Below, one piece after another: positions 1 to 64,000 of a stretch of DNA of 64,000 bases; position 1 is the stretch's first letter; every line of letters begins with the position of its first letter. The notes under the pieces are model-generated. The model was not told the DNA's origin, ran no database searches, and was given only the letters and a program-made list of their open reading frames with translations. This DNA comes from Lentilactobacillus buchneri (GTDB lineage Bacteria > Bacillota > Bacilli > Lactobacillales > Lactobacillaceae): NCBI RefSeq assembly GCF_018314255.1, contig NZ_CP073066.1, forward strand, positions 2,356,001 to 2,420,000, given 5' to 3'. The translations under genes and the position numbers were made by a program.

Positions 1-834
1 AGTGCGAAAATTTTTGCCAATCAACATGATAAAGACGCTGCTCTGATTGAACTGGTCAAGCAGCTCAATGGACCTGGAATCATTTATTTTTCCAGTAAGA
101 GTAAAGCCGAGCAGGCTGCCAACACGTTGACGAATGAAACCAATCGCCGGGTGATGGCTTATCATGGGGGGATGGACAGTCAGCCGCGGTTTCACATTCA
201 ACAGCAGTTTTTGGCAGGGAATTTGGACATTGTCTGTGCCACCAGTGCCTTTGGAATGGGCATTGACAAGGATAACATCCGCTTTGTCATTCATTACCAC
301 CTGCCGGCGAACATTCAAAGCTACGTTCAAGAAATTGGTCGCTGCGGGAGAGATCAACAACCGGGGTTGGCAATTTTGATGTATGAACCCAATGACCGCA
401 GCCTACAAATGGGTCTGATCGACCATACGATCCCGGATGAAAGCCTATTGCGTTATTTGTATCAGCATCCTAAGGCATTAGCCACCGATGATCAGTTTCG
501 GGTGGTCAAGTATTATCATGACAGCGGCGACTCGTTTGAGCAGGCCAAATCGATCTTTGATCATGCTCGTACTCGGCGGGTGAAGGAACTGGGGGCGATG
601 GTCCAATACGTCTACACGGAAAAATGTCGGCGTGATGAGTTGCTGAAGTATTTTGATGAAACAGTCCCGGATGGCGAGCGGAACCCGGCATTTTGCTGCG
701 ATCACGATGTCGATTTTTGGAATCGCTGGCAGGATTTTAACCGGCAATATTTGATTCAACCGGAAAAATCCGGCCAAAACGAAACCAAAGGCTGGCAGCA
801 AGTCATTGACCAGCTGTTTTTATCAAAAAATTAA
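1..834 (+). CDS. RecQ-family ATP-dependent DNA helicase, C-terminal part (5' end outside window)
   Basis: The reading frame is open from base 1, so the gene is cut by the left edge of the window. The visible part holds the second RecA-like lobe of a superfamily 2 helicase: a stretch with FSSKSKAEQ, then YHGGMD, then CATSAFGMGIDK (motif V region), then QEIGRCGRD (motif VI, Q-x-x-G-R-x-G-R-D). These are typical of RecQ helicases, which unwind DNA 3' to 5' in recombination and repair. The C-terminal region ends soon after a RecQ zinc-binding-like region (Cys residues in KCRRDE and CCDHD), with no room for an HRDC domain. A short RecQ beside a LysM protein and cmk matches B. subtilis recS (ypbC) synteny. 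The symbol is left empty because the N-terminus is missing. Confidence 0.9.
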   Translation, partial: SAKIFANQHDKDAALIELVKQLNGPGIIYFSSKSKAEQAANTLTNETNRRVMAYHGGMDSQPRFHIQQQFLAGNLDIVCATSAFGMGIDKDNIRFVIHYHLPANIQSYVQEIGRCGRDQQPGLAILMYEPNDRSLQMGLIDHTIPDESLLRYLYQHPKALATDDQFRVVKYYHDSGDSFEQAKSIFDHARTRRVKELGAMVQYVYTEKCRRDELLKYFDETVPDGERNPAFCCDHDVDFWNRWQDFNRQYLIQPEKSGQNETKGWQQVIDQLFLSKN

Positions 835-899
835 GGTAAATTTAAGTGAATTAATGATAAAATAAGTTTGTCTATATCCTGATCAAGAGGGGGGTCAAT

Positions 900-1529
900 A
901 TGAATTCGAATGATGAACATAAAAAAACTGACGAAGATCAGCCCTGGAATCAAACATTTTCTGAGGATCGTGATGAAAATGGTAATCTTTCGCGAGTCAA
1001 ACTTAGAAAGCAGAGCCAAAATCACCATCTGATTACGATGGTCTTAGCGGCGTTAATCATTATCGTTGCGGTGGTTGCGCTGGTTTACGGCCTGGTTCGC
1101 CAAAGTGCGATGGGCAATGATTCAAAGAGTGCCGCGTCTTCGTCTGTCAGGGTCGTCCGACAGGATAACGCAAAAAAAAAATCTTCTTCAGCGGCCAAAG
1201 CCAAATCGAATTCAGCCAAAGCCAAGCCAGCTGTAAAGAAAGAGCAGCCAAAGTCGGCCAGTAAAGCCGCTTCAACCCAACCGAAAGCCTCGAGCTCGAC
1301 ATCGTCTGCTTCCAGTGTGCAATCTAGTAACGCCCAGTCGGCAACCAGCAGTTCAACGACTAACAAGACGACTGCTGCCAGCGGCCATCAATACGCCACT
1401 GTCAAGGCCGGCCAGGGGATGTTTCGGGTTGCTTATAATAACGGTTTGACCACTGAACAGCTGATGCGGATGAACGGGCTAAATGCCAATTCCAAGCTGT
1501 ATCCGGGGCAACGGCTTCGGGTGCGGTAG
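900..1529 (+). CDS. Membrane-anchored LysM-domain protein (YpbE-like)
   Basis: A 209-residue protein preceded by a strong ribosome site (agagggggg). Residues 1-43 are hydrophilic and cytoplasmic, residues about 44-66 form one transmembrane helix, residues about 75-160 are a low-complexity Ser/Ala/Lys linker, and residues about 163-209 form one LysM domain ending in YPGQRLRVR. LysM domains bind peptidoglycan N-acetylglucosamine, so the C-terminus should lie outside the membrane, in contact with the wall. The order recQ-LysM-cmk-rpsA resembles ypbC-ypbE-cmk of bacilli. No catalytic domain is present, and the exact role is unknown. Confidence 0.85.
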   Translation: MNSNDEHKKTDEDQPWNQTFSEDRDENGNLSRVKLRKQSQNHHLITMVLAALIIIVAVVALVYGLVRQSAMGNDSKSAASSSVRVVRQDNAKKKSSSAAKAKSNSAKAKPAVKKEQPKSASKAASTQPKASSSTSSASSVQSSNAQSATSSSTTNKTTAASGHQYATVKAGQGMFRVAYNNGLTTEQLMRMNGLNANSKLYPGQRLRVR

Positions 1530-1574
1530 CTTTAAAGAATCACTCAAAAATAATGTCAGGTAAGGAATGTTAGA

Positions 1575-2252
1575 ATGCGAAAAAATGGATTACAAGTAGC
1601 AATTGATGGGCCGGCCTCCGCTGGTAAAAGTACTGTCGCCAAGCGGGTAGCAAAGCAATTTCACTATATCTACTGCGATACCGGTGCCATGTATCGGGCA
1701 ATTACACTGCAGGCAATTCGTCAGGGCGTCTCCTTTGACGACGTTGACGAGATCGGCAAAATTGTCCATGCCTCAAAAATTACTTTTGAACCCAGTGATG
1801 ACGGACAAAAGGTCTTCATTGACGGCAAAGAAATTACCGAGGCAATTCGTCAAGAAGATGTCACCAATTCAGTTTCGGCAGTCGCTGCCATTGGCGAAGT
1901 TCGAAAGCAGCTCAGTGCTCAACAACAGGAAATCGCTAAAGACGGTGGCATTGTCATGGACGGAAGAGATATCGGGACGGCCGTTTTACCTGACGCCGAA
2001 GTTAAAATCTTCCTGATTGCCAGTGTTGCCGAACGGGCACAGCGCCGATATAAAGAAAACATTCAAAAAGGCATTAATACCCCTTTGGATGAACTACAAT
2101 TGGAAATTGAAGCCAGAGATTATAAAGATTCTCATAGAAAGATTTCACCACTAACCAAAGCAAAAGACGCTGTAGAAATTGATACAACGTCACTTTCTAT
2201 CGATCAGGTGGTTTCAAAGATTGCCGATGTGATAAATAAAACACTGAAATAA
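1575..2252 (+). CDS. cmk: Cytidylate kinase
   Basis: A 225-residue enzyme that phosphorylates CMP and dCMP with ATP in the pyrimidine nucleotide pathway. The P-loop AIDGPASAGKSTVAK lies at about residues 9-23, and YCDTGAMYRA follows as the nucleotide-binding segment. MDGRDIGT and the arginine-rich lid region (AQRRYKEN, EARDYKDSHR) are also present. Length and motifs are normal for the family. The start ATG follows ggtaaggaatgttag. It sits upstream of rpsA, the usual Firmicute order. Confidence 0.97.
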   Translation: MRKNGLQVAIDGPASAGKSTVAKRVAKQFHYIYCDTGAMYRAITLQAIRQGVSFDDVDEIGKIVHASKITFEPSDDGQKVFIDGKEITEAIRQEDVTNSVSAVAAIGEVRKQLSAQQQEIAKDGGIVMDGRDIGTAVLPDAEVKIFLIASVAERAQRRYKENIQKGINTPLDELQLEIEARDYKDSHRKISPLTKAKDAVEIDTTSLSIDQVVSKIADVINKTLK

Positions 2253-2267
2253 CAACTAATTAGTCAA

Positions 2268-2296
2268 TTGACTGGTAATATTGTTCAATTTAAGAT
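2268..2296 (+). promoter_or_regulatory. Predicted sigma-A promoter for rpsA
   Basis: TTGACT (2268-2273) and TAAGAT (2291-2296) are separated by 17 bases and lie in the cmk-rpsA gap. The match suggests rpsA has its own promoter besides read-through from cmk. Confidence 0.55.
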
Positions 2297-2335
2297 AAAA
2301 TTATGATTAGAGTTGTTTCAAGGAGGAATTGTTTG

Positions 2336-3586
2336 ATGAGTGAAAATGCAAATAATGATAAAAATGATTTATTAAACGCTTTAAACAGCGTTAATGAAGT
2401 AAAGGTTGGCGATGTTGTCACCGGTGAAGTATTGGCCAAAGATGACAGTCAACAATTAATCGTGGGTATTGAAGGCTCCGGTGTTGAAGGCGTTGTTCCC
2501 CCACGTGAACTTTCGTCTGACCAAAATGTTGACGATATCAAGCAGGGTGACAAGCTCAAGTTGGTTGTTACTTCTCGAATCGGCAGCGACAAGGAAGGCG
2601 GCAGTTTCCTGCTTTCTTCAAAGCGTTTGGAAACCCGCAAAGTTTGGGATGAATTGGCTGAAAAGTCAAAGAATGATGAAACGATTACTGCCAAAGTCAG
2701 CCAAGCTGTTAAAGGCGGCTTGGTTGTTGATGCCGGTGTCCGTGGATTCGTGCCAGCTTCAATGATTTCTGACCATTACGTTGATGATTTAAACCAATTC
2801 AAGGGTCAAGAACTTGAATTGAAGATTATTGAAATTGATCCAGTTGAAAATCGCCTGATCTTGTCTCACAAGGCAATTGTTCAAGCTGAAAAAGCTGAAG
2901 AACGTGAAAAGTTAATGCAAACTCTTCACGAAGGTGACGTTGTTGAAGGAACCGTTGCTCGTCTTACCAACTTCGGTGCTTTCGTAGATCTCGGCGGCAT
3001 GGACGGATTGGTTCATGTTTCTCAAATTGCTTACGAACGTGTTGACAAGCCTTCAGATGTATTAAAGGTTGGCCAAACAGTTAAAGTTAAGGTATTATCC
3101 GTTGACTTCGACCGTAACCGAATCTCACTTTCAATCAAACAAACTCTTCCAGAACCTTGGGACGGAATCGAAGAAAAAGCTCCAGTTGGCAGTGTTCTTG
3201 AAGGAACAGTTAAGCGCCTGGTTGATTTCGGTGCCTTTGTTGAAGTGTTCCCAGGTGTTGAGGGATTAGTTCACATTTCCCAAATTGCCCATGAGCACAT
3301 TGATACACCTGCTGATGTTTTGAAGGTTGGCGAGAAGATTAAGGTTAAGGTTCTTGATGTTGACACTGACCGAAAGCGTTTGGCATTATCAATCAAAGCT
3401 TTGACCGATGCTCCTGAAGAAGAAGCCAAGCCAAAGAAGTCAAACAACCGACCATCACGCTCACGGAAGTCTAACGACCGTTCCATCAGTAATGCACCGG
3501 AAGAAGAAACCGGCTTTACTTTGGGCGATATCATTGGAGACGAATTGAAGAAGTCCGGCAACAATGATGACGATGATAACAAATAA
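2336..3586 (+). CDS. rpsA: 30S ribosomal protein S1 homologue (four S1 domains)
   Basis: The protein has 416 residues if translation begins at the ATG at 2336, which follows a strong aaggagg site. An in-frame upstream ATG at 2303 has no such site. Four S1 RNA-binding repeats follow each other. The third and fourth are the clearest, with GTVARLTNFGAFVDL and GTVKRLVDFGAFVEV, each followed by GLVHVSQIA or GLVHISQIA. The C-terminal tail (about 50 residues) is charged, rich in Lys, Asn and Asp. Four-domain S1 proteins of this size are the Firmicute form, which takes part in mRNA binding at the ribosome. The codon use is strongly biased, as expected for high expression. Confidence 0.95.
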   Translation: MSENANNDKNDLLNALNSVNEVKVGDVVTGEVLAKDDSQQLIVGIEGSGVEGVVPPRELSSDQNVDDIKQGDKLKLVVTSRIGSDKEGGSFLLSSKRLETRKVWDELAEKSKNDETITAKVSQAVKGGLVVDAGVRGFVPASMISDHYVDDLNQFKGQELELKIIEIDPVENRLILSHKAIVQAEKAEEREKLMQTLHEGDVVEGTVARLTNFGAFVDLGGMDGLVHVSQIAYERVDKPSDVLKVGQTVKVKVLSVDFDRNRISLSIKQTLPEPWDGIEEKAPVGSVLEGTVKRLVDFGAFVEVFPGVEGLVHISQIAHEHIDTPADVLKVGEKIKVKVLDVDTDRKRLALSIKALTDAPEEEAKPKKSNNRPSRSRKSNDRSISNAPEEETGFTLGDIIGDELKKSGNNDDDDNK

Positions 3587-3605
3587 TCAATTATTTTAAT
3601 CATGA

Positions 3606-3655
3606 AAAGGGGCTGGAAACAAAACGCAAGTTTTGTCCCAGCTCCTTTCTTTCTG
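3606..3655 (+). terminator. Hairpin terminator after rpsA
   Basis: An inverted repeat with arms around aggggctgg and ccagctcct, an inner stem acaaaac/gttttgt, and a pyrimidine tail ctttcttt. It separates rpsA from der. Confidence 0.7.
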
Positions 3656-3682
3656 AATTAACCAAGCAAAGGAGGGATTTAC

Positions 3683-4990
3683 ATGGCATTGCCAACAGTG
3701 GCTTTTATTGGCCGCCCAAACGTGGGAAAATCGACTATCTTTAACCGCATTGCCGGTGATCGAATTTCAATCGTTGAAGATACCCCGGGTGTTACCCGGG
3801 ACCGTATTTATTCTCATGGTGAATGGCTGGCAACTAAATTTGCAATGATCGATACTGGTGGAATTCAAATCAGTGATGCACCATTTGCAACCCAGATTAA
3901 GAGTCAGGCCGAAATTGCCATCGACGAAGCGGACGTGATTGTCTTTATCGTCAGCGGTAAGGAAGGGGTTACCGCAGAAGATGAACAAGTCGCCAAAATT
4001 CTTTATCGAAGTGACAAACCGGTTGTTTTAGCGGTTAACAAGGTCGATAATCCTGAGAGCCGTGAAGATATCTATGAGTTTTATTCACTGGGATTTGGCG
4101 ATCCAATGCCGATTTCCGGAGTGCATGGTCTGGGATTGGGAGATCTACTCGACAAGGTTGTTGAAAAATTCCCAAAGACCGATGAAAAGACGGATAACGA
4201 TGATATTCGGTTCAGTATTATTGGCCGGCCCAATGTGGGCAAGTCGTCACTGGTTAACGCCATTTTGGGTGAAGACCGGGTCATTGTTTCAGATATTGCC
4301 GGAACCACTCGAGACGCAATCGATACCCGCTTTGAGGCGGATGGTATCAAGTTCACGATGGTCGATACGGCTGGAATCAGAAAACGCGGGAAGGTTTACG
4401 AAAACACTGAACGATATAGTGTCATGCGGGCGATGAAAGCCATTGACCAAAGTGATGTGATCTTATTCGTCATGAACGCCGAAGAAGGCATTCGTGAGCA
4501 GGATAAGAAAGTTGCCGGATACGCTCATGAAGCTGGAAAAGCAATCATCACGGTGGTGAATAAGTGGGATACGCTCAAAAAGACCAACCACACGCAACAG
4601 GACTTTGAAACCCTGATCAGAAATGAATTCCAGTACATGTCATATTCGCCCATCATTTTCGTTTCAGCCGTTACTAAGCAAAGAATCGAAAAACTACCGG
4701 CATTAATCAAACAGGTTTATGACAATCATGAGAAGCGTGTTCAATCCTCAGCACTCAACGATGTCATTATGGGGGCGGTCGCTGTTCATCCAACCCCAAC
4801 GGTTAATGGCAAACGACTGCGAATTTATTATGCGACCCAAGTCGTGACCGGGCCACCAACATTTGTGGTGTTTGTGAATAATCCGGACTTGATGCATTTT
4901 TCTTATGTCCGGTTCCTTGAAAACCAAATTCGTGATAATTTTGACTTCACCGGAACACCAATCAGAATCATCAAACGCAGCCGAAAATAG
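3683..4990 (+). CDS. der: Ribosome biogenesis GTPase Der (EngA)
   Basis: A 435-residue tandem GTPase needed for 50S subunit assembly. The first G domain shows [13 protein letters not shown] near residue 10, DTGGIQ (switch II) and NKVD. The second shows [13 protein letters not shown] near residue 183, [10 protein letters not shown] and NKWD. A C-terminal KH-like domain follows, ending in [10 protein letters not shown]. The start ATG follows aaaggaggg. All G motifs are intact and the length is normal. Confidence 0.98.
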
Positions 4991-5061
4991 CCCAAAAATC
5001 AGCAATTCTTAACAAAATCTTGATTTTTCGGCGTTTATCGACACTAAATTGGGCAAAACCA

Positions 5062-5090
5062 TTGCAATGACGGCATTCTTATGCTATCTT
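5062..5090 (+). promoter_or_regulatory. Predicted promoter for hup
   Basis: TTGCAA (5062-5067), a 17-base spacer and TATCTT (5085-5090) preceded by TGC (extended -10). It leaves a leader of about 100 bases before hup. A partly repeated version lies at 5154-5181. Confidence 0.45.
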
Positions 5091-5198
5091 TGAAAAAGAA
5101 ATGATGTTGGCAAACGGCGTTATTTCAGCATTCCGGATTTGTGAGAATTCGACTTGCAATGGTTTACATACCTATCTTTGAGGGAGGTGAATACACTC

Positions 5199-5474
5199 AT
5201 GGCAAATAAAGCAGAATTAGTAACCAATGTTGCAGCAGCAACTGGTTTGACTAAGAAAGACGCTACATCAGCTGTGGATGCAGTATTTGAATCAATCCAA
5301 GCTAGTTTAGCAAAAGGTGACAAGGTTCAATTAATCGGTTTCGGTAACTTTGAAGTACGTCAACGTGCCGCTCGTAAGGGCCGTAACCCACAAACAGGTC
5401 AAGAAATTCAAATTCCTGCAAGCAAGGTACCAGCTTTCAAACCTGGTAAGGCGCTCAAGGATGCTGTTAAATAG
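5199..5474 (+). CDS. hup: DNA-binding protein HU
   Basis: A 91-residue nucleoid protein. The chosen ATG at 5199 has a strong gggaggtga site; an upstream in-frame ATG at 5154 does not fit HU homologues, which begin with MANK(A/T)ELV. The DNA-binding beta arm shows [19 protein letters not shown] followed by TGQEI, and the C-terminus [13 protein letters not shown] is typical. HU bends and compacts DNA as a dimer. It is monocistronic: own promoter, and a strong terminator directly downstream. Confidence 0.98.
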
Positions 5475-5486
5475 TATTCATCTGTT

Positions 5487-5520
5487 AAGCCAGAACGGCA
5501 TTTGTCGGGCTGGCTTTTTT
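5487..5520 (+). terminator. Rho-independent terminator after hup
   Basis: Stem aagccag/ctggctt with a run of T immediately after, 12 bases past the hup stop codon. Confidence 0.85.
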
Positions 5521-5541
5521 TATACACTTTGGAGGACAAAT

Positions 5542-6795
5542 ATGAGCTATTCAAAAACTGCTTTAGACCAACTTGAAGGCGGCCAAATTGATGATTTTAA
5601 GAAATCATTTCAGCAAGCTTTGGATCACGATTCGGATGATTTGCTGTACTCATTGGCCGAAGAGCTGTATTCACTCGGCTTTTCAAATTACTCAAATACT
5701 ATTTACGAAAAATTATTTAAAAAATATCCCAACGATGACGGTCTAAAAATCAATCTCGCCGAACTTGCCATTGATGATGATCAAGACGACAAAGCTCTCA
5801 ATTATCTGTCACAGGTTTCGCCGCAGTCGGACGAATACGTCCGTTCCTTGATGGTTGCGGCCGATCTGTACCAAACCCAGGGAATGTTCGAGATTAGTGA
5901 ACAAAAGCTCTTAGAAGCCCAAAAATTGGCTCCTGATGAGGATGTGATCAAGTTTGCTCTGGCAGAATTTTATTTCACGACTAGAAACTACCGCAAAGCG
6001 ATTAATTTATATTTAGCACTAATCACCTCTGGTACGTTGGAAATGTCTTCAGTCAACCTGGTTGAACGTCTGGGTGTTTCCTATGCCGAAATTGGTAAGT
6101 TTGAACAAGCGATGGGTTATCTGGAACAGATCAAGCCGATTAATATGAACGCCGATGTTAAATTTGAACTGGCATTCACCTACTTTAATTTGAAAGAGTA
6201 TCAAAAGGCAATTAAAGCCTTCGAGGATTTGCGTGATTCAGATCCCCAGTACAGTTCACTGTATCCATACTTGGCCGATGCCTATGTTAACCTCAAACGG
6301 GTTGATGAAGCATTAAAGGCGATCCAAGAAGGAATTTCCATTGACCAATTTAACGAAAAAATCTGGCAGAAGGCCGGCCAAATTGCGGAAATGGCGAACG
6401 AAGACGATTTAGCCTTGACCTATTTCCAAAAGGGCCATGAGATCGCCCCTGACGACATGGAAATCCTGACCTTACTATCAGACTGGTACGTTGCCCACGA
6501 ACGCTACAGCGACAATCTGAAGCTTTTAGAAGGGGTTTTTGAAGACCACGTCGTCGATGCCCATCTTGCATATAATTTGGCACTGTCTTATCAAAATACC
6601 GGTGAAATCAAAAAAGCCGCCAACAATTACGAATTGGCCGCCAATGAACTTTCCGATAATCCCGATTTTCTTAAACACGCCACGCTGTTTTACCGCGAAA
6701 TCGGCAAACCGGATCTCGAAAAACAGTCCTTGAAAAAATACTTGGATTTGGTCCCCGATGACATGGAAATGGCAGAATTGTGGGATGAAATGTGA
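5542..6795 (+). CDS. Tetratricopeptide-repeat protein
   Basis: A 417-residue soluble protein, start ATG at 5542 behind ggaggacaaat. It is built of about ten TPR-like helical repeats, for example ALNYLSQVSPQSDEYV, AINLYLALI, AIKAFEDLRDSDPQY and ALTYFQKGHEIAPDD. There is no signal peptide and no enzymatic motif. TPR arrays are protein-interaction scaffolds; the partner cannot be told from sequence. A TPR gene directly after hup is a conserved position in lactobacilli (YpiA-like), but the function is not established. Confidence 0.88.
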   Translation: MSYSKTALDQLEGGQIDDFKKSFQQALDHDSDDLLYSLAEELYSLGFSNYSNTIYEKLFKKYPNDDGLKINLAELAIDDDQDDKALNYLSQVSPQSDEYVRSLMVAADLYQTQGMFEISEQKLLEAQKLAPDEDVIKFALAEFYFTTRNYRKAINLYLALITSGTLEMSSVNLVERLGVSYAEIGKFEQAMGYLEQIKPINMNADVKFELAFTYFNLKEYQKAIKAFEDLRDSDPQYSSLYPYLADAYVNLKRVDEALKAIQEGISIDQFNEKIWQKAGQIAEMANEDDLALTYFQKGHEIAPDDMEILTLLSDWYVAHERYSDNLKLLEGVFEDHVVDAHLAYNLALSYQNTGEIKKAANNYELAANELSDNPDFLKHATLFYREIGKPDLEKQSLKKYLDLVPDDMEMAELWDEM

Positions 6796-6820
6796 TTCAC
6801 GATCTGCAATTAAACATCAG

Positions 6821-6895
6821 AAAAAGGTCACCAGTTAGGGATCTCGCCAAAGTTAAAGTAAACCTTAGTGGGATAGCCCAAATGGGTGACCTTTT
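6821..6895 (+). terminator. Long-loop terminator after the TPR gene
   Basis: Outer stem aaaaggtcacc (from 6822) pairs with gggtgacctttt (6884-6895) across about 50 bases that can form a smaller inner fold. The A-rich left flank means it could also stop the opposing yitT transcript. Confidence 0.6.
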
Positions 6896-6928
6896 ATCAT
6901 ACATATAAACTATTGCAGTTCTCTAGTT

Positions 6929-7819
6929 CTATAGCAGTTTGAATCGCTTTGGCCGTTTATAAGTGAAGCCTTCACCGATCGCCTCGTTAACTTCAATAAT
7001 TGAAATAAAGGCCTCTTCATCGATTGATTCGACCAGCTTTTTTAAAGTGTGCAGTTCGCTTGGGGAGACCACACAATAGATGATCTGTTTGGAGCGGTGG
7101 GAATAACCTCCTTCGGCATTCAAAAAAGTGACGCCGCGATTGAGCTCGTCTTGGATGGCATTGGATATTTTTTCTGATTCGTTACTAATGATTAAGATCC
7201 CTCGAGCCGTGTAAGCGCCGCGTTGGGTGAAGTTGACGATCATTGAAAAAATCCAGACGTAAATCAACGTATATGCCATCTGGCGGACGTTTAAATAAAT
7301 GAGTGATGACAGCAAAACCAAGACATCAATTGTGAGCAGCGTTTGGCCCATTTGAACACCTTTAAACCGCTCGAACAAGCGGGCGACAATATCAACACCA
7401 CCGGTTGTCCCGCCAAAACGGTAAACAATTCCACAGCCAAAGCCACCAAATAAGCCGGCACCAATTGCCGACAACAACAGGTCATGATCGATATTAATCA
7501 CGATTGGGACCCGCTGCCAAATCCATAAAAAGATTGCCAGGGCAATTGTTCCGTATAAGGTATAAAACATATCTTTCTTTCCTAAGTAGCGATAACCGAT
7601 CGCGAACAGGGGCACGTTGACCAAGATGGTCGAATAGGCCGGGTCAATGTGAAACAGGGCCCGGAGAATCAGTGTGATACCGGTCACGCCACCATCGGCT
7701 AAATGATTGTAAATGTTGAAGAAGACGATTCCAAATGAATAAATGGCGGTTCCAGCCGCGATTACCAGTAAATCAATTAACGAAATATCTAATTTGAAGC
7801 GACTTTGCTTTTGTGCCAT
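6929..7819 (-). CDS. YitT family membrane protein (DUF161/DUF2179)
   Basis: A 296-residue protein, starting at the ATG complementary to 7817-7819 with a strong ggagg site; a longer in-frame start at 7873 lacks one. The N-terminal two thirds have about five to six hydrophobic helices, including a Gly-rich segment with GGFGCGIVYRFGGTTGG (first membrane domain type DUF161). The C-terminal about 90 residues are a soluble DUF2179 domain. The family is widespread in Firmicutes and may be a transporter; the substrate is not known. It is the only minus-strand gene in the first 22 kb. Confidence 0.9.
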   Translation of the reverse strand: MAQKQSRFKLDISLIDLLVIAAGTAIYSFGIVFFNIYNHLADGGVTGITLILRALFHIDPAYSTILVNVPLFAIGYRYLGKKDMFYTLYGTIALAIFLWIWQRVPIVINIDHDLLLSAIGAGLFGGFGCGIVYRFGGTTGGVDIVARLFERFKGVQMGQTLLTIDVLVLLSSLIYLNVRQMAYTLIYVWIFSMIVNFTQRGAYTARGILIISNESEKISNAIQDELNRGVTFLNAEGGYSHRSKQIIYCVVSPSELHTLKKLVESIDEEAFISIIEVNEAIGEGFTYKRPKRFKLL

Positions 7820-7897
7820 CGTTTTTCCTCCCTGAATGATCTGACAACTCATCATAGCAATTCTAATTGACAATTGGCAATCATTTCACCGAACTTT

Positions 7898-7925
7898 TTG
7901 TTTCAAGCGGAAATTCTGTTAAAAT
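7898..7925 (+). promoter_or_regulatory. Predicted promoter for cca
   Basis: TTGTTT (7898-7903), 16-base spacer, TAAAAT (7920-7925), in the divergent gap between yitT and cca. Confidence 0.4.
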
Positions 7926-7967
7926 TACAACAGGATAAATATTAAATGGATGGCGATTATTGTGCGG

Positions 7968-9161
7968 ATGGTAGAAATTCCAAAAGAATTCCACGAAGCA
8001 TTACCAATTTTACAAAAGATTGAATCAGCGGGCTATGAAGCCTATTTTGTCGGCGGTTCGGTTCGAGATACGATTTTAAAGCGGCCGATTCACGATGTCG
8101 ACATTGCGACCAGCGCTTATCCCAGTGAGGTTAAGGCGTTGTTTAAACGAACGGTTGACACAGGAATTGAGCACGGCACCGTCATGATTCTTGATCACGG
8201 GACTGGGTATGAAGTCACCACTTTTCGGACTGAGTCCGGCTACCAAGATTACCGGAGACCGGATCACGTGACGTTTGTGCGCTCACTGAAAGAGGATCTC
8301 AAACGGCGGGATTTCACGATTAACGCTTTGGCATTGGCTGAGAACGGACAGGTCACTGATTTGTTTGGGGGCCTTAGCGACATGCGAAAACACATAATTC
8401 GCGCGGTCGGCGATCCCAATGAGCGATTCAATGAAGATGCCTTGCGCATGATGCGGGCGGTTCGGTTTGCCAGCCAATTGGACTTCAAGATTGAGGATGC
8501 CACACTGGCTGGCATTGCCCGCCATAGCCAGTTATTGGCAAAAATTGCCGTGGAACGCTCCCACACCGAGTTTGTCAAAATGATGCTGGGATCAGACGCC
8601 AACCACGGCCTCAAGATCATGATTCAGACGAATTTATATCAACACGTCCCGATACTAGGTGAACATTTAGTTCAACTCAGACAAATCGCCGACACTGATT
8701 TCACCCTGACCAATGAAGTTCAGGTTTGGGCCCTTCTGGCTTTTAAATTCGGATTCAACAGCCAACAAATTACCCGCTTTTTAAAAAGATGGAAGACTGC
8801 CAATAAAATAATTAATGATGTTATACTTACGGTTGAATTACTTTTCGCAATTCAACGTGGTCAAGTGACTAATTTAACCCTTTATCATGCCGGAAGTGAA
8901 AACGTCGACAACGCAATCGCAGTGTTTGCGGACCAGTCGAAAACTACTGGACTATCTGAACGTTATAACCGACTTGCCATTAAAAATAAGCACCAGTTGA
9001 AGATAACCGGTGGTGAATTAATTAAAAGAGGGGTTTTAAAACCCAGTCCACAGCTTGGCCAGGTTTTGAATTATCTTGAACAAAATGTGGTTGCCGATGA
9101 GATCAACAATGAACCTGAAGATCTTGTTCAGGCAGCTATCGACTTTTTAAATGAGGACTGA
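7968..9161 (+). CDS. cca: CCA-adding tRNA nucleotidyltransferase
   Basis: Adds or repairs the 3' CCA end of tRNAs. The polymerase-beta-type head carries YFVGGSVRDTIL and the two catalytic aspartates in HDVDIATSA. RRDFTINALAL (motif B) and EDALRMMRAVRFAS (motif D) follow, then the helical body and tail. About 400 residues is normal for a class II bacterial enzyme. The ATG at 7968 fits the family N-terminus (VEIPKEF aligns with the usual start). ATG 7950 and GTG 7962 are in-frame alternatives, and none has a good Shine-Dalgarno, so the start is uncertain by a few codons. Confidence 0.95.
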   Translation: MVEIPKEFHEALPILQKIESAGYEAYFVGGSVRDTILKRPIHDVDIATSAYPSEVKALFKRTVDTGIEHGTVMILDHGTGYEVTTFRTESGYQDYRRPDHVTFVRSLKEDLKRRDFTINALALAENGQVTDLFGGLSDMRKHIIRAVGDPNERFNEDALRMMRAVRFASQLDFKIEDATLAGIARHSQLLAKIAVERSHTEFVKMMLGSDANHGLKIMIQTNLYQHVPILGEHLVQLRQIADTDFTLTNEVQVWALLAFKFGFNSQQITRFLKRWKTANKIINDVILTVELLFAIQRGQVTNLTLYHAGSENVDNAIAVFADQSKTTGLSERYNRLAIKNKHQLKITGGELIKRGVLKPSPQLGQVLNYLEQNVVADEINNEPEDLVQAAIDFLNED

Positions 9162-9168
9162 TAATTGA

Positions 9169-11085
9169 ATGGAAACAATGCGCGTTGAGAACTTAGCAAA
9201 AACATACGGTGAGAAGACGCTTTTTGATAAGCTGAATTTTATTATTAATGAACACGACCGAATTGGCTTAATTGGGACTAATGGGACTGGAAAGACATCG
9301 TTATTGAATGCCATTGCCGGCATTGACCATGACTCGACAGGTGACATTATTACCTCGAAATCTTACACCATCGGTTATTTAAAGCAGGATCCAGAACTGG
9401 ACGAGAGTCTGTCAATTATGGATGCCGTTTTTTCCGGATCGCAAACGGTCTATCGAACAATTCGCCATTACGAAGCTGCTTTGAAAGATTATTCAACGCA
9501 TCCAGAGGACCCAGAAGCAGCCAAACGATATACCAAGGCTGAAGCCCGAATGAATGAAGAAGACGCCTGGAACGCGCAAAGTGACGTTAAAACGATTTTG
9601 ACCCAGTTGAAGATTACCGATTATAACCAGAAGATTTCCGAATTATCCGGTGGTCAAAGACGACGAGTGGGGTTGGCACAAGTTCTGATTCAAGCGCCCA
9701 ACTTACTGTTGTTGGATGAGCCGACCAACCACTTGGATTTTGATTCCATCGACTGGCTGGAAAATTATCTGGCGGCTTATAAGGGATCCCTGATTGTGGT
9801 TACCCATGACCGTTATTTTCTGGACCATGTTGCTAACAAAATCTGGGAACTGTCATTTGGCAAACTTTACCAGTATGATGGCAACTATCAAGATTATGTC
9901 CAGCAAAAAGCGACCCGGGTTCAAGGTGAAATTCAAGCCGAGCATAAGACTCAGCAGCTCTACAAACAGGAATTGGCGTGGATGAAGACCGGTGCGAAGG
10001 CCCGTTCAACCAAGCAGCAGGCCCGCATTAATCGGTTTAATGACTTAAAGGAAAACGTCGGTACCTTACAGCTTGATCAGGATGTCAATATTTCCCTTGG
10101 CCAGACCCGATTGGGCAAGGAAGTTCTTAAGATGAAAGATGCCAATTTAACCATTGACGGCAAAACAATTCTCAAGGATTTCAATATTCTCGTCCAGCCG
10201 AATGAACGGATCGGAATCAGTGGCGAGAACGGTGCCGGTAAGACCAGCCTGCTCAACGTCATTGCCGGTCGGCTGAAATTGGATTCTGGAATTATCAAAG
10301 TCGGCGAAACCGTCAAAATCGCCTACTATACGCAACTGACCGAGCCGATTCCTGAAGATAAGCGGGTCATTAGTTATTTGAGTGAGATTGGCCAACAGGT
10401 CACCGATAATACCGGCAACAAGATTAGTGTTGCCGAATTGCTTGAAGAATTTCTGTTTCCCCGTTTCATGCACGGCACGTTAATCCGTAAACTTTCCGGT
10501 GGTGAAAAACGACGCCTGTATCTGTTGAAATTATTGATGCAGCAACCAAATGTTTTACTCTTGGATGAGCCGACCAACGACTTGGATATTGCGACTTTGA
10601 CCGTTTTGGAAGATTACATTTCCAAATTCCAAGGGACCGTCATTACCGTTTCCCATGACCGTTACTTCTTGGACAAAGTTGCTGATCGATTGCTGATTTT
10701 TAAAGGCAACGGTGTGATTGAAGAACACCGCGGTCGGTTCACCGATTACCTGGCCTCATTGAAAAAGACGTCGAAATCGTCTGCCAAGTCAGACAGCGGG
10801 CAGTCAACTTCTCAATCGGATTCGGCAATCTCAAGTCAAGACGCAACCGCTTCAAATGCCAAAGCCAAGAAAAAACTGACATATTCTGAAAAGATTGAAT
10901 ATGATCACATCGAAGATGAAATTGAAAAGCTCGAATCTCAAGTTGAAGACATTGATAAGCAGATGCAAAACAATGGCTCGGATTATGATAAGCTGGCGGA
11001 TCTTCAAGCACAAAAGGACCAGTTGTCTGCCGAAGCCGATAAAAAGATGAAACGCTGGGAATATTTAAGCGAATACGCTGAATAA
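9169..11085 (+). CDS. ABC-F family ATPase (Uup-like)
   Basis: A 638-residue protein with two ABC cassettes and no membrane segments. The first Walker A is GTNGTGKTS (about residues 37-45), with signature LSGGQRRRV and Walker [13 protein letters not shown]. The second has [18 protein letters not shown] and [12 protein letters not shown]. The cassettes are joined by a charged linker, and a C-terminal coiled coil ([20 protein letters not shown] region) follows a Ser-rich stretch. This arrangement matches Uup/YfmR-type translation ATPases that act on ribosomes. It is seven bases downstream of cca and probably co-transcribed. Confidence 0.92.
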
Positions 11086-11123
11086 TTAAAAACAGTCACG
11101 TTCTGATAAAAAGGAGAATTGCC

Positions 11124-12074
11124 ATGTTAGAAGACGCCTATTTAGATCTTGCACGTTATGTTTTGGAAAATGGCCACAAAAAAACTGATCGAACCCATAC
11201 CGGAACCATCAGTACGTTTGGCTATCAGATGCGATTTGATTTATCCAAGGGATTTCCTTTATTAACCACTAAGAAAGTGCCATTTGGATTAATCAAAAGT
11301 GAACTCTTATGGTTCTTGAAGGGTGACACCAACATCCAATTTTTATTGAAGCATAAGAATCACATTTGGGACGAGTGGGCTTTTGAAAAGTTTGTCGCTT
11401 CAAATGACTATACCGGCCCGGATATGACTGACTTTTCTCATCGGGCACAAAAAGATCCCGAATTCAACAAAGTTTATCAGGAGCAAAAAAAGTTATTCTG
11501 TGATCGAATTGTCAACGACGATGATTTTGCCAAAAAGTATGGCGACTTAGGTCTGGTTTACGGTAGCCAATGGCGGGCCTGGAAGACTTCCACTGGTGGA
11601 ACGATCGACCAAATCCAAAATGTGATTGATTTAATTAAAACTCACCCTGATTCAAGACGGATGATCGTTTCGGCATGGAATCCAGAGGATGTGCCAACAA
11701 TGGCCTTGCCGCCTTGCCACACCTTATTCCAATTCTATGTCAACGATGGCAAGTTAAGCTGCCAATTGTATCAACGTTCAGGAGATATTTTCCTCGGCGT
11801 GCCTTATAATATCGCCAGTTACGCCTTATTGACCTCCATGATCGCCAGAGAGTGTGGCTTGGAAGTTGGTGATTTTGTGCACACCTTTGGGGATGCCCAC
11901 ATTTACCTTAACCACATTGACCAAGTCGAGGAACTCCTTTCCCGTAAACCTCGTCAGGCACCCGAATTGTGGCTGAATCCTGAAAAGAAACATTTGGACG
12001 AATTCGAAATGGCTGATATCAAGGTCAAAAATTACGACCCATACCCAGTCATTAAAGCGCCGGTTGCGGTTTAG
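11124..12074 (+). CDS. thyA: Thymidylate synthase
   Basis: A 316-residue ThyA converting dUMP to dTMP with methylene-THF. Diagnostic segments are [19 protein letters not shown], the catalytic cysteine in [13 protein letters not shown], then [20 protein letters not shown] and [12 protein letters not shown]. Length matches the longer Lactobacillales type with an insert of about 50 residues near residues 85-140. Start ATG follows aaaaggaga. dfrA follows directly, regenerating the folate product. Confidence 0.98.
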
Positions 12075-12084
12075 GAGGAAGTCG

Positions 12085-12570
12085 ATGTTAGCTTTTATCT
12101 GGGCTGAAGACGCCAACGGTTTAATTGGTGCCAATGGTCAACTTCCTTGGCATCTGCCGGACGATATGCATTACTTCAAAGAAACCACGATGGGCAATAC
12201 GATTATTTCCGGATCGAAAACCTTCCGCAGTTATAATCGGCCACTGCCGGGTCGTGAGAATATTGTGGTTTCACACCAAACTGATTTTCCAACGGGCATC
12301 AAAGTTATCCCTTCGATTGAACAACTGTGTGACTTGATTGCTCAAAATCCCGATAAACAATATATTGTGACCGGTGGTGCCAATCTATTTGCCCAATTAC
12401 GTTCAAAAGTCGACCGGCTTTATCGCACGAAGATTGAAGCTGAATTTTCCGGTGACACCTATATGCCAGCCATTGACTATTCTTTATTTGAATTGAGCAA
12501 ATCGGTCGTTGGTGTTGTTGACGCCAAAAATAAGTATCCCCACACTTTTGAAGTTTTCGATAGAAAATAA
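12085..12570 (+). CDS. dfrA: Dihydrofolate reductase
   Basis: A 161-residue type I DHFR that reduces dihydrofolate to tetrahydrofolate. Start ATG 12085 has the site aggagg; an upstream in-frame ATG at 12064 overlaps thyA and lacks one. The N-terminus MLAFIWAEDANGLIGANGQ holds the substrate and NADPH contact residues, followed by LPWHLPDDM with the active-site Asp, then GSKTFRSY and VTGGANLF. It follows thyA by 10 bases, so the two are co-translated. It also serves the folate genes far downstream. Confidence 0.97.
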   Translation: MLAFIWAEDANGLIGANGQLPWHLPDDMHYFKETTMGNTIISGSKTFRSYNRPLPGRENIVVSHQTDFPTGIKVIPSIEQLCDLIAQNPDKQYIVTGGANLFAQLRSKVDRLYRTKIEAEFSGDTYMPAIDYSLFELSKSVVGVVDAKNKYPHTFEVFDRK

Positions 12571-12607
12571 CGCCGGCATAAATGCTTATGAATCTTTGGC
12601 AGAACTT

Positions 12608-12616
12608 TGATATAAT
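12608..12616 (+). promoter_or_regulatory. Extended -10 promoter for degV
   Basis: TGA followed by a perfect TATAAT (12611-12616); no good -35 at 17 bases, as allowed for extended -10 promoters. Confidence 0.5.
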
Positions 12617-12669
12617 TGTCGTTGGACTATCAATTAATTATTAATTTTGTAAAGAAACGAGTGGCGTAA

Positions 12670-13518
12670 ATGGCAAAAGTAAAAATTGTGACGGACTCAT
12701 CTGCCCAGTTGACAGATGAAGAACTCAAACAATACGGCATTACAATTGTTCCATTAACAGTGATGATTGATGATACGGTCTACGTTGATCGTGATACGAT
12801 CACCAATGAAACCTTTGTTCCTCAAATGTTGGCGGCTCACGATCTGCCAAAGACCAGTCAACCACCAGTTGGTAAATTTGTTGAAGCATTTGACCGGTTG
12901 GGTGAAGACGGCAGCCAAATTCTCTGTTTGAATATGTTGGCCGCCATCAGCGGCACTGTTCACGCAGCCGAACAAGCAGCCACAATCAGCAAATCCGATG
13001 TGACCGTGGTTGACAGTCAAAGTACCGACCGCGGCTTGGGCTTTCAAGTGCTCGAAGCGGCTAAGCTGGCCCAGCAAGGTGCCGACATGGATACCATTTT
13101 AGCCAGAGTCAATCAGGTTCGTAATAACACCAAGCTTTATTTATGTGTCATGACTCTGGATAATATTGTCAAGGGCGGTCGATTGCATCCGATTGCCGGG
13201 GCAATCACCAACTTTTTAAACATTAAGTTGGGGCTTCAAGTCACTGACGGCAAACTTAAAATTATTTCTAAAGGTCGCGGCGATAAATCGCTTAAAAAGT
13301 TTTTCAATGGTATTATTGATGAAATGAAAAACACCGCCGCTGTTAAGTCGATTGGCGTTTCATACGTCACTGAAACTGAAGTATTAAAGGACACTGTTCA
13401 AAAGCTTAAGGCTGACTTTCCCGATGCATCATTTCTTGAACGGGTGACGTCACCGACCATTTCCACGCATACCGGTAAAGGGGCTTTCGCGTTGATTTAT
13501 TACAGTGATCCCGAGTAA
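12670..13518 (+). CDS. DegV family fatty-acid-binding protein
   Basis: A 282-residue DegV protein with the N-terminal VTDSSAQL segment, PKTSQPPVGKF, and GGRLHPIAG typical of the family. DegV/FakB proteins bind fatty acids for phosphorylation by FakA in exogenous fatty acid use. Which DegV works with FakA cannot be told here. A second, quite different copy lies at 56837. Its own extended -10 promoter and a downstream hairpin make it a single-gene unit. Confidence 0.93.
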   Translation: MAKVKIVTDSSAQLTDEELKQYGITIVPLTVMIDDTVYVDRDTITNETFVPQMLAAHDLPKTSQPPVGKFVEAFDRLGEDGSQILCLNMLAAISGTVHAAEQAATISKSDVTVVDSQSTDRGLGFQVLEAAKLAQQGADMDTILARVNQVRNNTKLYLCVMTLDNIVKGGRLHPIAGAITNFLNIKLGLQVTDGKLKIISKGRGDKSLKKFFNGIIDEMKNTAAVKSIGVSYVTETEVLKDTVQKLKADFPDASFLERVTSPTISTHTGKGAFALIYYSDPE

Positions 13519-13540
13519 TTGCAGATCTGAAATATTGCTT

Positions 13541-13582
13541 AAAGGGGCGAGGCAAAGCGGCTGTTTTGTTGTCACCCCTTTT
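13541..13582 (+). terminator. Terminator after degV
   Basis: Stem aaaggggcga pairs with tcacccctttt across a loop of about 20 bases, with T residues in the right arm. Confidence 0.65.
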
Positions 13583-13613
13583 AGATTTGATCACCATTTG
13601 AGAGGTTGTTTTT

Positions 13614-14540
13614 GTGAGTCAAAATAAACATGTTAAACAGACACAGCATCATTTTCGTTGGATTATCGGATTGATCGGCCTGATCGTGATTGGGGCAGCC
13701 GCATTTTTCGGCTACCATTATTTCAACTCGGCCAAAGAAACACTGCCAAGAGAAGTTAAATTAACGGCTGTTGGGGATTCACTGACTCAAGGGGTTGGCG
13801 ATCCGACCAACAAAGGCGGCTATACCCACTTGATTCGCCAAAAAGTGATTCAAAAAAATCCCAATGTTCACCTGTCCACTGCCAACTATGGCATTTCAGG
13901 GGAAACTACTAACCAAATTAATCATCGGGTGGTTTATTCAAAACGGCTGCAGCACAGCATACGAGAAGCCGATGTGATCACGATTACCACTGGTGGAAAC
14001 GATTTACTGAAGTTTTTGAAGGCGAACGTTGTTGGCTTGAACAAACATCAGTTGAACCAGAAATTGACCAGTTATTGTCAAACATATCAAGCTAGGGTTA
14101 CCCGGCTATTCCGAAATATCCGCCACTTAAACCGTCGGGCGCCGATTTTTGTTTTTGGCATTTACAATCCTGTCTACGTTTACTTCCCCCAGGTCAACTA
14201 CATCAACGACACCGTGGCTCATACCAACCAGATTACCAATAAAGTGATCCACCAACAGCACAGGATGTACTTTGTCTCGATTAACAAACCGCTTACAGAC
14301 GGTCAGTTTACCACTGCCAAATCCAGAAAAGCTTTGGAAGAAAAGGCCGCTGCCAGCATTATCGCCGAAAATCATGATTCGCCTGCCGACATTGAGCAGT
14401 TATTGAGTGGCCAACCTGCCCAGTCAAATAAATATCTCTCAAATGATGACCATTTCCACCCGAATTTGAAGGGGTATCAAATTATGACCAATCGCTTGTA
14501 TTCCCAAATGGCCAAGCACATATCCTGGTTAAAGGAGTGA
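13614..14540 (+). CDS. SGNH/GDSL-family esterase with N-terminal membrane anchor (YpmR-like)
   Basis: A 308-residue protein starting at GTG 13614 behind gagagg. One transmembrane helix (about residues 16-36) anchors it with the catalytic domain outside. Block I is AVGDSLTQGVGD with the nucleophile Ser, block II has YGISGETT, block III TTGGNDLL, and block V DDHFHPN with catalytic Asp and His. The family hydrolyses esters of lipids or wall components. It forms a small operon with ypmS, yozE, rbgA and rnhB, as in bacilli. Confidence 0.92.
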   Translation: MSQNKHVKQTQHHFRWIIGLIGLIVIGAAAFFGYHYFNSAKETLPREVKLTAVGDSLTQGVGDPTNKGGYTHLIRQKVIQKNPNVHLSTANYGISGETTNQINHRVVYSKRLQHSIREADVITITTGGNDLLKFLKANVVGLNKHQLNQKLTSYCQTYQARVTRLFRNIRHLNRRAPIFVFGIYNPVYVYFPQVNYINDTVAHTNQITNKVIHQQHRMYFVSINKPLTDGQFTTAKSRKALEEKAAASIIAENHDSPADIEQLLSGQPAQSNKYLSNDDHFHPNLKGYQIMTNRLYSQMAKHISWLKE

Positions 14541-14546
14541 TCCAAA

Positions 14547-15164
14547 ATGAGAAAAGCCTCCAAGCAGACGAAATCCCGCAATCCTTGGAAAATCGCCTTC
14601 ATATCGTTAATCGGCCTCCTGGTTGTTTTAGTTGCCGGCATGTTTTTGGCGGTTTCTTTATCGTCATCTACAACGAAATTGGTAAATCAAAAGTCGACCA
14701 ACCAGTCGGAGCCAATTTCCGCCACTATCAATAAAGCTCAACTCAATCAACTATCCAATTATTATTTAGATAAGCTGCAGAAGGGCCGACCTTCGCAATA
14801 TCACTTTGAAGTCGCCAACGAAGGGATTGTCTATGGCTCACTGACTTTATTAGGTTCCAACGTCGATTATTCACTGACCTTCGACCCGAAAGTGATGCCC
14901 AATGGTAATATTGAACTTCACGCTAATAAGCTGGCACTGGGGAAGTTCCCGGTCCCAATCAGTTTTGTTTTAATGTATGTCAAACAAAACTATAAACTGC
15001 CAAAGTGGGTCCAACTGATTCCTAAAGATAAAACAATCAAACTTGATATAATTCACATGAACGGTAAGAATGGGATTAATTATCGGGCCCGGACCATCGA
15101 TTTGAAAGGCCAAGGAAAATTTGCCTTTGAGATTCTTTTGCCGACCACTGACAAGGAGGACTAA
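14547..15164 (+). CDS. YpmS family membrane-anchored protein (DUF2140)
   Basis: A 205-residue protein with one N-terminal helix at about residues 12-35 and an extracytoplasmic beta-rich domain. It begins six bases after the SGNH esterase stop. The pairing with YpmR is conserved in Firmicutes. No catalytic motif is seen and the function is unknown; a role at the cell surface is inferred only from topology. Confidence 0.88.
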   Translation: MRKASKQTKSRNPWKIAFISLIGLLVVLVAGMFLAVSLSSSTTKLVNQKSTNQSEPISATINKAQLNQLSNYYLDKLQKGRPSQYHFEVANEGIVYGSLTLLGSNVDYSLTFDPKVMPNGNIELHANKLALGKFPVPISFVLMYVKQNYKLPKWVQLIPKDKTIKLDIIHMNGKNGINYRARTIDLKGQGKFAFEILLPTTDKED

Positions 15165-15165
15165 T

Positions 15166-15384
15166 ATGCACAAAACGTTCTACCAATATTTAATGACCAA
15201 ACGCAACCCCGGAAGTACTGATCCAGAGGCTGAATTTGCCAACAACGCATTTTATGATCAGTCATTTCCCAAACAAGAAGATGAGTTTGACGCGTTATCC
15301 AAGTATTTAGAAGAAAATGCTTCATACCTTCCGACCATGGAAATTTTTGATTCCGTGTGGAAGGAATATCAAGAAAGCTTTTAG
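15166..15384 (+). CDS. YozE family SAM-like fold protein (UPF0346)
   Basis: A 72-residue cytosolic protein, start ATG 15166 with site aaggaggac, immediately after the ypmS stop. The signature FYQYLMTKRNP and FANNAFYDQSFPKQ identify the YozE family, small helical proteins with a SAM-like fold and unknown function. The upstream in-frame ATG at 15121 lies inside ypmS and is unlikely. Confidence 0.93.
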   Translation: MHKTFYQYLMTKRNPGSTDPEAEFANNAFYDQSFPKQEDEFDALSKYLEENASYLPTMEIFDSVWKEYQESF

Positions 15385-15395
15385 GAAGTGAAACA

Positions 15396-16268
15396 ATGGC
15401 AGTAACAATTCAATGGTTTCCAGGACACATGGCCAAGGCAATTCGTCAGTTTGAAGAAAATCTTTCTTTAGTTGACGTGGTATTTGAAGTGATTGACGCT
15501 AGAATTCCGCTGACTTCTCAAAACCCTGAAATTCGACGAATCAGTGCCGATAAGCCGCATCTTTATATCATGACAAAGCGTGATTTGGCTGATCCTCAAT
15601 TAACCAATGCCTGGCTGCAGTATTTTGCTGAACACAACCAACCGGCAATCGCCATTGATGCCAAAACCAAATTTGGCATCAATAATGTGATTTCGGTGAT
15701 TTCACCCATTTTGCGTGACAAATTGCAGCGGGAACAGGATAAAGGCATGAAGAAACGACCGATCCGAGCCATTAGTGTTGGGGTACCGAATGTCGGGAAA
15801 TCAACTGTTTTGAACCGATTGGTCAACCGTCGAGCCGCTCAGGTTGGCAACCGTCCCGGTGTGACCAAGGGGCAACAGTGGCTTAAATCGACTGATAAGT
15901 TGGAATTACTGGATACACCGGGAATTCTGTGGCCAAAATTTTCCAGTCAAGAAGTTGCCGACAAGCTGGCATTGACCGGTGCAATTAAAGAGAGCGTTTA
16001 TGCCAGTGACGACATTGCCTTGTTTGGCTTAAAGCAGATCAGACAGCTTCACCCGGAAGGCCTCAAAGACCGTTATCACTTAACTGACGACGATTTGGAT
16101 TTGTCCGACGTTGACCTGCTGTTACAAATTACTAAGAAAGTCGGCATGCGCGATGATTATGAACGTGGCTCCAATCGGATTATTCAAGATTTCCGTGCCG
16201 GCAAAATTGGTCGTTTTACTTTGGATGATCCTGAAACGGTGAGTGACGATGACCAAGCTAACAATTAA
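15396..16268 (+). CDS. rbgA: Ribosome biogenesis GTPase RbgA (YlqF)
   Basis: A 290-residue circularly permuted GTPase required for late 50S assembly. Start ATG 15396 gives the family N-terminus [11 protein letters not shown]. The order of G motifs is permuted: TKRDLAD (G4) near residue 60, then [13 protein letters not shown] (G1) near residue 128, then DTPG (G3). The last 20 bases overlap rnhB, showing translational coupling. The RbgA-RNase HII pair is conserved in Firmicutes. Confidence 0.97.
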
Positions 16269-17022
16269 AGACGTTAAACAGCTTTTATCCCAGATGTCTG
16301 ATCTCACCGATCCGCGGTTGATTGAGTTAAAGGCTGACCCGCGAAAAGGGGTTCAATTGGCAATTCAGTCAACAGAAAACCGCCTGCAAAAGCAGGCCAG
16401 AGCCCTGGATGAATTTGAACAGCGGTTTAAATATGAACGGTCTTTTTGGCATCAGGGGCTGCAATATGTTGCCGGTGTGGATGAAGTCGGCAGAGGTCCT
16501 CTGGCGGGGCCAGTGGTGGCTGCTGCAGTGATTCTGCCGCACGACTTTGACCTGGTTTCCGTCAATGATTCCAAGCAGCTGACACCGACCCAACGCGCAG
16601 AGTTGGCCCCGCTCATTTCAGCTGAAGCCCTGAGCGTGGGGATTGGATCGGTGGATAATCATGGGATCGATGAGTTAAGCATTTACCAAGCCACTCGTGT
16701 TGCCATGAAACAAGCTGTGGAATCTTTAACCCCACAGCCGGATGAAATCATTGTTGATGCCATGCAGATTCCCGTTCCGATTCGGCAAACCAGACTGATC
16801 AAAGGTGATGCCAAGAGCATCAGTGTTTCTGCAGCCAGCATTGTCGCCAAAGTCTATCGGGACCATTTGATGGACGAGTACGCCAAGCAGTACCCGGAAT
16901 ACGATTTTCCACACAACGCCGGCTATGGAACGGCCAAGCATTTAGCAGCTCTCAAGGAACTGGGACCAACGCCGATTCATCGAATGAGTTTTGCCCCGGT
17001 GAAAAAGTTTAGCCAAAAATAA
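16249..17022 (+). CDS. rnhB: Ribonuclease HII
   Basis: A 257-residue RNase HII that cuts RNA in RNA-DNA hybrids and removes misincorporated ribonucleotides. Catalytic residues are in [15 protein letters not shown] (Asp, Glu), IIVDAM (Asp) and the downstream region [21 protein letters not shown]. The ATG at 16249 has ggtgag upstream. The GTG at 16243 is in frame but overlaps that site. An N-terminal extension of about 70 residues before the catalytic core is usual for the Firmicute form. Confidence 0.97.
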
Positions 17023-17061
17023 ATATGTTTTACGTAGATAACTCTTAAAAGGATGATGACA

Positions 17062-17946
17062 ATGCTTTTAAGAGATTTTTTGTTAAGAATACATTTATGT
17101 AAGGGAATCGGCATGATTGGTAAGTCAAAAATTTATACTTGGGTAAATCAGGTCGACTGGCGGGATGATCAACTGCCGACCTCAGGATTCTTGGCTGCCG
17201 TCGCTCAACTAAACGTTAAGAACACCGCTAACTTCAAAATCAGCTATCAACAGTTAATGCGAAACGACGACAAAGTGGACCAGCTGGTCGATGGTGAACA
17301 GTGGCTGAGCATTGCAGATGCTGAATATCCACTTCAATTGCGAGAATCGTTTGCGCCGCCGTTAGTGCTGTTTTATCGCGGAGATTTGTCGCTTTTATCC
17401 CAGCCACTTTTAGGAATCGTTGGGGCGCGGGACTGCACCTCATATTCAGTTGAAATCCTAAAAAATTTGATTCCTGGAAGAGTTTCCAATACAATGGCTA
17501 TTGTGTCGGGGCTGGCTAAAGGGGTTGATACGTTGGCCCACCAATGTGTCATCGCCAACCAAGGTAAAACCATTGCCGTGATTGGGACAGGGTTGGACGT
17601 GTGTTATCCATATACCAATCAGGAACTACAAGCAACGATTGCCGCCGACCATCTGTTAATCAGTGAATATCCCAATCATACCAAGGGCTATCGAAATCAC
17701 TTTCCGGAACGTAACCGCATCATTGCCGGATTGGTTCAAAGTGTTCTGGTCACTGAAGCCAAAAAACATTCCGGTAGTTTGATCACGGCCAATTTAGCCC
17801 TGCAAAATAATCGCAATGTCTTAGCCGTCCCGGGGTCAATTATGATGCCGCTTTCCGTTGGTACCAATGAATTAATCGCTGCTGGCGCAAAACCGGTTTT
17901 ACGTGAGTTGGACATCTTGGAGGACTACTTTCAGACGCGGATTTAA
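17062..17946 (+). CDS. dprA: DNA-processing protein DprA
   Basis: A 294-residue Rossmann-like protein that loads RecA onto incoming single-stranded DNA during transformation. Key segments are GIVGARDCTSYS, VSGLAKGVDTLAHQ, AVIGTGLDVCYP and ERNRIIAGL. The ATG at 17062 has aaagga eight bases upstream; ATGs at 17053 and 17056 overlap the site. It lies just upstream of topA, as in most Firmicutes. Presence of dprA alone does not show competence. Confidence 0.95.
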   Translation: MLLRDFLLRIHLCKGIGMIGKSKIYTWVNQVDWRDDQLPTSGFLAAVAQLNVKNTANFKISYQQLMRNDDKVDQLVDGEQWLSIADAEYPLQLRESFAPPLVLFYRGDLSLLSQPLLGIVGARDCTSYSVEILKNLIPGRVSNTMAIVSGLAKGVDTLAHQCVIANQGKTIAVIGTGLDVCYPYTNQELQATIAADHLLISEYPNHTKGYRNHFPERNRIIAGLVQSVLVTEAKKHSGSLITANLALQNNRNVLAVPGSIMMPLSVGTNELIAAGAKPVLRELDILEDYFQTRI

Positions 17947-17956
17947 GGGTAGTGAG

Positions 17957-17985
17957 TTGACACTTTAAAATTCCTGCAATATGAT
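17957..17985 (+). promoter_or_regulatory. Strong predicted promoter for topA
   Basis: Perfect TTGACA (17957-17962), 17-base spacer, TATGAT (17980-17985). It is the best sigma-A match seen in the first 20 kb. Confidence 0.7.
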
Positions 17986-18054
17986 GTGGTAGATTTGTAA
18001 TAAAAATTCCTACAATAATATAACTAAAAATAAGCAGTTTTGAGGGGAGAAAAT

Positions 18055-20181
18055 ATGGCAACTTCTACAAAAACGAAACCAAAAGCCAAAGCAAAATCAA
18101 AAACTAAGCGAAAATCGCCTAAAAAAAATCTAGTCATTGTGGAGTCACCTGCCAAAGCCAAGACCATAGAAAAATATCTTGGCCGTTCATATAAGGTGGT
18201 CGCCAGTAAAGGACACGTGCGGGATTTGCCCAAGAGTAAGATGGGCGTTGATATCGACCATGATTATGAACCGCACTACATTTCCATTCGGGGTAAGGGT
18301 GACACAATTAAAGAATTACGGTCAGCCGCTAAAAAGGCCAAAAAAGTGTATCTGGCAGCCGATCCGGATCGTGAAGGGGAATCGATTGCCTGGCATCTTC
18401 AGCACATTTTGGATTTAGATCCTAACGAAGATAACCGAGTGGTATTTAATGAAATCACCAAGGATGCCGTCAAAGAATCATTCAAGCATCCCCGAAATAT
18501 CGATATGAATCTCGTTGATGCTCAACAGGCCCGACGGATTTTAGACCGGTTGGTGGGATATTCAATTTCACCGCTTCTCTGGCAAAAGGTTAAAAAGGGG
18601 CTCAGTGCCGGGCGGGTTCAATCGATCGCCCTTTGGCTGATTATTCAACGCGAAAAGGCCATCAAAGACTTTACCCCAGAAGAGTACTGGTCAATTGATT
18701 CTGAATTTAAGAAGGGCCGCAGTAAGTTCAAAGCTGCCTTTTACGGCTTAAACGGTAAGAAAAAGGAACTGCCAAATAACGAGGCGGTTCAAAAGGTTCT
18801 GCAGCAGTTGGATCCCAAAGGTGACTTTGATATTACCAAGGTAACCCGTCGTGAACGGAAGCGCCAACCGCAGCCGCCATTTACCACCAGTACAATGCAG
18901 CAGGAAGCCAACCGAAAGCTCAACTTCAGAACACGAAAGACGATGATGGCTGCCCAACAGCTCTATGAAGGAATTAATATTGGTAAAGAGGGTAGTCAAG
19001 GTCTGATTACCTATATGCGGACCGATTCAACCCGAATTTCAGTCATTGCCAAACACGAAGCGTCCCAATTTCTACATGAGAAATACGGCGCCGAATATGC
19101 GGCAACCAAACCAATTAAAGGCAAATTGCCCGAGGGTGCCCAAGATGCCCATGAGGCCATTCGTCCGACTTCCGTTTTCAGAACGCCGGCCAGTTTGAAA
19201 CAATATCTGACCCGCGACCAATTTAGACTCTATCAAATGGTTTGGTCAAGATTTGTGGCCAGCCAAATGACTCCGGCAATCATGGATACCATGGCAGTGA
19301 CAATTGAACAAAATAACGTGACCTTTAAAGCCAATGGGTCCAAGATGAAGTTTGATGGATTCTTGAAGGTTTATGGTGATAGTAAAGAAAAGGACAACTT
19401 GTTACCCGATTTGGAGAGTAGCGATGTTGTTAAGTTGGTCAAGAATAATCCGGACCAGCATTTTACTCAGCCACCGGCACGATACAGTGAAGCAACGCTG
19501 ATTAAAGCCCTTGAAGAAAAGGGTGTTGGCCGGCCATCAACGTACTCACCAACCATTGATACGATTCAGCGCCGGTATTACGTTAAGGAAGTTGGCCGTC
19601 GATTTGAGCCGACTGAATTGGGGGAAATTGTCAACAAGATTATTGTTGAATACTTCCCAGACGTGGTAAACATTGACTTCACTGCAAATTTAGAAGGCAA
19701 ACTGGATCAGGTTGAAGAAGGTAAAGAGAACTGGATCAAATTAGTCGATACGTTCTATAAACCATTTTCCGACGAGGTTGATGCTGCAACCAAAAATATG
19801 GAAAAGGTCCAAATTAAAGATGAACCCGCAGGTATTAACTGTGAAATCTGTGGCGCTCCAATGGTCATCAAAATGGGCCGTTACGGTAAATTCTATGCCT
19901 GTTCAAGATTCCCGGATTGTCGCAATACCAAAGCAATTGTTAAGGAAATCGGTGTGATTTGTCCCAAGTGTCATAAAGGGCAGGTCATTGAGCGAAAATC
20001 AAGAAAGAACCGGATCTTCTATGGTTGCTCAAGATACCCGGATTGTGATTTCGTTTCTTGGGACAAGCCAATCGGCAGAGATTGTCCAAAGGATGGTCAC
20101 TTCTTAGTTGAAAAACGGGTCAAGGGCGGCACACAAGTAGTTTGTCCAAACGGCGACTATGAGGAACCGGCACAAAAATAA
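18055..20181 (+). CDS. topA: DNA topoisomerase I
   Basis: A 708-residue type IA enzyme relaxing negative supercoils. Start ATG 18055 follows ggggag. Residues about 1-25 are a Lys/Ala/Thr-rich basic extension before the TOPRIM domain ([33 protein letters not shown]). The active-site Tyr is in [14 protein letters not shown]. The C-terminus has two complete zinc ribbons (CEIC...CSRFPDC and CPKC...CSRYPDC). A third ribbon (CPKD...CPNGDY) keeps only two of the four expected cysteines, so it probably binds no zinc. Own promoter; the next 530 bases hold repeats. Confidence 0.97.
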
Positions 20182-20201
20182 GCATGCGACGAGCCCTGTT
20201 T

Positions 20202-20285
20202 AGGACCCGGAGCATAAGTGAGGAGCACCAATAATGAACGAATTTTGTTCATTGTTGGTGCTCCTCACTTATGTAGTAGGGTCCT
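20202..20285. repeat. Very long hairpin downstream of topA
   Basis: Arms at 20213-20239 and 20247-20273 pair over 27 positions with a single G-U pair and a 7-base loop. Outside an internal loop, aggaccc (20202-20208) pairs with gggtcct (20279-20285). It begins about 20 bases after topA and could end the topA transcript, but no T-run follows, so it is not a standard terminator. It is the most intact of three related copies in this gap. Confidence 0.8.
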
Positions 20286-20293
20286 GGGGCGTA

Positions 20294-20366
20294 GGAGCTG
20301 AACTCAAAGGCCGAAGGAAGCACGGAATAAACTAACTGCTGTATCCCTGTAAAAGCAATCTTGAAT
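20294..20366. repeat. 73-base direct repeat, copy 1
   Basis: The segment 20294-20366 recurs at 20435-20507 with only two differences. It directly follows the long hairpin, so hairpin plus module seem to form one repeat unit of about 141 bases. No ORF of credible length runs through it. Confidence 0.85.
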
Positions 20367-20374
20367 GAGTCCTG

Positions 20375-20430
20375 ATGAACGTTTTTTGTTCATCGCTGGT
20401 TGTTTTTGTTTGTGCAGTATGGGTCAGGGG
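20375..20430. repeat. Degenerate second hairpin of the repeat cluster
   Basis: gatgaac and gttcatc pair across a T-rich loop, with an outer cctga/tcagg pairing. This holds the same place before repeat copy 2 as the long hairpin does before copy 1, but the stem is much shorter. Confidence 0.6.
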
Positions 20431-20434
20431 CGTC

Positions 20435-20507
20435 GGAGCTGAACTCAAAGGCCGAAGGAAGCACGAAGTAAACTAACTGCTGTATCCCTGTAAAAGCAAT
20501 CTTGAAT
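20435..20507. repeat. 73-base direct repeat, copy 2
   Basis: Second copy of the 73-base module, offset by 141 bases from copy 1 with two substitutions. It is followed by a third, half hairpin. Confidence 0.85.
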
Positions 20508-20520
20508 AAATTTCGGGGCA

Positions 20521-20551
20521 CGAATTTTGTTCATTGTTGGTGCTCCTCACT
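20521..20551. repeat. Half-hairpin, third copy
   Basis: 31 bases identical to 20239-20269, the loop and right arm of the long hairpin, but with no left arm and no 73-base module after it. It looks like a truncated unit. Bases 20560-20716 hold nothing else I can name besides the ribosome site aggggagg of the next gene. Confidence 0.75.
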
Positions 20552-20716
20552 CAGGCAGTGTCCCTTGGCCGTCGGAATCATTTCTGTTAAATTGATCCCT
20601 TTGACAGAAAGCGGGCCTCGCCGCAATCCCCATTTTTGCATTCAACGGTCTTTTGTTCCACAATGCACAAAAGGGTGTAAAATCAAGGTGATAGAAAGAC
20701 AAGGGGAGGCTTCAAA

Positions 20717-22144
20717 ATGTTTTCATCAAAACACAGTAGTTGTACAACTATTCTAGTCGGCAAGAAGGCCAGCTATGACGGGTCAACCATCATCGCCAGA
20801 AATGAGGATGCCGGAGATGCCGTTAATCCAAAGAAGTTTGTGGTTGTTGAACCAGAAGACCAACCACGCAATTATCAGTCAAAATTAACCAAGTTTAGTG
20901 TTAAACTGCCAGACAATCCATTGAGATATACCTCAGTGCCCGATGCTGTCCCTGACAAGGGCGTTTGGGGCGAGGCGGGCATCAATGCCCATAATGTGGC
21001 AATGAGTGCCACAGAGACGATTACAACCAATTCTCGGGTGATCGGTGCCGACCCATTTGAAAAAGACGGCCTTGGCGAAGAAGATCTGTTAACAATTACC
21101 CTGCCATATATCAATTCTGCCCGAGAAGGGGTTCAACGAGTGGGTAAACTGCTTGAGAAATACGGCACATACGAGTCCAACGGAATCCTGTTTTCAGATG
21201 TCAACGAAATTTGGTACATGGAAACTGCCGGCGGCCATCACTGGGTAGCCCAACGGATTCCAGATGATGCCTATGTCATCGCGCCCAACCAGACAGGCAT
21301 CCAAGAGATCGATTTCGATGATCCAGACAGCTTTATGTTCTCAAAAGACTTGCGTAAATTTGCCCAGGAGCACCATCTCAACCCAACCAGTCACTTTAAC
21401 TTCAGGAAGGTCTTTGGCTCTGATACCCAGCTGGACCGTCACTACAACACGCCGCGTGCTTGGTATGGTCAACGATATTTCGATCCGGAATCAGTGAAGG
21501 ATAAGACGCCAATGAGCAATGATTTGCCGTTTATCTGCCACGCCAACCGCAAGATTACGATTGAAGATATCAAATTCGTTCTGAGCTCCCATTATCAGGA
21601 CACGCCTTACGATCCATTTGCGCCGGGAGCTGATTATAAGACCGTTCCATATCGACCAATTGGCATCAACCGCAACCAAGAGCTGTCAATCTTGCAGTTG
21701 CGTCCAGGAATTCCTTCGGCTTATTCAGCAATTCAGTGGCTGACATTTGCCTCCAATCCGTTCAACACGTTGACGCCATTCTTTACCAACGTCGTCAATA
21801 CACCGGACTGCTACCGTGATACCACCGAGACGCTGGACAGCCACAACGCCTATTGGGCAAACCGCCTGATTTCATTGATTGCTGCTGATCATTATCAGGC
21901 CTTGATGCAAGACATTGAAGACTATCAGCTTAAAGAAATGGGTTATGCTCACGAGCGAATTGCGCAAGTTGATAAGCAGATGGCCGAAAAAGAGGCTTCC
22001 GGCTCACACGTCGTTCGAGCCCTTGGTCAAGCCAATGCCCGGACTGCTGATCACGTCATGAAAGCGACCGAGGATCTGCTGACAAAATTGGTTGTTAAAG
22101 CCAGTCAGGATCTTCCAGGCTCATTTACGCGGGAACATTACTAA
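20717..22144 (+). CDS. C69 family dipeptidase (PepD-like), first copy
   Basis: A 475-residue Ntn-hydrolase dipeptidase. The family is made with a very short propeptide, and Cys9 here (SSCTTILVGKKASYDGS) should become the N-terminal nucleophile. ARNEDAGDA, YMETAGGHHWVAQRIPDD and the region QLRPGIPSAYSAIQWL are typical of LAB PepD enzymes, which split broad dipeptides in peptide nutrition. Start ATG 20717 follows aggggagg. It converges on a second C69 gene of similar length on the other strand, separated by a shared terminator. Confidence 0.93.
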   Translation: MFSSKHSSCTTILVGKKASYDGSTIIARNEDAGDAVNPKKFVVVEPEDQPRNYQSKLTKFSVKLPDNPLRYTSVPDAVPDKGVWGEAGINAHNVAMSATETITTNSRVIGADPFEKDGLGEEDLLTITLPYINSAREGVQRVGKLLEKYGTYESNGILFSDVNEIWYMETAGGHHWVAQRIPDDAYVIAPNQTGIQEIDFDDPDSFMFSKDLRKFAQEHHLNPTSHFNFRKVFGSDTQLDRHYNTPRAWYGQRYFDPESVKDKTPMSNDLPFICHANRKITIEDIKFVLSSHYQDTPYDPFAPGADYKTVPYRPIGINRNQELSILQLRPGIPSAYSAIQWLTFASNPFNTLTPFFTNVVNTPDCYRDTTETLDSHNAYWANRLISLIAADHYQALMQDIEDYQLKEMGYAHERIAQVDKQMAEKEASGSHVVRALGQANARTADHVMKATEDLLTKLVVKASQDLPGSFTREHY

Positions 22145-22161
22145 ACTAAATCAGTCATCAT

Positions 22162-22214
22162 AACGAAATGAAGCCGGCTCACAAAATTGAATTTGTGGCC
22201 GGCTTCATTTCGTT
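22162..22214. terminator. Bidirectional terminator between the two C69 dipeptidase genes
   Basis: Arms 22162-22185 and 22192-22214 pair almost perfectly (one bulged base) with a 6-base loop. T-rich sequence follows on both strands. It serves both convergent genes. Confidence 0.9.
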
Positions 22215-22258
22215 ATTCAATTTTTAAGACAGATTATCTTACTGTTGGAGGCGAGTCG

Positions 22259-23692
22259 TTATAGGTTCGTATCTTGGGTAAAATTGATTGGTGAGAGGTC
22301 TGTTGAATTGGTGATGATGTCACTAATCAATTGGTTGTAAGCATCCAGGCCCATCTTGGCATTGGCAAAGTTGACTTTGGTCAGATAATTGGCGAGTTCG
22401 ACATTGGACAAACCTTGAAGTGAGGCATCAGCTTGTTTGACTGCTTGTTGGAAATTCACTCGCAGTTTGGCTTTGGTGTCATTTAATTTGGGCCCGAATT
22501 TGACGTAATGCGGGTCAACTAAGACACCGGCAAGCTTGTAAGTCCAATAGGCTTGATTGGGGGCATAGCTGCCTGAAGCATTCTGATAGGATTTTGGCGT
22601 GGTGTTTGCGCCGGCATAAAATGGCACAAAAGAACTTTGAGCAGCGACGCCCATTGCCAACCATTGAATCCCTGCAGCAGGAGTGGGCATATTTGGCCGA
22701 ATTTGGAGGATGTGGGCCTCTTGCGTCTTGGCGAGACTAATTGGTCGATAGAGGTGCTTGTCGTGCTCAGAGCCCTCGCCAATGGGGTCAAACGGTGTGC
22801 CTTGATAATGAGAGCTTAAGAAATCTTCAACGTCAAACAAGCTCAGTTTGCGGTTGGCATGATTGATGAACGGCATTTCCTGACTGGTTGGTTCAAAATT
22901 TAGTTCCGGTGAGAACATTTTTAAGCCGTACCATACGCGGGGTGTGTTATAAACCGTGTCCGACAAGTCAGCGGTACCAAAGATTTTACGGAAGTTGAAG
23001 GTTTTCCCGGATGGATCCGGGTTCAAGTGATTTTCGGAGACAAACCGGCGAATCTTGGGTGACCACATGAAGTTGTCAGGGTCGTTAAAATCAACGTCTT
23101 GAATGGCGCTTTGATTGGCAATCACCGCGTAACCGTCGTCTGGAATGCGTTGGGCAGCCCAGTTGTGGCCGCCGCCGGTTTCCATATACCAAGCTTCATT
23201 CTTATCGGCAAACAAAATGCCGTTGGATTCCGATGTCCCGAAGTATTCCACAATTTGGCCCAATCGAGCAATTCCTTCACGCGCGGTTTTGACGTAGGGG
23301 AGGACAACCGTAATCATTGCTTCTTCTCCAATGCCATCTTCGTTGAGCGGATCGGCCCCCAAAGCCAGCTGATTGGTATAGGTGCTCTCGGTGGCACTCA
23401 TGGCAACTCCAAACTCATTAAAACCATTTTCTTCAAACAGGCCGAACTTGTCAGTCCATTCAGGGGTGGCAGAATATTGAAAGCGCACTTTAGGCAGGGT
23501 TAACTTGAAGCCGTTGTCTTTGGATGAGAAAACCGGGGCTTCACTAAATTCTTGATGCTCGTGGATGACATAATTCTTTGGCCACGAGGATTTACTATCT
23601 TCGTTTCGGGCAATCATAATTGACCCGTCAATGCTGGCCTTCTTGCCAACAATCATACTGGTACAGGCGGAAAAGTTTTTGTATGGTATCAT
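22259..23692 (-). CDS. C69 family dipeptidase (PepD-like), second copy
   Basis: A 477-residue homologue of the gene at 20717, on the opposite strand. The predicted nucleophile is Cys10 in FSACTSMIVGKKASIDGS. ARNEDSKSS, YMETGGGHNWAAQRIPDD and IRPNMPTPAAGIQWL match the first copy, but much of the rest is diverged, so this is an old duplication or separate acquisition. The start codon follows aggag on the minus strand. Cytosolic, no signal peptide. Confidence 0.93.
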   Translation of the reverse strand: MIPYKNFSACTSMIVGKKASIDGSIMIARNEDSKSSWPKNYVIHEHQEFSEAPVFSSKDNGFKLTLPKVRFQYSATPEWTDKFGLFEENGFNEFGVAMSATESTYTNQLALGADPLNEDGIGEEAMITVVLPYVKTAREGIARLGQIVEYFGTSESNGILFADKNEAWYMETGGGHNWAAQRIPDDGYAVIANQSAIQDVDFNDPDNFMWSPKIRRFVSENHLNPDPSGKTFNFRKIFGTADLSDTVYNTPRVWYGLKMFSPELNFEPTSQEMPFINHANRKLSLFDVEDFLSSHYQGTPFDPIGEGSEHDKHLYRPISLAKTQEAHILQIRPNMPTPAAGIQWLAMGVAAQSSFVPFYAGANTTPKSYQNASGSYAPNQAYWTYKLAGVLVDPHYVKFGPKLNDTKAKLRVNFQQAVKQADASLQGLSNVELANYLTKVNFANAKMGLDAYNQLISDIITNSTDLSPINFTQDTNL

Positions 23693-23850
23693 TTTAAAAT
23701 CTCCTATTCGCAGTTAAATGTTACTCCAATTATTGTATCATCTTTGATCCATAAACGGTCCTGACACGTCCAAAGTGCCATCAAGATATTGCAGGCAAAA
23801 ATAATTTAAGGTATACTTTTGCCATTCGAAACAAATGGAGGAATCAAAAT

Positions 23851-24039
23851 ATGCCAATTGTAGATATTCATTTAATTGCCGGCCGTTCTCAAGATCAATT
23901 GAAGGGCTTGGTGGAAGACGTTACCGCAGCCGTTGTTAAAAATACCGGTGCCCCTGCAGAACATGTTCACGTAATTTTAAGTGAAATGGAAAAGAACCGT
24001 TATAGCGTTGGCGGTGTGCTCAAGAGTGACGAAAAATAG
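23851..24039 (+). CDS. 4-oxalocrotonate tautomerase family protein
   Basis: A 62-residue tautomerase-superfamily subunit. After removal of Met the N-terminal Pro (MPIVDIHL) is the general base of this family. The arginine in AGRSQDQ is in the usual position. These small proteins form hexamers and convert enol and keto forms of unsaturated acids; the real substrate in lactobacilli is unknown. Start follows tggagga. It stands alone with its own terminator. Confidence 0.93.
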   Translation: MPIVDIHLIAGRSQDQLKGLVEDVTAAVVKNTGAPAEHVHVILSEMEKNRYSVGGVLKSDEK

Positions 24040-24054
24040 TCGCAAATAATTTGG

Positions 24055-24085
24055 AAGTCCGCCAGGCAACTGTTGCGGGCTTTTT
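24055..24085 (+). terminator. Terminator after the tautomerase gene
   Basis: Stem aagtccgc/gcgggcttt with one G-U pair, then a T-run. Confidence 0.8.
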
Positions 24086-24134
24086 GTTTGCGTTTAATTC
24101 GGGGATCAATCATCAAATTCTTTTACTTTGATAA

Positions 24135-25739
<1,605 letters not shown>

Positions 25740-25816
25740 TCATTTATCATTTTTTCGTTGTGAGTTCACTGACCACTTTTGATTGCTCAAACTTACGACA
25801 ATTGACCATTAACAAA

Positions 25817-25855
25817 GAAACGCAGTCACTCCAACATTTGGAATGACTGCGTTTC
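25817..25855. terminator. Terminator between glpK and the Cof phosphatase
   Basis: 18-base arms (25817-25834 and 25838-25855) with one G-U pair and a 3-base loop. The palindrome can serve both convergent genes. Confidence 0.8.
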
Positions 25856-25914
25856 TGCATTAAATTATGGGATTAAATCGCTGTTCGTCTCGATGGTTGG
25901 TTTTTAGTTCTCAG

Positions 25915-26733
25915 TTAAGCACCAACCGCAATGTCCAGTCGATCTTGGAGATAATGGGCAACACCATCTTCGTCATTGGTGAATTTCGTGACCTCATCGG
26001 CCTGGCCCTTGATTTTATCAATGGCGTTTTTCATCGCGACACCGGTGCCTGCGTATTGCATCATGGTCAAATCGTTGCCTTCATCACCAAAGGCAATAAT
26101 GTCTTTTTGCAGGATGCCATAGTAATCGGCCAAAAATTTAAGGCCGGTGGATTTATGGACACCTTTCGTGGCGATTTCCACAATTGGATTGGGGCCGCCC
26201 CAAGGGGAGACTTCAACCTCGTCGCCAAATTGATGTTCAACGAAGTCAATCAACCCCTGCTTGAGTTCGGGTTCCACTTGAACTGTGATACTAATAGGGT
26301 TTTCTTTTAGGCTTTTGCGACTCAGTACCTGATTGGTGGCCAAGGTGCTGGGGAAGAAGCCGAAACCACTGCTTAATCCCTGGTTGGCCAGAAACATATT
26401 CCGGCCTTCAACGGCAATCAACGACAGGCCGAGCGGTTTGCTTTTTGCGAGTAATTCAGTCACAATTTCTTTATCAATTGTGTACTGGTATTCACGATTC
26501 CACTGTTGATGTGGTAAAATGCCAAGGTTGCCATTGAAATTAATCATTGGCGTCGTTAGCTTTAAATCGTCATAAAAATTTTCAGAGAGTCTATTGGGAC
26601 GGCCGGTTACGATACTGACTATGTATCCTTGCTCAGCAGCTGCCCGAATTGTTTCGGCAGTTTTGGCGCTGATTAGACTATCGTTATTTAAGGTTGTGCC
26701 GTCCAAGTCGAGGGCGATTAATTTCTTTGTAAT
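25915..26733 (-). CDS. Cof-type HAD-superfamily phosphatase, likely non-AUG start
   Basis: A 272-residue HAD IIB hydrolase. Motif I is ALDLDGTTLNN (nucleophile Asp), motif II VTGRPN, motif IV GDEGNDLTMM. Family members dephosphorylate sugar phosphates or flavin-type cofactors; the substrate is unknown. The start is unusual. On the minus strand an excellent extended ribosome site, taaggagtgatc, is followed by no ATG, GTG or TTG at proper distance. The in-frame GTG at 26742 overlaps the site itself. An ATT at 26733, eight bases after aaggag, falls exactly where family members start (before TKKLIALDLDGTT). I therefore take 26733; a conventional caller would choose 26742. Confidence 0.9.
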   Translation of the reverse strand: MTKKLIALDLDGTTLNNDSLISAKTAETIRAAAEQGYIVSIVTGRPNRLSENFYDDLKLTTPMINFNGNLGILPHQQWNREYQYTIDKEIVTELLAKSKPLGLSLIAVEGRNMFLANQGLSSGFGFFPSTLATNQVLSRKSLKENPISITVQVEPELKQGLIDFVEHQFGDEVEVSPWGGPNPIVEIATKGVHKSTGLKFLADYYGILQKDIIAFGDEGNDLTMMQYAGTGVAMKNAIDKIKGQADEVTKFTNDEDGVAHYLQDRLDIAVGA

Positions 26734-26819
26734 TGTGATCACTCCTTACTAACATATCCACTTATAATATCCAAAAACACCTACCACGTCAATTATTAGT
26801 ACCAAAAAGGGAGATTAGA

Positions 26820-28184
26820 ATGAACTTACCAACTGATTTTGTGAATAAGTATCAGCAATTAATGGGCAAATCAGAAGCCGCCCAGTTCATTGCCAGCTTT
26901 GACGAACCGACAACCCCGGGTTTTCGGCTTAATCCATTGAAAGCCAGTCAACCAATTGATTTGGACCTGAGTGAGCCCACGGAACACTGCCAATTTGGCT
27001 ATCATGGTCAGGTCAGCGGCAAAACCGTCGATCATCAAAGTGGGGCGGTTTACAGTCAGGAACCCAGTGCGATGTATGTGGGTGAAGTTGCCCACCCCAA
27101 CCTGGGAGAAAGGGTATTGGATTTGTGTGCGGCGCCTGGTGGTAAAACGACCCATCTTGGCAGCTATCTGCAAAATACCGGCCTGCTAATCGCTAACGAG
27201 ATTGACAGCAAGCGTGCCAAAGCGTTGGTTGAAAACGTTGAGCGATTTGGCATGACCAATACGATTGTCACCAACACGGATCCGGACCATTTAGCAGCCC
27301 AATTACCGGAATTCTTCGATCGGATTTTGGTGGATGCTCCGTGTTCGGGAGAAGGGATGTTTCGAAAAGACCCGGACGCCGTCCAATACTGGTCTGTCGA
27401 TTACCCAATTGAATGTGCGGCCCGTCAGCGGACAATTTTGACCCAGGCGGTTAAGAATCTAAAACCTGGCGGAGAATTGATTTACTCCACCTGTACCTTT
27501 GCCCCTGAAGAGGATGAGCAGATCATTGCCTGGCTGGTTGACACTTACGGATTTGAAATTCAACCGATTAAAAAATTTGCCGGAATGGATGACGGTCAAC
27601 CAGATTGGGCTGATGGCAATCAGGATTTAACCAACTGTGTGCGTATCTTTCCACATCATTTTAACGGAGAAGGCCATTTTATTGCCAAATTGAAAAAGCC
27701 TGCCAACGCAGAAAACGCAAAAGGACCGCGTCGCTTCCGCGGCATCAGTCGAAATATTGAAATGCCCTCCAAAGATCAGAATCAATTGTTCAACCAGTTT
27801 GCCAAAGCAACCTTAAAGAACGTTCACTTTGACAAATTGGTGGTTTTCAAAGATCATCTTTACTCAGTACCGGAAAATACGCCGAACTTGTCTGGCATTA
27901 AAATTGTCCGACTTGGGTTGGAAATTGGCACTTTCAAAAAGAACCGCTTTGAACCTAGTTATGGCTTAGCCTTGGCACTGCATCCCAATCAAGTCAGTCA
28001 AAAAATCACTATAGACTTAGCGGATTGGCAAAAGTACGTGCATGGCGATACATTCCAAGTCTCACCAGATCTGAAAAAGGGGTGGTACCTCCTGGTTTGC
28101 CAGCAACAGCCAGTCGGCTTTGCCAAAGTTGTGAATGGTACGGCCAAGAATTTCTTCCCCAAGGGGCTGAGATTTGCGATGTAA
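26820..28184 (+). CDS. rsmF: 16S rRNA m5C methyltransferase RsmF-like
   Basis: A 454-residue SAM-dependent RNA cytosine-C5 methyltransferase. The SAM site shows VLDLCAAPGGKTTHL, the first catalytic segment is DAPCSGEGMFRKDPDA and the second is YSTCTFAPEEDE, which holds the nucleophile Cys. A C-terminal region of about 150 residues (pre-PUA/PUA-like) separates RsmF from RsmB. The start follows aaaagggag. The exact target cytosine in this organism is inferred from the family. Confidence 0.93.
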   Translation: MNLPTDFVNKYQQLMGKSEAAQFIASFDEPTTPGFRLNPLKASQPIDLDLSEPTEHCQFGYHGQVSGKTVDHQSGAVYSQEPSAMYVGEVAHPNLGERVLDLCAAPGGKTTHLGSYLQNTGLLIANEIDSKRAKALVENVERFGMTNTIVTNTDPDHLAAQLPEFFDRILVDAPCSGEGMFRKDPDAVQYWSVDYPIECAARQRTILTQAVKNLKPGGELIYSTCTFAPEEDEQIIAWLVDTYGFEIQPIKKFAGMDDGQPDWADGNQDLTNCVRIFPHHFNGEGHFIAKLKKPANAENAKGPRRFRGISRNIEMPSKDQNQLFNQFAKATLKNVHFDKLVVFKDHLYSVPENTPNLSGIKIVRLGLEIGTFKKNRFEPSYGLALALHPNQVSQKITIDLADWQKYVHGDTFQVSPDLKKGWYLLVCQQQPVGFAKVVNGTAKNFFPKGLRFAM

Positions 28185-28244
28185 AAAAGAGTTAAATCAC
28201 CATCAGAAGATTGTGGCTTCTGATTTTTGATTTAACTCTTTTTT
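28183..28244. terminator. Bidirectional terminator between rsmF and fni
   Basis: Perfect 17-base arms (28183-28199 and 28228-28244) with A- and T-runs on both outer ends. The right arm overlaps the end of fni by two bases. Confidence 0.9.
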
Positions 28245-29277
28245 AATAGGCTAATTTTCTTTGCTTTAAATAGCTCAATAATTGTGGATCAAGGATCAAC
28301 CTTTGCCGTTGTAAGTCAGCAACGGTTCGGCAGTTCAGCATTAACATGATTGTTTTTAGTCCGTACTGCCATTCTCTGACATCGTCAATAATTTCATTGT
28401 CACTTTTATGGATGATCTCATGAAGCCAGTAACCCGCAACGCCAACTGCTGAGGCACCCAGTGTGAGGCATTTAGCCACGTCCAGCGGTGATTTCACACC
28501 GCCGGCAGCAATAATGCCCAACCGATCAGAAAAGGCGCGGGCTTCGAATAGAGACTCAACGGTGCTCAGTCCCCAATCCGTCAAATAAGCCATGTCTTTT
28601 GAGGAACGGCGGAAGTTCTCGATGGCAGCGAAATTGGTCCCGCCATGCCCGCCGACGTTGACATACTTCACTCCCAGGTCAACCAGTTGTGAAATAGTTG
28701 CTTGGCTCATGCCAAAGCCAACTTCTTTCACAATGACCGGGACACCGACGTTGGCAATAATTGCTTGAATATTGTCAATAAAGTGAAATCCCCGATCTCC
28801 TTCAGGCATGACGAGCTCTTGGGCGACGTTGATGTGCAACTCCAAAGCATCGGCGGCGATCATCTCGACGGCTTTTTGGGCATCTTCAACGCTGTGGTTG
28901 GCACCGATATTTGCCAAGACAATTCCGTTTGGATTGGTTTGACGGACAATACTGAAGGAATCGCGCACCTCAGGATCACTTAACCCAACGCTTTGAGAGC
29001 CGACCGCCATCGCCAATCCACAGGCTTTTGCCACCACAGCAAGTCGCCGGTTGATCTCTTTGGTGCGGGGGCTGCCACCAGACATCGCTTCAATATAAAA
29101 AGGGGTCGTCAGCGACAGGGAGCCAAGCTGAGTGGTTAAATCAATATCATCTAATCGATATTTGGGCAGACTGGCATTCACAAAGCGAACGCCGGCAAAC
29201 GAGTTGTCGACAGGTTGGTAGAACTTTTCAGCCAGGGACACATGTTCATCTTTACGATGGGAATGTTGTGAAGTCAT
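28243..29277 (-). CDS. fni: Type 2 isopentenyl-diphosphate delta-isomerase
   Basis: A 344-residue FMN-dependent isomerase converting IPP to DMAPP. The N-terminal SHRKDEHVSLAEKFY, EAMSGGSPRTKEINRRLA, GSQSVGLSDPEVRDSF, VKEVGFGMS and YVNVGGHGGTNF segments are typical of type 2 enzymes (FMN and substrate contacts). It is the last gene of the mevalonate operon mvaK1-mvaD-mvaK2-fni, starting four bases after mvaK2. Confidence 0.97.
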   Translation of the reverse strand: MTSQHSHRKDEHVSLAEKFYQPVDNSFAGVRFVNASLPKYRLDDIDLTTQLGSLSLTTPFYIEAMSGGSPRTKEINRRLAVVAKACGLAMAVGSQSVGLSDPEVRDSFSIVRQTNPNGIVLANIGANHSVEDAQKAVEMIAADALELHINVAQELVMPEGDRGFHFIDNIQAIIANVGVPVIVKEVGFGMSQATISQLVDLGVKYVNVGGHGGTNFAAIENFRRSSKDMAYLTDWGLSTVESLFEARAFSDRLGIIAAGGVKSPLDVAKCLTLGASAVGVAGYWLHEIIHKSDNEIIDDVREWQYGLKTIMLMLNCRTVADLQRQRLILDPQLLSYLKQRKLAY

Positions 29278-29280
29278 AAG

Positions 29281-30366
29281 CTACTCCTTGTCAAGATCGA
29301 TGACGGGATGGACTTTAAGGGCCAGCTGCTGGATGCCATTTTCCTGCCAATGGGCGATCATTGAATCAACATCGGTATCTTTGTCGGCAACCACGATCCC
29401 GCAGTCACCGCCACCAGCTCCGGAAGATTTGGCAGCTGCAGCATGGTCGACGGCAATGTCGCACATCTTCTTGAGAATTGGGGTTTCAATCGGCACTTTG
29501 GTAAAAGCGGCCAAATGTTGAAGGATTTCCCGGTTACGGGCGATGCCCTCTTTGATGACCGACAGGCTGCCATTTTTGAAACCGTCAATCAATTCGTCCA
29601 GGCAGGCTTTGCTTTCGGCCAGAAAATGGATGTAAGTCTCATGTTGATTGCTCTTTTGAACTGCAACCTTGTCAACCAAATGCGAAGTTGAGGCCGGAGA
29701 ACCGGTCCAGCCGATAATCAGCTTCAACCCGTCAGGTGGCGTTAATTGCGTAATTTTTAAATGCGGCCAAGGCTTGTTGACTAAGGAAATCAGGTCTTCC
29801 TGCATTCGAGCAGCCATGAGCCAGCTGCGGTCAAATGAACGGTAAGCGATCCAGCCGCCGTATACACTGGCAGCGATATCTCCCAAAGAACCGTTTCCTT
29901 GGACGTCCAAATGGGCAATTGCCGATAGTTTGAAGAGTTTACTCTTAGTCAGCGGTAAGTTATAGAACTGACAGAGAGCTTTGACGGTCGCCACCGTCAC
30001 GGCAGCTGAAGAACCCAATCCATACTTTTTTCCGTTGGGGCTATCCAAATCACTATTGATCCGCAGATCATAGAGCTCCATCTGCCGGCCGAGGGACTGG
30101 GCATATTCCTCGGTGAGCTGAATGGCTGAAATTATGTAGTTAAAAGTATTGTCACGGTTATCCAGAATCATTTGATCACCGCGACGACGCCAATAGACCG
30201 AATCTTCTCGGTATTGTTTTGAAACGATACTGCCATAGGACTTGCTTCGAGAAATTTCGACAGTTACGAATTGGTCCAAAGCCACAATAATAGAAGGGTA
30301 GCCAGTTTCGACTACCGCGTATTCACCGGCGATATATAATTTTCCCGGAGCTTTAACCTTAATCAA
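29281..30366 (-). CDS. mvaK2: Phosphomevalonate kinase
   Basis: A 361-residue GHMP kinase that phosphorylates mevalonate 5-phosphate. The N-terminal VKAPGKLYIAGEYAVVE, the ATP loop KKYGLGSSAAVTVATVKAL and the C-terminal KSSGAGGGDCGIVV fit the family. Third in the operon, about 20 bases after mvaD with a clear aaaggaaat site. Confidence 0.96.
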   Translation of the reverse strand: MIKVKAPGKLYIAGEYAVVETGYPSIIVALDQFVTVEISRSKSYGSIVSKQYREDSVYWRRRGDQMILDNRDNTFNYIISAIQLTEEYAQSLGRQMELYDLRINSDLDSPNGKKYGLGSSAAVTVATVKALCQFYNLPLTKSKLFKLSAIAHLDVQGNGSLGDIAASVYGGWIAYRSFDRSWLMAARMQEDLISLVNKPWPHLKITQLTPPDGLKLIIGWTGSPASTSHLVDKVAVQKSNQHETYIHFLAESKACLDELIDGFKNGSLSVIKEGIARNREILQHLAAFTKVPIETPILKKMCDIAVDHAAAAKSSGAGGGDCGIVVADKDTDVDSMIAHWQENGIQQLALKVHPVIDLDKE

Positions 30367-30386
30367 CGGATCATTTCCTTTCTAGT

Positions 30387-31373
30387 TTATAAATATTTGA
30401 CACCCGGGCCAGGCTTGGCAACGGTCACTTTGGTTGGGCCAAACAGGTTTGAGAAGGTATCGGTGATGGTTTGAACATTGGCTTGTTGACAAATGACTTT
30501 AATATTGGGGCCGGCATCGATTGTATAGTAACATTCAATCCCGGAATGCCTGAGCCGTTTAACTTCGTTCATGGCGGTCAAGGTGTCGCCGTTGAAGTAG
30601 AGAAAATCCGGATCGGCACTCAGTGTTAGGGCGTGCATCCGCATGGCATTTAACTCACTAATTGTGCCAAAACGCGTGAAGTCATCATCTTGGATGGCGG
30701 CTTTGATATTCTCCAGATCGGCTTCGACGACCTTAACCCACGTTGGATAGTAAGGGGAGGTGGTGACTGAAAGGGCCATGCCTTCCCGACTGGAAATGGG
30801 TTTTTGATGCTTTTCAATGGTTAATGCAACGATGCAGATGTCGTTCAAATGAGTCGTCTCAACTGGAATGGCGTACGAATTGGTATCGTCTGACCCTTTT
30901 TGCCATTCCACAAAGCCGCCAAAGATTGACCGGCAGGCTGAACCGGATCCCCGGCGGGCCAATCGGGACAAGTCCGTTAAACTCAGATTCATGCCGGCGG
31001 CTTTGCTGGCAGCGGCGGCCAATGCAGCAAACGCCGAGGCAGAGGATGCCAAGCCAGCTGCCGTTGGCACATGATTAGTCGATTTGACTTGGGCGTTTAA
31101 ATCAATTCCCGATTCTCGGCGGACAATGCTTAAGAAGTTGTGAACCCGTTGACCGCTTTTTCCGGTTACCGGCTGGCCATCAATTGTAATCTGGTCTTTA
31201 TCCAGGTTGGCGTTAAATGTCACGCTGGTTTGAGTATAAAATTGATCCAGCGTCAAAGAGAGACTGCCAGTGTAGGGGATGATGAGTTCAGGATTTTGTT
31301 TGCCCCAATATTTAATTAAGGCAATATTCGTGTGAGCAACTGCTGTAACGGTCTTATCTGACGAGGTTGTCAT
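30387..31373 (-). CDS. mvaD: Diphosphomevalonate decarboxylase
   Basis: A 328-residue GHMP-fold decarboxylase giving IPP from diphosphomevalonate. The start is the ATG at 31373 (MTTSSDKTVTAVAHTN), overlapping mvaK1 by 20 bases; a longer frame from 31472 lies inside mvaK1. Diagnostic segments are ALIKYWGK, PTAAGLASSASAFAALA and RRGSGSACRSIFGGFVEW. Overlap indicates translational coupling. Confidence 0.97.
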   Translation of the reverse strand: MTTSSDKTVTAVAHTNIALIKYWGKQNPELIIPYTGSLSLTLDQFYTQTSVTFNANLDKDQITIDGQPVTGKSGQRVHNFLSIVRRESGIDLNAQVKSTNHVPTAAGLASSASAFAALAAAASKAAGMNLSLTDLSRLARRGSGSACRSIFGGFVEWQKGSDDTNSYAIPVETTHLNDICIVALTIEKHQKPISSREGMALSVTTSPYYPTWVKVVEADLENIKAAIQDDDFTRFGTISELNAMRMHALTLSADPDFLYFNGDTLTAMNEVKRLRHSGIECYYTIDAGPNIKVICQQANVQTITDTFSNLFGPTKVTVAKPGPGVKYL

Positions 31374-32355
31374 GAGCTTCTCCTGTTGAAAATTGATAAT
31401 TCTTAAATGATTGAATCCAAGTCTGAGTGGCACCGGCTTTTCGAAGGGCAGTCGAAATCTGTTGAGCATCACGTTGGTTCTTGGCTAGAGCGATGACACA
31501 GCCGCCCAAACCACTGCCGGTTAGTTTGGCACCTAAAGCGTGATTGTCACAAGCAACTTGACAGAATGTGTCCAGAGTGTGGTTGCTGACGCCGAGTTGG
31601 GCCAGGTCACGTTGGGATTGTGTCATTAGTTTGCCCAGTAGCACATCGTCGGTGGTTGCCAAAGCATTGCGAGCCGTTTCGGCAATCTTGCCAAGCTCGT
31701 CAATTAATGGTTGAGAACTTTCCGGTTCGTCGACCAGGTTATCATGAACCAACGAAACGGCCTCACTGGTTTTTCCTTTAATCCCACTATCGGCAATGAC
31801 CAATGATGAGGTTGGCAAATTAAAGTCAATCTGCTCGTTGATTTCGTTTCGGATAAACCAAATCGGCATGTTGGAGCTGGCGGTCGCAGAGTCCAGGCCG
31901 CTGGGATTGCCGTGGGTAATCTTTTCTTCAATACCCGCTAACTTCAGCAATTGGCTTCTGGTCAAATTGACCTCAAAAAAATCAAAAAAAGCCCGCACAA
32001 TTGCGATTGCCGTTGCCGCTGAGGATCCCATTCCGCGTTCGGCAGGCAGTTTGCTTTGGATGTCGAGATCAAAAGCAAGCCTTTGAGCGCCAAATAAACT
32101 AACGAGATGAGTGATTAATGTTTTAACACCCCGCAGATTCTCCGCCATTTCACTAATTGGGCCGTCAAAGTAACGACAGTGAATTTGTTGGCCGGCTGGA
32201 ATTCTTTGAATGGTCGCAACCACATCAACGGAGTAGATTGGGATGGCGATGGCGGGCTTTTCGTAAACGACACTATGCTCACCAAACCAAATAATTTTTG
32301 CGTAACTTTTTCCAGTTGCTTTATCTTTCAACTTTATCCGCTCACTTTCAAACAT
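31354..32355 (-). CDS. mvaK1: Mevalonate kinase
   Basis: A 333-residue GHMP kinase, first gene of the operon. GKSYAKIIWFGEHSVVYEKPA, PAERGMGSSAATAIAIVRA and KLTGSGLGGCVIAL are the three GHMP motifs. It makes mevalonate 5-phosphate. The four genes together cover mevalonate to IPP and DMAPP, for undecaprenyl and other isoprenoids. HMG-CoA reductase and synthase are not in the window. Confidence 0.97.
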   Translation of the reverse strand: MFESERIKLKDKATGKSYAKIIWFGEHSVVYEKPAIAIPIYSVDVVATIQRIPAGQQIHCRYFDGPISEMAENLRGVKTLITHLVSLFGAQRLAFDLDIQSKLPAERGMGSSAATAIAIVRAFFDFFEVNLTRSQLLKLAGIEEKITHGNPSGLDSATASSNMPIWFIRNEINEQIDFNLPTSSLVIADSGIKGKTSEAVSLVHDNLVDEPESSQPLIDELGKIAETARNALATTDDVLLGKLMTQSQRDLAQLGVSNHTLDTFCQVACDNHALGAKLTGSGLGGCVIALAKNQRDAQQISTALRKAGATQTWIQSFKNYQFSTGEAHDNLVR

Positions 32356-32518
32356 TCCAATTTTATCATAGTTCGCTGATTCGAGAACGTTTTAACGATA
32401 TTTTTAGAGATTCATAAATAATTCTACTTCTTTCCATGGTAGATTATCACATCTTGCTTGTAGTATGATTAAAGTTAGTGAATATTTAAGAAAAGTCAGC
32501 TCATAAACAGATTGGTGA

Positions 32519-35362
32519 ATGACAATGAATTCAAAAACCACCTTTGCCGTGGTTGATATTGAAACGACCGGAACAGACATTTCTGCCGATAATCGGACAA
32601 TTCAGTTCAGCTGCTGCTTGGTTTCCAACAATAAAATTATAAAAACCTTCGTGACCGATATCAATCCACAACGAGAAGTCCCTAACCGAATTGTGCAGTT
32701 AACCGGAATCACCAACGAACGGCTGCAAAAGGCCAAAACTTTTGACCAGGTTGCCGCTCAGCTGTATTCCTTACTCAATAATACGGTTTTTGTGGCCCAC
32801 AATGTGAATTTTGATTTTCCGTTTCTGAACTCGGAATTTCAACGCGTCGGCTACCCCGAATTACAAATTGAAGCAATTGACACAGTCACTTTAAGTCAAA
32901 TCCTGCTGCCAACGTTATCCAGTTATCGGCTGCAGGATCTCAGCAGTTATTTCAATATCGAACATGACCATCCCCATACAGCCGATAGTGATGCTTTGGC
33001 AACCGCCAAGCTCCTGCTTATTTTACTACGACAAATTAAGATGCTGCCGAAAATGACCTTGGAACAGATCATCAGTGTTAATCCGTCTCTGCCTCAAGAC
33101 ACGATGCAGGTTTTTTTGGATGCCGATGAAACCAACAAAAGGCAGGTGCACGCTGCCAAATTGCCTGATCACCTGAGAATCTCATCAGGACTGGTTTTAC
33201 GAAAACAGGACCCAATCGTCGTGACTGATGAGTCTGATAAACAGCGTCTTCACTATCCAAAAACAAAAAAGGCCAAGCAAAAACTGCTTCCAGACAACTT
33301 GGAGTCGCGACTTGAGCAGAATAAAATGATGAACTTGATCTATAACAATTATGCCGATCAACAGCATCACGCAGCCAAGACCCTCTTAATTGAGGCCCCA
33401 ACCGGGATTGGCAAGAGTTTGGGGTATTGTCTGCCATTGAGTTATTTGGTGTCCGCCCACAAACCGGCAGTCATCAGTACTTCGACAACTTATCTGCAGT
33501 TTCAGCTGCAAAATCAGACGTTGCCAATGCTCAACGAGGGGCTGCCTTTCAAAGTCAATAGTGTCATTTTGAAGGGGGCCAGTCACTACATTGACCTCTA
33601 CAAGTTCCGCAATTTATTAAACGTTCCTGATAACTCGACCCAAACCGCGTTTATTAAAGCGCAGATCTTGGTCTGGCTGACGGTTACCACTACGGGTGAT
33701 TTGGACGAACTCCACTTAAACGTCGACCAAACACCATTTGTCTGGAAAATTCAGCATACCGGCGTGAAATGGCTGGATCCAAACGAACCGTTTTATGACG
33801 ACGACTTTTTGCGTTACAACTTGAAAAAAGCACAAAATGCTGACTTCTTGATTGTCAATCATAGCTATTTAATTAAAAATTGGCAGTATTTCAAGGATCT
33901 GCCGACCAAACCCTACTTACTGATTGATGAAACCCAACAGTTTGCCGAAACCGCCATTCGTAACAATCAGGAGCGGATTAATCCGTTATCACTGACAACC
34001 GCAATTAACAAAATCTTGGCAGATATTAATGGAACTCACGGAGATAATATCAAAGAAATTGTGGAAGACGACGCCATCTTGGACCACGCGATCGAAGCCC
34101 TTGACGGCAAACTCCGACAAGCTAAGGCCTTGGTCTCGACCGTTACGACGACCCTCTTTGAAATGGTCGTCAAGGGCAAACGACTCCACCGCAACGCCGA
34201 GTTCTTCGAGCGCTTAATTCCAATTAATGAGATGAAGGCAGCCACCGCTGCCAATCAAGAGCCGATCAACCGTCTCCGCGCGCTCCACGAAAGCTTGGAC
34301 GGACTGCTGGCCACTTTAAATGCCCAAATTGACCATAATGCCGGCGCATATACCAACCACGATTTCTTAAGCATTTATTCTTTTTTTGAAAACTACAATG
34401 AGTTCAATCATCAACTACGCTTGCTCTTAGCAATCGTTGATGTTGACGACCAGTCAATTGAGCAGCATGTGACGTGGGTCACCGTCAATAATGTCAAAGA
34501 CGTCAATAGCCTGACACTTAACCGGGGGATTTTGAAAACAGAAGATTATCTCCGCGACCATGTCTATTCTGCCTTTGAACCGGCAACTTTTACCGGGGCG
34601 ACAATTTTCTCTTCACGACGTTCACAGTTCATTTACAACTTATTGGGGATTAGTCGCGATGATTCTTCGATTAAACGACTCAAAAGTGACTTCAATCCAA
34701 AAGATCAAGCCCGACTCTATTTGGTTACCGATCAAGACGACCGGCAATTCGCAACCAATTCCGATAATTATCTTCAAAAGGTTGCCGACAATATCGAAGT
34801 TATTTATAAGAATGAACCGCGGCAGACCTTGGTACTGTTTAACTCACTCAATGCGATTGAACGGACGTATCGGCTGCTTCAGGAAAGTGGCTTCACAGCG
34901 ACCCATTTTGTTTTGGCCCAAGGCGTTCATGGAACAGCTGCCAAAATCAGCAAGCAGTTCATCCATCATGAACCCGCTATTCTGTTAGGGGCCAATACTT
35001 TCTGGCAGGGAGTCGATTTCCCAAGAAATCTACTGGAAAACCTGATTGTTGCCCAGCTGCCATTTGATACGCCATCAGACCCTTATAATCACGCCCTGTA
35101 CTCGATTGAGCGCAGTAAGGGTAAGAACCCATTTTATAGTATTACGCTCCCCAAAGCGACTCTCAGGCTGCGTCAGGGCATGGGACGCCTGTTGAGAACC
35201 AAAGATGACTTCGGAACCATTTTTATTTTGGATCCCAGGTTATTATCCAAGCGGTATGGCAGCACCATTCTAGCCAATTTACGCAACGATATTCCTGTTG
35301 TGAAGGGTTCAATTGATGAATGTGTATTAGACATGGTTAAGTTTTTTGAAAGCAGAAATTAA
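32519..35362 (+). CDS. dinG: DinG-like helicase with N-terminal 3'-5' exonuclease domain
   Basis: A 947-residue fusion typical of Firmicutes. Residues about 1-175 are a DEDDh exonuclease (FAVVDIETTGTD, HNVNFDFPFL, HTADSDALATA). The rest is an XPD/DinG-type helicase: Walker A EAPTGIGKSLGY, motif II LLIDETQQF in place of the common DEAH, and motif VI RQGMGRLLRT. The iron-sulfur cysteines of E. coli DinG are not evident, as in other Firmicute forms. Start either 32519 or the ATG at 32525. It heads the ypmB-aspB-asnS-dnaD run, the same order as B. subtilis. Confidence 0.94.
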   Translation: MTMNSKTTFAVVDIETTGTDISADNRTIQFSCCLVSNNKIIKTFVTDINPQREVPNRIVQLTGITNERLQKAKTFDQVAAQLYSLLNNTVFVAHNVNFDFPFLNSEFQRVGYPELQIEAIDTVTLSQILLPTLSSYRLQDLSSYFNIEHDHPHTADSDALATAKLLLILLRQIKMLPKMTLEQIISVNPSLPQDTMQVFLDADETNKRQVHAAKLPDHLRISSGLVLRKQDPIVVTDESDKQRLHYPKTKKAKQKLLPDNLESRLEQNKMMNLIYNNYADQQHHAAKTLLIEAPTGIGKSLGYCLPLSYLVSAHKPAVISTSTTYLQFQLQNQTLPMLNEGLPFKVNSVILKGASHYIDLYKFRNLLNVPDNSTQTAFIKAQILVWLTVTTTGDLDELHLNVDQTPFVWKIQHTGVKWLDPNEPFYDDDFLRYNLKKAQNADFLIVNHSYLIKNWQYFKDLPTKPYLLIDETQQFAETAIRNNQERINPLSLTTAINKILADINGTHGDNIKEIVEDDAILDHAIEALDGKLRQAKALVSTVTTTLFEMVVKGKRLHRNAEFFERLIPINEMKAATAANQEPINRLRALHESLDGLLATLNAQIDHNAGAYTNHDFLSIYSFFENYNEFNHQLRLLLAIVDVDDQSIEQHVTWVTVNNVKDVNSLTLNRGILKTEDYLRDHVYSAFEPATFTGATIFSSRRSQFIYNLLGISRDDSSIKRLKSDFNPKDQARLYLVTDQDDRQFATNSDNYLQKVADNIEVIYKNEPRQTLVLFNSLNAIERTYRLLQESGFTATHFVLAQGVHGTAAKISKQFIHHEPAILLGANTFWQGVDFPRNLLENLIVAQLPFDTPSDPYNHALYSIERSKGKNPFYSITLPKATLRLRQGMGRLLRTKDDFGTIFILDPRLLSKRYGSTILANLRNDIPVVKGSIDECVLDMVKFFESRN

Positions 35363-35426
35363 TCTGCGGTTGAGCAGTCCGATATTTGCTATAATTAGAA
35401 ATAACGAAATTTGAGAGGAAGTTACC

Positions 35427-35933
35427 ATGCAACGGCATCGAAGAGTTAAAAAACAATCATACGTTAAAATTTCCTGGATCGTTATCTCGATCATTTTGAT
35501 TCTCTGCTTTTCGTTCTTCATTATCCTGCACACGGCGGAGCGGCCGATGACAATTGCCCGCGGCCAGACCGAAACGATTGCTAAAAAGTACGCCGGGTTA
35601 ACGAAAGTCGACTCGTTTTACACCTCTAATTTGGGGAAGACTTATTATTCCGTTTCCGGTGTTGATAACAAGAACAAAAATGTTTACGTCATCGTCGCTA
35701 AAAAAGGCGGCACGGTCAACGTTATCAATAGCAGCAGCGGTATTAGCGAGCAGCAGGCCAAAAATGTGATTCAACGGCAAAAACACCCATCAAAATTAAA
35801 CGGGATTGGCCTGACGATGATTAAGAACCAGCCATACTGGGTGGTCAGCTATATGAACGCCAAGAATCATTTGTGCTTTACGACAATCAGCTTCAAAAAC
35901 GGCACCATTTACAAATCGATTGAAAACATCTAG
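35427..35933 (+). CDS. YpmB-like membrane-anchored protein (DUF5590)
   Basis: A 168-residue protein with one N-terminal transmembrane helix (about residues 14-33) and an extracytoplasmic domain of two PepSY-like repeats. Start follows gagaggaa. The place between dinG and aspB is that of B. subtilis ypmB. No catalytic motif; function unknown. Confidence 0.87.
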   Translation: MQRHRRVKKQSYVKISWIVISIILILCFSFFIILHTAERPMTIARGQTETIAKKYAGLTKVDSFYTSNLGKTYYSVSGVDNKNKNVYVIVAKKGGTVNVINSSSGISEQQAKNVIQRQKHPSKLNGIGLTMIKNQPYWVVSYMNAKNHLCFTTISFKNGTIYKSIENI

Positions 35934-35951
35934 AAATGAAAGGACACTTCA

Positions 35952-37172
35952 ATGAAATTTTCAAAACGGGCGATGCAGGTCACGCCTTCAGCAACCGTCA
36001 AAGTTTCCAATACTGCCAAGGCGATGATCAGAAAGGGCATCGATGTCATTAATTTGGGCATCGGTGAGCCCGATTTTCCAACCCCAAAAATCATTGCCGA
36101 TGCAGCAATTGACGCTATTCGATCGGGCAAAACCAGTTTTTACACCCCGGCCAGTGGTTTACCTCATTTAAAAGAAGCCATCGCCGAACGCATTAAGGAG
36201 GACTACGGCGTTGTCTACCCAGCTGATCAAATTAGTGTGACCAACGGTGCCAAGATGGCACTGTACGTGTTAATGCAGGTATTGGTCGATGACGGCACGG
36301 AAGTCTTGCTGCCACGGCCAAGCTGGGTCAGTTACCGCCAGCAGGTCAATCTTGCAGGTGGCAAGCCGGTGATTGTTGAGACGGGGACGGACTTCAAGAT
36401 TACCACTCAAAGCTTGGATGCAGCTGTAACTAAAAATGCTAAGGTATTGGTGATCAATTCACCGCAAAACCCCACTGGAACCGTGTATTCCAGGGATGAA
36501 CTGGCGGCAATTGGTCAATGGGCGGTCTTGCATAATGTGACCTTAATCGCTGACGATATTTATGGCAAATTGGTCTATAATCAAAACCAGTTCGTTTCAT
36601 TGGTTCAAATCAGCGATGAGGTTGCTGCTTCAACTGTTTTGGTCAACGGCGTTTCCAAAGCCTATTCCATGACGGGGTGGCGAATTGGCTATTTAGCCGG
36701 GGCGCCGGAATTAATCGGCAAGGTAAATTCGATTCTATCTCATTCAACCGGTAATCCAGCTACGGTAAGTCAATATGCCGCGATTGCTGCCTTTCAGTCG
36801 GACCAATCAGCCGTTGAGACAATGCGAGAGGCCTTTGAACAACGGTTAAATCAAATTTATCCGCTGGTGCAACAAATTCCGGGGTTTAAGTTGGCAGCTA
36901 AACCGCAAGGGGCGTTTTATTTATTCCCAAATGTTGAAGCGGCTGTTGACCTGGCAGGTCTTAATGACTCAGGGGAATTGGTCGATCAGCTGCTGGCCAA
37001 AGCCCACGTTGCGGTGGTTGACGGAGCTGCTTTTGGCATGCCCGGCTACCTCAGGTTGAGTTATGCCACTAGTTTGGAAGACCTGGTAACCGCCGTTGAG
37101 CGGATCACTGAATTTATGAATCAGTTTTTAGAAAAACAAGTATCTGGAGGAATCGGAATTGAAACAAATTAA
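35952..37172 (+). CDS. aspB: Pyridoxal-phosphate aminotransferase (aspartate type, AspB)
   Basis: A 406-residue class I aminotransferase. [35 protein letters not shown] and [18 protein letters not shown] are present, the last with the PLP-binding lysine, and the C-terminal arginine region [10 protein letters not shown] follows. Likely interconverts aspartate and oxaloacetate, supplying the asparaginyl-tRNA or amino acid pool. The end overlaps asnS by 14 bases. Confidence 0.94.
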
Positions 37173-38454
37173 CATGGTTGACGCACCTAAGTACGTTAAC
37201 GAAAAAGTTAAAATTGGTGTTTGGTTAACCAACAAACGTTCAAGTGGTAAGATCGCCTTTCTGCAATTACGTGACGGAACGGCATTTTTCCAAGGCGTCG
37301 TCGTGAAGAGTAATGTTACCCCGGAAGTTTTCGAGTTGGCGAAGGAAGTCAAGCAGGAAACCAGCATGTGGGTAACCGGGATCATTCATGAAGATGCTCG
37401 TTCCAAATTTGGCTACGAGATCGAAATTGAAACCATCGAGGTCCTTTCTGAAACCCATGACTATCCAATTACGCCCAAGGAACATGGTGTTGACTTCTTA
37501 ATGGATCATCGTCATCTTTGGCTGAGATCCAGCCGGCCCCACGCTGTTATGCGGATTCGTAATGAGGTCATTAAGGCGACTTATGATTTCTTTAACGATG
37601 AAGGTTTCATCAAAATCGATGCGCCCATCCTGACTGGAAGTGCGCCTGAAGGGACAACGACGCTTTTCCATACGGAATACTTCGATCGCGACGCTTATTT
37701 GTCTCAAAGTGGTCAGTTGTATGAAGAAGCCGGTGCCGAAGCGTTTGGCAAAGTGTTCTCATTTGGCCCTACCTTTAGAGCTGAAAAATCAAAAACCCGT
37801 CGTCATTTGATCGAGTTTTGGATGATTGAACCGGAAATGGCATTCATGCATCAAGAAGAGAGTCTTGAAATCCAAGAGCGTTATATTGCTTACTTGGTGA
37901 CTCGAGTGCTTGAAAATTGCCAAATGGAACTGAAGACACTGGGACGCGACCCAGAAGTTCTCAAGAAGTACACTGTTTTACCTTATCCACGAATCAGTTA
38001 TGATGAAGCCATTACGATGCTCAAAAAGGGTGGCTTTGATTTGGAGTGGGGAGTCGACTTTGGTTCTCCTGAAGAAACCTACCTTGCTGATCAATTTAAC
38101 CAACCGGTCTTTGTGATCAACTACCCTAAAGCAATTAAACCGTTTTATATGAAGCCACATCCAACTCGTGATGACGTGGTGATTTGTGCTGATCTCTTGG
38201 CACCCGAAGGATATGGAGAAATTATCGGTGGTTCAGAAAGAGCAACAGATTACGACTATCTCTATGATCAAATTGTCAAGGCTGGTTTGGATCCTAAAGA
38301 ATACTCATGGTACTTGGATTTGCGTAAATACGGCAGTGTGCCGCATTCCGGCTTTGGCTTGGGACTTGAACGGGCTTTGACCTGGTTAACAGGTGAAGAC
38401 CACGTTCGTGAGGCAATTCCATTCCCAAGACTGCTTAACCGAATTTACCCATAA
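37159..38454 (+). CDS. asnS: Asparaginyl-tRNA synthetase
   Basis: A 431-residue class II synthetase. An OB-fold anticodon-binding domain lies at about residues 10-110. The catalytic core shows [20 protein letters not shown] and [10 protein letters not shown] (motif 2 region), and motif 3 [15 protein letters not shown]. The start is a TTG at 37159 with ggagg eight bases upstream; the next ATG (37174) would leave out conserved residues. No T-box leader is present because the gene overlaps aspB. Confidence 0.96.
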
Positions 38455-38496
38455 ATTGAAATTAAACACTGGTTTGGTGGATTCGAGGTGAATTGG

Positions 38497-39213
38497 ATGG
38501 AAGATTATGCACGCAATCTACTAAATGAGGGGCAAACTACTGTCAGCAACTACCTGTTAAAACATTATCATCAGATTGGAATTACCAATCAGGAGCTTTT
38601 CATTTACCTGCTGATTAAGGGAAATCATGACCTGGTAGTTCCAATGCCGGAAATGGCAGATCTGCAAGCCCAGACGAATTATTCTGAACAGCAGCTGTTC
38701 AATTTATTTCATCAAATGATTGAAAAGAAGCTGACCAAAATTACGCAAGTAGTGATTGAAGGTCAGCAGGTCGATGCCTACGATTTCACGCCGATGTATG
38801 AAAAATTGGCATTGGTCAAGCCCACGGGAACCTCTCCTGAGGCGTCGGCAAACGAAAAGCCCAAGACTGTCAGCAGCACCGACCGCCAAGCAGTCTTTCA
38901 AAGTATTGAACAAGAATTTGGTCGAACTTTGTCGCCGATTGAGATGGAGTCTATCAGTCAGTGGTTGGATATTGATCATTATTCACCGGAATTAATTCAG
39001 CTGGCGTTGAAGGAAGCCGTTTTAAGTCAGGTTTATAATTTAAATTATATGGACCGAATCATTAGTACTTGGTACAAGAAAAATTTAAAGACCCCACAAC
39101 AAGTTGAAGCCGCCAAAAAGAACCGGAATAGTCCACATTCGGATGATATTTCAACCGGTTACGACGGTCCGGAAATTCCGTTTATCAACTTGTCAGGTAA
39201 TTCAGATAAATAA
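38497..39213 (+). CDS. dnaD: DNA replication initiation protein DnaD
   Basis: A 238-residue protein. The N-terminal winged-helix domain covers about residues 1-110. A Pro/Ser/Thr-rich linker follows, then a DnaB2-type domain with FGRTLSPIEMESISQWL and the YNLNYMDRIISTWYKKN signature. DnaD works with DnaB and DnaI to load the helicase at origins in Firmicutes. ATG 38497 follows gaggtga at good distance; GTG 38488 is in frame. In many relatives nth follows; here the next gene is ponA on the other strand. Confidence 0.94.
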   Translation: MEDYARNLLNEGQTTVSNYLLKHYHQIGITNQELFIYLLIKGNHDLVVPMPEMADLQAQTNYSEQQLFNLFHQMIEKKLTKITQVVIEGQQVDAYDFTPMYEKLALVKPTGTSPEASANEKPKTVSSTDRQAVFQSIEQEFGRTLSPIEMESISQWLDIDHYSPELIQLALKEAVLSQVYNLNYMDRIISTWYKKNLKTPQQVEAAKKNRNSPHSDDISTGYDGPEIPFINLSGNSDK

Positions 39214-39222
39214 ACAATTAGG

Positions 39223-39251
39223 AAATCGGCTAAACTTTTAGCCGATTTTTT
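39223..39251 (+). terminator. Terminator after dnaD
   Basis: Stem aaatcggctaaa/tttagccgattt with a short loop and T-run. Confidence 0.9.
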
Positions 39252-39340
39252 CGTACATAGTCAAAGGGACAATCGGTTCTTCAATGTGGCATTCAGAAAC
39301 CCGTGATAAGGAAGTCCACAGGAAATATTGGTAAACGAAA

Positions 39341-39379
39341 AGAGACCCTCGACAAATGATGTGTTTGTCGAAAGTCTCT
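39341..39379 (-). terminator. Terminator after ponA (minus strand)
   Basis: agagac...tcgacaaa pairs with tttgtcga...gtctct; read on the minus strand it follows the ponA stop and is followed by a T-run (complement of gaaaagag region). Confidence 0.7.
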
Positions 39380-39396
39380 GATGGACTGTGCTGATT

Positions 39397-41715
39397 TTAT
39401 TGGGTTTCGTCAGTACCACCGTTATTGTCATTGTTATTGGTATTGCCGCCACCATTGTCTGGCGTCGTACCGCCATTGTCAGTGGAACTCGATGATGCGG
39501 CACTACTGTTTGAATCATCGTTACCACCATCGCCACTCGGTTTTTGCTCAGATGGCGTTGATGCGGATGACTCGTTGGAACTTTCTGTACTGCTGGAACT
39601 CTCATTTTCCCGTGGTTGCGTGACAACTGCCGAGCTGGAACTTGAACCACCTTCAGTTGTGTAGCCACTGGTCGTTTGATTTGAACTATTATCGGTGACT
39701 GTCCCAGGATAACCGGCAACATAATACTCAGTGGTCCCGCCACGGTTGGTTGCGACAACGTCACTTGGCTGGGCCCAATCGGTGTTGGGTTTATCTTCAG
39801 AAATATAGCCCATCACGTTTTTATAGATTTCCTGGGCGATCGATGTTTGTGCCGAGGTGACATAGGAATTTGCTTTGAATTGATGGTCGTATCCAGTCCA
39901 GATGGCTAATGAATAGTTCTTGGTATAACCGGAGAACCAGGAATCCATCGTCGACATCGCCGGCACTTTGTTCAAATAATCGTCGGGATACTGTGTCGTA
40001 CCAGTTTTACCGGCTTCATAAAGACCAGCCACCTTGGCTGCAGTCCCGGAACCTGCAGAATCTGTCATCACGCCCTTGAGCATATTAGTGATCATAAATG
40101 CGGTCGCCGGCGACATGGCGCGTTTGCCTTGCTGGTGATACTTGTGGGTCACACCGTTAACTTGAACAATCTTGTTGATTAAGTACGGTTTGTAATAGGT
40201 TCCGCCATTCGCGAAGGCTGCGTAAGATGCGGCCAGCTGTTCAGAGGAAATGTAGAGCCCAATCCCATTTTGAATCTCGAGTGGTTTGCTAAACGACATC
40301 CCCAGGTTTTTCAAAAAGCCGGTTGCTTTAGGAACCCCAACATTTTCAAGTGTTCGAATTGCCGGGATATTTCGCGACTCAACCAGTGCTTTTCGCATCG
40401 TGATCGTGCCTTGGTATTTGTTATCAAAGTCATAGACCGATTTGTCGGTTCCAGGATAAACGTACGGCGTATCTTTGACCGGCTGGTAGGTCGGGTATTT
40501 AAGATATTGAATGGCTGGACCGTAATCCATAATTGGTTTAGCTGTTGATCCAGAAGACCTGCCGGTTTGGACAGCCCTGTTCAAACCGAACGCCACTTTG
40601 GTTTTGCGGCCGCCCTGCATGGCAACGACTTTACCATTATTGACATCGACAATGGTTGCGCCGACTTGGAAACGGTTGTTGGGGTAGGCAATGGTCGGAT
40701 CGTTATTACTTACCTGATAAAGTTTCTTTTGCGCACTCATGTCCAAATTGGTGTAAACTTTTAGGCCGCTATTTGGTTTGTAGCCTTTGTCCTCGAGTTC
40801 TTCGATGGTCTGCTTTAAATAAGAATCAATGTATTTAGAAGTCTTTTCAGAGGTTCGCGCCTTCGCGTGGGTCGCTGAAAGATGGGCTTTGACACTGGTA
40901 TTTTTGGCAGCTTGGGCTTGCGATTCAGTAATGTCTTTGGTTTTGACCATCGCATCAAGGACTTCATTTCGCCGTTTAGTCGCATACTGAGGATACTTAT
41001 AAGGGTTGTAGAGCGTAGGTGACTGTGGCATACCTGCCAATAAAGCGAACTCAGGTAACGTTAAGTGATTAAGCGTCTTATCGTAATAATATTCTGCCGC
41101 CGTCTGCATGCCATAGACGCCGTTGCCCATATAGACCTTGTTGATGTAAAATTCCAAAATTTGACTCTTACTGTAATGATTTTCAACTTTGATTGCCAGC
41201 CAAGCTTCCTGAGCCTTTCGCTTAAAGGTTCGATCACTGGCAGCCGTTGAAAAGACCGACAGTTTGACTAACTGCTGAGTGAGGGTACTTCCACCCTGAA
41301 GACCTAAAGAAGATCCGGTCAAATTCGAGATGGCTGCTCCGGCGATTCGGATGGGGTCAACGCCATGGTGTTTATAGAAACGCCGATCTTCAATGGAAAC
41401 GACGGCCCGTTTGAGGGTTCTTGGAATGTTTTTAGATTTGACGTAGTCCCGATTCTGGCTTCCCAGACGTGAAATTACTGTGCCGTTGGCATCATAGAAT
41501 TTAGTGGAGTTATCACTGGTCAGCGCAGACCGGGTGATTCGTGGTGCACTGGAAGCGTAGTACGTGAATAGGCCGGCGCCAAACAGAAATAGGACACCAA
41601 CCAGGATTAAAGCCCATTTGAAGATTCGCCGAAAGGGGCCTTTTTTATGGGTATTGCTAAACTGTCGTCCGCGCCGAACTTCAGCGCGTGAGTTTTTCGG
41701 ATTGTTCTGTGACAT
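39397..41715 (-). CDS. ponA: Class A penicillin-binding protein (PBP1A)
   Basis: A 772-residue bifunctional peptidoglycan synthase. A cytoplasmic basic N-terminus, one transmembrane helix at about residues 33-55, a GT51 transglycosylase domain (SIEDRRFYKHHGVD, QGGSTLTQQLVKL) and a transpeptidase domain (SSGSTAKPIMDYG with the active Ser, KTGTTQYPD) follow in order. About 90 C-terminal residues are low-complexity Ser/Thr/Asn/Gly. It is transcribed after recU with an 18-base gap, the conserved recU-ponA unit. Confidence 0.96.
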   Translation of the reverse strand: MSQNNPKNSRAEVRRGRQFSNTHKKGPFRRIFKWALILVGVLFLFGAGLFTYYASSAPRITRSALTSDNSTKFYDANGTVISRLGSQNRDYVKSKNIPRTLKRAVVSIEDRRFYKHHGVDPIRIAGAAISNLTGSSLGLQGGSTLTQQLVKLSVFSTAASDRTFKRKAQEAWLAIKVENHYSKSQILEFYINKVYMGNGVYGMQTAAEYYYDKTLNHLTLPEFALLAGMPQSPTLYNPYKYPQYATKRRNEVLDAMVKTKDITESQAQAAKNTSVKAHLSATHAKARTSEKTSKYIDSYLKQTIEELEDKGYKPNSGLKVYTNLDMSAQKKLYQVSNNDPTIAYPNNRFQVGATIVDVNNGKVVAMQGGRKTKVAFGLNRAVQTGRSSGSTAKPIMDYGPAIQYLKYPTYQPVKDTPYVYPGTDKSVYDFDNKYQGTITMRKALVESRNIPAIRTLENVGVPKATGFLKNLGMSFSKPLEIQNGIGLYISSEQLAASYAAFANGGTYYKPYLINKIVQVNGVTHKYHQQGKRAMSPATAFMITNMLKGVMTDSAGSGTAAKVAGLYEAGKTGTTQYPDDYLNKVPAMSTMDSWFSGYTKNYSLAIWTGYDHQFKANSYVTSAQTSIAQEIYKNVMGYISEDKPNTDWAQPSDVVATNRGGTTEYYVAGYPGTVTDNSSNQTTSGYTTEGGSSSSSAVVTQPRENESSSSTESSNESSASTPSEQKPSGDGGNDDSNSSAASSSSTDNGGTTPDNGGGNTNNNDNNGGTDETQ

Positions 41716-41733
41716 AGCCTTCTCCTTCGTAAC

Positions 41734-42333
41734 TTATTCGATGAAAGAATCAACCGCGCGAAGATAGGGTAGTAATGGGTTAATTCTGTATTGAATCAAA
41801 AAGCCTTCCTTTTCAATGACTTTTCTGGGAATGGATTTGCGACCGCCACTTTTTTGGGCGTCCCAATAGGTAATCAGGTCGGTGGCTTTCAAAACAAACA
41901 CGGCCTGATCCGAAATGAATTTGATAATCGCAAAGCAGATTCCTTGCTGTTGTAAGCATTGTCGCATATGTTCAACTTGATGTTCATGAAAATTTTTGAG
42001 TGGGAAAGACTGTTTATTCTTGGTCTCTTTTGCATCAAAGTCAATGTATTTTCCGCGATATACGCCATTATAATCTGTAGTGGAAGCACGACGAAAATAA
42101 GCTTCCTTAATTCTGGCGGCACTTCTCTTGGGATAGTCAACAGAAACGATCTGAATTGGAGTCGGCTTCTTATGAATAACTGCAATTCCTGCACGAAGAT
42201 AATACTGATTGCTCTTGTTGATTTCGTCCTCCAAGGTCATTCCTCGATTTGAGAAGTTAATCGAATCATTGTGGGTACCGGAAGAAGTCGGCTGCTCATG
42301 AAACTGGTTTCCATTCGGGTATCTGATAGTCAT
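41734..42333 (-). CDS. recU: Holliday junction resolvase RecU
   Basis: A 199-residue Firmicute-type resolvase. SNRGMTLEDEINKSNQYY at the N-terminus, YRGKYIDFDAKET with the catalytic Asp and the acidic/Lys cluster, FPLKNFHEHQVEHM and the C-terminal PYLRAVDSFIE are typical. Cuts four-way junctions in recombination and chromosome segregation. Start ATG follows aaaggaag on the minus strand. Confidence 0.96.
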   Translation of the reverse strand: MTIRYPNGNQFHEQPTSSGTHNDSINFSNRGMTLEDEINKSNQYYLRAGIAVIHKKPTPIQIVSVDYPKRSAARIKEAYFRRASTTDYNGVYRGKYIDFDAKETKNKQSFPLKNFHEHQVEHMRQCLQQQGICFAIIKFISDQAVFVLKATDLITYWDAQKSGGRKSIPRKVIEKEGFLIQYRINPLLPYLRAVDSFIE

Positions 42334-42385
42334 TGAACGTTAGCTTCCTTTTTGTGAATAGTTATATTGTACTTCATTTAACTTA

Positions 42386-42410
42386 ATAATAACCACAATA
42401 ATGTTATTAT
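42386..42410. other. Inverted repeat in the recU-ypsA divergent gap
   Basis: ataataac (42386-42393) and gttattat (42403-42410) are complementary in an AT-rich divergent promoter region. It may be an operator or only AT-rich promoter sequence. Confidence 0.3.
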
Positions 42411-42457
42411 ACCAAGTAGAGTCTTCATTTAAAATATTTAATCGTTAGGGTGATATC

Positions 42458-43030
42458 ATGAGCCGCTTGTGGGTAACCGGCTATCGAAGCTATGAATTAG
42501 GAATTTTTAAAGATGACGATCCAAAACGAAAAGTCATTGATTTGGTCTTAAAAAATGAAATTGATCAGGCAATTGTTGACGGCATGGATTGGTTAATTTC
42601 CGGCGGACAGTTGGGAATTGAGCAGTGGTCGTTGGAAATGGCCCTGAATTTGAAAAAGACCTATCCAGACGAATTTCAGACGTCAATGATGCTGCCGTTC
42701 GCTGACTTCGGCAGTAATTGGAACGAAAACAATCAAACCAAGCTGCAGACGCTAAAGGCACGGGTCGATTTTTCGGCGTCAGTTTCTCAAAAGCCGTATC
42801 AGTCGCCCCAACAGTTAAGAAATTACCAAGAATTCATGCTGAGTCATACCGATCAGGCATTATTGATATATGATTTAGATAATCCAGGGAAATCGCAATA
42901 CGATTATGATCAAATAAAAAGATTTGCTGACAACCATCCATATCCGTATAAGCTAATTACTTTCGACGATTTACAGAGTGCTGCGGATGAATATCAGGAA
43001 AACTTGAATAATAGTGTTCAAGATGACTAA
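42458..43030 (+). CDS. YpsA family protein (DUF1273, SLOG domain)
   Basis: A 190-residue protein with [16 protein letters not shown] at the start and [17 protein letters not shown], typical of the YpsA family, a SLOG/LOG-like Rossmann fold that may bind nucleotide ligands. In B. subtilis and S. aureus YpsA has been linked to cell division, and it sits next to gpsB here as there. Enzymatic activity is not known. Confidence 0.93.
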
Positions 43031-43083
43031 TTTATGATATTATTTTAGTTGGTTTGTTGCAAATAGTGAGGTGTAACCCATAC

Positions 43084-43464
43084 ATGGAAAACATTAATTA
43101 TACTCCGAAGGATATTCTTCAAAAGGAATTCAAGCAAAAGATGCGTGGCTATGATCCCAATGATGTTGACGGCTTTTTAGACGACATCATCAAGGATTAT
43201 GAAACTTTCAACAAAGAACTCCAGTCCCTCAGTGATGAGAATGAGCGATTAAAAGTTCAAGTCGATGAATTGAATAAGCAGATTGCGGTATCCGGTTCGC
43301 AGCCAATGCCATCAGCTGGTGGCACTGCTCCAACCAGAAGTGTTCCGAGTCAGCCAATGTCAAGTGCGACTAATATGGACATTTTAAAGCGCCTTTCCAA
43401 CCTTGAAAGACGAGTATTCGGATCACAACTTGATAATAATACCAATGATTCACACAGGCTTTAA
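43084..43464 (+). CDS. gpsB: Cell division protein GpsB
   Basis: A 126-residue DivIVA-like protein. The ATG at 43084 gives the family N-terminus ([20 protein letters not shown] then [14 protein letters not shown]), a membrane- and PBP-binding segment followed by a coiled coil to about residue 75. A Ser/Pro/Thr-rich linker and a short trimerising helix ([14 protein letters not shown]) end it. GpsB links PBPs with division proteins. The rnpB promoter -35 lies inside its last codons. Confidence 0.96.
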
Positions 43465-43478
43465 AGCTTGCATATAAC
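43449..43478 (+). promoter_or_regulatory. Predicted promoter for rnpB
   Basis: TTCACA (43449-43454), 18-base spacer, TATAAC (43473-43478), placing the transcript start near the RNA's 5' strand at 43484. Confidence 0.45.
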
Positions 43479-43483
43479 TAATA

Positions 43484-43873
43484 TGGTGTAAATCCTGAGT
43501 AATTGCGGTCGTATCATTACGGCTGAGGAAAGTCCATTCTCGCACGGGCTGCGATGCCCGTAGTGTTCGTGCTCGGTGAAAAAATAAGCCGGGGGACTCT
43601 TTGTGAGTTACGGCGGATATTAAAGCTAAGGCTTGCTATGCTTTAATTCCCTAAGGTGCCACAGTGACGAACAGTATTGGAAACGGTACTGATGGAACGC
43701 GGTAAACCCCTCGAGCGGGAAACCCAAACTTTTGGTAGGGGAGCTTCACACACGGTAAATGAACCAAGTGTGGGGGAGAAGTATTTCGATATTTCTCAGA
43801 TAGATGATTACTACTTGTTATGTCGTCCTGGGATATAATAAGCACAAAACATGGCTTATAGGGATTTACACCA
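43484..43873 (+). ncRNA. rnpB: RNase P RNA, type B
   Basis: About 390 bases between gpsB and rlmL, the standard Firmicute position. The ends pair as helix P1: 43484-43495 is the exact reverse complement of 43862-43873. Universally conserved pieces are visible: gaggaaagtcc near 43526 (CR I region), the segment around 43665-43710 with acagtgacgaacag and gaacgcggtaaacccc, and the 3' piece agataga with gatgattac around 43800. It forms the catalytic part of the ribozyme that trims tRNA 5' ends. End points are set from helix P1. Confidence 0.95.
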
Positions 43874-43883
43874 AACAGGTTGA

Positions 43884-43907
43884 GTGGGAGCTTGCTCCCA
43901 CTTTTTT
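43884..43907 (+). terminator. Terminator after rnpB
   Basis: Stem gtgggag/ctcccac with a 4-base loop and a T-run, 11 bases after the P1 helix. Confidence 0.9.
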
Positions 43908-43937
43908 GTTACCCAGAAAATGCAGGAGATAGATAAA

Positions 43938-45098
43938 ATGAAATTTAATTTAATGGCTACTTGTGCCGCCGGTATCGAAGCCTTAGTTGGCAAAGAAATG
44001 CGTGACTTGGGATATGACGTCCAGGTCGAAAATGGTCGGGTCCGATTCACCGGTAATGAAGAAGATATTATTAAAACCAATCTGTGGTTGAGAACGGCAG
44101 ATCGGATCAAAATTGTTGTTGATGAATTTGACGCCCAAACGTTTGATGAATTGTTTGAACAAACGACTGCAATTGCCTGGGACAAGTTGTTGCCAATGGA
44201 TGCCGCCTTTCCAGTTGAGGGCCGTTCGCGAAACTCAAAATTGCACAGCGTTCCTGATTCTCAAGCAATTGTCAAAAAAGCGATTGTCAATGAATTGAGC
44301 ACTGCCTATCATCGCCACACCCGGTTACCAGAAACCGGTGCCGAATTTCCACTGGAAGTGGCAATTAATAAGGATCATGTGATGCTGACCATGGACACCA
44401 CCGGTTCAAGCCTCTTCAAACGTGGCTATCGAATCGAAAAAGGGTCTGCTCCCCTTAAGGAAAACATGGCTGCCGCCCTGGTGATGTTAACCAGCTGGTA
44501 TCCCGACATGCCATTTCTAGATCCGTTTTGTGGTTCGGGAACGATTCCAATCGAGGCAGCCATGATCGGCCGCAACATTGCTCCAGGCTTTAATCGTGAC
44601 TTCATCTGTGAGCAGTGGCCTTGGATTGATCATGATATGGCCCAAAAAGTTCGCGATGAGGCAGATTCGAAGGCTGACTATGACATTGAACTTGATATTT
44701 CTGCCAGCGATATTGACGGCAATATGATCGAAATTTCCAAACGAAATGCCGAAGAGGCCGGCCTGCTGGCTGATATTCAGTTTAAACAATTGGCAGTTGC
44801 CGATTTCAAAACTGATAAGGTCAACGGCGTGATTGTCGGCAATCCACCCTATGGACAACGAATGAGTGACGAAGAACATGCCCATGAGTTATACAAACAA
44901 ATGGGGAAAGTCTTCAATCCGCTCACGAGTTGGTCAAAATACTTTTTAACCTCGGACCTTGACTTTGAAAAGTATTATGGGGAAAAAGCAACCAAACGAC
45001 GAAAGCTCTACAACGGATCAATAAGGACGGACTATTTTCAGTTCTGGGGAAAGAAAGTTCGAGATTTACGTAAATTAGACCAAATTAAGAGCAAATAA
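43938..45098 (+). CDS. rlmL: 23S rRNA m2G methyltransferase, RlmL/YpsC-like
   Basis: A 386-residue class I methyltransferase. ATG 43938 follows gcaggaga; a longer frame from 43884 overlaps the rnpB terminator and is not likely. The N-terminal THUMP domain covers about residues 45-160. FLDPFCGSGTIPIEAA is the SAM-binding region and GVIVGNPPYGQRM is the NPPY catalytic motif. Lacks the RlmK half of the E. coli RlmKL fusion, as in other Firmicutes. Confidence 0.93.
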   Translation: MKFNLMATCAAGIEALVGKEMRDLGYDVQVENGRVRFTGNEEDIIKTNLWLRTADRIKIVVDEFDAQTFDELFEQTTAIAWDKLLPMDAAFPVEGRSRNSKLHSVPDSQAIVKKAIVNELSTAYHRHTRLPETGAEFPLEVAINKDHVMLTMDTTGSSLFKRGYRIEKGSAPLKENMAAALVMLTSWYPDMPFLDPFCGSGTIPIEAAMIGRNIAPGFNRDFICEQWPWIDHDMAQKVRDEADSKADYDIELDISASDIDGNMIEISKRNAEEAGLLADIQFKQLAVADFKTDKVNGVIVGNPPYGQRMSDEEHAHELYKQMGKVFNPLTSWSKYFLTSDLDFEKYYGEKATKRRKLYNGSIRTDYFQFWGKKVRDLRKLDQIKSK

Positions 45099-45148
45099 GC
45101 CGGAATATATGCTAAAATAAGAACAACTTGGTGAAAAGAAGTGGGTAA

Positions 45149-46261
45149 ATGGTTAAACAAGTCGCGATAATTGGCGGCGGAATTATTGGTGCAACAGCCG
45201 CATTTTATTTGAGCTTTCTACAAGGTAATGACAATATTCAAGTGACACTATTTGACGACGACACGGGGCAAGCCACGAAGGCAGCCTCCGGCATCATCTC
45301 GCCATGGCTCTCAAAGCGCAGAAATAAGCGCTGGTACGCTTTGGCCAAACGTGGTGCAGAATTATACCCATCCCTCGTTTCTGACGCTCAGTTGAGCAAC
45401 CAAGCCTATCAGCAGACAGGTACGATCGTGACTCGCAAGAACCACGGTGACTTATTGGCGCTTTATCAGGAGGCCAAGATCAAAGAGCAGCATACAACTG
45501 CGATGGGCCGGGTCGAATTGCTGGACGCCAAAGAGGTAAAACGCCGGATGCCGTTGCTCACCGATGCTCCGGAAGGTGTTTTTGTCAGTGGTGGCGCACG
45601 GATTGACGGCGGCCACTTTGTTTCCGAGCTGCTGGAACGGGCGGCTGCCAATAACCTGGATGTCAAAAATGAACGGGTTTCCTTGACGGCTAATGGCGCC
45701 ATTAACACGACAGCGGGGCCCAAACATTTTGATATTGTGATTATTGCCACCGGTGCTTGGATGCATGAGTCGCTTCGGCCATTGGGGTTGAACGTGAAGG
45801 TCCGGCCGCAGAAAGGACAATTAATCGATTTAACTGTCAAGATGCCCCATAAATGGCGAAATATGCCAGTTATGATGCCAGAGGGCAGTAGTGACGTTAT
45901 CCCGTTCAATGGCGGTAAATTGGTGATTGGTGCGACTCACGAGAATGACGAGGGATTCGATTTAACGCCTCAGCCAGCTGCTCGCCGACAGTTACTCAAC
46001 AATGCCAAAGTATTTATCAACACGCTAACGGACGCCCAAGTAAGTGACATGCGGGTCGGCACCAGAGCCTACACGGAAGATTTTGCGCCTTTCTTTGGAG
46101 CAGTCCCGACATTGCCCAACTTTTTGATTGGTGGCGGTCTGGGGTCTTCAGGTTTAACTACCGGACCGATGATTGGCTATCTTCTTGCTCAGGCAGTGTT
46201 TGAACGGGAAATCGATCATTGGCAGGATTACACAAAGCCGGTCAGCCAGTATATTGACTAG
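45149..46261 (+). CDS. FAD-dependent amino acid oxidoreductase (DadA/glycine-oxidase-like)
   Basis: A 370-residue DAO-superfamily protein. VAIIGGGIIGATAAFYLS is the FAD Rossmann loop, KAASGIISPWLSKR follows, ARIDGGHFVSELLERAA and RPQKGQLIDL are typical, and the C-terminal GGGLGSSGLTTGPMIGYLLA closes the FAD site. No signal peptide. The substrate cannot be assigned; glycine oxidase or D-amino acid dehydrogenase-like are possible. Its final four bases overlap the convergent RNase HI-like gene. Confidence 0.88.
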   Translation: MVKQVAIIGGGIIGATAAFYLSFLQGNDNIQVTLFDDDTGQATKAASGIISPWLSKRRNKRWYALAKRGAELYPSLVSDAQLSNQAYQQTGTIVTRKNHGDLLALYQEAKIKEQHTTAMGRVELLDAKEVKRRMPLLTDAPEGVFVSGGARIDGGHFVSELLERAAANNLDVKNERVSLTANGAINTTAGPKHFDIVIIATGAWMHESLRPLGLNVKVRPQKGQLIDLTVKMPHKWRNMPVMMPEGSSDVIPFNGGKLVIGATHENDEGFDLTPQPAARRQLLNNAKVFINTLTDAQVSDMRVGTRAYTEDFAPFFGAVPTLPNFLIGGGLGSSGLTTGPMIGYLLAQAVFEREIDHWQDYTKPVSQYID

Positions 46262-46647
46262 ATTGAATGCAGTGCTTGAAGTGCCAGTGTATGCGCGCCC
46301 ATGTTTTGTTTGTCTGGAATCCAGGTGTTGACCACCGTTGCGAATTGATTTTGCAGTCCCAGTAGTTTGTCCAGATGTTTTTCGAAATGTTTGGCATATT
46401 GTTTATTGAGACTGTCAATGACGATTTTGCTGTCAGTATAGAAAAAAATCAGTTCGCTGGGATTAATTTGTAAGTCGATCAATTTTTGGAATCCGGCAAT
46501 TGCTGCGCTAAACTCTGCATCATGATTGTCCGTTGGCGTAATCACTTGATTAAGTTGAATTTGTTTGCCATTGTTGACAATGAGAATGCCGATGGCGGTG
46601 TGTCCGGTATGCTGATTGACGGCTGCGTCTGTATATAGTTTAATCAT
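46258..46647 (-). CDS. RNase HI-like protein
   Basis: A 129-residue RNase H-fold protein. Three of the four acidic residues expected in RNase HI are visible: Asp in LYTDAAVN, Glu in HDAEFSAA and Asp in FYTDSKIV. In the last motif, normally N-x-x-A-D-x-L-A, the Asp is His (NMGAHTLA). Related reverse-transcriptase-like YpeP/YpdQ proteins occur in Firmicutes; activity is uncertain. It lies between the oxidoreductase and the divergent EbsA gene. Confidence 0.85.
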   Translation of the reverse strand: MIKLYTDAAVNQHTGHTAIGILIVNNGKQIQLNQVITPTDNHDAEFSAAIAGFQKLIDLQINPSELIFFYTDSKIVIDSLNKQYAKHFEKHLDKLLGLQNQFATVVNTWIPDKQNMGAHTLALQALHSI

Positions 46648-46678
46648 GTTATCTACACTTTCTTTAAGGAGTTTATTT

Positions 46679-47065
46679 ATGATAAGCCAAAAGCGTCACT
46701 TCTTTTATCAACCAAGCCCATTGAGCAGTATTATTTGTTGGAGTTGGACTTTTGTCGTCTTTTTCATTGGCGTGATTATCTGGCTGGAAATTACTCATTT
46801 TCAGTGGATTACGTTATTTTTCTTTGTGTTGTTTGCCGTGATTGTCTGGGCGGAAATTCATTTTCGCAGTATTCACGTCTACGATCACAAATTTGTCGTC
46901 AGTCGCATCACGAATCCTCACTGGTTAACCGTTGATCTGGACCAGATTTCACACGTTCAGACCTCGAAATACCAACTGGCCTTTGTCGCCAACACCAAGA
47001 TCTACAGCTTCATTTTACCCGCCAACTCCGTTATTGAGATCAAAGAATTGATTTCCAACAAATAA
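46679..47065 (+). CDS. EbsA-like membrane protein
   Basis: A 128-residue protein starting at ATG 46679 behind aaggag; a longer frame from 46616 lies in the divergent gene. Two hydrophobic helices (about residues 17-37 and 43-65) follow an N-terminal RHFFYQPSPLSSIICW, and a soluble C-terminal domain of about 55 residues completes it. This layout matches the EbsA family of Lactobacillales (named for a pore-forming or pheromone-related Enterococcus protein). Function is not established. Confidence 0.75.
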   Translation: MISQKRHFFYQPSPLSSIICWSWTFVVFFIGVIIWLEITHFQWITLFFFVLFAVIVWAEIHFRSIHVYDHKFVVSRITNPHWLTVDLDQISHVQTSKYQLAFVANTKIYSFILPANSVIEIKELISNK

Positions 47066-47114
47066 TTGCTGCTCCGTTGTCAGTCGATAGTTATTTAGGA
47101 GGGTCATAATCATT

Positions 47115-48776
47115 ATGAAGAGCGATGTTGAAATTTCTCAAGAAACTGTTATGGAACCAATTACCAAGATAGCTGAAAAAATTGGGATTGCTGAAGACCA
47201 AATTGAACAATATGGTCAGTATAAAGCAAAAATCAATTTTGACCCAACCACTGAAAAGGCAAATGGCAAGCTTATTTTAGTTACTTCGATCAATCCAACT
47301 GCTGCCGGCGAGGGTAAAACCACCGTAACAGTTGGATTGGGAGATGCTTTCAACGAATTACATAAAAAGGTGGTTCTGGCATTGCGGGAACCATCTCTGG
47401 GACCGGTCATGGGTATGAAAGGCGGCGCAACCGGCGGCGGCTACGCTCAAGTTGTCCCAATGGATGATATCAATCTGCATTTCACCGGGGACTTTGATGC
47501 TTTGACTGAGGCTAATAACACATTAGCCGCCTTAATCGACAACCATATTCAGCACGGCAATCAATTAAACATTGATCCGCGCCAAATTACTTGGAAACGG
47601 GTGATGGACGTCAACGATCGGGAATTGCGCCAGGTCGTCATCGGTCTTGGTGGGAGAACCTCCGGTGTGCCGCGTCAAGATGGTTTTGATATTACTGTTG
47701 CCAGTGAGTTGATGGCCATTTTGTGCCTGGCAACCAGTCTGCCTGACCTGAAGCAACGGATCAGTCGGATGTTGATTGGCTATACTTACGACCGGCAACC
47801 AGTGACCGTGGCTGATTTGCACGTTCAAGGAGCACTCACTTTATTGCTTAAAGATGCGATTAAACCCAACCTGGTCCAAACCATCGAACATACACCAGCA
47901 TTTATCCACGGCGGTCCGTTTGCCAATATTGCCCATGGCTGTAACAGTATCTTGGCGACCCAAGCGGCTTTGCATTTTGGTGATTATGCGATCACTGAGG
48001 CTGGTTTCGGGTCCGATTTGGGTGCTGAAAAATTCATGGATATTGTCACCCCACGGCTGAAGCAGAGTCCTGATTGCGTCGTAGTCGTTGCCACAGTTCG
48101 TGCGTTGAAGCTGAATGGCGGTGCTGATAAGCATGAATTGAACACAGAAAATCTTGAGGCCCTTAAAAAAGGCGTTGTCAATTTGAAACGTCACGTTGAA
48201 GGGATGCAGCAGTACGGCAAACCGGTGGTTGTCGCAATTAATAAGTTTGCCACTGATACCGAAGACGAATTAACTTATTTACAAAACTATGTCACCAATG
48301 ATTTGAAGGTTACTGGGACGATCATCAACAGCTGGGCTGAAGGTGGTAAAGGGGCAGTCGACCTTGCCAAGGATGTCATTGAAGCTTGTGAACGGCCAGC
48401 CGAATTCCACGAATTATATAGCGATGATGATTCAATAGAGGACAAAATGGCCAAAATCGTCACCCAAATTTATGGGGGTGATGGGATTGAATTTTCAAAT
48501 AAAGCCAAAACTGCTTTAAAGCGAATTAAAAAGTTGGGTTACGATCAATTACCTGTCTGCATGGCGAAAACCCAGTATTCATTTACTGATGACGCCAAGC
48601 AGCTTGGGGCACCTGAGAATTTCAAAATCCATGTTTCAGATCTGCAACTAAAACTGGGGGCCGGCTTCATCGTCGCCTTAACCGGAAAAATTTTAACCAT
48701 GCCAGGGCTGCCGACTCATCCTGCAGCACTCGACATGGATATTGATGAACAGGGTCGGATTACCGGGCTGTTCTAA
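47115..48776 (+). CDS. fhs: Formate-tetrahydrofolate ligase
   Basis: A 553-residue enzyme making 10-formyl-THF from formate, THF and ATP. The P-loop region [19 protein letters not shown] and [22 protein letters not shown] are highly conserved, and the C-terminus [14 protein letters not shown] is typical. Start follows ttaggaggg. Together with thyA, dfrA and the fol operon it forms the one-carbon set. Confidence 0.98.
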
Positions 48777-48790
48777 AGGGAGCGTTTATT

Positions 48791-49231
48791 TTGCCAGTAC
48801 TTTATGTTATCGGAATCATTGCCTTAATTGCGATTGATCAGATTGTTAAACACTTGGTGGTTGCCAGTTTGGCATTAGGTGATTCATTTTCTGTGATCAA
48901 CGGTGTTTTGTCGATTACCAGAATTAACAATACCGGGGCTGCTTGGAGCATTTTATCCGGCCACCAATTTATTTTCGTGATCATCGCGATTTTAGCGGCA
49001 ATCTTAGTGACTTACTTTATTGTGAGGTACTGGTCAAATATGCCGTATCGAATTGGTCTGGGGCTGTTGCTAGCCGGTACGCTGGGGAACGTCATTGATC
49101 GCATCATGAACAATCACGTGGTCGACATATTTCAACTCGACTTTATCAATTTTCCGATTTTTAACTGTGCTGACATGTACTTGACGTTTGGAATTTTGAT
49201 TTTGGCCATTGCAATCATCCGTGAAAGTTGA
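48791..49231 (+). CDS. lspA: Lipoprotein signal peptidase
   Basis: A 146-residue, four-helix membrane aspartic protease that cleaves prolipoprotein signal peptides. IDQIVKHLV, NNTGAAWSIL, LAGTLGNVIDRI (first catalytic Asp) and IFNCADMYLTFG (second Asp) are present. The start is TTG 48791 behind aaagggagc. It is followed by rluD in the widely conserved lspA-rluD pair. Confidence 0.97.
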   Translation: MPVLYVIGIIALIAIDQIVKHLVVASLALGDSFSVINGVLSITRINNTGAAWSILSGHQFIFVIIAILAAILVTYFIVRYWSNMPYRIGLGLLLAGTLGNVIDRIMNNHVVDIFQLDFINFPIFNCADMYLTFGILILAIAIIRES

Positions 49232-49249
49232 TTAAGGGGAACAATTATT

Positions 49250-50158
49250 TTGAAAGAGTATATTATTACCAACCAGACTGGACGTTTGGATAAAGTCATC
49301 TCGGAACTTGATTCTTCAATCAGCCGGTCACGGGCAAAAAATTTAATTGACGATCAACATCTCAAAATCAATGGTGAGCCAGTCAAACCAAAGTATCAAG
49401 TTAAGTCGGGGGATAAAATTCAGGTCGATTCGGTGCAACCGACTCCGATCAGTCTTGAACCGGAGAACATGCCACTTGATATTGTTTATGAAGATGATGA
49501 TGTGATTGTCGTCAATAAACCACAGGGGATGGTGGTTCATCCTTCCCCGGGTCATCCGGACCATACGTTAGTAAACGCTCTGTTGTACCATAGCCCGCTG
49601 TCAACGATTAATGGCGAGTTTCGGCCGGGCATTGTTCACCGAATCGATAAGGATACTTCAGGATTGTTGATGGTTGCCAAAAATGACAAAGCACATCAGT
49701 TTTTGTCACAGCAGTTGCAAGCCCAAAAAAATCTGCGAAAATATGTTGCTCTCGTCCATGGACGCATTAAGGAAGATTCAGGAGTCGTCAACGCGCCCAT
49801 TGGCCGGTCACCAAAGGATCGAAAAAAGCAGGCAGTTGTTTCGGACGGCAGAAGTGCCGTGACGCATTTTGAGGTGTTGGAGCGATTTGCTGACTACACT
49901 TTGGTTGCCTGCCGACTGGAAACCGGTAGAACCCACCAGATTCGAGTTCATATGAAATACATCGGGCATCCGATCGTTGGGGATCCTTTATATGGGCCAA
50001 GAAAAACCATTCGTGGCAATGGACAGTTTCTGCACGCCCAGGAGTTGGGATTTGAACACCCCCGGACGCATCAATTGATGATCTTTTCGGCGCCCCTGCC
50101 ACCAATATTTGAACAAACACTTAATAATTTACGATTAAACAACGCTCTTGGATCTTGA
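49250..50158 (+). CDS. rluD: Pseudouridine synthase, RluD family
   Basis: A 302-residue RluA/RluD-family enzyme. An N-terminal S4 RNA-binding domain covers about residues 12-70, then VNKPQGMVVHPSPGH, the catalytic HRIDKDTSGLLMVAK with its Asp, and ETGRTHQIRVHMKYIGHPIVGD. It isomerises uridines in 23S rRNA; the exact sites are inferred by family. Start TTG 49250 behind aagggga. The predicted pyrR promoter overlaps its stop codon. Confidence 0.94.
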   Translation: MKEYIITNQTGRLDKVISELDSSISRSRAKNLIDDQHLKINGEPVKPKYQVKSGDKIQVDSVQPTPISLEPENMPLDIVYEDDDVIVVNKPQGMVVHPSPGHPDHTLVNALLYHSPLSTINGEFRPGIVHRIDKDTSGLLMVAKNDKAHQFLSQQLQAQKNLRKYVALVHGRIKEDSGVVNAPIGRSPKDRKKQAVVSDGRSAVTHFEVLERFADYTLVACRLETGRTHQIRVHMKYIGHPIVGDPLYGPRKTIRGNGQFLHAQELGFEHPRTHQLMIFSAPLPPIFEQTLNNLRLNNALGS

Positions 50159-50183
50159 CAATCCGGCGCTGTTTTCATATTCT
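50155..50183 (+). promoter_or_regulatory. Predicted promoter of the pyrR-carA-carB-like operon
   Basis: Perfect TTGACA (50155-50160), exact 17-base spacer and TATTCT (50178-50183), beginning at the rluD stop. The leader of roughly 60 bases up to pyrR shows no attenuator hairpin and no PyrR anti-antiterminator sequence that I can recognise. Confidence 0.6.
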
Positions 50184-50249
50184 GAAGTGGTATAGCATTT
50201 TTATGCAATCATCAGGTACAAACGTTACTCAATTAAGGAGCTTTTACTA

Positions 50250-50783
50250 ATGGGAAAGATAATACTAGATAAAATGGCTATGCAGCGGGCCTTAACGAGA
50301 ATTACGTATGAAATCGTTGAAAAAAACAAGGGTGTTGAAGATTTAGTCTTAATTGGTATCAAGACCCGAGGAATCTTTTTGGCAAACCGAATTGCCGATC
50401 GGCTCCAACAATTGGAAAATGTTTCGATTCCTGTCGGTGAATTGGATATTACCAACTACCGTGATGATATCGAACACGATGCCATGAGCAGTGATGTCAA
50501 AATGTCCAATAACAAGATTAACTTTTCTATCGAAGGTAAACGGGTTATTTTGGTAGATGATGTTTTATACACGGGCCGAACTGTTCGGGCTGCCCTTTCC
50601 GCGGTCATGGACTTGGGTCGTCCCAAGAGTATCAATCTGGCAGTTTTGGTTGACCGTGGACACCGCGAATTACCAATTCGGGCCGATTTTGTCGGCAAGA
50701 ATATCCCAAGTTCTCAAAAGGAAAAGATTAAGGTTTATGTTTCAGAAATTGATGACAAGGATGCTGTTGAACTCATCAAATAA
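50250..50783 (+). CDS. pyrR: Pyrimidine operon attenuator PyrR / uracil phosphoribosyltransferase
   Basis: A 177-residue phosphoribosyltransferase-fold RNA-binding protein that, with UMP or UTP bound, attenuates pyr mRNA. The PRPP motif [18 protein letters not shown] is intact, as are [12 protein letters not shown] and [19 protein letters not shown] typical of PyrR. Start follows taaggag. It is 21 bases upstream of the carA-like gene. Some lactobacilli carry more than one pyrR; whether this is the main one cannot be told here. Confidence 0.96.
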
Positions 50784-50804
50784 TTCTCATTGCGAGGAGT
50801 CAGC

Positions 50805-51896
50805 ATGACGGAAAGATATTTAATTTTAGAAGATGGATCCGCGTATGCTGGAAAGGCATTCGGATCACTGGCAACAACGACGGGTGAAATTGTTGCCAAT
50901 TCAACAATGAACGGTTATCAAGAGATTATCTCAAATCAGATTTACCATAATCAGATTATCGTTTTTACCCAATCATCTATAGGGAATACCGGACTCGACC
51001 AGAATGCGTACGAGTCCATTTTGCCGTCCGCAAAAGGTGTCATTGTCAGGGAGTACGAAAATCTGGCAACTGACCACTTTAAGCGGATTTCTTTGGATAA
51101 ATATTTAAAACAACACAAAATCCCCGGAATTTATGACGTCGACACCCGAGAAATCAGACATCATCTACAGAAGCGCGGCAATATGAAAGCAAGCATTGTC
51201 GACGTCGCGGATGATCATGCTTTTGATCAGCTGCACGCGACGGTTTTGACAAATCAACAAGTTGCTCAAGTGGCAACTCCCAAGCCGTTTCCCAACCCTG
51301 ATGAAGGCGCCAACGTGGTCGTAGTCGATTTTGGCTTAAAAAGCGGCATTTTAAGGGAGTTATCCCATCGTGACTGTAACGTGACGGTGGTCCCTTGGAA
51401 CTTTTCCGCCGCCCAAATTTTGGATTTGGATCCGGATGGCATTGTTTTATCGACTGGTCCAGGTTCGCCGGAGAATTTACCAAAGTCTGTATTAGACATG
51501 ATTACAGAGGTTCAGTCGCAGGCGCCATTGTTTGCGATGGGCTTAGGCCATGAACTGTTTGCGCTTGCCAATGGTGCTAAAGTTTCCCAACTAACCGTTG
51601 AGCATCACGGCAGTAATCATCCCATTCGGGAAATTATCACCAATGAGATCTTTTTCTCAGGTCAAGAACAGGGGTATGCAGTTGATCCAAAATCAATTGA
51701 CCATGCCAAACTGTTTATCACCCATATCGATTTGGTGAATGGCACTGTTCAGGGCTTACGGCACAGAGATTACCCCGCATTTTCGGTTCAATTTTCTCCA
51801 GATGGGGCACCAGGGCCCAAAGACAGTGTTGGCTTGTTCGACGACTTTATGGAAATCATGGCAAGAAGAAGGGACAGCAATGACGATAGATATTAA
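50805..51896 (+). CDS. CarA-like protein with a dismantled glutaminase site
   Basis: A 363-residue homologue of the carbamoyl phosphate synthetase small subunit. ATG 50805 follows gcgagga. The N-terminal domain (about residues 1-155) and the class I glutamine amidotransferase domain (about 168-350) align end to end: LEDGSAYAG, NGYQEIISN, IPGIYDVDTREI, VVDFGLKSGILREL. All three triad residues are changed. The nucleophile motif G-x-C-x-G-H reads AMGLGHE (Cys to Gly246), and the usual Y-H-P-E reads FSPD (His to Ser331, Glu to Asp333). The oxyanion segment SNGPGDP is STGPGSP. It should not hydrolyse glutamine. Frame and length are intact, and it overlaps the carB-like gene. I give no symbol because the normal function is unlikely. 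Confidence 0.93.
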   Translation: MTERYLILEDGSAYAGKAFGSLATTTGEIVANSTMNGYQEIISNQIYHNQIIVFTQSSIGNTGLDQNAYESILPSAKGVIVREYENLATDHFKRISLDKYLKQHKIPGIYDVDTREIRHHLQKRGNMKASIVDVADDHAFDQLHATVLTNQQVAQVATPKPFPNPDEGANVVVVDFGLKSGILRELSHRDCNVTVVPWNFSAAQILDLDPDGIVLSTGPGSPENLPKSVLDMITEVQSQAPLFAMGLGHELFALANGAKVSQLTVEHHGSNHPIREIITNEIFFSGQEQGYAVDPKSIDHAKLFITHIDLVNGTVQGLRHRDYPAFSVQFSPDGAPGPKDSVGLFDDFMEIMARRRDSNDDRY

Positions 51897-54381
51897 CAAG
51901 GTCCTCCTGCTTGGCGGTGGCCCAACCAACATTGGCCATGAAAATGAACTTGATGCAGCCGCTTTTGAACGCTTGATGGCGCTCAAAAAAACCGGTGCGA
52001 AAATAATTTATGTGGATAACAATCCATTTTCCGTTACTACTGAAGAAATTCAACCAGCTAACGTGTATGTTCAAGAGGCCAATTTTCAAAATATCGTCAA
52101 CATTATTGATAAAGAAAATCCGGACGCCATTATGGCAACCACTGGCGGACTTAACGGCATGCAAATTGCTTGGCAGCTGGCTGAAAGTGGCATTTTGGCC
52201 TCTAACAACATTTCACTCTTGGGCATCAAACCGGCTGATTTGCGGAAGGTTATGGACAATCAGAAACTTCGTGATACTTTAACCGAAATTAATGAAAGAG
52301 TCATTGCCTCGAAAATTGTGGCCGATGACGACGAAGCCATGGACTTTGTCCGTGAGGTTGGTTTCCCAGTGATTGTCAAACCGATGTCATCAAGTCATGA
52401 TACCAGTCGGTTTATTTGTAATAATACTGACGAATTAGAAGATGCTTTGGATGTGAGTTTCAAGCGAACCTACATTAAGCGCTGCTCGATTGAACAGAGT
52501 ATTGTGGGTTACAAGGAAATTGAAATGGTCGGTATCCGCGATGAAAGCGGCAATAAGCTGCTGGTTTCGGGAATGGAAGATATGGATCCAATTGGGATTC
52601 ATTCTGGGGATTCAATCATTTTTGCACCAACGCAGACTTTGATTAATGAAGAATATCAAGCGCTCAGATCGGCAACTTTTCGCATTATGGATGCTCTGAA
52701 TGTGACGGGAACTTGTCACGTTCAATTCGCCCAGTCTAGAACCGATGCCAATTATTTTGTGACCAAGGTGAGTCCGTTCTTTACCAGAAACACCATCTTG
52801 GCTGCTAAAGCAACTGGGTACCCCTTAACGTACGTCTCAAGCTTTCTTGAAATGGGGTACAATCTGACTGAAATCAAGTTACCGAGTAAATATAACAAGT
52901 TTCTGCCGTTCATGGAGCCAACCATGGATCATGTGGTCGTTAAGATTCCATTATGGCCGTTTAGAGACATTACGGACGTTGACCAGCATTTGAACACTTT
53001 AATGAAATCGGTTGGATCTACCATTGGAATTGGCCGGACAGTGGAAGAAGCGATTATTAAATCCATGCATAGTTCCCAGTTTTCACCACGGGATATTTTG
53101 CCCAGCGTGTCGACGGTTAATGATGACGAGGTCATTAATCAACTCATTCATCCATTGGCCAGTCGAATATTAATTTTGATGGAGGCATTGCGGCGAGGCT
53201 TTTCAATTGATGAGCTATCTGAACTGACTCAAATTGATCGTTTCTATTTCTACAAGTTGAATCAATTATTGAGAGCTCAGGATTTTGTTGTCAATAACCC
53301 AATGTCACCGCAATCCATTGAAATTGGACACAAATACGGTTTTGGTGACGGCATGCTGGCTGAATTATGGCAAGTCAACATTTCAAAGATTCAGCAGTTG
53401 AACGAAAACTACCAGAATCACGTCACTTACAAGGCAGTTGAGCCGAGCGCCGGTGAGATGCTGGAATCAACCAATATTTTTTACAGCAGTTATGAATTGG
53501 AAAATGAAAGCCGGCCATTTGAAGAAAAGAGTGCTTTGGTGATTGGTCGGGGTGGGAACCAACTCGGCCCCAATTCGGCAGCGGATTATTACACCTCACA
53601 GATTCTCAGGGCGCTTCACAAGTCAGGCTATAAAACAATTATCATGAACACAAATCCGAATGCCGTCTCACTAACGCCACAGTTAAGTGACAAACAATAC
53701 ATTGAGCCGATCCAACTCGGAAATATTCTCAACATTATTAATTTGGAGAAACCAGATGTCGTCATTCTCCCAGGGAACCGACACTACTTGTCTAAACAGT
53801 TAAAACAATTTCAAAATCTTAATATCATCGTTTTGCCGCCGGATCAAAAAGTTGCCACATACAATCAAAAGTATGCGACAACAGCTGTCGATCTGTTCAT
53901 CGAAGGCGATGAAATTTTACCAGTTACGACCATTTCTTTTGTGGGGAAAGATCAACGGACTGACCTGCGGTTTATTAACGACTATAAAGAACCGATGGAT
54001 AACTGGAAGTCTGACGAAGCAAAATTGATTGCCGATGCCACTAACAAGGTAGATCCAAAAGAATGGCAGGGGCTGGTTCAAGTCTTGTATAATACAACTG
54101 GTGATTCTAAATATGAGATGACCGGCATTCGGCCTGTACGAATTACTGAGACCGCCTTTCTCACCAAAACGACCGGGATTAATTGGATTAACGTTTTGGT
54201 CCGTAAATACCTGCACACATTGGATATGGAAGCCTTGCGGGAAGACTTGAAGCCAACGGAGCACAAACGTGCATCGATTATGACTGCTCATTTCCCCTTC
54301 AGAGAACTCCAATCCAGTCGCACTGAGGGAACCACTAAGCAAGAAGTCGGTTCATCACTATCATTTAAGAATTTTGAATAA
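51880..54381 (+). CDS. CarB-like protein lacking second ATP-grasp core and allosteric domain
   Basis: 833 residues, against about 1060 for CarB. The ATG at 51880 has agaaggga upstream and overlaps the carA-like gene by 17 bases; a longer frame from 51739 is spurious. Residues 1-400 align with the first synthetase half (GIHSGDSIIFAPTQTL, VQFAQS, AAKATGYPL, MKSVGSTIGIGRT) and 400-545 with the oligomerisation region. The Gly-rich loop PSFTMGGSGGG is replaced by PMSSSHDTSRF, and the metal-ligand motif E-M-N-P-R is KVSPF (296-300). The second half starts at ALVIGRGGNQLG (552) but lacks about 180 residues, keeping a remnant AFLTKTTGINWI (759-770). The C-terminal MGS-like regulatory domain is absent. 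It is predicted inactive as a CPS. Confidence 0.92.
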   Translation: MTIDINKVLLLGGGPTNIGHENELDAAAFERLMALKKTGAKIIYVDNNPFSVTTEEIQPANVYVQEANFQNIVNIIDKENPDAIMATTGGLNGMQIAWQLAESGILASNNISLLGIKPADLRKVMDNQKLRDTLTEINERVIASKIVADDDEAMDFVREVGFPVIVKPMSSSHDTSRFICNNTDELEDALDVSFKRTYIKRCSIEQSIVGYKEIEMVGIRDESGNKLLVSGMEDMDPIGIHSGDSIIFAPTQTLINEEYQALRSATFRIMDALNVTGTCHVQFAQSRTDANYFVTKVSPFFTRNTILAAKATGYPLTYVSSFLEMGYNLTEIKLPSKYNKFLPFMEPTMDHVVVKIPLWPFRDITDVDQHLNTLMKSVGSTIGIGRTVEEAIIKSMHSSQFSPRDILPSVSTVNDDEVINQLIHPLASRILILMEALRRGFSIDELSELTQIDRFYFYKLNQLLRAQDFVVNNPMSPQSIEIGHKYGFGDGMLAELWQVNISKIQQLNENYQNHVTYKAVEPSAGEMLESTNIFYSSYELENESRPFEEKSALVIGRGGNQLGPNSAADYYTSQILRALHKSGYKTIIMNTNPNAVSLTPQLSDKQYIEPIQLGNILNIINLEKPDVVILPGNRHYLSKQLKQFQNLNIIVLPPDQKVATYNQKYATTAVDLFIEGDEILPVTTISFVGKDQRTDLRFINDYKEPMDNWKSDEAKLIADATNKVDPKEWQGLVQVLYNTTGDSKYEMTGIRPVRITETAFLTKTTGINWINVLVRKYLHTLDMEALREDLKPTEHKRASIMTAHFPFRELQSSRTEGTTKQEVGSSLSFKNFE

Positions 54382-54392
54382 GATTACAACAA

Positions 54393-54433
54393 AAAGGTCG
54401 GGGCAAAAGTTGATATTTTGCCCCGACCCTTTG
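54393..54433 (+). terminator. Terminator after the carB-like gene
   Basis: ggtcggggcaaaa pairs with ttttgccccgacc (13 bp) over a 7-base loop, followed by a short ctttg tail. It closes the pyrR operon. Confidence 0.75.
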
Positions 54434-54564
54434 TGTATTCTACATATTATCAAGCTAAATAGTGTGACTGACAATGTGAGAAAGACGCTCCTAAATGCAA
54501 CTGATGTATATCTATGGCGCGCATTTTTTGTATGCCAGAAATTGAAAGCAGATTACTCACCCGC

Positions 54565-56271
54565 TTATTTTCGCATCTGATCAATTAGATTTTCATCCGG
54601 GGTGACGAACAATGTCGTTTGATTGTCATAAATCACATACCCCGGTTTAGTACCATTGGGTTTGCGAATATTTTTGACTTTTGTGTAATCGACTTGTACT
54701 TTGGCGGATCCGCGCGCTTTCGAGAAATAGGCAGCTAGATTGGCAGCTTCCGCCAGGGTTTTCTCAGACGGGTCAAAGCTGCGGATAATGACGTGTGATC
54801 CAGGAATATTTTTGGTATGCAGCCAGGTATCACGTTTGTCGGCGGTATGCATAGTTAATTTTTCATTCTGCAGATTATTCTTACCGACTAAAATTTCTGT
54901 CCCATCACTTGCGACAAACTTTTCTGGTTTGTTAATCTTTTGTCGCTTATTTTTCTTCTTTTTGTTCTGCTCATGATCACGGAGATAATGACCTTGTTCC
55001 AATTCGTACTTGATGTCGATCAGGTCTTGGGGATCAGCCAGTTCAATTTGGGATTGAATATTTTCGAAGTAATCAACCTCCTGCTTGGTCAGTTGAATTT
55101 GTTCGCCAACAAATTTAACAGCGTTCTTCAATTTTTGGTATTTCTTGAAATATCGTTGGGCGTTTTGGGAAGGGGATTGTTGATTGGAAAGCTGAATGGT
55201 AATCAATTTATTTTCATCATAGTAGTTGGGCAGTTCAATGCTGGTCATTCCACGTTGAACTTTGTTGAGATAAGTTGTTAAAATCTCTCCCTTGACCCGA
55301 TAATCATCCGCATTTTCAGTTTCTTTCATATCCCGCTGGAGTTTCTTAAGTTTCGTGCGATTCTTTTTAAGCTGTTTTTTAACGACTTGAATCAGCACCG
55401 CGCCTTGTTCTCTGACCCGGTCTCTTTGGGCTTTGCTGGCGTAAAAAGCATCCAGCAATTCGCTCAATGTTGAGAAAGTTTGATTTTTAGTTGTACCCGG
55501 ATAGGGAAATGCGGTAAAATTAATCTTGTTACCTGCAACATGGCTAAAGGTTGGCTCTGGTGAGTCGAATTTTTGGAAGAAATCCTTGAAATTAGTCTCA
55601 ACTTTCTCGTCCTTATGCAAACTAGTTGCTAATGCCAAAGATGTGTCGTTGCCCAATCCTTGCATTGTTTTCCGCAGATTTTCAGCTAAAACGTCCACGT
55701 TTGGAAAATCTTTGATCAATTGGCGGACCCGGTCAAAGTCAGTCATCGTAAATGGGTTTTCCAAGTCCTGCTTCGGCGGTTTGATATAAGTTGCTCCAGG
55801 CAGCAACAAGCGATATCGGTTAACGTCAGAACCAACGTGTTTAATAGCGTCAATAATTTTTCCCGTGGCTTGCTCAACCAGGATGATGTTACTATGACGG
55901 GCCATAATTTCGACAATCAGATCTAATTTTGTCTGGTCACCCAGTTCATTGCGCGCCGTGAAGGTGAACGTCAACACGCGATCATTTTCCTGTTGGGAAA
56001 TATCACTGAGAATTCCACCGCTGAGATGCTTACGGACAATCATTGTAAAGTTTGTCGGCACACTGGGGTTGACATATGGAACTTTGGTAATCTGTACCCG
56101 GGCATACGTCGGGTTGGCAGACAGCAGCAGCTGTTGATTCTTTCCGTGAGCTCGGATTGTTAATATGAGTTCATTCGGATAGGGTTGATTAATTTTGCTG
56201 ATCCGACCCGTTTGCAGCAGATCGGTTAATTCATTTTTCATAGAATGGGTAAAAGAACCATCAAATGACAT
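54565..56271 (-). CDS. rqcH: Ribosome quality control protein RqcH (NFACT, fibronectin-binding-like)
   Basis: A 568-residue NFACT-family protein. I use the ATG at 56271, which gives the family start (MSFDGSF); GTG 56283 is in frame. The NFACT-N domain has the characteristic QQENDRVLTF segment with the Asp-Arg pair used in alanine tailing. HhH and long coiled-coil regions follow, then the NFACT-R domain near the C-terminus (TWLHTKNIPGSHVIIRS). RqcH adds alanine tails to stalled chains on 50S subunits; the older label is fibronectin-binding protein. Confidence 0.93.
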   Translation of the reverse strand: MSFDGSFTHSMKNELTDLLQTGRISKINQPYPNELILTIRAHGKNQQLLLSANPTYARVQITKVPYVNPSVPTNFTMIVRKHLSGGILSDISQQENDRVLTFTFTARNELGDQTKLDLIVEIMARHSNIILVEQATGKIIDAIKHVGSDVNRYRLLLPGATYIKPPKQDLENPFTMTDFDRVRQLIKDFPNVDVLAENLRKTMQGLGNDTSLALATSLHKDEKVETNFKDFFQKFDSPEPTFSHVAGNKINFTAFPYPGTTKNQTFSTLSELLDAFYASKAQRDRVREQGAVLIQVVKKQLKKNRTKLKKLQRDMKETENADDYRVKGEILTTYLNKVQRGMTSIELPNYYDENKLITIQLSNQQSPSQNAQRYFKKYQKLKNAVKFVGEQIQLTKQEVDYFENIQSQIELADPQDLIDIKYELEQGHYLRDHEQNKKKKNKRQKINKPEKFVASDGTEILVGKNNLQNEKLTMHTADKRDTWLHTKNIPGSHVIIRSFDPSEKTLAEAANLAAYFSKARGSAKVQVDYTKVKNIRKPNGTKPGYVIYDNQTTLFVTPDENLIDQMRK

Positions 56272-56403
56272 CTTATCACTCACTTTCGTATAAGTAGCAT
56301 GTACTAGTATAGCGCACTTTCTTGACTGATGCTAAGGAAGGCACATGTTATTTGTATGTCATTATCAAATAGCGTATACTAATTTTTCGGAGGTCTTTTC
56401 ATC

Positions 56404-56817
56404 ATGAAAGATATTCTTGTGGCACTTAATTCTGCTGCCAAAAATCATCGATCTCAAATATTCAATATTACTAAGGCAATGAACCTGACAATTTCTGAAT
56501 GGAAGTTGTTAAATCAAGTCATTGCCGGCAATACCACCCAGGAATTATTGTCCGAAAGTACCAAATTGGATATTTCAACCTTGTCGCGGCAGTTGAAGCG
56601 ACTATTAGAAAAAGATATGATCGAAAAGACCGCGGTTGGTCGGGACAAGCGACAATTGATTTATAAGGTGACTGACAAGGGAACTCAGGCCAGTCAATAT
56701 GTTGCCGCCGAAATTCAAAAGCTGACTGACCGGGTATTTAATCATTGGACTGATGAAGAGAAAAATCTTTTAAAGATATTGATCAATCGTCTTGAAAAGA
56801 GTTTGGATAGAATTTAA
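56404..56817 (+). CDS. MarR family transcriptional regulator
   Basis: A 137-residue winged-helix protein. TISEWKLLNQVIAG, STKLDISTLSRQLKRLLEKDMI (recognition helix) and the wing VGRDKRQLIYKVTDKG fit MarR regulators. Start follows ttcggagg. It lies just upstream of a degV gene (20 bases), so it may regulate it or itself. The ligand is unknown. Confidence 0.92.
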   Translation: MKDILVALNSAAKNHRSQIFNITKAMNLTISEWKLLNQVIAGNTTQELLSESTKLDISTLSRQLKRLLEKDMIEKTAVGRDKRQLIYKVTDKGTQASQYVAAEIQKLTDRVFNHWTDEEKNLLKILINRLEKSLDRI

Positions 56818-56836
56818 TTACGAGCAGGTGAATTTA

Positions 56837-57709
56837 ATGAAAATTGCGATCGTGACTGATAGCACGGCGTATTTAACCAAGGAAGAACAAGCGAAATACA
56901 ACATTATCGAAGTGCCAATCCCTGTTATTATCGATGGCCGTGAGTACAAGGAAGGTGTCGATTTGACGACGGCAGAATTCTACGATAAGTTAAAGAATTC
57001 TCAGGCCTTTCCCAGTACATCTCAGCCGCCAATCGGTGAGATGATTGATCTCTACAATTCTTTGGCTAAACAAGGCTATGACACCGTGATTAGTATTCAT
57101 CTTGCCAGCACGATTTCTGGCTTCTATAGTTCTCTGACTCAAATTGCACCAACGATCGAAGGGATCAAAGTCATCCCATATGATTCCAAAATCACCGTTA
57201 AGTTAATGGGCTATATGGCCATCCAAGCCAGCAAAATGGCACGACTTGGGCGCACGCCCGACCAGATCCTTACATATCTTGATGGGCTTCGGCAGACAAT
57301 TGACGAACTGTTTGTCGTTGATGATCTGCAAAACCTGGTTCGCGGAGGCCGCCTTTCAAACGCCTCGGCATTCATTGGCGGAATTCTTAAAATTAAACCG
57401 TTATTGACATTTGATGATAAAAGTAATGAAATTGTCGCCTTTGAAAAGATCCGGTCGCGTAAAAAAGCCCTCAAACGAGTGGAGGAACTCTTTGCTGCTG
57501 CCAAACAAAAAGCTGATTATCCTCTGCGGGCATTGGTCATTAACGGCAATGATCCTAAAGCCGGAAATGAATGGGCAAATAAAATTCACGAACTTTATCC
57601 TGATATGACAATCGAACAAAGTTATTTTGGTCCCACCATTGGTACCCATTTAGGCGACAAAGCATTAGCTCTTGCGTGGCTTCGAGACTTTGATCAGGAT
57701 AACATTTAA
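56837..57709 (+). CDS. DegV family fatty-acid-binding protein, second copy
   Basis: A 290-residue DegV/FakB-like protein. ATG 56837 has gcaggtga upstream; the longer frame from 56792 lies in the MarR gene. IVTDSTAYLT, FPSTSQPPIGEM and LVRGGRLSNASAFIGGIL are diagnostic. It is quite different from the copy at 12670, as is normal when FakB paralogues have different fatty acid preferences. Next to a MarR gene, so regulation by a lipid-like ligand is possible (inference). Confidence 0.92.
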   Translation: MKIAIVTDSTAYLTKEEQAKYNIIEVPIPVIIDGREYKEGVDLTTAEFYDKLKNSQAFPSTSQPPIGEMIDLYNSLAKQGYDTVISIHLASTISGFYSSLTQIAPTIEGIKVIPYDSKITVKLMGYMAIQASKMARLGRTPDQILTYLDGLRQTIDELFVVDDLQNLVRGGRLSNASAFIGGILKIKPLLTFDDKSNEIVAFEKIRSRKKALKRVEELFAAAKQKADYPLRALVINGNDPKAGNEWANKIHELYPDMTIEQSYFGPTIGTHLGDKALALAWLRDFDQDNI

Positions 57710-57726
57710 AATGAACTATTTTAACT

Positions 57727-57776
57727 TGCAATCGCTTATTGTTCAGTAAAACACGAACTAAGCGATTGCATTTTTT
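57727..57776 (+). terminator. Terminator after degV (second copy)
   Basis: Perfect 12-base arms (57727-57738 and 57759-57770), followed by six T. Confidence 0.9.
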
Positions 57777-57806
57777 AGTGCATGTGATAAACTTTAATAG
57801 TTACAT

Positions 57807-57971
57807 AAAATAAATATGGGGTAGGATTCAATGCGTTAAGTGTCGGAGGAACGGAATGTGAACTTCGAACGAAAAATGATCGACTTCGACTTGTCGACCA
57901 TTTGCGGTGTTGTTTCCGCATTCGCTATGTTATTTAGTTCTCTAAATAATGGTGAGCTCCTTTATAAGGAG
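57807..57971 (+). promoter_or_regulatory. Tetrahydrofolate (folT-type) riboswitch with ribosome-site hairpin
   Basis: The segment gcgttaagtg at 57833, then ggaacggaatgt, acgaa, tgcggtg and ccgcattcgct occur in the order and spacing of the THF riboswitch found upstream of folT in Lactobacillales. Outer strands aaataaat (from 57808) and ttattta near 57930-57936 can form P1. Two further hairpins follow: tatttag/ctaaata (57931-57948), which competes with the P1 3' strand, and ctcctt/aaggag (57957-57971), which hides the folT Shine-Dalgarno. This suggests translational control of folate uptake. Boundaries are approximate. Confidence 0.87.
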
Positions 57972-57981
57972 ATGCTGCATC

Positions 57982-58512
57982 ATGAAGTCATTGTCATTGG
58001 GTTTTCGTAAGCTGCGGGTTGTGGATATTGTTGTCTTGGGAATTTTCATGTCGTTATTGTTAATTCTCGGTCGATTTACTGTCGGTGTTCAGTCCTGGCG
58101 GTTAAGCTTCGGCTTCGTTGTCACTGCGATTGCCAGTATGCTGTATGGGCCACTGTGGTCATCCACAATCGCTGCATTAACGGATATCATCGGCACTTTG
58201 ATGTCTGGAAGTGTTTATTTCCCTGGGTTTACTATCTCTGCAATTTTAGGCGCTGCCATTTATGGCTATTTTTTCTATGGCAAAGAGATCACATGGAAAC
58301 GCGTGATCATTGCCCAATTAATCATTGCGGTTGTCGTCAACGCAATTTTGAATACCTATTGGTTGACAATTTTATATAAGACACCGTTTTGGGCATTTTT
58401 ACCGGTTAGAGCGTTAAAAGAATTGGTCATGACACCGATTCAAATGGCAATTCTTTACTATATGCTGAATTCCCAGACAATGAGTAATATTCAGAGTCGG
58501 TTGTTTAAATAA
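57982..58512 (+). CDS. folT: Folate ECF transporter S component
   Basis: A 176-residue membrane protein with about six helices. The start is ATG 57982, ten bases after the sequestered aaggag; an upstream in-frame ATG at 57949 lies in the riboswitch platform. FLPVRALKELVMTPIQMAILY near the C-terminus and FGFVVTAIASMLYGPLW match folate-specific S components (FolT). It would bind folates and pair with the ECF energising module, not in this window. The THF riboswitch upstream supports the assignment. Confidence 0.92.
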   Translation: MKSLSLGFRKLRVVDIVVLGIFMSLLLILGRFTVGVQSWRLSFGFVVTAIASMLYGPLWSSTIAALTDIIGTLMSGSVYFPGFTISAILGAAIYGYFFYGKEITWKRVIIAQLIIAVVVNAILNTYWLTILYKTPFWAFLPVRALKELVMTPIQMAILYYMLNSQTMSNIQSRLFK

Positions 58513-58514
58513 AA

Positions 58515-58565
58515 TGAGAAGCGACGCACCGTACCAACATATTGGTCGGCGGGCCGCTTTTTGTC
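58515..58565 (+). terminator. Hairpin between folT and folB, possible attenuator
   Basis: ccg-accaa/ttggt-cgg core with outer aagcg/cgctt and a T-run (58558-58562). It may limit read-through from folT into folB. Confidence 0.55.
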
Positions 58566-58584
58566 GTATACAAAGGAGTGAATC

Positions 58585-58935
58585 ATGATGTATTACATCT
58601 CATTACACAACATGCGGTTTCACAGTCATATTGGCGTTTTGCCCGAGGAAAAAGTCGTTGGTCAAAATATTCAAATTGATTTAAAAGTGAAAGTCGATGC
58701 CGATCCGACTGATGATGATTTGAAGTCGACGGTGTCATACGCGGATTTCTATCCAACCATCGCCAAGGTGATCGACAATAATCAGGTCGACTTAGTTGAG
58801 ACCTTGGCCCAGACAGTGATTGCCGCTATTAAAAATATTGATTCGCGGATTATGACTGTCAATGTCCGGATCCGCAAACAAGGAACGCCGATTGATGGTG
58901 TTTTGGACGACGTCGAAATAGAAATGGAGCATTAG
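58585..58935 (+). CDS. folB: Dihydroneopterin aldolase
   Basis: A 116-residue enzyme turning dihydroneopterin into hydroxymethyl-dihydropterin. FHSHIGVLPEEKVVGQNIQID, with the substrate-binding Glu, and VSYADFY and LVETLAQ with the conserved Glu are typical. Start at ATG 58585 or 58588, behind aaggagtga. First gene of the folB-folKE-folC-folP run; it ends one base before folKE. Confidence 0.96.
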   Translation: MMYYISLHNMRFHSHIGVLPEEKVVGQNIQIDLKVKVDADPTDDDLKSTVSYADFYPTIAKVIDNNQVDLVETLAQTVIAAIKNIDSRIMTVNVRIRKQGTPIDGVLDDVEIEMEH

Positions 58936-58936
58936 T

Positions 58937-59998
58937 ATGGAAGATGTATATTTAAGTTTAGGCAGTAATATTGGGAACCGCGAGGCATTTTTGCAACAGG
59001 CCATCGAGGCATTGGGTAGTGACCCACGGATTATGATTGAAAAGCAGGCCAGTCTGTACGAAACGTCCCCGGTTGGTGGGGTCAAGCAACGGGCATTTGT
59101 CAACACAGCTGTCAAGATTGGGACGACCTATGAACCCCTGGCACTCTTAAAGGTGATTCATGAAATCGAAAGTGGTCTCCATCGAACTCGCCAGGTTCAC
59201 TGGGGTCCAAGGACCGTGGATATTGATATTATCTTCTTTGGCAATGAACAAATTGATCAACCAGGGCTGTCGATTCCACATCCCGAAGCGTTTAATCGAT
59301 TATTTGTGTTGATTCCGATTCAAGAATTGATTGATGGACAATTTCCAGACGCTGATAAGATTGCCACGGCCATTAAGTCTCTCCAACAAGATGATCAATC
59401 AATCAAAAAAATCAGTCCGGCTAATAACTTCTACACCGAAATCACCAATAACGTTACTAACATATTGGCTGCAATTGGTGACGACCCGACTAGAAAGGGA
59501 CTTATTGAAACCCCGGATCGGGTTGCCAGAATGTATGCCAACATCTTTGATTCTATCGGACTGGAAGATTTTCAAGACTATAAACTGTTTGATTCACCGG
59601 AGTCAGATGACTCAAAGACGGTTATGGTGAAAGGGATTCCATTTTATTCGATGTGTGAGCATCACATGATGCCATTCTGGGGCAAAGTCAGTGTCGCCTA
59701 TGTTCCTGATAACGGGAAAATTATCGGTCTAAGTAAAATCCTGCGACTGGTTGATTTTGTATCACACAAGTTAAGTCTGCAGGAAAAAATTACGGATGAT
59801 GTTCTCAGCCAAATGGAAAAAATTCTCCATCCCAAAGGCGTGGCGGTAATTGTTGATGCCCGCCATATGTGTATCGAAATGCGGGGCGTCAAAAAAACCG
59901 GCACCGTGACCCGAACCACTAAATTTACCGGTGTCTTCCAGCAAAACGATGAGCTGAGAAGTGAGTTTTTGAATTCAATCCAGGTGGGACAAATATGA
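58937..59998 (+). CDS. folKE: Fused HPPK - GTP cyclohydrolase I (FolKE)
   Basis: A 353-residue bifunctional protein. Residues 1 to about 160 are 2-amino-4-hydroxy-6-hydroxymethyldihydropteridine pyrophosphokinase (YLSLGSNIGNREAFL, ETSPVGGVKQRAFVNTAV, HWGPRTVDIDIIFFG). Residues about 170-353 are GTP cyclohydrolase I with zinc ligands in SMCEHHMMPFWG and ARHMCIEMRGVKKTGTV. It covers the first committed step and a later step of folate synthesis. A folKE fusion is known in Lactococcus. The last four bases overlap folC. Confidence 0.95.
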   Translation: MEDVYLSLGSNIGNREAFLQQAIEALGSDPRIMIEKQASLYETSPVGGVKQRAFVNTAVKIGTTYEPLALLKVIHEIESGLHRTRQVHWGPRTVDIDIIFFGNEQIDQPGLSIPHPEAFNRLFVLIPIQELIDGQFPDADKIATAIKSLQQDDQSIKKISPANNFYTEITNNVTNILAAIGDDPTRKGLIETPDRVARMYANIFDSIGLEDFQDYKLFDSPESDDSKTVMVKGIPFYSMCEHHMMPFWGKVSVAYVPDNGKIIGLSKILRLVDFVSHKLSLQEKITDDVLSQMEKILHPKGVAVIVDARHMCIEMRGVKKTGTVTRTTKFTGVFQQNDELRSEFLNSIQVGQI

Positions 59999-61311
59999 AC
60001 GATGATTTAACCAGTCACTTTGCCGAATTTTTATATAATCAAGGTGATCGCATTGGTTTGTTAAAGCAAGTTCTGCGCCAATTGGGCAACCCGGATGCTG
60101 ACTATCCAATCATCCATATCTGCGGTACCAACGGCAAGGGGTCAACGGCAACGATGATTGCCGCAATACTCCAGCAGATGGGAAAACGAGTTGGTTTATT
60201 TACCAGCCCGTTTATCGGTGATGTTACCAATAGTATTCAGATTAATCGCCAGGCAATCCAAACTGATCAATTTGATAAGTATCTCAATCGCCTCAAGCAG
60301 CTGATGACTTCATTTGGTGATGGACAGCAGGAACTCTCTGAATTTGAGGCTATGTTTGTTGCGGCCATGCAGTACTTTTCTGATCAACAAGTTGACTATG
60401 TGGTTTTGGAATGCGGTCTGGGTGGGGAGCTCGACGCAACCAATGCAGTGAAAACAACCATGTATTCAATCTTTACTAAAATTGGCATGGATCATATTGG
60501 CATTCTGGGAAATACCATTGAAGAAATTGCGACGACAAAGTCAAAAATTATTCGACCAGGAAACACAACCATTGTGGCCCCCAACCAACGGCCGGAAGTC
60601 CTGGCAGTCTTGAAAGGTGAAGCGAGTCACAAAGCCGCCAACTTCCTTGATGCCAACACAGTTCAAATTGATCGGCAGTCAACTAAAGCAACTCATTTCG
60701 TTTATCAAGTCGGTCATCAATCTGGTCATTTTCAATTTGGACTGCCGGGCGATTACCAGTTGGAAAATGTCCGAACCGTGTTGTTGTGGTTGGATGATTT
60801 TCAAAAAAAGCAGCACTTATCACTGGACGCCAGTCAATTATTAACCCAAGCGCTGGGGAAGCTGGATGTCCCCGGACGGTTTGAAACCATTCACGCTCAA
60901 CCGACGATCATCATCGATGGTGCTCATAATGTTGATGCGATCACAGCTTTCGCTGAATCCGTGAAACATTCATTTTCCAGCCAATCCAAAATGATTATTA
61001 CCGGGTTTCTGAAGGATAAAGATTATGTCGATAATGTGCGATTGCTGGCAGAGATTCCCAATGCAACTTTCAAATTAACGCAACCTGCTAATCCTGAGCG
61101 CAAGCTGGACGAACGTCGTCTTCAAACGGTCTTCCAAAACATTACTGGCAAGATTTACCCGATTTTTTCCGACCCGATAGCTGCCCTTAAGGCAAGCCTC
61201 AAGGAATCAGCCAATCACCCCGATCAGCTCATTTTGGTGGTGGGTTCATTTTATCTCATCAACCCAATTCGAGATTATTTAATAAAGACAAGGAGCAATT
61301 CAAATGACTAA
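59995..61311 (+). CDS. folC: Folylpolyglutamate / dihydrofolate synthase
   Basis: A 438-residue Mur-ligase-type enzyme. IIHICGTNGKGSTATMIAAIL is the P-loop, ECGLGGELDATNAV and FTKIGMDHIGILG are the omega-loop and metal regions, and IIDGAHNVDAI precedes the C-terminal domain. It glutamylates folates and, since it is inside the biosynthetic operon, probably also makes dihydrofolate from dihydropteroate. Overlaps folKE by 4 and folP by 8 bases. Confidence 0.95.
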   Translation: MNDDLTSHFAEFLYNQGDRIGLLKQVLRQLGNPDADYPIIHICGTNGKGSTATMIAAILQQMGKRVGLFTSPFIGDVTNSIQINRQAIQTDQFDKYLNRLKQLMTSFGDGQQELSEFEAMFVAAMQYFSDQQVDYVVLECGLGGELDATNAVKTTMYSIFTKIGMDHIGILGNTIEEIATTKSKIIRPGNTTIVAPNQRPEVLAVLKGEASHKAANFLDANTVQIDRQSTKATHFVYQVGHQSGHFQFGLPGDYQLENVRTVLLWLDDFQKKQHLSLDASQLLTQALGKLDVPGRFETIHAQPTIIIDGAHNVDAITAFAESVKHSFSSQSKMIITGFLKDKDYVDNVRLLAEIPNATFKLTQPANPERKLDERRLQTVFQNITGKIYPIFSDPIAALKASLKESANHPDQLILVVGSFYLINPIRDYLIKTRSNSND

Positions 61312-62155
61312 TTCTAATGAAGTCCATTTCAAAGGGAAAAATTTTGATTTCAATCTGACTAAAACGCCAATTATCTATTCCATTCTCAATTTAACCCCGG
61401 ATTCATTTTACGATGGTGGGGTCAATACCAGTATTGATCAAGTTTTGGACCGCATCGAAACTGAAATGGGCTATGGTGCCAAAATCTTTGAACTGGGTGG
61501 CAAATCGTCCAAACCCCATTTTGATGACATTAGTCCAGATGAAGAGTGGCAGCGGGTAGAACCTTATCTTAAAGCGATTCAAAAACGGTTTCCAAATATT
61601 GTATTGGCAATCGATTCGAATACCAACTCAGTGATTGAACGGGCGTTGCAATCTGGAATTCAGATCATTAATGATATTGATGGCTTTAATTCTCAAGCCA
61701 AACTGGATTTGGTTCAACAATATCAACCCTCAGTCGTCACGATGTTTAATGGTCGCAATTTTGACGAACAACCAACGACACTTGAAGACACGATGCATTC
61801 ATTTTTCACTGACTCGATTAATCGTTTAGAACAAGCTGGTCTTCAAAGAGAGAACATTGTTATTGATCCCGGGGTTGGCTTCTCTGATAGCAATACGCTT
61901 GAATTTGATTTGATTAAAATGCGTTACACAAAACAAATGCGCCAGTTTGCAGCACCGATCATGATCGCAATTTCTCAGAAAAGTTTTGCCAAACGACTGT
62001 TTGATGCAGGCTCAGATGAGCGACTGATCCCAACATTACTGTTTGAAGCATACATGACCCAACTGGGTGGGCGAATTATCCGTGTCCATAACGTCAAAGA
62101 AACCCAAGAACTGATTAAAACCTATCAGATCTTCAAGGACATATTAAGTGATTAA
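61304..62155 (+). CDS. folP: Dihydropteroate synthase, with altered second loop
   Basis: A 283-residue TIM-barrel enzyme joining hydroxymethyl-dihydropterin-PP and p-aminobenzoate. ILNLTPDSFYDGG (loop 1), VLAIDSN, INDIDG, VIDPGVGFSD, ISQKSFAKRL and IIRVHNVKE are present. The second loop, usually GGESTRPG, reads GGKSSKPH, losing the Glu, Thr and Arg of a near-invariant motif. It may still work or use altered substrate contacts. It sits where folP is expected in LAB fol operons, overlapping folC. Confidence 0.92.
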   Translation: MTNSNEVHFKGKNFDFNLTKTPIIYSILNLTPDSFYDGGVNTSIDQVLDRIETEMGYGAKIFELGGKSSKPHFDDISPDEEWQRVEPYLKAIQKRFPNIVLAIDSNTNSVIERALQSGIQIINDIDGFNSQAKLDLVQQYQPSVVTMFNGRNFDEQPTTLEDTMHSFFTDSINRLEQAGLQRENIVIDPGVGFSDSNTLEFDLIKMRYTKQMRQFAAPIMIAISQKSFAKRLFDAGSDERLIPTLLFEAYMTQLGGRIIRVHNVKETQELIKTYQIFKDILSD

Positions 62156-62169
62156 GGAAGTGATCAACC

Positions 62170-62682
62170 ATCTTAGTTGAACAATTAATCGCCCAAATCG
62201 TAACGCTAAAAAGTCAGCCATATCCCTGGATAAATACCCAAAAAGTGCAGACGGCTATCGAGTTGCTGAGGGCAAACTCCCAAGGACTTCGCGACCGGAA
62301 ATCGCCATTTCATCTGTCTGCAAGTGCGATGGTCTTTGAAGGAGGTAAGGGGATCTTTATCCGGCACCCATACCTGCATACAATTCTATTGCCTGCCGGT
62401 CACGTTGAGCCAAACGAAATGCCGATTGATTGTGCCATCAGAGAATTTACCGAAGAGACCGGTTTGGTTTTAAAAACTAGTCCCAATTCGTTAATCGACG
62501 TCAACATCATTGATATTCCGGCTAATCCGCAAAAAGGCGAGGGTGCTCATCAACATCTGGACTTCCGCTACTGGTTCTCCTCGATTGAACCACATACCAA
62601 ATATCATGCTGAGCTGCCAATATTTCAGTTGACCAGGCAGGAGGCCCCGGTGGAGTTTCAACCATATTTTACACTAATATGA
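62170..62682 (+). CDS. Nudix hydrolase, likely AUC start
   Basis: The Nudix box is perfect: GHVEPNE then seven residues, then REFTEETGL. The coding frame extends upstream of the first GTG (62245) into plausible protein (LVEQLIAQIV...PYPWINTQK). No ATG, GTG or TTG occurs between the in-frame stop at 62161 and 62245. A strong ribosome site, taaggaagtgatc, lies nine bases before an in-frame ATC at 62170, giving a 170-residue protein. Directly after folP, it may act as dihydroneopterin triphosphate pyrophosphatase (the FolQ/YlgG role known in Lactococcus), the step missing in the operon; this is inference. Confidence 0.83.
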   Translation: MLVEQLIAQIVTLKSQPYPWINTQKVQTAIELLRANSQGLRDRKSPFHLSASAMVFEGGKGIFIRHPYLHTILLPAGHVEPNEMPIDCAIREFTEETGLVLKTSPNSLIDVNIIDIPANPQKGEGAHQHLDFRYWFSSIEPHTKYHAELPIFQLTRQEAPVEFQPYFTLI

Positions 62683-62802
62683 TTGGCAAAAATAAGAGAT
62701 CATGATTATTGCCATATACAATTAGCCGATTCAAATCAAGGAAAAGTTTCTGTAAAACCGGTTATTGGTATATACAATTATTTAAAAAGAAGGTTCAACA
62801 CA

Positions 62803-63237
62803 ATGGACAATCAAATTATCACCAGAAAAATGCAGGCAGAAGATTATCCAAATGCTTATGCATTGTGGCAACAAGTTCCCGGCATGAATCTGCGGGAATT
62901 TGACGATAGTTTTGAAGAAATCAGTCGATTATTGCGATTCAATCCCAATTTCTGTTTTGTAGCGGAGACCAAGACTGACAAACAGATCATCGGCAGCATT
63001 CTGGGTGCAACTGATGGTCGGCGCGGGACGATTTATCATTTGGCAGTTGCTCCGGGTTATCAGAATCAAGGTTTGGGAACTCAACTGGTCAATAAAGTGA
63101 TTGAACAGCTCCAAGCTGTCGGTATTCATAAAATCTTTGTCAATGTCATGAAAGATAATCTTGCAGGCCAATCATTTTGGCAGCATCTAAAATTTGTTAA
63201 ACGAAGTGACGTGATTCGTTTTAATAAAATTATTTAG
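62803..63237 (+). CDS. GNAT family N-acetyltransferase
   Basis: A 144-residue acetyltransferase. ATG 62803 begins the conserved fold (DNQIITRKMQAEDYPNAYAL) and has aagaaggtt upstream. The acetyl-CoA-binding motif is VAPGYQNQGLGTQLVNKV. NLAGQSFWQHLKF is typical of the C-terminal part. Substrate unknown. The 120 bases before it hold a 17-base near-repeat (62708-62724 and 62764-62780) and no gene. Confidence 0.9.
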   Translation: MDNQIITRKMQAEDYPNAYALWQQVPGMNLREFDDSFEEISRLLRFNPNFCFVAETKTDKQIIGSILGATDGRRGTIYHLAVAPGYQNQGLGTQLVNKVIEQLQAVGIHKIFVNVMKDNLAGQSFWQHLKFVKRSDVIRFNKII

Positions 63238-63329
63238 ATACGTATCAGAGAAGCGGGGTGCAGACTCATTTTTCTTGATACGGATTCTACTTTACATAAT
63301 ATATATTATACGAAGTAGAGAAAAGGTAA

Positions 63330-63381
63330 AAAGAACCAGCTACCAAAGCCAACACTCTCGGCAATGGTAACTGGTTCTTTA
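63330..63381. terminator. Bidirectional terminator between GNAT gene and licD
   Basis: aaagaaccag pairs with ctggttcttt, with a partly paired inner taccaaagcc/ggcaatggta. A- and T-rich ends suit both directions. Confidence 0.75.
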
Positions 63382-63433
63382 CTTTAATTTCGTGAACAAT
63401 TAACCAACGGCTTCCTCCAGAGGATTTCCGGAT

Positions 63434-64000
63434 TCAACTTGAGTGTTCGTTTGGTAAATTATCCACTCGTACTTTTAAAACGTGACGCTGAATGCGTTTA
63501 TTTAACGGTGGCAGTTTCATATAGTCACCGTACAAGCGTGTTAAGTATGCATCATAATCTGCTAGGACTGGCACCCGTAAATTTTCAAAGGCCATTGGGA
63601 TTAAATGATGGATCTCTGTCGGCTTGATTAATTCTTTTCCGTACTGATACGGTGATGACATGTTAATCAACGATAATTCCGAGTGACCGTTATATTGGGT
63701 CATTGTGCTGAGTCGAATATCGTATAGCTCACTCAAATTATAATCCGCATACTTAGATTGTGTGATACTTTGCTGATACAGGTCAGGATAAAATCGCTTT
63801 CGAATCTCTTCTAACAGCATTGCCAATTTTGCTTGCTGTTTTTCCTGTTGCGGACGTTTATTTGGCATTCGATCGAACGGAAATACATCAATAAAGATGC
63901 CATTCTTGGCTTTTGTCAACTCACGGCCATGTTCCAAGATCCGCGTGCCATCAGCCATCACTTTAGCGAAATCGTATTCGTATTGTGGATCAAGGCGATT
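63434..64000 (-). CDS. LicD family phosphotransferase, C-terminal part (5' end outside window)
   Basis: The minus-strand frame is open to the right edge, so the N-terminus is missing; an in-frame GTG at 63961 is not the true start, because coding continues upstream (YEYDFAKV). The segment NGIFIDVFPFDRMP is the LicD family motif with acidic residues for metal binding. LicD proteins transfer phosphocholine or similar groups to teichoic acids or surface glycans. It probably belongs to a surface polysaccharide locus beyond the window. Confidence 0.85.
   Translation of the reverse strand, partial: NRLDPQYEYDFAKVMADGTRILEHGRELTKAKNGIFIDVFPFDRMPNKRPQQEKQQAKLAMLLEEIRKRFYPDLYQQSITQSKYADYNLSELYDIRLSTMTQYNGHSELSLINMSSPYQYGKELIKPTEIHHLIPMAFENLRVPVLADYDAYLTRLYGDYMKLPPLNKRIQRHVLKVRVDNLPNEHSS

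Follow-up and report, generated by a model that had tools for sequence, protein, structure and literature searches.

Why should many genera of Lactobacillaceae keep, often beside pyrR, a carbamoyl phosphate synthetase (CPS) pair whose catalytic residues are gone? The question is raised by a window (the whole stretch of DNA analysed, 64,000 nucleotides of Lentilactobacillus buchneri) in which pyrR, carA* and carB* follow one another in one gene cluster; carA* and carB* denote the dead CarA-like and CarB-like genes, CarA* and CarB* their proteins, and residues carry E. coli numbers. On the forward strand, a rluD-like gene (49250..50158), the upstream syntenic anchor, which lies outside the function, is followed by a promoter-like site (TTGACA-17-TATTCT, 50155..50183), a weak call from a consensus scan alone (12 sites against 9.5 expected in the region), by pyrR (50250..50783; 177 aa, attenuator protein/uracil phosphoribosyltransferase, matching NCBIfam PRK05205.1-4 above cut-off with E 4.5e-80), by carA* (50805..51896), by carB* (51880..54381; 833 aa, its ORF overlapping carA* by 17 bases) and by a terminator-like hairpin (54396..54428) with a 13-pair stem including 8 G-C pairs, the longest of 7 terminator-like sites in a region where 5.5 are expected. 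No gene besides carA* and carB* lies between pyrR and this hairpin in the window, and a fbp-like (fibronectin-binding protein) gene on the reverse strand (54565..56283) provides the downstream anchor in many loci. Other loci were scanned for a fixed gene set, and some of them add a uracil permease gene.

CarA* is homologous to CarA across both Pfam domains and scores above both NCBIfam CPS cut-offs, and the L. fermentum copy carries the annotation 'carbamoyl phosphate synthase small subunit'; metabolic models may therefore attribute to auxotrophs a CPS that is absent from them. In the window the Cys-His-Glu glutaminase triad is broken (Gly269 for Cys, Ser353 for His, Asp355 for Glu), and the glutamine pocket is altered as well (Ser47 to Ile, Gln273 to Glu). 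Comparison of 47 CarA* and 45 CarB* rows, with four outlier loci set aside, found Gly269 in all 47 CarA* rows and His353 in none, while Ser47 is replaced by Ile in 38/47 and by Val in 6/47, and Gln273 by Glu in 42/47. Asp355 is present in live CarA rows too. Among 96 CarA-like proteins position 269 is Gly in 70 and Cys in 26, with no other residue.

CarB* is homologous over CarB residues 3-630 to the E. coli enzyme (1bxr, E 1.5e-128), retains the oligomerisation domain (Pfam PF02787) and falls below both NCBIfam CPS cut-offs (544 of 1027 bits and 526 of 599 bits). The original prediction had described a destroyed Gly-rich loop in ATP-grasp 1, a replaced EMNPR motif and a missing MGS-like domain, and all three are borne out: residues 167-178 of the window protein read KPMSSSHDTSRF against RPSFTMGGSGGG in E. 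coli, its residues 296-300 read KVSPF against EMNPR, and E. coli 923-947 and 953-1072 have no counterpart. The internal loss that it placed in the second half is real, but it covers E. coli 662-685 plus 700-756, about 81 residues and not about 180; the remaining part of ATP-grasp 2 is hard to spot from one sequence, because only 22 of its 175 aligned residues (13%) are identical to those of the genome's ordinary CarB. Likewise, good conservation of residues 180-540 holds, by identity to that ordinary CarB, for ATP-grasp 1 (108/273, 40%), but not for the other parts: the first and second pre-ATP-grasp domains reach 35% and 37%, and the oligomerisation domain 22%. The window protein carries E299K, N301S, R303F, N283H and R129N, and in ATP-grasp 2 the residues Glu840, Asn842 and Arg844 (numbered as in the E. 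coli record analysed) have become Gly, Arg and Val. Across the 45 CarB* rows Glu299 is lost in every case, always to Lys or Arg, and Asn301 is lost in 33; Tyr or Phe occupies position 303 in 41 and His position 283 in most, while Glu215 is kept in 44 and His243 in 41. Judged from these alignments, the dead positions are conserved as new residues and not at random, and CarB*/CarA* substitutions are common to several genera. An AlphaFold2 model of CarB* is poor (mean pLDDT 45.2, pTM 0.32, from an alignment of 15 Lentilactobacillus sequences); we infer from homology that CarA* and CarB* keep the CPS fold.

Full-length CarB* is found in 24/24 genomes of the genus (62-100% identity, no inner stops), and Gly269 CarA-like proteins occur in 70 genomes or records from 33/40 sampled genera of Lactobacillaceae, Lactiplantibacillus plantarum among the carriers. 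The place of the cluster is syntenic across the family: in 38 loci chosen from the best CarB* matches, rluD lies upstream in all 38 and pyrR in between in 32, while 12 of the 66 rluD-linked Gly269 loci have no pyrR beside the pair. Between the window and its nearest relative dN/dS is 0.004 for pyrR, 0.009 for carA* and 0.014 for carB*, compared with a range of 0.018-0.048 among seven genes nearby; for L048-L050, the closest of the pairs compared (dS 0.10-0.16), the values are 0.037 for carA* and 0.033 for carB*, not below those of lspA (0.033), fhs (0.024) and fbp (0.028). By these ratios, both genes are under strong purifying selection and not decaying. Outside the family (f1), no match was found at E <= 1e-165 among 246 genomes of the order, a threshold that would miss diverged dead forms, since the scores of those from g4, g9, g10, g37 and others fall short of 1e-165; the matches in families f3 and f9 (E 1e-156 to 1e-161) are known by score alone.

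The original prediction that the molecule cannot act as CPS while its scaffold is kept agrees with the loss of Glu299 in 45/45 CarB* and of Cys269 in 47/47 CarA*, with the lost ATP-grasp 2 residues and with the strong purifying selection, and to judge from its residues the pair as a whole would have no CPS activity. That CarA* is dead as well, that pyrR shares the cluster and that the pair is left over from a pyr operon had escaped the original prediction. Several loci count against the dead reading: those of g4, g9, g21, g22 and g35 combine Gly269 in CarA with a retained Glu299 in CarB, and some of them may hold partial activity, while one locus (L161, g33) retains Cys269, with Leu in place of His353 and Ala in place of Glu299.

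Genomes with an intact CPS at the rluD place carry a longer pyr operon there, and carA*-carB* are therefore the remainder of that operon; g25 has, in the same syntenic place, pyrR-uracil permease-pyrB-pyrC-carA-carB-pyrK-pyrD-pyrF-pyrE. Four rows were dropped by hand before trees were built. The CarA tree was built without the active-site columns, without 21 near-duplicate or short rows and without both outgroups (E. coli and the window genome); it requires 5 switches between the dead and the live state (bootstrap 3-6) and rejects a single dead clade, but only at p-AU 0.0355. A quick tree of the CarB N-half (23 names left out, both outgroups included) puts every one of the 51 dead rows on the same side, with the trait's own columns kept in and dead rows that evolve fast. 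The dead pair may have arisen either once, following the CarB tree, or several times, following the CarA tree.

The window genome has an ordinary CarAB at another locus. In other genomes the pair survives alone: of 47 carriers tested, 18 are without an aspartate carbamoyltransferase (ATCase) above cut-off, and each of these has a single CarB-like match (E <= 1e-40), the dead one. Within the genus, a second CarB match at E <= 1e-60 is missing in 5/24 genomes (one of the five 88% complete). As a further point against the dead reading, three genomes (G114, G124 and G194) have an ATCase above cut-off but only one CarB-like match each; in G194 this CarB* (L085) is without catalytic residues, so carbamoyl phosphate must have another source there, for which arginine breakdown is presumably a candidate. 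Several PyrR RNA sites in the ATCase-less genomes lie 5' of nucleobase permease, upp or deoxyribosyltransferase genes.

The window genome has only one PyrR match at E <= 1e-15, inside the cluster. L. plantarum (G270, whose pyruvate oxidase differs from PDB 4fee at one of 603 residues) has two PyrR proteins, 62.8% identical to each other, one of them in the carA*-carB* cluster, and pyrR-carA*-carB* is contiguous at the rluD place in both species (L258 in L. plantarum). Arsene-Ploetze et al. reportedly described PyrR1/PyrR2 control of the L. plantarum pyr operon in 2006. As regulators of this operon, PyrR1 is reported to respond to pyrimidine, and PyrR2 is reported to respond to inorganic carbon (PMC3582564). 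From position and identity, the cluster-linked PyrR is probably the published PyrR2 (lp_1782). In the searched literature nothing links PyrR2 to a CPS-like pair and the names pyrAb2 and pyrAa2 do not occur; among the matches listed, with most subscription journals outside the scope, no title or abstract describes a dead CPS pair. In the L. plantarum literature the operon is written pyrR1BCAa1Ab1DFE, a notation that hints at earlier recognition, by name, of second CPS genes. Co-occurrence of PyrR with the dead pair proves little, because PyrR is also present where the CPS is intact; one genome (G039, 87% complete) has a dead CarA and no PyrR match.

Since the catalytic residues are lost, yet the pair is kept in many genera, often beside pyrR, regulatory work is more probable than carbamoyl phosphate synthesis, and we give a probability of about 0.5 to the reading that carA*/carB* are a catalytically dead CPS pair turned regulatory partner of PyrR. 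The three genes would be co-transcribed; CarA* and CarB* would still pair via the conserved CarA/CarB scaffold, the altered ATP-grasp 1 pocket would bind a small ligand without turnover, and the pair would pass the state of this ligand to PyrR, whose attenuation would then change for pyrimidine synthesis genes, where present, or for uracil uptake and salvage genes. The most likely single ligand might be inorganic carbon (bicarbonate), favoured because in L. plantarum the PyrR linked to the pair is probably the published PyrR2, reported to be the inorganic-carbon regulator; this choice is doubtful, as Arg303, a bicarbonate contact in CPS, is lost in CarB*, and genomes that lack de novo synthesis have no obvious use for a carbon-dioxide signal. 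A carbonic anhydrase gene beside L. fermentum carB* was considered as support for inorganic carbon and rejected, with no match in the other 38 loci scanned. Altogether, it is conceivable, if speculative, that an old pyr-operon CPS of Lactobacillaceae became a dead sensor of bicarbonate (or another metabolite) which, bound to PyrR, gates RNA attenuation, the missing sensor of the PyrR2 inorganic-carbon response, kept after the loss of pyrimidine synthesis and possibly reached repeatedly via the same Cys-to-Gly change. If true, this would be a family-wide pseudoenzyme derived from an amidotransferase complex that is among the most studied, and a concrete, deletable candidate for inorganic-carbon sensing via PyrR2 in lactobacilli.

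Could the partner of PyrR respond to something else? Glutamine, a nucleotide, PRPP or a uracil-related compound is a tentative choice, which would suit the ATCase-less genomes, where several PyrR sites guard uptake or salvage genes and carbon dioxide seems an odd cue; however, the changes at Ser47 and Gln273 affect the glutamine pocket as well, and the MGS domain, which binds UMP in ordinary CPS, is gone. A new catalytic activity, with the altered pocket (Lys299, His283, Tyr303) acting on an anion or nucleotide, would account for pocket changes that are conserved and not random and for the retained Glu215 and His243, but is rather unlikely given the loss of Glu299 in all CarB* rows and of Asn301 in most, a gutted second site and the lack of any further gene between pyrR and the terminator in the window.

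That CarA* and CarB* enter mixed CarA/CarB complexes and there, acting as regulatory or dominant-negative subunits, tune or stabilise the ordinary CPS is suggested by the retained oligomerisation domain and by the ordinary CarAB of the window genome; it is made improbable by the persistence of the pair in the 18 carriers without ATCase or any ordinary CPS match and by the five genomes of the genus without a second CarB. It is less credible still that the pair is a functionless, slowly vanishing remnant: although it is what is left of a pyr operon, as the g25 arrangement illustrates, and L. fermentum DR9 has carB* split across two frames, the low dN/dS and the full-length matches without inner stops in all 24 genomes of the genus argue against decay.

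Compared with ordinary CPS (E. coli 1bxr and the CarAB of the same genome), the pair is homologous and shares the gene order, but it lacks the glutaminase and both sets of ATP-grasp catalytic residues, its ATP-grasp 2 is gutted and it has no MGS domain. The likeness to the PyrR1/PyrR2 system lies in the cluster PyrR being one of two in L. plantarum, whereas the window genome has no second PyrR and its single one is in the cluster; pyrR followed by carA*-carB* as a feature of the PyrR2 system is a finding of the present analysis and not a published one. Human CPS1 retains a dead glutaminase-like domain (Cys to Ser; PMC4655335). To that extent both systems keep a dead glutamine amidotransferase part, but CPS1 retains both ATP-grasp catalytic domains, whereas the pair has lost the residues of both. 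HisZ is a dead paralogue turned regulatory subunit; by analogy, the pair, for which a regulatory role is proposed, would likewise keep an enzyme fold for regulation without catalysis, with the difference that its neighbour gene encodes an RNA-binding attenuator protein.

On the forward strand of the window, pyrR and the genes for a CarA-like and a CarB-like protein follow one another at 50250–54381, with 21 bases between pyrR and the carA-like gene (50805–51896) and an overlap of 17 bases between the latter and the carB-like gene (51880–54381). A promoter-like site lies 5' of pyrR and a strong terminator-like hairpin 3' of the carB-like gene; the Rfam search found no PyrR leader at the cluster, and the two matches listed are sub-threshold miRNA hits on the hairpin. 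The ordinary carAB of the same genome occupies a separate site (carB at contig positions 975578–978505), with pyrB divergent from it and a PyrR RNA site preceding pyrB. Elsewhere in the window, a single 353-aa ORF (58937–59998, forward strand) combines an HPPK (FolK) domain with a GTP cyclohydrolase I (FolE) domain, a folate-synthesis fusion of a kind known from lactic acid bacteria.

The CarB-like protein (hereafter pseudo-CarB, and pseudo-CPS for the pair) aligns to residues 3–630 of E. coli CarB (1bxr, E-value 1.5e-128). The residue comparison bore out the original prediction that the glycine loop of ATP-grasp 1 and the E-M-N-P-R motif are replaced. In the family alignment the second half lacks E. 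coli residues 662–685 and 700–756 as well as nearly everything from 923 onward, including the MGS domain, and the leftover part of ATP-grasp 2 shows 13% identity. Judging from its substitutions, the small subunit (pseudo-CarA) is likewise dead: Cys269, which we take to be the nucleophile (residue roles are assumed throughout from the general CPS literature), is replaced by Gly, His353 by Ser, Ser47 by Ile and Gln273 by Glu.

Both genes are nevertheless under purifying selection according to two comparisons. Set against L044, its nearest relative, the window gives dN/dS values of 0.009 for pseudo-carA, 0.014 for pseudo-carB and 0.004 for pyrR, below the 0.018–0.048 of seven neighbouring genes, these ratios being rough because synonymous sites are heavily changed (dS 0.58–1.61 for the three genes). 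In the closest pair of loci (L048 and L050, dS 0.10–0.16) the values for pseudo-carA and pseudo-carB, 0.037 and 0.033, fall inside the neighbour range of 0.024–0.117. The pocket changes recur from one pseudo-CarB to another: in 45 rows, a set that excludes four outlier loci, position 299 holds Lys (38) or Arg (7), residue 303 is mainly Tyr (33) or Phe (8) and residue 283 mostly His, while Glu215 (44), His243 (41), Gln285 (36) and Arg306 (32) are largely retained. Counted over non-gap entries, 58 of the 113 columns invariant in live CarA are still conserved in pseudo-CarA, and 72 of the 459 invariant in live CarB are so in pseudo-CarB.

All 14 named loci found with the pseudo-CarB protein belong to Lentilactobacillus, to which the window is assigned on that ground, and every one of the 24 genomes of this genus encodes a full-length pseudo-CarB (62–100% identity); the search gave no second CarB match in five of them. 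An rluD-like gene (49250–50158, forward strand, in the window) lies upstream in all 38 pseudo-CPS loci chosen from the best pseudo-CarB matches (Lactobacillaceae loci and one L. fermentum record), with pyrR in between in 32. When all fetched and aligned family loci were pooled, excluding the window and same-genome duplicates, 96 distinct CarA-like proteins from 86 genomes or records were obtained, 70 with Gly269 and 26 with Cys269. The Gly269 proteins represent 33 of 40 genus codes in a 397-genome sample, together with the L. fermentum record, and none of them keeps His353; of the 72 CarA-like proteins whose fetched stretch includes rluD, 66 have Gly269 and six Cys269. Because most of the 397 genomes have a profile score only, these counts describe fetched, aligned loci rather than genome-level frequency. 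In L. fermentum DR9 (CP033372.1; L058, 5007–7510) pseudo-carB is split between two frames (139 and 691 aa) by a frameshift or sequencing error and is followed by a carbonic anhydrase gene.

The pair looks like the in-place remainder of a pyrimidine operon, because an intact operon occurs at the rluD place in other loci and partly reduced forms exist. The six Cys269 cases there have a longer pyrR–carA interval; the one identified gene by gene (L170, genus code g25) reads pyrR, uracil permease, pyrB, pyrC, carA, carB, pyrK, pyrD, pyrF, pyrE, and in g12 the interval also contains an ATCase match. Partly reduced loci (g11, g14, g22) comprise pyrR, uracil permease, pseudo-carA and a CarB-like gene, and full-length but altered CarB proteins (1054–1067 aa) occur in several lineages (g11, g14, g17, g21, g33, g37). 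The main pseudo-CarA clade forms a single group (43 rows, support 100/100). Three loci (L308 from g21, L158 from g11, L161 from g33) encode a full-length CarB-like protein that has lost only some of its sites, beside a CarA that is dead or damaged; they may be intermediates toward the dead pair.

ATCase was sought in 49 genomes, i.e. 47 pseudo-CPS carriers and two intact-operon controls (G138, G071), and 18 of the carriers have no match above the cut-off. Each of these 18 has one CarB-like match at E <= 1e-40 (14 checked by residue; G153, G042, G066 and G063 judged by profile score), hence the pair is unlikely to assist an ordinary CPS in these genomes. In G114, G124 and G194 ATCase is present and the dead CarB is the sole CarB-like match, so that another source would have to supply their carbamoyl phosphate. 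Of the 49 genomes, 45 contain PyrR RNA sites; G011, G042, G081 and G063 showed none under strict filters. From nine ATCase-less genomes 15 sites were fetched, and the next protein, scanned at seven, is an NCS2 uracil-permease-like protein (2), an NCS1 permease-like protein (2), Upp (1), a nucleoside deoxyribosyltransferase (1) or a phosphonate-type ABC binding protein (1); the permeases score under NCBIfam equivalog cut-offs and above NCBIfam NCS2 or Pfam family cut-offs. The other eight sites are known from ORF starts only, and most seem to precede the same kinds of gene; at L214 the permease is apparently split across two ORFs, and the ORF starts at L218 reveal no clear gene. The phosphonate-type substrate-binding gene follows a PyrR site in two ATCase-less Lentilactobacillus genomes (L211, 3147–4088; L215, 3032–4021; family scan for L211 only), and its product could possibly belong to an unknown pyrimidine-related transporter.

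The most economical account would be a non-catalytic regulatory complex of pseudo-CarA and pseudo-CarB working with PyrR. A single PyrR match was found in 28 of the 32 genomes searched first, and in 26 of the 28 it is the cluster copy. As to the signal, retention of the pair in genomes without de novo synthesis speaks for one broader than, or different from, bicarbonate. Bicarbonate would be an attractive ligand of the proposed complex because it is CPS that uses bicarbonate in this pathway and PyrR2 is an inorganic-carbon regulator: pyrimidines are reported to be the cue for PyrR1 and inorganic carbon that for PyrR2 (PMC3582564, citing Arsene-Ploetze et al. 2006), and PyrR2 is lp_1782 (PMC7911632). 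We take G270 to be L. plantarum or very near it, since its pyruvate oxidase differs from PDB 4fee at one residue in 603 and also matched 1POW, the L. plantarum Pox according to PMC2787491. Its pyrR, pseudo-carA and pseudo-carB are contiguous (L258). A second PyrR, 62.8% identical to the cluster copy, groups in a quick tree with PyrRs from intact pyr operons (branches 81–87); in G338, a relative, pyrB and a 430-aa ORF come after the second PyrR. By position, not locus tags, the cluster-linked PyrR of L. plantarum should be PyrR2 (lp_1782).
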